IMG/VR virus record: IMGVR_UViG_3300028800_000314
Coordinates: 1 to 23,509 of that record
Direction: 5' to 3' (one strand)
Length of the DNA: 23,509 nucleotides
Source: a virus
Shown here piece after piece: positions 1 through 23,509 of the stretch; the stretch's first letter is position 1, and every line of letters begins with the position of its first letter. The translations under genes were made by a program, and so were the position numbers. The notes below the pieces were generated by a model. It did not search any database. It was not told the DNA's origin and was given only the letters and a program-made list of their open reading frames with translations.

Positions 1-255
1 CTTTTTAGAGGTTCCAAACCTTACTTGAAACCAAGTGTTTAAATTACTCATAACTTGAACGGCAAACGATAAAGCTACTTCTTTGTCTCCTTTAGCCTCA
101 AATATCGTTAAATTAGCCACTAAATTGATTCCTGATGATAAGATAAAATTTAATTTATCATCTTCATTTTTGTAAAATTTAGCAGCTTTCTTCTTTAAGT
201 ATCTTTCTATAACTGGCAATGTTTCTCGCAATCGTTGGTCTAAATCATCTTGCAT
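1..255 (-). CDS. Hypothetical protein, C-terminus cut by window edge
   Basis: Open frame of 85 codons from an ATG at 255, running off the left edge without a stop. The protein begins MQDDLDQRLRETLPVIERYL and continues through a lysine-rich patch (KKKAAKFYK), then a mixed hydrophobic part. No signal peptide, membrane segment or recognised domain is visible. The ATG shares one base with the stop of the gene upstream (TAATG arrangement). A good ribosome site, GGGAG, lies about 7 bases before it, so translation is probably coupled to that gene. It is the last visible member of a three-gene cluster of small unknown proteins. I do not recognise its family; the start is well supported. Confidence 0.7.
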   Translation of the reverse strand, partial: MQDDLDQRLRETLPVIERYLKKKAAKFYKNEDDKLNFILSSGINLVANLTIFEAKGDKEVALSFAVQVMSNLNTWFQVRFGTSKK

Positions 256-509
256 TAATATCTCCCTTTTTGCTCATCTTTCAAATCCCGTCCGCGTTGC
301 AAACAATCATGCTCAAAATGCTCATTAGGCGCTGTTTCTTCTTCCGGCGCTTCGTAATTCTCAACGTAATGATATGCACAATCTGCTATGCGCTCAATAG
401 CAGATAAATCAGAAACGACAACCAAATCATGAAACAATTCTAGTAACTGCCTCTCGTCCATGTTCTTAAGTCTTACAAGCATATGGCTGTAAATGTTATC
501 AATAATCAT
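255..509 (-). CDS. Hypothetical small acidic protein (84 aa)
   Basis: Complete 84-residue frame. It starts in an ATGA overlap with the stop of the upstream gene and ends in a one-base TAATG overlap with the next gene, which argues for a real, translationally coupled cistron. An AAGG ribosome site lies about 8 bases before the ATG. The first 50 residues look like two amphipathic helices (MDERQLLELFHDLVVVSDLS). The tail is acidic then basic, with EAPEEE and RGRDLKDEQKGRY. There is no membrane segment, Cys motif or recognised domain. The function is unknown. Similar small genes in phages are often host-modulating or regulatory, but nothing in this sequence shows that. Confidence 0.7.
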   Translation of the reverse strand: MIIDNIYSHMLVRLKNMDERQLLELFHDLVVVSDLSAIERIADCAYHYVENYEAPEEETAPNEHFEHDCLQRGRDLKDEQKGRY

Positions 510-772
510 GCGGTGGCCCTTCTCTCAATTATAATATCTCTCACCTTCTCACGATCTACACTATCACCATCAAACGGTAAGTTCTTATCGCGCTCTAATC
601 TTATTCCAGTCGCTAACAATACTTCGTCTCTCGTCGCATCCATCGCGTAAATCCCACCCTTACCGTAAAAACTTAATACGTAATCAACAAATTCTTTCAT
701 AGTTCTTAGTCCTCTCTTAATCCAGACCCCACTATACACGCAACCGTGTACTAACGCAACAACAACGGACAT
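506..772 (-). CDS. Hypothetical small protein (88 aa; 64 aa from internal start)
   Basis: First gene of the three-gene minus-strand cluster left of terL. Two in-frame starts each have a good ribosome site. The ATG at 772 is preceded by GAGGTGG with about 5 bases spacing, and a stop codon lies directly upstream. The ATG at 700 (residue 25) is preceded by GAGAGGA with about 9 bases spacing. The portion after residue 25 (MKEFVDYVLSFYGKGGIYAM) reads as an ordinary folded small protein. The first 24 residues are hydrophobic with Cys and Trp and could be a weak membrane or signal-like segment. Two products, with and without this segment, are possible. The family is not recognised. The stop overlaps the next gene's start (ATGA). 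Confidence 0.65.
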   Translation of the reverse strand: MSVVVALVHGCVYSGVWIKRGLRTMKEFVDYVLSFYGKGGIYAMDATRDEVLLATGIRLERDKNLPFDGDSVDREKVRDIIIERRATA

Positions 773-1060
773 TTATTCCACCTCATCTACCATTCCAACT
801 CATCTACGGCCATTTAGTAACAGCTTCGGACATTTGACCATCCTTTGGGTGACAGCCCTCAATCCCCAAAATCCCCCAAAATTCACATAATTTTTAAAGA
901 TTCTTTGGGGGGTATTAACCGGGGGCAGGGGTCGAAAATTGATTCCGGTGCCCCACAACTCTCTAATCTACTTCACCAGTTTTCCGACAAGGAGCGCGTG
1001 AAACTGCTTATTTTAAGCTGCGAAAGCGTCGCCAATAAAGTGTTGTGATTTTATTTATTA
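773..1060. other. Structured, apparently non-coding region with G/C tracts
   Basis: I see no convincing gene here. It has C-runs at 864-867 and 873-877, each followed by four A, and G-runs at 907-912, 921-925 and 928-931. CCCCCAAA at 873-880 pairs perfectly with TTTGGGGG at 904-911, and GGGGCA at 922-927 with TGCCCC at 949-954. A 9-base direct repeat CTCATCTAC occurs at 782-790 and 799-807. A TTG-started plus-strand frame at 845-1048 exists. Only its C-terminal half (LSNLLHQFSDKERVKLLILS) looks protein-like and there is no ribosome site, so it may be a gene remnant. Position beside terL makes a packaging or regulatory site conceivable; that is inference. Confidence 0.4.
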
Positions 1061-1186
1061 TTAATTTGTATTTAAGTTGTGAGAAATAAGTTGTGGGTAT
1101 TTGTGTAAAGTAATTAATTTACAAATTTGTTTCGTAGGTAGATTGGGGCATTGGTATGTCGTATAATCTTTTGTATTGCACCCCTA
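1061..1186. repeat. Inverted repeat, left copy (126 bp)
   Basis: This segment is the exact reverse complement of 23384-23509 at the right edge: 126 of 126 bases match by direct comparison. It covers the last codons of terL, its stop and 58 bp of downstream AT-rich DNA. The match stops at 1186/1187 (A then GG here, against A then AAG in the other copy). At the other end it runs to the last base of the window, so the true repeat may be longer. Confidence 0.97.
1073..1095 (+). repeat. Short direct repeat TAAGTTGTG x2 behind terL
   Basis: TAAGTTGTG occurs at 1073-1081 and 1087-1095, one repeat every 14 bases, with a related AAGTGTTGTG at 1038-1047. They lie in the AT-rich non-coding DNA just after the terL stop, inside the inverted repeat. 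Iteron-like spacing is suggestive of a protein-binding site, but two exact copies are weak evidence. Confidence 0.35.
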
Positions 1187-2429
1187 GGTACCTAAAAGCG
1201 TCAGCGATATGAACAGCCCAATTGTCTAAAGGTTTAGGTTCGAAACGTGCTTTTACTTCATCGTAATCTCGTTGATATTCACGTAATGCGCGCATAGCTA
1301 AATCGCAATTAGGTTTGTTAATTCTCATGCGTGGAAAAAGATAACGAACTGCTTCAATACCATCTTCAAAAGCCATCTTAGGAACCATTTGAAAGTGCCA
1401 GCCATTTCTACGAGCTTGCATCAAACGAGATTCAGCGTGTTCCCATCCTTGGTGTTTCTGGTCGATGTCATGTGGGCCGAAGTGATATCCCCATTGCAAT
1501 CCCATAGATTGACGAACTTTCTCAGCTTCGTCGAGATAAAATTTAAGACCACGGCCAGTATCATGAAGCAAATGAAGCACATGAATATATTTACCAGTGA
1601 CCTGAAAAAGGATTCCTGCTGTAGCATCTGTACCTCCTAAATCCCAAATAGAATGTAATTTTAAACGTGTATCTGGTCTGATTGCGCAGTATCTTCCTTC
1701 GCGCTCCATGTCGCTGATTTCGCGCGTGTAATAAGCGCCTAAGTTTCCGACTTCGAAATCAACATAGAACTCTTGTCGTATGAGTTCATCAGACATTCCG
1801 AGATCGCGCGCGCGCTTGATATCTTGCTTGTCGATAATAGGAGTAACACCATCATGCTTGAAGGTCTGTTCAACAGAGAGATGCTCAACGTGATAATCTG
1901 GCAAGTCTTTAACTTGCTGATAGACTTCATAACCATGATTCATTCCTCGCGGTGTGTATTGTAAAATTTCTTTACCTTTGTTCTGTACGATTATGGGATT
2001 AAGGTATTGTCTGGCGAGAGGATTGTGCAGACTAAATTCAGAATAAATAATTGTAACAGGATTAGAACCCATAAGACCGTCATAATTATTCGACCCGGCA
2101 AGAACAAGCTTGCTTCCATTGAACAAGTCAATCTCCATACGCGCTTCGTTCTTTTTGGAAACCAAGCAATCAGGTATCGCATCCATGAACGGTTTGCCAT
2201 CGAAGTCTAATCCTTGCCAGATGACGCTACGCGCCTGCTTATGCAATGGAAACAGGTAAACATGGGTTCCGACCCTACGCAATCCTCGTAACAACCAAGC
2301 TTGTAAAGAGAAGATATCCTTTCCTGCTCGTCGGTGGATAACCGCACACACGTTCTTATCATCGACCATAGCTTTAAACATGCGCGCCTGATGGGGGTAG
2401 GGACTAATATTCGGAATCTTGATGTAGAT
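1119..2429 (-). CDS. terL: Terminase large subunit (DNA-packaging motor ATPase/nuclease)
   Basis: Packages DNA into the prohead. Numbering from the proposed start: the adenine-site motif ISPYPHQ is at 8-14. A variant Walker A, HRRAGKD, is at 32-38 and Walker B, TIIYSEF, at 126-132. Coupling motif YTPRG is at 158-162. Nuclease aspartates lie in IWDLGG (261-266), PHDID (319-323) and HIADAFRYL near 410. The open frame runs back to a GTG at 2573, but those extra 48 codons read as junk, overlap another gene (2440-2637) and lack a ribosome site. TGAGGA at 2442-2437 sits 7 bases before an ATC codon at 2429, giving a typical TerL N-terminus (IYIKIPNISPYPHQ). The start is therefore ATC, or a base has been lost. 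About 436 residues, slightly short for the family. Function is confident, start is not. Confidence 0.9.
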   Translation of the reverse strand: MYIKIPNISPYPHQARMFKAMVDDKNVCAVIHRRAGKDIFSLQAWLLRGLRRVGTHVYLFPLHKQARSVIWQGLDFDGKPFMDAIPDCLVSKKNEARMEIDLFNGSKLVLAGSNNYDGLMGSNPVTIIYSEFSLHNPLARQYLNPIIVQNKGKEILQYTPRGMNHGYEVYQQVKDLPDYHVEHLSVEQTFKHDGVTPIIDKQDIKRARDLGMSDELIRQEFYVDFEVGNLGAYYTREISDMEREGRYCAIRPDTRLKLHSIWDLGGTDATAGILFQVTGKYIHVLHLLHDTGRGLKFYLDEAEKVRQSMGLQWGYHFGPHDIDQKHQGWEHAESRLMQARRNGWHFQMVPKMAFEDGIEAVRYLFPRMRINKPNCDLAMRALREYQRDYDEVKARFEPKPLDNWAVHIADAFRYLGVQYKRLYDIPMPQSTYETNL

Positions 2430-2436
2430 AAATCCA

Positions 2437-2442
2437 TCCTCA
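2437..2442 (-). promoter_or_regulatory. Ribosome-binding site that decides the terL start
   Basis: TGAGGA on the minus strand overlaps the stop codon (TGA) of the upstream gene and lies 7 bases before ATC at 2429. The same stop/ribosome-site overlap occurs at 2784 (TAGGAG) in this operon. It supports initiation near 2429 rather than at the distant GTG 2573 or ATG 2549, neither of which has such a site. Confidence 0.5.
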
Positions 2443-2637
2443 TGCCATCTCAGGCGAACTAGGCTCGCTATATTGGCCGTAAAGTGGTAAGGAATGCTTG
2501 GTATAAACGTGAGGGTGTGCCGCTGCTTCTTGCTGCATGCGGCGACCATACTTGTTGTATTCGAACGCTTCACGCTGCGCTGGGATGTTTCCTGGCTCTA
2601 TATTAACGTCCGCCATATTTTCTTGTTTCATGCTCAT
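2440..2637 (-). CDS. Hypothetical small protein upstream of terL (65 aa)
   Basis: 65-residue protein (MSMKQENMADVNIEPGNIPA onward). An open frame extends 7 codons further, but AGGAG lies 4 bases before the ATG at 2637 and about 10 before the second ATG at 2631, so the start is one of these. It overlaps the 3' end of the 55-residue gene by 35 bases in another frame, and its stop forms part of the terL ribosome site, so all three are likely coupled. The composition is Gln-, Glu-, Ala- and Pro-rich and polar, with a C-terminal stretch HSLPLYGQYSEPSSPEM; no domain is recognised. The long terL upstream extension is read from the same DNA in another frame, and this frame looks the more protein-like of the two. 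Confidence 0.65.
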   Translation of the reverse strand: MSMKQENMADVNIEPGNIPAQREAFEYNKYGRRMQQEAAAHPHVYTKHSLPLYGQYSEPSSPEMA

Positions 2638-2770
2638 ATCGCTCCTTTTCAGCTTCACGTTTAACGCTATAACTTATTGCGATTGCTTGCTTCTCTGGAT
2701 AACCGCTATGGCGCAACTCAGCTATATTCCTAGACTGTGCTTCTGGTTTCGCTGACTTCTCTAACGGCAT
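2603..2770 (-). CDS. Small basic phage protein, NI.ELRHSGYP.KQAIAI type (55 aa)
   Basis: A 55-residue protein starting MPLEKSAKPE with the segment RNIAELRHSGYPEKQAIAIS at 14-33 and a charged tail. AGGAG, which overlaps the stop of the coiled-coil gene upstream, is 8 bases before the ATG at 2770. A second in-frame ATG at 2776 is too close to that site. Small proteins with a similar N-I-x-E-L-x-H-S-G-x-P-x-K-Q-A core are, as I recall, common near structural or terminase genes of tailed phages, with no assigned function. The gene overlaps the next one by 35 bases. Its small size makes it easy to miss. The call is firm as a gene, function unknown. Confidence 0.7.
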   Translation of the reverse strand: MPLEKSAKPEAQSRNIAELRHSGYPEKQAIAISYSVKREAEKERYEHETRKYGGR

Positions 2771-2781
2771 GAGCATTACTC

Positions 2782-3015
2782 CTATAGTGCTGGATCAGGT
2801 GCCACATCACTCGCTTGTGGCTCTCTTAGTTTTTCTAACTCAGCTTTCAATTGATTCACTTGATTAGCTAACTTTTGATTTTCTTTCTGAAGATGAATGC
2901 ATTGCGTTCTAAATTGAAATACTGAATTCAAACTTTCATTGAATAGCTGCTTAGACGCATCTAACTGTGATAATAAACCTTCGATTGCATTTTCTGGTAC
3001 TTGTTGTTGTGACAT
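2782..3015 (-). CDS. Small coiled-coil protein, first gene of the terL operon (77 aa)
   Basis: 77 residues, soluble, with no signal peptide or membrane segment. Residues about 10-35 form an amphipathic helix (AIEGLLSQLDASKQLFNES). Residues 38-67 show heptad spacing of hydrophobic residues (LQKENQKLANQVNQLKAELE), a clear coiled coil. A short Pro/Asp tail follows. AGGA lies 8 bases before the ATG. The gene begins right behind a good promoter (3057-3084) and is followed by two tiny genes and terL. The coiled coil suggests an oligomer or a binding partner of a virion or packaging protein. It is not a terminase small subunit: a better candidate for that lies at 21697-22293. Confidence 0.75.
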   Translation of the reverse strand: MSQQQVPENAIEGLLSQLDASKQLFNESLNSVFQFRTQCIHLQKENQKLANQVNQLKAELEKLREPQASDVAPDPAL

Positions 3016-3056
3016 TGTAAAAATCCTTATTTGTTAAAATATATTTTAGCATGTCT

Positions 3057-3084
3057 ATTGTATTGTATTTGCAAATAATATCAA
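3057..3084 (-). promoter_or_regulatory. Sigma70-type promoter of the terL operon
   Basis: On the minus strand, TTGATA (3084-3079, 5 of 6 to consensus) is followed after 16 bases by TACAAT (3062-3057, 5 of 6). Transcription would begin near 3050, about 35 bases before the first start codon at 3015. It lies in the divergent gap between the plus-strand secreted-protein gene and the minus-strand terL operon, where a promoter is needed. Confidence 0.6.
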
Positions 3085-3091
3085 ATATGAA
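3063..3091 (+). promoter_or_regulatory. Possible promoter for the secreted mini-protein gene
   Basis: On the plus strand, TTGTAT (3063-3068) and TATGAA (3086-3091) are 17 bases apart, with about 4 of 6 matches each. It overlaps the better minus-strand promoter, so the two may compete. Weak by sequence; supported mainly by need, since the gene at 3113 is isolated on its strand. Confidence 0.3.
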
Positions 3092-3112
3092 GCATACCTT
3101 TAAGGAATCGAC

Positions 3113-3334
3113 ATGCGCACCCTCTTATGTTTATTTTTAACAATTTTTTCGACATATGCCTTAGCTGAACATATCCGCTGCTTTAGTGCCGGTAAGCAAA
3201 TATATTCTGGCTATTCAGATTCAATAACCTATGAAGATGGTGTTTACTTCCTTATGAAAAATAATAGTGACAATGTCATTTTCATCAATGGCGATTGTGT
3301 TGGTAACATAACCGCCAAAGAAGAAGGTAATTAA
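3113..3334 (+). CDS. Small secreted/periplasmic protein with signal peptide (73 aa)
   Basis: A 73-residue protein with a textbook Sec signal peptide. It has MR, then a hydrophobic core (LLCLFLTIFSTYALA, residues 4-18) and an AxA-type site ALA/E. That leaves a mature chain of about 55 residues with two cysteines, near 23 and 61, able to form one disulphide. The cysteine in the signal core does not form a typical lipobox. AAGGA lies 7 bases before the ATG. The gene stands alone on the plus strand between two minus-strand operons, a typical 'moron' position. Cell-envelope proteins of this kind are often lysis accessories or superinfection-exclusion factors; either is inference. The start and secretion are well supported; the family is not recognised with certainty. 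Confidence 0.75.
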   Translation: MRTLLCLFLTIFSTYALAEHIRCFSAGKQIYSGYSDSITYEDGVYFLMKNNSDNVIFINGDCVGNITAKEEGN

Positions 3335-3393
3335 TGCCCGATAACACCTTTCTACTACTCCAAGCTGACTGCATCGGCAGGATAGATGTTTAA
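3334..3393 (+). pseudogene. 19-codon frame resembling the C-terminus of the preceding gene
   Basis: ATG at 3334 overlaps the stop of the secreted protein (TAATG) and opens a 19-residue frame, MPDNTFLLLQADCIGRIDV. It resembles the end of the preceding protein (SDNVIFINGDCVGNIT) with shared D-N, a hydrophobic run and D-C-[VI]-G-x-I. It could be the remnant of a tandem paralogue that lost its N-terminal half, or chance. As a separate protein it would be very small. The remaining bases up to the tail-fibre stop (3394-3434) show no clear terminator hairpin. Confidence 0.3.
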
Positions 3394-3434
3394 GCCCATC
3401 GAATAGCGTGTTTCCTTTATTACACTTGTCTAAA

Positions 3435-6400
3435 TCAATTTGTGCAATGACCTGCTATTCCAATAAATAAACCTAAGTTCGGGTCACGTGCCGCGTTTCC
3501 TGGAACAGAGCTAATTTGCACTTGGGTAGTTGTGGTTGTTGGCGCCGATACAACCTGGCTAGTCACCACAACACCATTATCATAAGGACAAATCATTACA
3601 CCATACGAAGGATTAACCATGGTTTTTGACCAAGTTATAGTATAAATACCCGTGCTATTTCTCACGACAGATGTGACATTTAAACCATCAGCAATCGTAG
3701 GAGGTGATGAACTTAAATTTATCAAAGATACCCATGCTTTAAAAGCTGATGGATTGCTATATTGATTTGCAGGCGTCACAGCGAGCGTATTGCTTGTCTG
3801 TGTATTTTGATCTGTTGCAGATGCCGCTGTGACTGTAATAGTGCCAGATCCAGTTATTGTGCCGCCTGTGGCTAATCCACTCGTAGCAATAGAAGTTACG
3901 GTTCCACCTCCATTACCCAACATCGCATTAACCTGCGCGACTGTTAGATCAAGCGCATTCGCTGTGCCACCTGTGTTATTACCCTTAATGGTTAATGTTG
4001 CCATCTGAGCCGCTTTTGCATTCGTAACTGCATTATTAGCAATAGTGAAAGCACCCGTATTGGCTAGCGTGAGATCGCCACTTACAGCAACATCGGTTGC
4101 GACATTACTCGCATTACCAACAAATATATGAGCTGATGTTAATGGCCCTTCAGCATCTGCCGCAGATGTCCAATTAGTACCATCGCTTTTTAAAACATTC
4201 CCAGCAGTACCTGGCGCCGCCCAAGTTTCAGTAGAAGCTACAAAATTCGTACCATCTGAAATGATAATCTTACGTGCCGTTGCACTGGCATTCGGATAAG
4301 TAGGTGTGCTGATTATCCAATTTGTGCCATCGCCGAATAGTAACTTACCAGCACCAGGCGCGGTGTTAGGGAACGTTGGTGTTGAATAAACATTGTTCGT
4401 GCCATCACTAATGATGATCTTGCCAGCGGTGCCACTTGCGCTCGGATAGGTAGGAGTAGACCAGGTTGGGATTGCTGCATTAGCTGATTGTAAAATCTTA
4501 CCTGCTACGCCAGGATTTGTTAGGAAGCTAGGAACACTACTAGCATCTGTTACTAGCACCCCACCAGCTATCGAGCTAAGACCGACAACTGTATTCGTTG
4601 AGCTTGAATAAAGAATTTGATTCGCTGTCGTCGTCTTTGGATAGGTAGCAGTAGACCATGAAATTCCAGCAGTTGCTGAGGAATCCACTTGCAGTATCTG
4701 GGTATTGGTTCCACCCACAGCAACCCGAATATTCTGAGTTGAAAACCCAATTAAATCGCCTTTAGTGGTTAATGGGCTGATGTTATTAAATGAGGTCGTA
4801 GTATTCGCTACGTCGCTTAAGTTATTTGCTTTCAGCAATACTGCGGTAGCTGAGAACGTGAACTGGCTGAATAAGATAGGATCAGTTCCGATTGCTGCTA
4901 CGGATGCCGTTTCAATCCAAGAGGTACCAGCATTAGCGGTACCATTATTGACGATAACTAAATCGCCAGGTGTAACTTCAGATGGCTGATCGTAGTCTGT
5001 TGCTCGTGTCAAAATCCAATTTGCCGCGCCTGAACCGACGTTTGTAACAGTATAGATACCGTTTTGTAACGTTGAAGCTTGGTCTTTAATGAGAATGCGA
5101 GAATTAACTGCTGGGCTCACACCATCTATAGAGAATGTCGCCATAGCCCCAGCGTTCGTCAAGGTTGCGCCGATACCTGACGCGCCATTAGCGTATGTTA
5201 CAGTTAAAGCCGTCGTGCTAGCAGCGTATACAGCAGGCTGAACAGCAAAGCCCGTGGCTACTGTGTCTACATAGTTTTTGGTTGCTGCATCTTGAGGATT
5301 GGTTGGGTCTAAAAGGCTGATGATCTTGTTAGAGCCCATGTTTATCTGACCAGACATCATGCCGCCAGAAAGTGGCAAATAGGCACCTAAACCAGATGCA
5401 CTATTCAAATAATGCAAAGTAACCGCATCTTGAGCTGATGATGGATCAGTCAAATTGATAATCTTATGGTTGCCCATATCGATTTGACCAGCCATCGTGC
5501 TAGTGCCATCTAACTTCAGGAAGATGCCTGTTGTTGTACCATCCACATAGGCTTTTGTTGCCGCATCTTGCGCACTAACAGGATTCGTGACGTTGTTAAT
5601 TAAGTGACTGTTCATATCCAAAGCCTGAGACTGTGCACCTAGCTTTGTTATATTTAACTGAACCGCTGAAGGTAAGGTCGTAGACCATGAAGGAACACCA
5701 CCAGCGCTCGATATAAGCACGCTATTGTTTGCAGGTGCAATAACTGAATAGGTATTGCTCGCCGTGGTATAAGGAATATTATTAGCTGTAGTGATTAATG
5801 CAGCGAGACTATCTAAGGCCGCACTCCATGCTTCAACAGTTACACCAATGTCGGTAGCTTTAAGGAAGTATGAAGTAGGAACTACTGTTGGAACAGCAGT
5901 TGATCCTGTGATATTGGCCCATAAACTATTAGCAGCAATTGATGCAAAAGATATCGTGCCTGATCCTGTAATAGGGCCACCTGTTAAACCGGTTCCGGTA
6001 TCAACCTCGGTAACCGTACCACCACCTGTAATATCACTAATGTTTATCGCAATGATTTCAGTATTAGAGGGATTTTTGCCCCAGAATTGATTAGCGGCTA
6101 AAATAGGCAGAATAGTATCTGCTGTAGGAAATGAAACATCAGGATTAATAATAGCTGAGTAGTTATAACGTGGCGCGATAGATTGATTCACGAGCTGCGC
6201 TTGTTGATCTACGAGCGTCAAAATACCGAAATCGTTATTTAGCATCGTGGGGGTGAAATTCGTGTTGCTGTAAAGATTGAGGCGATTCTCAGGTGTGTTA
6301 CGTACAATCGTCACAATGTCACCGGCTGCCGCTGGAGTTGTTAGCGTCACCTGCACTTGCGATAAGCCACCAATGAACGCCACAGAATAGGCACTAGGAT

Positions 6401-6572
6401 AGGGCAGGATTTGTGTTAGATCGTCAGCATCTGCGCCAGAAGCGCGTTGATAGACCACCACATCCGATGCAACATTGGCTGTCCAGTTGGCTCCAAACAC
6501 CGTTTGATTCAGTATAGCAATCACCTGCGTACGGGGTGGCACATCGTTTATCGGTACATTACCACTGAACAT
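3435..6572 (-). CDS. Tail fibre protein (1045 aa)
   Basis: Receptor-binding fibre of the stubby tail. The frame extends 18 codons upstream, but AAGGAGAG lies 5 bases before the ATG at 6572, giving MFSGNVPINDVPPRT. The N-terminal ~135 residues resemble the T7 gp17 tail-attachment domain in pattern (R-x-TP-x-x-R-x-x-x-Y, then F-T-x-x-x-L-N-x-DF). Three repeats of the type DMGNHKIINLTDPSSAQDA follow at about 319-345, 365-391 and 411-437. Next is a domain with GDLVIV and NGIYTV, then a string of SDGTNW/STPTYP repeats (about 640-800), and a C-terminal domain from about 935 (AFKAWVSLINLS onward). GTVT-GTGLTGG-GSGTI occurs twice. These are typical trimeric beta-fibre repeats. It starts 1 base after the gp16-like stop, with its ribosome site inside that gene. 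Confidence 0.9.
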   Translation of the reverse strand: MFSGNVPINDVPPRTQVIAILNQTVFGANWTANVASDVVVYQRASGADADDLTQILPYPSAYSVAFIGGLSQVQVTLTTPAAAGDIVTIVRNTPENRLNLYSNTNFTPTMLNNDFGILTLVDQQAQLVNQSIAPRYNYSAIINPDVSFPTADTILPILAANQFWGKNPSNTEIIAINISDITGGGTVTEVDTGTGLTGGPITGSGTISFASIAANSLWANITGSTAVPTVVPTSYFLKATDIGVTVEAWSAALDSLAALITTANNIPYTTASNTYSVIAPANNSVLISSAGGVPSWSTTLPSAVQLNITKLGAQSQALDMNSHLINNVTNPVSAQDAATKAYVDGTTTGIFLKLDGTSTMAGQIDMGNHKIINLTDPSSAQDAVTLHYLNSASGLGAYLPLSGGMMSGQINMGSNKIISLLDPTNPQDAATKNYVDTVATGFAVQPAVYAASTTALTVTYANGASGIGATLTNAGAMATFSIDGVSPAVNSRILIKDQASTLQNGIYTVTNVGSGAANWILTRATDYDQPSEVTPGDLVIVNNGTANAGTSWIETASVAAIGTDPILFSQFTFSATAVLLKANNLSDVANTTTSFNNISPLTTKGDLIGFSTQNIRVAVGGTNTQILQVDSSATAGISWSTATYPKTTTANQILYSSSTNTVVGLSSIAGGVLVTDASSVPSFLTNPGVAGKILQSANAAIPTWSTPTYPSASGTAGKIIISDGTNNVYSTPTFPNTAPGAGKLLFGDGTNWIISTPTYPNASATARKIIISDGTNFVASTETWAAPGTAGNVLKSDGTNWTSAADAEGPLTSAHIFVGNASNVATDVAVSGDLTLANTGAFTIANNAVTNAKAAQMATLTIKGNNTGGTANALDLTVAQVNAMLGNGGGTVTSIATSGLATGGTITGSGTITVTAASATDQNTQTSNTLAVTPANQYSNPSAFKAWVSLINLSSSPPTIADGLNVTSVVRNSTGIYTITWSKTMVNPSYGVMICPYDNGVVVTSQVVSAPTTTTTQVQISSVPGNAARDPNLGLFIGIAGHCTN

Positions 6573-6573
6573 T

Positions 6574-9500
6574 TTAACTCTCCTTATTTGCCGCCGCTTC
6601 GTTTTTTGGCAATCCCATTGATTCAACCATTTTATTACTAAAGCCCCGTAGTTGCCATGATTGCAAAAATGGTATTAATCTGGCTAATCGGTTCATGTCA
6701 TCTTGATTGGCATGACCACTTGCTGCCATTCTAATCACTCTTGCCAGATCATCGCCAATACCTGCTATTGGCCCCGCCAGTAATCCAGCGATTGATCTTT
6801 CTCTATATCTATCATTACCTATGTCTTTGAAAATCGCCCCGCCTGAAAGAACGTTAGCGGTTTCAATTAAATCCATTGGCAGAGAGAAAACGCCACCATC
6901 AATCATGGCATTCATAAACATATTGTCATCTTCTTGAATTGGGTCTTCACCTTTAGCTAGTCGTCGTAATGGCGTGACCATTGCACCGGCAGAAAGCATA
7001 AGCATTGCGCCAATCATTTTTTCTGAATCGGGTCTTTGCATTAGTGGAATTGTATATCTCGTCATTGAAGCACATACCCACCCCTTAAACATAAACATAG
7101 TGCCAATAAATGGATCATCTAATGCAAATGGCGCATCAAACATACCGCGTCTAATGATTGTATCTCTAGTACCTTGCATGACTTTTTCAGCCATTAAATT
7201 AGCGGCGGCTTTATCTTCCCATTCCCAAAATCTACTTTGATAACCGCCAAAACCATTACCGTCTTTTCCAGCTTTTGTCCATTGCTCAACAAAAGTTTTA
7301 GCATGCACATTAGGATCAAGACCATAAACCAAAAGTTTTTCTTTATCTTTTGGTTTTAATGTACCTTCTAAATGTTGTTGCATATAACGCATGATTTTAC
7401 TCTGCACGATAGATGCGGTTATTTCCTGAAAGAAATTTTCAACTTGATTTGTGCCAGCAATATTTTGAGAAATATGAGCGAGATGTTCCATGCCATTTTG
7501 AAGTCTGCCAGACATAGGCGTATAAGGCTGCATTGAGCCTGCCCACATTTTATTTTGATAGGATGTTAAAGTATGATTAAGTCCTAATGCAGCATGAGGC
7601 GCATTAACAATGTAATTTTCGCCTTTTCCCTCTGTGATCAATGTTTTGATATTTTTTAAGGCTGGTAATAATCCATCACGTACTGTAGGCCAGAAACCAT
7701 GTTTCATGGGTATTGCCATTAAATCTGTGACCATTGTTAATGGTACAGCACCAAGCTTTAATGTTACGGCAAAATTTCGGGCAAATGCCGTCCATTTATT
7801 AGCTTTATGGGTTCCTCTAAGTTGCCCCATCATTTTATTATGTGCGAGCGACATATCTTCTTTGTCATTTTTAAATTGTTTATCGCGCTTAACTATTTGC
7901 TTCTCTGCGGCTTCAATATCTTTTTTATTATTATTAGATTTAGCTTTATCCAACCTTTCCTGTAATTTTTCCATATCTGTTAAGTATTCTTGACGTAATT
8001 GTTCAACTAACTCATCGATACCACCATCAAATGACACATCCTTATAAATATTTTTCATCCATGTTCTTCGTCCTAGCAGAGTCGTGTAATTCGAAACTGC
8101 TGCGCCAAGATTCTTTGAAAGCATTTTACCATCATAAAGTAACCTATCAGGAATTAATAAAGATCGTTGTTTTAATGGATTCTCACTGGAACGACCAAGA
8201 ATCGTATTCATTACTTGCGCATTAGTTTGCTCGGCTGTTTGATTCATAATGGTATGATAATAACCTTCAGCAGCCTCTTTTATATGATTGTCACTTTCGT
8301 AAATTTCTCTAAACTTAAGTCTATTGTCTGGATTCTTAAATTGAAATAATTGTGAGCCTTTAATTTTATCGGCATATTTTTGATTAATCTCGCCTTTATG
8401 TAATCCCAATTGTAGTCTATCTTCTTCATCAAGGCGCTCATTTTCAAGGTCTTTTAATTTTGATTCCAGTTCTTTTAAATTATTTTCTAAAGCAACATAT
8501 TCAGCTGCTCTTGGTTGTGCGGATTTTTCAGACTTAACGCTTTTTGCGCTCTTTAATTTTTTACTAGCTTCTTTTTTCGTATCAGATATTAATTTATTTT
8601 GTTCATCTATCTTAGCCTTAATATCATTTAAAGGCTTTAAAATAGTTTTCAATTCTTTCGCTTCTTTGGCTGAAAGAGCTGTGATATCTTCCACATGAAT
8701 ATGTAAATCTGGATTTGCCCTTAATTCATCTTGTAGGTTTTCTTTAAGCGCCTGAAGCTTAGTTCTTAACGATGATAATTTAATAAGTGGCGTTACTTTT
8801 TCAGGTGTAAATTCTGTACCAATTCTTTCAGGTATACCATTCTCACCCATTTGCTTAATTAACTGCTTGTGCATTTCTTCGAAAGATTTTATTTGATTTT
8901 CCAAGTCCTTAATTGGTTGCATTTTGCCGCTAATCAATTCATCGGATTTTTTCAAATAATCACTAACGATATTCACAAATTCGCGCTTATGCGTGAGCAT
9001 ATGATCTAAATCATAAACACGGCTTAAATATCCTTTTGCTGTTTTTGGAGGCATCCATTCTTCAGGTAAATTAAAGGCTTCTCGATAGGCTTTATAAGCA
9101 TCGTCTTGCCTTTTCTGGATAGCGGCTGCTGCTTCATTGACAGCGGCGTTTTCATGTGGAGTACCATTAATAATAACGCCTTCTATTTCATCCATAAATT
9201 TTTCTGGTGAAGTATACGCCTCATCTTTTTTAAGGCGCATACCTGTTTCTTTTACAGCGCCACGAATACGCTTAGAAGGATCAATGCCATTGCGAACCAG
9301 ATGCATACCTTTAAGCCACCACATGAATTGCTTATTTTCACCTTGAATGGTAGCCATTTTAACTTCAAACTTTTCAGGCGAAGGAATGCCTTTCATGTTT
9401 CCTTCGGTAACAACACCATGATCGCCACCTCTATCCATAAATGCTCGCATTACTTGGGATGGTGAAGTTATCATTCTTAGAATCGGATTAAATGGTGTTA

Positions 9501-10485
9501 TTGCTTTCGTCAGCATCCCACCAAGAATTGGCACAGCAAATAAGCCTTCTTTTGCCATTGTTGAATCAGCAAACTTTTGAGCAAATTCAACCTTGTCTGC
9601 GTTCGCTGCTTCACTTGTTGGCTTTGCTGTTACTCGCCCAGAAAAACTACCATCTTCATTTATGACTGGAACAAGTTCAATATCATCATAGGCGTTATTA
9701 ACGACACGCCTGGTATTCCATATTTTCCCTGCGGTATAACCATGTCCAAGCCCCATCAAGGTTCCCATGAAGGCTGTTCCAAAAATGGTATCTCTAAAAG
9801 CATTCTCAGCAAATGATTGCATATTACCGTTAATATCTGCTGTTTCAGCAATAGCTTCATGAGTGATTGCAGAAGCTGCAACACCTGGTATTACTTTTGG
9901 GATATCTTGTGCAAGTCTCACGCTTAACCTGGCAGACTTCGCTTCTAATCCCAAAGGAAACCAGGTAGTTGGACTCAAAGCACCACCTAAAATCATACCG
10001 GTAGCATGAGCACTCATTGAGCCTTTATTATATAGCTCATCGTTATACATCATGTCATAAACTTGATACTTACGACGGTTGAAATCTTTTGGGCTTGTAG
10101 CATCTAGTAAATAGCCATTATATTGGTCATTAATGTTATCAAGTTGCGCTAAATCAACTTTTGGATTGTAGTCAGGTGGAACAGCATCATCCAAAGGATT
10201 AGAACTACCAGCATTTGAACTTTGAATTTGGTACAACAAAGAAAAATCATTAATTTTATTAAAACCAGCTTTCACCGATTGAGTGAAAGAAGGATTAGGG
10301 ATTCTAGCCGTATCTTGCTGCGGACTACTTAATGTCTCGCCGTTAAAATATTCATGGTAAACATCTTGAAAAGCTGTGTCGACGGGAATAGGCGTGTCAT
10401 TTTGAACCTGCCCATAAAGATTAGCAGCGGTTAATTTAGAATCAAGCGTTGGCTTTTCTATAATTTCATCATTATCTGGGATCAT
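6574..10485 (-). CDS. Large internal virion (ejection) protein, T7 gp16-like (1303 aa)
   Basis: Very large protein in the T7 gene 16 position, between a gp15-like gene and the fibre, and almost the same length as T7 gp16. By analogy it is stored in the capsid core and ejected to help carry DNA through the envelope. Hydrophobic, Gly/Ala-rich stretches occur near 155-205, 230-255 and 315-340. A long charged coiled coil runs about 505-700 and another about 825-890. Amphipathic or membrane-active segments lie near 905-930, 1120-1170 and 1190-1245 (MLMLSAGAMVTPLRRLAKGE). I see no lytic transglycosylase motif in the N-terminus, unlike T7 gp16. Start ATG overlaps the upstream stop (ATGA), with AAGG 11 bases upstream inside a 14-base palindrome. 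Role assigned by size, composition and position, not by clear sequence identity. Confidence 0.75.
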   Translation of the reverse strand: MIPDNDEIIEKPTLDSKLTAANLYGQVQNDTPIPVDTAFQDVYHEYFNGETLSSPQQDTARIPNPSFTQSVKAGFNKINDFSLLYQIQSSNAGSSNPLDDAVPPDYNPKVDLAQLDNINDQYNGYLLDATSPKDFNRRKYQVYDMMYNDELYNKGSMSAHATGMILGGALSPTTWFPLGLEAKSARLSVRLAQDIPKVIPGVAASAITHEAIAETADINGNMQSFAENAFRDTIFGTAFMGTLMGLGHGYTAGKIWNTRRVVNNAYDDIELVPVINEDGSFSGRVTAKPTSEAANADKVEFAQKFADSTMAKEGLFAVPILGGMLTKAITPFNPILRMITSPSQVMRAFMDRGGDHGVVTEGNMKGIPSPEKFEVKMATIQGENKQFMWWLKGMHLVRNGIDPSKRIRGAVKETGMRLKKDEAYTSPEKFMDEIEGVIINGTPHENAAVNEAAAAIQKRQDDAYKAYREAFNLPEEWMPPKTAKGYLSRVYDLDHMLTHKREFVNIVSDYLKKSDELISGKMQPIKDLENQIKSFEEMHKQLIKQMGENGIPERIGTEFTPEKVTPLIKLSSLRTKLQALKENLQDELRANPDLHIHVEDITALSAKEAKELKTILKPLNDIKAKIDEQNKLISDTKKEASKKLKSAKSVKSEKSAQPRAAEYVALENNLKELESKLKDLENERLDEEDRLQLGLHKGEINQKYADKIKGSQLFQFKNPDNRLKFREIYESDNHIKEAAEGYYHTIMNQTAEQTNAQVMNTILGRSSENPLKQRSLLIPDRLLYDGKMLSKNLGAAVSNYTTLLGRRTWMKNIYKDVSFDGGIDELVEQLRQEYLTDMEKLQERLDKAKSNNNKKDIEAAEKQIVKRDKQFKNDKEDMSLAHNKMMGQLRGTHKANKWTAFARNFAVTLKLGAVPLTMVTDLMAIPMKHGFWPTVRDGLLPALKNIKTLITEGKGENYIVNAPHAALGLNHTLTSYQNKMWAGSMQPYTPMSGRLQNGMEHLAHISQNIAGTNQVENFFQEITASIVQSKIMRYMQQHLEGTLKPKDKEKLLVYGLDPNVHAKTFVEQWTKAGKDGNGFGGYQSRFWEWEDKAAANLMAEKVMQGTRDTIIRRGMFDAPFALDDPFIGTMFMFKGWVCASMTRYTIPLMQRPDSEKMIGAMLMLSAGAMVTPLRRLAKGEDPIQEDDNMFMNAMIDGGVFSLPMDLIETANVLSGGAIFKDIGNDRYRERSIAGLLAGPIAGIGDDLARVIRMAASGHANQDDMNRLARLIPFLQSWQLRGFSNKMVESMGLPKNEAAANKES

Positions 10486-12989
10486 GTCGTATGAACCTTA
10501 AGGTTCTTTTTAACCTGCTCTATATAACCAGGAAAATCTTTTTCAATATTTTTTGACGCCCTATTACCCAACCACCTTGCAAAGTTGCCTAACAAACTTG
10601 GTTTTTCGGCTTGTTGTGCGGTTCTTTCTCTTTGTTCCTTGATGTTGTTAGCTACAAATGCAGGATATCTAAATATCAAACCTTCATTAGTGTAATGCGG
10701 ATAATTTTCTCTAATATAGTTAGCACCACTTACAATTTTATCTCTATTAGGAATATAAACCATAGGCCCCATAGAAGGGTCTTGATAGGCTATACTAGAA
10801 ACACTGTTTCCAGTCTTAATGTTAACATCCCAATATCCAATCACTTGACCATTTTTATTTCTACTTAATGTGCTACCAGATTGTATGACCGTGTCATATT
10901 CATTAATAGAACCGTCACGGTGGTGCTGAATGAGTTTTGGGGGTGGCGAATTATTAAAATCTTCAATGGTTTTACGGGCTTTTTTTATCTCTGGTGAATT
11001 ATGTGATAAATCAAATATTCCAACTTTATTTGTCAATTCATCAACTCTATGGACGGCTTGAAAATATTCATCCAACGTAACATTAGGTTTTACTTCCCAA
11101 TATGAATCAGTAGCGCCTGAATCGTAAAACTTTTTAGAGTTTGCGAATTTTTCACTCATTTGGCCAGCTAAGTCATCATGCACAAACCCATCAGATCCAT
11201 CAGGTAGATCCAATACTTTTTTTATTGGGAATTGTGTATATTGTTTAAAGCCATTAACACTTTCATCCCCAAAAGTCATGGCTATATCTTCTTTAACACT
11301 GGCAGTAGCCATTGCTGCATCGCCATTGTAAAGCTTGAAATAACCTTCATATTTTGATTCAACAAAATCTGCTAACAGCGGTACGTTTACCATTCTATCT
11401 TTAGGAACATCGGCTATTCGTAATGCAAATGAATTCTTAGTATCGCCAGCACGTTTGTTGGCCTGATAGTGCTGATCAAAAGCAATATCATTGGCTTTAC
11501 GTTGTTGTTCTGTTTTGCCAATGACTGCTTCTTTAGCCATTTGTGCCGCAGTCGTTGGATCATGTGTGTCCCTGAATCCTTTGTACATTCTTAGCATAGC
11601 TTTTGCTTCATCAGACATGCCGATCAAGTTTTCTGGCTTTCTTGAAGCAACAATGTAATCTGTCGCAGCAAGTGCTTCATCCATTTGCTGAGGATTTCCG
11701 CTTAATGCCTTGCCATCTAATTTATTTGTATAACCTTTAATTGGGCCAGCAGCAGTGGCGGCTAATTGCATCTCAGCCTCGGATTGCGATATTCCTTTTT
11801 GCTGGGCTGAAGCATTTGCATTATGTTCTAAAGTATCCAGTTTTTGTTTATCAGTAAAATCTGAATTGAATTTATTATAATCAGACCACCCGGAAGTCAC
11901 ATCGGCAATACTTCCAATCTTTTTGGCATTCTCTATTTTTAACTTTTCATACCAAATTTGTTCATCAGAATATTGTTTATTAGTTAATGAATCTTTTAAT
12001 GCTAATAAATCTTGTGCTGCACTATCAGGATTAGTGATAGCATTTAATTGGAACTGCGATATCTTTAAAGCCTGATCTTGTGATTGCAAACTTTGCTGTT
12101 GATTGGCATAGGACATGACAGAATTAATTAATGATGGAAAATCAGCATCACTAATATTTTCAGGTTTTTTCATTAAACTTTTTAAAAATCCTTCACTAGT
12201 ACCATTTTTTAATGCTTCATCATATTTTCTTTGATATTGACCTGCTTGCATACTTCGTCTAGCTGAATCTACTCTTTGTTTAGCAGTAAGTGGGTCAAGT
12301 AAATTCTGAGCGACTAAAGCATTGTTTTGTTTTTCTACGTCTTTTACTGCTTGTTCAGCAGCTTTATCTTTACCGGCCACAGCCAAAGAATGTGTATTTT
12401 CAGAAAGTTTCACTGTCGATAATGCTATGTTATTTTTAGTATCTTCATGTTGTTCACTAATCATTCTATTTGATAAGCGCTCTTGTTGAGCGAGCATCAA
12501 ATTTCCATATTGATATTCCATCTGAGGCTGTATTGATGCGGGTGCATTTTTGAATATATTCTGCAAACCAAGCGCTATTTTTCCTTGTGTTTTAGCAATC
12601 AAATCAGGTGTAACGCGTGAGGCGCTAGCAACTTCAATATTTGAATCTGTTATGAGTTTATTAGCTTGCAAACCTAATGTTGCTTGGGCTTGAGTGTTGT
12701 AGCTTTCCTGCATTACTTTATCAAAGTCTGTAAGAGGTATGCCTATATCACCCTGGGGATTTTTACCAAGTTCACCGCCTAATTTTGTTGCTAAGGCATT
12801 CGATGCTTTGGCGGCTACGTTAGCGCCCAACTCTGACATCCAATTCGTATCAGCGGCATACTTACTTATCCCACCTTGAAGGTCTGGATTTGCAACAACT
12901 TCAGGCTTTACACCTTGACCTTCATATTTAGGTAGATCCGCACCTTTAGGAATCTCAGAAACATTATGTTTAAATTCCATATCAGCCAT
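10482..12989 (-). CDS. Internal virion protein, T7 gp15-like (835 aa)
   Basis: 835 residues (T7 gp15 is about 747), in the gene 15 position between the gp14-like and gp16-like genes. The chain is polar, Gln/Asn/Lys/Ala-rich and mostly helical by eye, with coiled-coil-like stretches between about 130 and 350 (ANQQQSLQSQDQALKISQFQ). There is no signal peptide or membrane segment. The N-terminus is Gly/Pro-rich and extended. GGGAG, which overlaps the end of the upstream gene, lies 7 bases before the ATG. The stop overlaps the next start by ATGA. In T7-like virions this protein forms a core ring and, after ejection, part of a periplasmic channel with gp16. The role is inferred from order, size and composition. 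Confidence 0.75.
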   Translation of the reverse strand: MADMEFKHNVSEIPKGADLPKYEGQGVKPEVVANPDLQGGISKYAADTNWMSELGANVAAKASNALATKLGGELGKNPQGDIGIPLTDFDKVMQESYNTQAQATLGLQANKLITDSNIEVASASRVTPDLIAKTQGKIALGLQNIFKNAPASIQPQMEYQYGNLMLAQQERLSNRMISEQHEDTKNNIALSTVKLSENTHSLAVAGKDKAAEQAVKDVEKQNNALVAQNLLDPLTAKQRVDSARRSMQAGQYQRKYDEALKNGTSEGFLKSLMKKPENISDADFPSLINSVMSYANQQQSLQSQDQALKISQFQLNAITNPDSAAQDLLALKDSLTNKQYSDEQIWYEKLKIENAKKIGSIADVTSGWSDYNKFNSDFTDKQKLDTLEHNANASAQQKGISQSEAEMQLAATAAGPIKGYTNKLDGKALSGNPQQMDEALAATDYIVASRKPENLIGMSDEAKAMLRMYKGFRDTHDPTTAAQMAKEAVIGKTEQQRKANDIAFDQHYQANKRAGDTKNSFALRIADVPKDRMVNVPLLADFVESKYEGYFKLYNGDAAMATASVKEDIAMTFGDESVNGFKQYTQFPIKKVLDLPDGSDGFVHDDLAGQMSEKFANSKKFYDSGATDSYWEVKPNVTLDEYFQAVHRVDELTNKVGIFDLSHNSPEIKKARKTIEDFNNSPPPKLIQHHRDGSINEYDTVIQSGSTLSRNKNGQVIGYWDVNIKTGNSVSSIAYQDPSMGPMVYIPNRDKIVSGANYIRENYPHYTNEGLIFRYPAFVANNIKEQRERTAQQAEKPSLLGNFARWLGNRASKNIEKDFPGYIEQVKKNLKVHTT
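10493..10506. repeat. Perfect 14-bp palindrome over a ribosome site
   Basis: GAACCTTAAGGTTC is a perfect palindrome at the 3' end of the gp15-like gene. It contains the AAGG that would serve the gp16-like start at 10485. In mRNA the arms could pair and hide this site, so the gp16-like gene may depend on coupled translation. A small effect at most. Confidence 0.5.
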
Positions 12990-12991
12990 GA

Positions 12992-13495
12992 TTAAGCTCC
13001 CTGCGTTAAGCCGAAGCTTTTCTTAATTTCTGAAACCCCTGATTTCCAGCCTTCCAAAGAAGACGGGAAGCGATTGATAGAGCGTGAAGCAAAACTGCTC
13101 CACAGTTTCGTATTCTCACCTTGTGCATTTAATCTGGCGATAGTACTTCCAGCTTGTAAAGATTTTTCTTTTGCCAATAAATTCATACGGCGCGTTCTTT
13201 CATCTGCATTAAAGTTTCCAACTGATTCATTGCCGAATAAAACCGCACTACCTGCACCTGATGCTGTTCCTCTTGCTGCTAATACAGCAGCTTGAGTGCC
13301 AAGGTTTTGTCTAAGTTGTTTTAATCCTTGCAAACTTGCATCTTCCGTTTCAAGACGAGTTTGTTCAATGTTGCTTTGAATTTCTTCTTGTTCTAAGTCA
13401 GCACCCATATTAGAGAGCCTGGCTTGATTGCGCGTGCCCATGAAATCAACGATCATGCCTGAGGCTTGCATGGCGAGTAATAAGGCTATTGGCAT
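12992..13495 (-). CDS. Internal virion protein, T7 gp14-like (167 aa)
   Basis: 167 residues (T7 gp14 is about 196). A short hydrophobic N-terminus (MPIALLLAMQASGMIVDFMG) precedes a long helical, glutamine-rich region. The middle holds the pattern LKQLRQNLGTQAAVLAARGT followed by ASGAGSAVLFGNE. This A-x-x-A-A-R-G-x-x-x-G-x-G-S turn is familiar from gp14-like and P22-type DNA-transfer proteins. By analogy it forms the outer-membrane part of the ejected DNA channel. GGAG within the end of the nozzle gene lies 8 bases before the ATG, with only 2 bases between genes. The family call is fairly good, based on this motif, length and position directly after the nozzle. Confidence 0.8.
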   Translation of the reverse strand: MPIALLLAMQASGMIVDFMGTRNQARLSNMGADLEQEEIQSNIEQTRLETEDASLQGLKQLRQNLGTQAAVLAARGTASGAGSAVLFGNESVGNFNADERTRRMNLLAKEKSLQAGSTIARLNAQGENTKLWSSFASRSINRFPSSLEGWKSGVSEIKKSFGLTQGA

Positions 13496-13497
13496 TT

Positions 13498-16065
13498 TTA
13501 AATCTCCACTGAGTAGAATGCACCCAGCAATTCTATATTGAATGGATCGCTATGGGTAATGGTATAACTTGGGTTATTAAAATCATCCCATCCTTTATTT
13601 ATGAATAACTCCACAAAACCGCGTTCAGGAATTGGCGGCAATCCAATGTTTGCTTGATTAAATGGATTTAAAGCTATATCTACGCCATTTATCTGACCAC
13701 CTATCGTATTGTTAAACATGAATCGCATGGTGCGAATGTGCTTAGGTTTTGTAAGGGTTGTGTTTTTAGCGTTTGAACCATTTGCCATTGAAAGTGGCAT
13801 AGGTTCTATTATGGTGTGAATTGGAAACCCAATATATCCCTCATTCACGGGTGTTGTAATGCCATGCGCAACGAAAGTCACTTGATTGTTAATACCTTCC
13901 GCTGTAAATCCGAATCCATCGCCCACCATCGCTACTTCCTGAGCATTGTATAAATTACCCGTCGTAATGGTGCTGGTGGGCGAACCATTATTATTAAAAT
14001 AACTGGCGCAATCGAGATAAGTATCTTGCGTTAATTCTTCAAGATTGTATTGAGCTGCTACAGGCCAAGTAATCACATTGCTTGAAGTTCCAGCACTTGT
14101 GAATGCGATAGCGTTCACACCGGCTAGGGCATCTTCCTGGCTTAAATACACATTAAAAGTATCAGTAGTGACACCAACCGCCCAATAATAAGTGCTTATT
14201 GAAATAGCTGGTGTGGACGCTGGTAATGTACCAGTTGTTGTAAATGTTATAGCAGTTACATCATCTGTTGGAAGATTGCTAGCAACCGCTGTTAAAGTAG
14301 ATAATACAATGGGTGGGCCAGCAACATAAGGAGAAAAGGCAGTAATCGCAATAGGTGATTGCGCGGCTGCTATTTCACGTCTAATTACAAACCAGCATCG
14401 ACCATCTGAACTGCTTGCTGCTTGAATAAACATAGCATGTCCATAGGATTGTTCCATGATGGCTGGTGTGAACCCAGCAACGCTTTGCGAAATTAATGTT
14501 TGGAATATTGCCATTGATCCCATGGCATTAATAATAAAGACATATCTACTACCAGCGCGGCGGAGATCAGCAAATGCCGTTTCATCCATTGGATTTCGTA
14601 TTAAATGCTCGCTTGGCACTGAAACAATATCTGAAGTGTAAGCATTATTAATACCATCCCAAAGCATTTGATGTGCGTCATCTCCAGATAAAACCAATAC
14701 TTGATTGTCTATTGCTTGCGGCAATAAAACATCGGCAGGTGTTGAATCCTGAAGTTGAAGTGTAAAGTTGCTTGGCGTAATAGCTGCAATATCAGAAAGC
14801 GGACTGGAATATATGCCAGTGTTGGTATGCACAGTAAGAGAACGATATGGCACAATAAATCGAATGAAGTTAACATCGCCGGAACTTGGATACCAACTAA
14901 TCGCATCATCATCATCCGTTGTTAAATCACCGAAATCAGTATAATCATTAATCACGCTAGCATAAAACCCATTCGGCAGGCTTAAGGTATTCGCGAATAA
15001 CGATCTATTCTGGTAACTAGAGCAAACCTGTGGCCAGCCTCGGGTATCGCTCCATGCTGGCTCCGCCAATAGAGCGAGGGAACCCTGTATAGGAGTAGTT
15101 GCATCGAATGGTGTTTGTATAGATACAGTAAATGATGTTGCACTAGCAACCGCTGTGATGCGAGATGTTCCGCCCCCGCCTATGAATGCTCCACCAACAT
15201 AAGAACTATCCAGTGGTGTATAACCAGCCCCACTAACAGTAATAGTGACGCCCGTTCCTGTTACCGCACTTGGAGTAAATGTAAGAGCATCATACGAAGT
15301 GGTTGCACTATTAAAATCGTAAATAGGTAGATTCTTAAAAACACTATTTGCGATTGACCACGTATTTTGTACAGTTAAAACTGCACTTGTGCCTGCATCT
15401 GAAAATACAAATGCAGCACCTGGCGTATTATATTTAGCATCTGTTGGATTGGAGAAGATGGCAACTGTAGTTGCAGATAGTGCTAACATGAAATAAGTTA
15501 TACTTTTGCCAAGCGCAGGTGTGGATGTTGGCAATGCACTTCCTGAAAATTGCACTGGAAATACTTGACCAATAGTAAAAGTAGCAGCACCAATAACTAA
15601 AGTACCAGAAGTAAATCCTGTGATATTTAAACCACTATTTGGTGCTCTCTTTAAATCTTTAGGATGATTAGTTAACCCTGGATAAGCTATGCGAAATATT
15701 GTTCCCAATACAGTTGAGCTAATATTAAATACTTGAGAAGCTGACAATCCAGTACCACTTACAGTTGCTTGCAATATGCCTTCTAAATAAATCAATACTA
15801 AATCAGGTAAAAATACCAACTGATAAACGCATTCATTTACATATTGGAATGTTTGAAAGTAGAGATTATCTGTTGCTGTTTGGCCTGGCAATCCAGTATT
15901 AAATAGAGTACCGAAACGCTTACCTGCAGCACCTGTCGGATAAGTTAAGACATTCTGAGCTACTTTTAATCCAAGGCCATATTCATTTACCGTCGCGCGT
16001 GCATACATGTAAGGCGATAATTCACCTTTAGAGAATACATCTTGCGACCATAATTCATATGACAT
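13498..16065 (-). CDS. Tail tubular protein B / nozzle, T7 gp12-like (855 aa)
   Basis: Forms the distal tube of the short tail. The N-terminus has the characteristic pattern of this family: F-x-x-GELSP-x-x-x-x-R, then Y-x-x-G-L at 16-32 and NVLTYPTGAAGKRFGT at 38-53. A Tyr/Phe-rich stretch that starts the beta-propeller follows (NLYFQTFQYVNECVYQLVFL). Two or three beta-rich, Ala/Thr/Ser-rich insertions (about 160-335 and 590-670) look like Ig-like or propeller insertion domains and make it a little longer than T7 gp12 (794). AGGA lies 7 bases before the ATG at 16065, and the adaptor gene ends 4 bases upstream. Confidence 0.88.
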   Translation of the reverse strand: MSYELWSQDVFSKGELSPYMYARATVNEYGLGLKVAQNVLTYPTGAAGKRFGTLFNTGLPGQTATDNLYFQTFQYVNECVYQLVFLPDLVLIYLEGILQATVSGTGLSASQVFNISSTVLGTIFRIAYPGLTNHPKDLKRAPNSGLNITGFTSGTLVIGAATFTIGQVFPVQFSGSALPTSTPALGKSITYFMLALSATTVAIFSNPTDAKYNTPGAAFVFSDAGTSAVLTVQNTWSIANSVFKNLPIYDFNSATTSYDALTFTPSAVTGTGVTITVSGAGYTPLDSSYVGGAFIGGGGTSRITAVASATSFTVSIQTPFDATTPIQGSLALLAEPAWSDTRGWPQVCSSYQNRSLFANTLSLPNGFYASVINDYTDFGDLTTDDDDAISWYPSSGDVNFIRFIVPYRSLTVHTNTGIYSSPLSDIAAITPSNFTLQLQDSTPADVLLPQAIDNQVLVLSGDDAHQMLWDGINNAYTSDIVSVPSEHLIRNPMDETAFADLRRAGSRYVFIINAMGSMAIFQTLISQSVAGFTPAIMEQSYGHAMFIQAASSSDGRCWFVIRREIAAAQSPIAITAFSPYVAGPPIVLSTLTAVASNLPTDDVTAITFTTTGTLPASTPAISISTYYWAVGVTTDTFNVYLSQEDALAGVNAIAFTSAGTSSNVITWPVAAQYNLEELTQDTYLDCASYFNNNGSPTSTITTGNLYNAQEVAMVGDGFGFTAEGINNQVTFVAHGITTPVNEGYIGFPIHTIIEPMPLSMANGSNAKNTTLTKPKHIRTMRFMFNNTIGGQINGVDIALNPFNQANIGLPPIPERGFVELFINKGWDDFNNPSYTITHSDPFNIELLGAFYSVEI

Positions 16066-16069
16066 CTCA

Positions 16070-16675
16070 CTATCCTATTTGAGGCCCAATAACACCTGTG
16101 ACGTTCCGATTCGTGAGCATTGGTATTTCCCATTCGTATTGTTGTGGACGATTCTGAGAATCAGCTGCCGCTGCAATTGCCCATTTCTTTTGTTTTTCTG
16201 TTTGAAGATAATTTGCGTATTCCGGTTTTTGTGCGCTTGCTAAGGCTGAGAACGTAGCTAACTCATAAATAAACCAGCTAATAAATGAAGGTGTGAAAGT
16301 TGCCTCTGCTGGCTGATAAGCAAATTCCATGAATACGGGCGACATGGTTCCCCAATTGCACCATATCTGAGAATTAGAATAAATCTCGTAAACGTAATTT
16401 TGGGGGATAATTCTGATCATTTTTAAATATCCAGCTGGTAGTAGATATATCTGACTCCAATTGGTTTGTAATGGGGGTATTTGGCTGGACAAAACAAGTT
16501 GTTCAATCTTAATAGCAAAACGCCAATTACACTGCGAAAGAACCGCTGGTAATAGCATATCGTAAGCTTGATCTAATGCAGTGATAAGATCATCAGCATT
16601 ATCGAGAGTTTGAATTGGGGCGTGCCCAAGCAACATTCCAGCAAGACTAACAATGTAAGTTTTTGTATATGCCAT
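16070..16675 (-). CDS. Tail tubular protein A / head-tail adaptor, T7 gp11-like (201 aa)
   Basis: Sits under the portal and joins head to nozzle. At 201 residues it is close to T7 gp11 (196). Recognisable features are the N-terminal helix with A-x-x-x-L-G, ALDQAYDMLLPAVLSQCNWRFA at 33-54 (A-x-x-x-Y-x-x-x-x-x-x-VL-x-x-x-W-x-F-A), W-x-x-x-Y-LPAGYLKMIRI near 73-89, and a C-terminal helical pair rich in Ala/Tyr/Gln. Directly upstream is a hairpin terminator, so this gene depends on readthrough or an unseen promoter. The ribosome site is weak (GGAA, 5 bases before ATG). It is followed by the nozzle gene, as in T7. Confidence 0.87.
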   Translation of the reverse strand: MAYTKTYIVSLAGMLLGHAPIQTLDNADDLITALDQAYDMLLPAVLSQCNWRFAIKIEQLVLSSQIPPLQTNWSQIYLLPAGYLKMIRIIPQNYVYEIYSNSQIWCNWGTMSPVFMEFAYQPAEATFTPSFISWFIYELATFSALASAQKPEYANYLQTEKQKKWAIAAAADSQNRPQQYEWEIPMLTNRNVTGVIGPQIG

Positions 16676-16688
16676 GTCTATTCCATAA

Positions 16689-16720
16689 TAAAAGGGCTGT
16701 TTTCACAGCCCATTTTATTT
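16689..16720 (-). terminator. Rho-independent terminator after the capsid/head-fibre genes
   Basis: Perfect 7-bp stem GGGCTGT/ACAGCCC (16694-16711) with a 4-base loop. It is followed on the minus strand by TTTTATTAT and flanked on the other side by A/T, so it could work in both directions. It lies between the head-fibre-like gene and the gp11-like gene, the same place as T7's T-phi, where partial termination makes capsid mRNA exceed tail mRNA. Confidence 0.85.
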
Positions 16721-16726
16721 TCAAGG

Positions 16727-17605
16727 TTACACGGTTGGGATAATGCGATACCAAACATGCGCAACGAAGGTACTATCACCTGTGGTGAATGCTTGCGTTA
16801 AGTTAGACAGATATACACCCTTGTTAACACAGGTACTGAATGTCTGCGCTACACTGCTGCTAGCACCAAATAAGAAGCCAGTGCTCACACCAACAAAGAA
16901 CGATGCTGCTGCCCATGTCGTAGAAGCAAGAACACCCGCACCATGCACTGTGCTGTCGTATTGCGCCGCTACCACACCACCCGCCGCATAATCAGCACTG
17001 ACGAATGTCATAAGCAAATCGAGCTTATCAAGCGAGATCAATTTATTAGCGCCAGGTGCTGCAACTAATAGTTTAGGTGCTGCATACATGCCATTGAATT
17101 CAGCCGCAGAAATAGGAACTGCCGCATAAATTAAATTGGTATTTGGCACGCCTAAAGTAGTGCCACTAAATGCTAAACCATTACCGAGCGTAATTTCTTC
17201 AACATTAGCTGTGCCGCTAGTTGGGTTACCAATTAAGGTATCAGCAGAAGCCTGTTGAATTTTCGCATAAGTAACAGCATTGTTTTGAATGTTTGCCGTT
17301 GCAACGCTACCCGTTACAGTAAAGCTATTTACCGTAACACCAGTGGAAGATGAGGTGGCAACGATATACATATTGCTACCATCAGTGCCGTTAACGAGGA
17401 TAATATCGCCTACAGCTAAACTTGCGTATTGAGCCAAGAAATAATTAGCTGCTGCAATCGTTGCTAGTGCATCAGTTGGGCTACCGTAAACAAAAACATT
17501 TGGTGCATTTTCAACGGTTGGAGAACCGCCAAAAGGTGTAATCGTTTCCTGACCTTGGTTCAAAGACTCTGAAATACAAGCCCAGTTATTTAATGTAAAA
17601 GCCAT
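16727..17605 (-). CDS. Head-fibre/decoration-like structural protein (292 aa)
   Basis: Lies between the major capsid gene and the terminator, so it is probably made in high amounts. The N-terminal third (about 35-75: NVFVYGSPTDALATIAAANY, then LAVGDIILVNGTDG) looks like a capsid-bound or fibre-base domain. A middle stretch (NNAVTYAKIQQASADTLIGN, then GTANVEEITLGNGLAFSGTT) is collagen-like or beta-fibre-like and resembles a segment near residue 846-885 of the tail fibre. The C-terminal 130 residues (FNGMYAAPKLLVAAPGANKL onward) form a compact beta-rich domain, perhaps a jelly-roll. CGGAG lies 9 bases before the ATG. A head decoration or head fibre is most likely; a second tail appendage is the alternative. 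Confidence 0.65.
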   Translation of the reverse strand: MAFTLNNWACISESLNQGQETITPFGGSPTVENAPNVFVYGSPTDALATIAAANYFLAQYASLAVGDIILVNGTDGSNMYIVATSSSTGVTVNSFTVTGSVATANIQNNAVTYAKIQQASADTLIGNPTSGTANVEEITLGNGLAFSGTTLGVPNTNLIYAAVPISAAEFNGMYAAPKLLVAAPGANKLISLDKLDLLMTFVSADYAAGGVVAAQYDSTVHGAGVLASTTWAAASFFVGVSTGFLFGASSSVAQTFSTCVNKGVYLSNLTQAFTTGDSTFVAHVWYRIIPTV

Positions 17606-17627
17606 GTTAATAATCTCCGTTCGTTAA

Positions 17628-18461
17628 TTAGATTGAGGTTTCATCGCAATCAACTTCGATAACACCTAAGTTATCAATCGTGATAGCGCCAGCCGAGAAA
17701 ATACCATTTATCAACCAAGATGTTTCTCTTGGCAAATAGTTAATTTCCGTACGGAAGTCATGACCAATACCCATGCCGGTTGATTGTTTATGCCATGCAA
17801 ATGTTTTACGAATTGCACCGGATAATGGCAATCCACCTTCAATCATTTGTGGGATGATGATGATGTTAATACCAAGGTATTCGCGTACAAATCCTTTATC
17901 TAACACTCTGTTTTGAGTGTAGAAGGTAGAAACGAACTGATCAGCGCCAAGTAATGCCGCGAAGTTACTAGCAGACATTGCCCAGAATCTTTCAGGTAAA
18001 GGCACTGCGTTATTATCAAAGAACTGGATCACTTCGCGATATTTAAGGTAAGTCATGTTCGTGCCGCCATTCGCAATGGTCTGGCCTGGGCTGACACCCA
18101 TTGCGTTGATGATGATCTGGTCTGAACGACGACCAAGAGCATTTGCGACTAGCATCGCATTTTCCATCTTCGCATCGAAGTTAACCGTTAACTCTTGAAC
18201 GCTATCGACTGCGGTTGGTGCAGTATATTTCTGCAAGATAGCATTGAAAGGCGCATAACCTGGATCTTGGATCACAACAGGCTGTAAGTAGCCAGTAGGA
18301 ACCGCTTGAATTTGGTTAACCTTACGGAAGGAAACCGTTGAACCGATAACGTCGCGTCTTACGCGAACTGTATCACGGAGTAAGAAACCGAGAGATTGAT
18401 ATTGTGCTTTAACGAGCGCATCAAATTCAATCTGTTGGACGGCTAGTAATGAAGTAGACAT
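17628..18461 (-). CDS. Major capsid protein (277 aa)
   Basis: Shell subunit. The 277-residue chain follows the scaffold gene and has the look of an HK97-fold coat protein. It has an N-terminal arm and E-loop region (VRVRRDVIGSTVSFRKVNQI, 32-51), then a P-domain helix with NALGRRSDQIIINAMG near 106-121. The LPERFWAMSASNFAALLG segment is near 154-171, and a C-terminal beta-rich part contains RETSWLINGIFSAGAI near 243-258. It is shorter than T7 gp10A (345). GGAG lies 8 bases before the ATG. A strong promoter (18595-18625) upstream and a terminator two genes downstream fit high expression. The assignment rests on position and family pattern; no cleavage site is evident. Confidence 0.85.
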   Translation of the reverse strand: MSTSLLAVQQIEFDALVKAQYQSLGFLLRDTVRVRRDVIGSTVSFRKVNQIQAVPTGYLQPVVIQDPGYAPFNAILQKYTAPTAVDSVQELTVNFDAKMENAMLVANALGRRSDQIIINAMGVSPGQTIANGGTNMTYLKYREVIQFFDNNAVPLPERFWAMSASNFAALLGADQFVSTFYTQNRVLDKGFVREYLGINIIIIPQMIEGGLPLSGAIRKTFAWHKQSTGMGIGHDFRTEINYLPRETSWLINGIFSAGAITIDNLGVIEVDCDETSI

Positions 18462-18594
18462 GATTAAGCTCCAAAAGTGATTAATGAAATATTTAATTTC
18501 ACCATTGCATCTTTTGGGCTTTTTGCTTAATTGATTGTCTCAACCGAGGTCAAGGCAATAAAGTTGTCCAATTATCAATAGTTGACTGATTAAT

Positions 18595-18625
18595 ATTATA
18601 TCAGCCTATGCACCTTGTTTGTCAA
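18595..18625 (-). promoter_or_regulatory. Strong sigma70-type promoter for the capsid genes
   Basis: On the minus strand, a perfect TTGACA (18625-18620) is followed by a perfect TATAAT (18600-18595) carrying an extended TGA just before it (18603-18601). The spacer is 19 bases, longer than ideal. The -35 box lies in the last codons of the scaffold gene. Transcription would start near 18588 and leave about a 127-base leader before the capsid ATG at 18461. I see no clear terminator in that leader. Confidence 0.65.
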
Positions 18626-19298
18626 TATATCCTGGTGCGTTCTTCGCCGCGACTTCTAATCGTTTCTGATAATCATTACGATAGTTCACATCAGTCTTGT
18701 ATTTTTCAAGGTTATTAGAGAGTTCCATCTTCATATCATCTAATGAAGCGGTATTGTGAGTTGTGCCTGTATTGCCATTGGGTACTTGTGGAGTGCCTGT
18801 CATCATCTTTCCTCTTAATTCTTGTAATGCTTTAATAGAGTCTGCATTTCTTAGATTACTAGTTAATGCTTCATATGAATCTTTTGATAAATTAGCTTTT
18901 GCCCAATTATCCAAAGTTTCTAATTCCTCTTTGGCATTCGGCCCTAACTTTGCTCTTTCTTCTTCTGGGTTAATGCTAAATTCATCCATGTATTTATCGA
19001 CGGATTCCAGCATTTTATCGATGACATCTTGTGGTACACGACGATCTTTTGCTAGTTTCTTTAATTCATCAAAAGGCACATAATCAGCATCAAGATATTT
19101 TGATTTAGTAAAATCATATTCGTCTGGCACAGTGCCAAGTTTCTTTTCAAGTTCAGCATTACTTTTTGCTAGATCTGCTACTGTTTTGTATTTATCCGGA
19201 AGCCACGAAGGGCGTGGGCCACCACCTGGAATACCATCGTCAATAAACCAAGTAGGTACTTCTGGTACCGTAGTTTCGGCATTTGTTTCATCTGTCAT
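18606..19298 (-). CDS. Scaffolding (capsid assembly) protein (230 aa)
   Basis: Internal template for prohead assembly, lost before DNA packaging. Directly upstream of the capsid gene, acidic N-terminus and highly helical. The motif WFIDDGIPGGGPRPSWLPDK at 17-36, followed by YKTVADLAKSNAELEKKLG, is familiar from podovirus scaffold proteins: W-x-x-x-x-x-P, then YK-x-V-x-DLA-x-x-x-x-x-LE. Charged helices fill 75-170, then a Thr/Gly/Asn-rich linker (about 172-185) and a C-terminal helical hook with lysines that would bind the coat. At 230 residues it is shorter than T7 gp9 (307). AGGA lies 10 bases before the ATG. Its last codons hold the -35 box of the capsid promoter. Confidence 0.82.
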   Translation of the reverse strand: MTDETNAETTVPEVPTWFIDDGIPGGGPRPSWLPDKYKTVADLAKSNAELEKKLGTVPDEYDFTKSKYLDADYVPFDELKKLAKDRRVPQDVIDKMLESVDKYMDEFSINPEEERAKLGPNAKEELETLDNWAKANLSKDSYEALTSNLRNADSIKALQELRGKMMTGTPQVPNGNTGTTHNTASLDDMKMELSNNLEKYKTDVNYRNDYQKRLEVAAKNAPGYIDKQGA

Positions 19299-19299
19299 G

Positions 19300-19623
19300 T
19301 TATTTTGTTCCTGCGGCTATGCGTTGTTGATGAGATTTAACGGAATTACGTAATAATAAAAATCCGTAACGTACACCTTCAAACCAAACAGCTTGATTTG
19401 CAAAAGAAGGGTGATCTGGTTGGCCAGCAGTTGATAATAAAAATCTATCAGTAACATGCTCCATGAACTTTTTACCCATTTCATTCATTTCAAAAAGTTC
19501 ATAGCAAAGTTTATCAAATTCTACTAATTCTGGTTGATTCTTTAATGCTTCGATACTTTCTTGATAACCAGCAAAATGATTCTCTTGTTCTAAGATAGGA
19601 TTAGGTTCGTTTATTACTTCCAT
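19300..19623 (-). CDS. Small Bbp19-like phage protein (107 aa)
   Basis: 107 residues between portal and scaffold genes. The second half (GKKFMEHVTDRFLLS, then FANQAVWFEGVRYGFLLLRN, then KSHQQR) resembles the small Bbp19-type family. That family has G-x-x-[FV]-[LM]-x-x-[LV], a short loop, then a helix with EG-x-R-x-[GV] and a basic end. Such proteins occur between portal and capsid genes in several podoviruses; their role is not established. The N-terminus is acidic and contains FDKLCYELFEMNEMG. GAGG lies 5-6 bases before the ATG at 19623 and a single base separates the stop from the scaffold start. The family match is by eye and moderate. Confidence 0.65.
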   Translation of the reverse strand: MEVINEPNPILEQENHFAGYQESIEALKNQPELVEFDKLCYELFEMNEMGKKFMEHVTDRFLLSTAGQPDHPSFANQAVWFEGVRYGFLLLRNSVKSHQQRIAAGTK

Positions 19624-19632
19624 TATTACCTC

Positions 19633-21276
19633 TTATTGTTGTGGTTGCGGGGGTGCTGCTTGGGCTGTTTGACCAGGTTCAGGTTGTGCGCCATTAGCAA
19701 TCGCTTCATTATGCTGATCTTGAACCTGCTGCATAACACGTTTTACATCGTCTGGTTTATTTAATAATCGCTTATCAAGTTGCATGTAATCGGCAATCAT
19801 ATACGGCGCTGTTTCATGATTAATATAAAGCTGCGCTGCCTCTGGGCCTAATATACCTTGTAAGGTCTGAACATACTGAATCAATTTTTCAACTTCAGCG
19901 CGTCCTTTAGCAAGCGCTAGAGGGGATTTGTACTTAAATACAATAGGTACATTTCCCACCTTGGGATAGGGTAAAATACCCATCGAATTCAGGATATGAG
20001 CAAATCGTTTGATAACAGGCCATAACATTTCCTGTTGCATTCGGGTGAATATTGGCCCGATTTTTTCTGCAAGATTTTGTTGCTTCAGTGATAACTCATA
20101 ACGTGTCTGTGGCTGTACGCCCTTTTGATCGCTTGGTTCTTCTGCGAATAATAATGCCTTAATTTGCATACGAAGATCAGCTGCTGTCATCTGCGCGAAT
20201 TCAGGATTAGCACTGTTAGGTAAAGGTATGAGAGGCACCTGACCATTAGTACCAACAGGGGCAATAGGAATAATTGAGAAAGGCTGCAACTTAAAAGTAT
20301 GAGGATTAAAGATAGCATCAGAGAATCCCATGTAAGGTCTGAATGTATTTAAGTTAGCAGAAGCTAATTCAATACGAGCCAATTCATTTAAACTGATAAT
20401 GGAAGGTAATGCTTCCATGACCGGGCCACGGCCCCATGTTTCGTTATTGCATTTCTTCCAGCGCCATACAATACCAGGGCTTGAATCTAACCATTGAACA
20501 AATAGGATGTCATTATCAGCCCATACTGCATAGCAATATTTCTTTGGCTGATTGACAAAGTAAGCAACTCCTTCATATATATTACGTACCACCGCATCAG
20601 GATCAGCGGCGATCATTGATAACATATCGGTAGATAAATAAATGCCAGGCCAGCGAGTGTGAAGCTCATTGATCTTTAAATTTTGCCATGTCCTAAACCA
20701 TGACTCCACATTGCCATTAACTGCTTCTTCAATAGCTAGTTTGTCAGCAGGTATGCTAGTGCATAAAAAAGGCTGATCATCAGTATATTGATTGATAACA
20801 AGAGCAGAAGTGCCGATAGATAGATCATAATAGCACTCATTAATTACTACATCGAAATTAGAAGCGTGAATGAATACGAATAGTTGTCGCATATAAGCGT
20901 CAAGGATCGCTTGTGCTTCTTCTATTATCTTTAATGTATCAGCGTCTTTTGTATCTCTAACGCTTGATGTATCAACCTCTAGGAAGCCCCATTGAGTCTG
21001 CGGGGGCGTCATCGCATCATGCAATTTAGAAACGAACGTGGTGACACCCTCTACTGCGGTAGTGTCATAGACGCGTGTATTCTGGATGGTACCTTGAAAT
21101 TCTTTTCCAGGCAGGTAATATCGATTGCGGAAAGGGACTGCATAGAAGAAGCACGCCTGCTGAATTGGAATCCACAGATCGGCCACATACTTCGCGGCAT
21201 TATAACGTTTACGTAGAGTCTCTAAGAGCGAACCGCCCGGCATAGCTACTGGGGGCATTCCCTGGGTAGTATCCAT
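19633..21276 (-). CDS. Portal / head-tail connector protein (547 aa)
   Basis: Dodecameric ring at the packaging vertex, docking site for terminase and adaptor. Its length equals that of T7 gp8 (536). Motifs of the podovirus head-tail connector family are visible: RYNAAKYVADLWIPIQQACF at 24-43, with W-x-x-I-x-x-A-x-x-x-x-x-P after it. VEGVTTFVSKLHDAMTPPQT lies at 75-94. YDLSIGTSALVI is near 150-161 and GRGPVMEALPSI at 282-293, followed by the long stem helix with NELARIE. The C-terminal tail is Gln/Pro-rich. AGGTGG lies 7 bases before the ATG at 21276, and a TAA and TGA immediately precede the start. One of the surest calls in the window. Confidence 0.92.
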   Translation of the reverse strand: MDTTQGMPPVAMPGGSLLETLRKRYNAAKYVADLWIPIQQACFFYAVPFRNRYYLPGKEFQGTIQNTRVYDTTAVEGVTTFVSKLHDAMTPPQTQWGFLEVDTSSVRDTKDADTLKIIEEAQAILDAYMRQLFVFIHASNFDVVINECYYDLSIGTSALVINQYTDDQPFLCTSIPADKLAIEEAVNGNVESWFRTWQNLKINELHTRWPGIYLSTDMLSMIAADPDAVVRNIYEGVAYFVNQPKKYCYAVWADNDILFVQWLDSSPGIVWRWKKCNNETWGRGPVMEALPSIISLNELARIELASANLNTFRPYMGFSDAIFNPHTFKLQPFSIIPIAPVGTNGQVPLIPLPNSANPEFAQMTAADLRMQIKALLFAEEPSDQKGVQPQTRYELSLKQQNLAEKIGPIFTRMQQEMLWPVIKRFAHILNSMGILPYPKVGNVPIVFKYKSPLALAKGRAEVEKLIQYVQTLQGILGPEAAQLYINHETAPYMIADYMQLDKRLLNKPDDVKRVMQQVQDQHNEAIANGAQPEPGQTAQAAPPQPQQ

Positions 21277-21279
21277 TCA

Positions 21280-21597
21280 TTAACCACCTAAATTATCAGT
21301 CATTCCTGGCTGTGCTGAATCTTGCCCACCTAAAAAGCTAGGTGCGCGATAATTGCGTCGTAAATTGCGTATTTGCTTTTCTTCAACGCGACGTTTCTCA
21401 CTTGCTACTTCGTTACGCTTAGCATTAAGTTCGTCTCGCGTGATTTCACTTTGTTCTTTATAAGCTTTCATTTGCTGATTGATTTGATCTTGTTGTGCGC
21501 GACGCTGTGATGCGTCAGGCGAACCAGTTATTTTATTATAAGCTTTTCCTACTGCTTCCAATTCACCTTTACCAGTTACCCAATCATACCATGCCAT
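21280..21597 (-). CDS. Small coiled-coil protein upstream of portal (105 aa)
   Basis: The open frame begins at 21618, but AAGGAG lies 7 bases before the ATG at 21597, so the protein is MAWYDWVTGKGELEAVGKAY onward. Residues 30-80 are strongly charged, helical and likely coiled coil (RRAQQDQINQQMKAYKEQSE; AKRNEVASEKRRVEEKQ). The C-terminus is Arg-rich then Gly/Pro-rich. No membrane segment or signal peptide. It lies between the 44-residue gene and the portal, three bases from the latter. Possible roles are a minor head component or assembly chaperone; nothing in the sequence decides. Confidence 0.72.
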   Translation of the reverse strand: MAWYDWVTGKGELEAVGKAYNKITGSPDASQRRAQQDQINQQMKAYKEQSEITRDELNAKRNEVASEKRRVEEKQIRNLRRNYRAPSFLGGQDSAQPGMTDNLGG

Positions 21598-21608
21598 TTC
21601 GTTGCTCC

Positions 21609-21743
21609 TTAAATCCATATATGAACGTAGATAGTCTTTTCCTCAAATTCATCTGGCATCATCTCACGATCAACATAGACAATGCGCCATGGTATCTTAA
21701 TCTTTTTGCGCAATTCGTTTATTTGTGCTTGAATTGTTGCCAT
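21609..21743 (-). CDS. Tiny protein nested at the terS 3' end (44 aa)
   Basis: A 44-residue frame starting MATIQAQINELRKKIKIPWR and ending TIYVHIWI. Its first 15 codons overlap the terS tail in another frame, and its stop lies just before the ribosome site of the following gene. A helical N-terminus (IQAQINELRKKI) leads to a beta-like core (WRIVYVDREMMPDEFEEKTI). The codon sequence fills an otherwise unexplained 85-base gap and reads as a globular protein. The ribosome site is weak; ATG at 21743 or, two codons earlier, at 21749 could start it, so translation may depend on terS translation. Function unknown. Confidence 0.6.
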   Translation of the reverse strand: MATIQAQINELRKKIKIPWRIVYVDREMMPDEFEEKTIYVHIWI

Positions 21744-22293
21744 TAGCATTGGCCGCCATAGTCTCTTGGTTAGATTTTAGCTCATCAATTTGTTTTTGTA
21801 ACTCGAAAGTTTGGTGAACATTTAACCCAACGTTAATAGCTTCCATTAGCTGCTTGATTTCGCTCGCGGTAAAATCACCGTTTGCTGCTTGCTTTAATAG
21901 CTGTCCATAATGCACAAGTGGACTTGCTTCGGGATCAAGATCAAGCTTAATGCGTGAGTTCTTACTAATGCCAAAGCGTGACCAACCCATCATTTTCCAA
22001 TGCTCAAAAGCATAATCTACTACCCCTATTGGCATCTCACGATCACGAATTCTCTCACCTTCTCTTTCCCATGCTTCACGTGCGAATGCCTTGCCCATGG
22101 CATAACATATGGCAAATAACGGATGTTTAGCACACCAATTATAGACAGTTGTCTCTGTAACAAGCGCTTCACAACAAAATGCGCTAAGTCGGCATTTCTC
22201 TAACATCATTCTCAAGATTAACTTCGGGTGGATTTCTTCATCGTAGATTGTAGGTCTGGTTTTTATTTTCTCGAATATTTTATCTATATCCAT
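21697..22293 (-). CDS. terS: Terminase small subunit (198 aa)
   Basis: DNA-recognition part of the packaging enzyme. Residues 36-55 form a helix-turn-helix-like unit (LSAFCCEALVTETTVYNWCA). It is followed by the pattern H-x-x-F-A-x-x-x-x-x-G-x-A-x-A-x-x-x-W-E-x-x-G (57-79) typical of small terminases. WKMMGWSRFGISKNS follows near 99-113. A helical oligomerisation region and a Gln/Asn/Ser-rich tail come after. AGGA lies 8 bases before the ATG at 22293. It heads the main virion operon, whereas terL lies about 20 kb away at the far end behind the tail fibre, unlike T7 where the two are close together. The tail overlaps a 44-residue gene. Confidence 0.82.
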   Translation of the reverse strand: MDIDKIFEKIKTRPTIYDEEIHPKLILRMMLEKCRLSAFCCEALVTETTVYNWCAKHPLFAICYAMGKAFAREAWEREGERIRDREMPIGVVDYAFEHWKMMGWSRFGISKNSRIKLDLDPEASPLVHYGQLLKQAANGDFTASEIKQLMEAINVGLNVHQTFELQKQIDELKSNQETMAANANGNNSSTNKRIAQKD

Positions 22294-22310
22294 AATTATT
22301 TCCTGTTAGA

Positions 22311-22319
22311 ATTGTATCA
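22311..22319 (-). promoter_or_regulatory. Possible extended -10 promoter for the virion operon
   Basis: TGATACAAT on the minus strand (22319-22311) fits an extended -10 element. No good -35 is seen at the right distance. An alternative pair TTGAAT/TAAGAT 17 bases apart lies just upstream. Either would give a short leader before the terS ATG at 22293, in the divergent gap to the lysozyme-like gene. Confidence 0.4.
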
Positions 22320-22352
22320 ATCTTAACTTACTATATATGGAAATTCAAAAGT

Positions 22353-22823
22353 ATGCTAAATAGCGCGCAATTACGTGAGCTTGTTATTATACCAGCATTA
22401 CGCGATCTTGTTATGTTATCCGATGATGCGGTTGAATTATTAATGTTTACAGTTGCCGTCGAATCAAATGGTGGTTCTTACTTAAAACAAATAGAAGGCC
22501 CTGCATTGGGTATCTATCAAATGGAGCCAGAAACTTACAATGATATATGGCAAAACTATATCAATAACCAATTCAGATTGGTCGGTCTTATGGTATCAAA
22601 TTTTGATTGCATCAGGATGCCAAGCGAGGACAGACTTATATACGATCTTCGCTTTGCCACTGCAATGGCTCGCATACATTATGCAAGGGTTCCACAGAAG
22701 TTGCCTGACAAGAATCACATCCTTGCCATGTGGGCTTATTACAAAACATATTACAATAGCTCAAAAGGCGCTGCTGAATGCGTCAAATCAATTGAGAAAT
22801 ACAAAGCGTTTATTAATCTTTAA
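22353..22823 (+). CDS. Lysozyme / lytic transglycosylase-like protein (156 aa)
   Basis: Probable peptidoglycan hydrolase. The catalytic glutamate is expected in FTVAVESNGG (E37), followed by KQIEGPALGIYQMEPETYND (45-64). The G-I-Y-Q core corresponds to the G-[LIV]-x-Q motif of SLT/goose-type lysozyme folds. A third motif-like segment, AMWAYYKTYYNSSKGAAE, lies near 128-145, where these enzymes have A-Y-N. There is no signal peptide or membrane segment, so if it is the endolysin it needs a holin, and none is seen here. It stands alone on the plus strand, divergent from terS, and overlaps the end of the convergent gene by 11 bases. The ribosome site is weak (GGAA about 10 bases upstream). Confidence 0.75.
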   Translation: MLNSAQLRELVIIPALRDLVMLSDDAVELLMFTVAVESNGGSYLKQIEGPALGIYQMEPETYNDIWQNYINNQFRLVGLMVSNFDCIRMPSEDRLIYDLRFATAMARIHYARVPQKLPDKNHILAMWAYYKTYYNSSKGAAECVKSIEKYKAFINL

Positions 22824-23058
22824 TCTCAATATAATTCTTAATTAAAATGCTCGTCGAGATATTATTAAAACAAACGCGGCAAAGCAGCTTGGTAACGCGC
22901 TTCATTCTCACACCTTCAACCGGCTTACCGTTTAGGATGTTAGACTCACTCCATTCAATAGGAATGTAATCGTGCGGCCCACCATTCTTTCCACACTTCT
23001 CTATCGCGTCTTTCTTACGTTGTGCATCTAAATTATCTTGTGCTGGGGTTAGGCTCAT
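22813..23058 (-). CDS. Small protein with possible zinc site (81 aa)
   Basis: The frame opens at 23085, but GAGGA lies 6 bases before the ATG at 23058, which also overlaps the upstream stop (ATGA). The 81-residue protein has Cys near 22, His near 29 and a C-R-V-C pair near 60-63 (KLLCRVCFNN). The spacing could bind one zinc ion as a C-x6-H ... C-x2-C ribbon. The N-terminal helix is Gln/Lys/Asp-rich. Its 3' end overlaps the convergent lysozyme-like gene by 11 bases. Function unknown; a small nucleic-acid-binding or host-interacting protein is one possibility. Confidence 0.65.
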   Translation of the reverse strand: MSLTPAQDNLDAQRKKDAIEKCGKNGGPHDYIPIEWSESNILNGKPVEGVRMKRVTKLLCRVCFNNISTSILIKNYIEIKD

Positions 23059-23369
23059 TTGATTTCCTCTTCTAATTTTTCCCAATATTCAATTTCATCA
23101 AAGTAATCAGCCATCCAGAATAAAGCGTCTAGATATCCTTTTTTAACTCCTTTCATATATATGGTTTTCTCTTCTTCCGAACAGCCACTGTAAACATCTC
23201 TATCGTTCCAAAGATAATGATTCTTGATTACTTTTTTTAATGCTTCTCTAATTTCTACTGTTGAATGCTTCTCTAAACATCCATCGCACATTACATTTGT
23301 AAATATTTCATTATCATAAATCTTATTGCATGAATCACAATCAAATGTAAAATTAACGTTAACTGTCAT
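23055..23369 (-). CDS. Cys-rich small protein with zinc-ribbon-like N-terminus (104 aa)
   Basis: The frame runs up to an ATG at 23414, but those first 15 codons lie mostly inside the inverted repeat, where the DNA is the reverse strand of the terL end. The ATG at 23369 (MTVNVNFTFDCDSCNKIYDN) is likely the true start, with an AAGAG site about 10 bases upstream. C-D-S-C (11-14) and C-D-G-C (28-31) form a probable C-x2-C/C-x2-C zinc site. The rest is helical and acidic (KKGYLDALFWMADYFDEIEY). It is coupled to the next gene by ATGA. The upstream region appears replaced by the terL copy, so its natural promoter is not visible here. Family not recognised. Confidence 0.65.
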   Translation of the reverse strand: MTVNVNFTFDCDSCNKIYDNEIFTNVMCDGCLEKHSTVEIREALKKVIKNHYLWNDRDVYSGCSEEEKTIYMKGVKKGYLDALFWMADYFDEIEYWEKLEEEIK

Positions 23370-23383
23370 TTGATTTTTCTCTT

Positions 23384-23509
23384 TAGGGGTGCAATACAAA
23401 AGATTATACGACATACCAATGCCCCAATCTACCTACGAAACAAATTTGTAAATTAATTACTTTACACAAATACCCACAACTTATTTCTCACAACTTAAAT
23501 ACAAATTAA
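23384..23509. repeat. Inverted repeat, right copy (126 bp) at window end
   Basis: Exact reverse complement of 1061-1186. Read on the plus strand it encodes the last residues of TerL (GVQYKRLYDIPMPQSTYETN, then L and stop) followed by the AT-rich TAAGTTGTG repeats in inverse. There is no terL body next to it, so this is a detached terL end joined to the small Cys-rich gene. The sequence stops with the repeat, so its real extent is unknown. Confidence 0.97.

Follow-up and report, generated by a model that had tools for sequence, protein, structure and literature searches.

An exact inverted copy of the terL 3' end in an uncultured podovirus-like phage points to a circular genome of two modules separated by inverted repeats

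The DNA analysed here (the window) is an entire IMG/VR contig of 23,509 bp, classed as 'linear'. We read it as most of an uncultured podovirus-like genome, comprising the virion module (V), one copy of an inverted repeat (X), about 0.8 kb of a second, early/recombination module (E), and 126 bp of the other copy of X. The genome would be a circular map V-X-E-X' of about 33–37 kb, in which the two inverted copies of X recombine and E can invert relative to V; judged from assembled sequences, this explanation as a whole has a probability of roughly 0.8. Across the contigs compared, the inverted repeat is real, its position is conserved, and its copies are homogenised within each genome.

Results

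Positions 23384–23509 of the window are the reverse complement of positions 1061–1186 at 126 of 126 bases (100%), with 22197 nt between the copies. The sequence-only reading had described this perfect inverted copy of the terL 3' end, and it was confirmed by a repeat search, in which it was the sole inverted pair in the window, and by a blast of the contig against itself. A chance origin of an exact match of 126 bases is excluded. The left copy (1061–1186, plus strand) is the V-side end of X on the terL side and contains the last ~22 codons of terL (1119–1186) plus AT-rich DNA downstream. The right copy (23384–23509, minus strand) occupies the equivalent position to that in relatives and forms the first 126 bp of the second X, on the side of the small terminase gene (terS). 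The inner end of the repeat, at 1186/1187, is a true boundary, marked by a mismatch between 1187 (G) and 23383 (T, where C would be needed). The outer end at 23509 is merely the end of the record, and the contig stops inside the right copy.

V extends from inside terL to a small Cys-rich gene (1187–23383), with X at both sides and boundaries kept in relatives. The gene for the large terminase subunit, terL (1119–2573, minus strand), is given as the longest ORF from GTG, has its 3' end inside X, and is aligned by the TerL proteins of relatives from about residue 47. The portal or head–tail connector (19633–21276, minus strand; PF12236, E 2e-62) and the major capsid protein (17628–18461, minus strand; phrog_3437, E 6e-37) were recognised by family matches. 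The putative terS (21697–22293, minus strand) was named from its position only, with no family match in Pfam/NCBIfam. The only sizeable plus-strand gene on the virion side (22353–22823) matched phrog_3108 (function unknown; E 1e-34), and by eye its protein looks like a lytic transglycosylase or lysozyme type. The Cys-rich gene adjoining the right junction (23055–23369, minus strand) has an ORF that extends into the repeat to 23414. The loss of its upstream region at the junction had been taken as favouring an artefact; this argument did not hold, as unique V sequence contains both the likely start at 23369 and an AAGAG-type ribosome site, and relatives carry homologous V sequence near the same junction.

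On the other side of the left X, window positions 1–772 are homologous, in order and orientation, to positions 193–708 of a long relative (G023), where they form one end of E (the E_a end). By this homology, the window contains the start of E with three small genes on the minus strand (506–772, 255–509, and 1–255). Pfam/NCBIfam searches of these genes gave nothing, and a window E_a protein used as a query retrieved only remote homologues in unrelated contigs. The full X in the window is probably about 773–1186 (about 414 bp), because a GAGGTGG ribosome site precedes the start of the small E_a gene at 772. This extent follows the X/E boundary of relatives, which have a homologous X, and X could reach further left.

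More than 50 relatives were gathered by portal and TerL searches of viral contigs, and many of the long ones were ~21–24 kb. Of the 42 family contigs longer than 15 kb, at least 22 carried an exact separated inverted repeat of at least 60 bases, and many of the other 20 lack one side, so absence there tells little. For unrelated full-length viral contigs, drawn from chance hits of a 14-base pattern scan, the corresponding number was 0 of 67, counting either such a repeat or an inverted-copy contig end. Nearly all of the family repeats pair the contig's own terL 3' end with the flank on the terS side, ~20–24 kb off and before terS, and the recurrence reaches down to about 55–57% portal identity. 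A TerL protein search independently recovered the C-terminal fragment, up to about 55 residues, inverted at the far (terS) side (G014 and G016).

The sequence-only reading had also proposed a chimera or assembly artefact, in which the right 126 bp would result from a k-mer misjoin or from strand switching during amplification and would be absent from the phage. The contig does terminate within the repeat, the repeat length is near a common k, and the end overlaps of relatives are k-like as well (127, 127, 123, 123, and 99 bp, and 69–70 bp [70, 70, and 69] for two contigs of metagenome 3300045391). Against this, the comparison with related phages around terL, which that reading had suggested as a check, showed over 20 contigs with the inverted terL end at this site, nearly all from different metagenomes and each with its own, unrelated repeat sequence. 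In ten relatives (G006, G007, G008, G014, G016, G022, G023, G027, G044, and G046), the terS-side copy lay inside the contig between two unique flanks, and the unrelated contigs of the baseline had no such repeats. An artefact is thus highly improbable; it is refuted as the origin of the repeat and is left only to explain the end of the contig at 23509. Assemblers collapse the repeat, so that contigs break off at X with overlaps of roughly k-mer length, and the earlier remark on k-mer length was correct for where the contig ends and wrong for the repeat being unreal.

The repeat copies were about 100% identical within a genome, and the window's repeat was 43–59% identical to those of relatives. 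As the nearest relative's TerL is 89–90% identical to that of the window, yet the repeats diverge to this extent between genomes and not within them, the copies undergo concerted evolution. Long overlaps, where present, show few differences between the copies: 217 bp were identical in G022, followed by three differences near the contig end, and four were found in G004 close to the terL boundary. No long separated inverted repeats were found in the cultured remote relatives MEP301, Hodr, Vibrio 1.179.O, HTVC010P, and ZP6, and SI2 had one of 29 bp only; the structure is therefore not needed for this kind of virion. A scan of bacterial genomes returned one short MAG contig only, from a Burkholderiales bin. 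The relative L194 (CAIKYO010000050.1; 69% portal identity), binned in a Burkholderiales MAG, represents a weak host hint or a mis-binning.

In six long contigs (G008, G016, G022, G023, G027, and G044), the order is E-X-V and each end runs back into X: the left end repeats the E-side end of X in inverted form (an overlap of just 24 bp in G008), and the right end does so for the V-side end. E and V thus each enter X at either end, for which a circle V-X-E-X' is the simplest genome. Two near-identical inverted copies separating two unique regions were thus found, the second of them partially, over no more than 234 bp (G022), and in the six contigs both unique regions meet the repeat at both ends, giving a circular map. 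In relatives, V was 20–24 kb and E was 7–13 kb, and X ranged from 0.54 kb (G022) to 1.19 kb (G023) by the coordinates of the long contigs. None of the records examined contained two complete X copies bordered on both sides by unique sequence. Stand-alone E contigs, which this model predicts, were not found, perhaps as IMG/VR selects on viral hallmark genes.

X could alternatively be a packaging or genome-end structure, that is, the terminal inverted repeat of a linear genome and not an internal repeat. In its favour, X abuts terL and contains a conserved element, and many contigs of about 22 kb have inverted repeats at both ends. The contigs that run through X into E on either side argue against this, as do the 22-kb contigs, which are without early genes, and the entry of both E ends into X. 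We consider a genome end improbable and retain the circle with two internal copies of X.

The V-side border of X lies inside terL at a codon that differs among genomes, and therefore a partial terL end is present in the second copy. The E-side border coincides with the 5' ends of the two terminal genes of E in G013/L032/G029, L027/L028, G016, G022, and G012. In the G013 strain, GGGAGAGAGAGGATGAGT is the common sequence in front of two different proteins (MSELTDAE.. and MSNDVVKE..), and similar arrangements were seen in L027/L028, G016, and G022. In G012, two different proteins are preceded by a common signal-peptide-like stretch (..LLLAASLPLPAIA) encoded in X; at the E ends of this genome (L204 1–113 and 10558–10670), two unlike small proteins have one identical, repeat-encoded N-terminus of this type. 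A shared start codon at the boundary was less clear in G008, G023, G027, and G044. A DnaJ-domain gene lies inside X in G013 (21035–22185) and G027 (11151–11648), presumably in two copies per genome.

A conserved element of ~73 bp lies in X downstream of terL (907–979 in the window, minus strand), with the pattern CTGG-N~16-AGAGAGTTGTGGGGCACCGGAATC-N~12-CCCC-rich. With its ACCGGA core and C-tracts, it was alignable in 16 genomes, in a multiple alignment supplemented by pairwise matches, although the repeats of those genomes are otherwise about 50% alike; it is not consistently coding. It is a candidate origin, packaging, or regulatory site. No Rfam match was found in window positions 1–2000, and a tRNA search also found none. 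Promoter and terminator scans in X gave no excess over shuffles, and a promoter in X would be conjectural.

E is collinear among relatives, and X has a fixed orientation relative to V. In the assemblies, E was found joined to V either way round. The terS-side X leads into the E_a end in G008, G016, G022, G029, and L027, and into the opposite end (E_b) in G023, G006, G012, G027, G014, L032, L028, G044, G030, and L216; the terL-side X leads into E_a in the window and into E_b in G001 and G013. L032 and G013 were assigned to E_b by gene order, as their summed scores were mixed owing to one gene that moved in that subclade. Two same-strain sets showed both orientations. G013, L032, and G029 are 100% identical over V and the 1151-bp X; G013 reads terL-X-E_b and L032 reads E_b-X-terS, while G029 carries the other E end and departs from L032 exactly at the X/E boundary. 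L027 and L028 are 99.95% identical in V and have opposite ends of E attached. The fourth junction of the G013 strain, terL-X-E_a, was searched for and not found. Both isomers probably coexist, with the qualification that short-read joins through an exact X of ~1 kb may be arbitrary.

That qualification is the basis of another explanation, in which the repeats are real and the genome does not flip: each strain would have one orientation, and the mixture would come from arbitrary assembler choices at a collapsed repeat. X (0.4–1.2 kb) is longer than typical short-read spans, and every same-strain contig contains a single join only, assemblies alone having been examined. However, both orientations occur across many lineages as well as in the two same-strain sets, the identity of copies within a genome requires recombination or conversion between them, and E holds a set of recombination genes. 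A fixed orientation is therefore unlikely, although it deserves more weight than the other alternatives. For the proposal in the sequence-only reading that a real inverted repeat frames the virion module and may flank an invertible segment, the relatives support the framing, and flipping itself would follow from recombination between the copies.

E encodes an exonuclease VIII-like (RecE-like) protein (phrog_412, E 4e-66), RusA, and an O-like replication initiator. A weak RecT match, below the Pfam cut-off, was found in G012. In the recombination gene region, at the place of the weak RecT match of other relatives, G022 (L177 5046–5948) and its homologues encode a phrog_3657 protein (E 1e-100; function unknown), a candidate new single-strand annealing protein. 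The early module of G008 (in its terL-last orientation) also contains a gene (11193–11780) with a bacterial RNA polymerase alpha-CTD domain (PF03118, E 2e-20), whose product is a possible host transcription modulator.

Inversion by a dedicated site-specific recombinase, as for the Mu G or P1 C segment, would also produce the flip-like arrangement, and the conserved ~73-bp element in X could be read in its favour. None of 22 records, some of them partial, had a tyrosine (PF00589) or serine (PF00239) recombinase, with positive controls detected in 14/14 and 10/14 genomes; a host recombinase or an unknown enzyme could still act. In addition, the repeats are far longer than usual inversion sites, and the halves are whole modules and not tail-fibre variants. 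We regard a dedicated recombinase as quite improbable. As no tyrosine or serine recombinase was found and E has RecE-like and RusA genes, homologous recombination most likely accounts for both homogenisation and flipping.

Discussion

In the proposed mechanism, homologous recombination between the copies of X would keep them identical and would invert E relative to V, with the RecE-like exonuclease, the RecT-like protein, and the RusA resolvase of the phage assisting. On its V side, X would supply the terL 3' end; for the two E-end genes, in the majority of the genomes examined, it would also provide the start codon with its ribosome site (or the signal peptide), and the two arms of E could thereby have X as a common leader. 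Inversion would leave every gene intact, because the terL 3' end and the start region of both E arms are present in either copy. A double-rolling-circle (DRCR) model has been described for inverted-repeat replicons (PMC3147054). By analogy with the role proposed for it in the 2-micron plasmid, chloroplasts, and HSV, X might serve this type of replication. A broader view is tentative and, in our judgement, rather doubtful: a widespread uncultured podovirus-like clade may have an obligately isomerising quadripartite genome, with repeats that are shared leaders and the engine of double-rolling-circle replication, and isomers that are functionally equivalent.

A structure resembling an assembly error is here a conserved genome architecture. 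It explains the truncated 'linear' contigs of the clade, which often measure about 22 kb and in some cases begin and end precisely at the repeat, and it accounts for the lack of a complete genome among the contigs examined. End repeats of k-mer length should not be dropped as artefacts before relatives are checked. The clade could also provide a small phage system in which to study inverted-repeat isomerisation, which is debated for chloroplasts and herpesviruses.

No literature on such a phage clade was found, aside from a Xanthomonas precedent. In Xanthomonas phage BsXeu269p/3 (Kantovirinae), inverted repeats broke the assembly, the gaps were sequenced for both contig orders, and the authors suggested that the repeats are a recombination site (PMC9968065). 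In its record (ON996340), we found inverted repeats of 197 bp (100% identity; 28117–28313 and 45603–45799). BsXeu269p/3, KPhi1, MYK3, and phiXaf18 resemble the present phage in having a circularly permuted genome cut in two by inverted repeats, one of them near terL, and in the presence of RusA; they differ in their larger genome, their DNA polymerase and helicase, and their gene order. The KPhi1 and phiXaf18 records match across the junction as in BsXeu269p/3, with no flipped isomer seen there.

Phages Mu (G) and P1 (C) have segments bounded by inverted repeats that occur in two orientations, and these are small tail-fibre switches with a serine recombinase. In our phage, by contrast, whole genome halves are involved, no recombinase was found, and no gene would be altered by inversion. 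The yeast 2-micron plasmid and HSV-1 are similar in having two halves that are split by inverted repeats, and the inversion of these halves relative to each other parallels that proposed here; no Flp-like recombinase was found in this phage, which encodes RecE/RecT/RusA-type proteins. The quadripartite chloroplast genome, with its two isomers, shares two unique regions, two identical inverted copies with borders in or at genes, concerted evolution, and, as far as the phage assemblies show, variable orientation of one region, whereas its repeats are tens of kb long compared with 0.4–1.2 kb in this phage, whose isomers are deduced from assemblies. The arrangement is already known in kind, from the Xanthomonas phages and from the topology of chloroplast, HSV, and 2-micron genomes.
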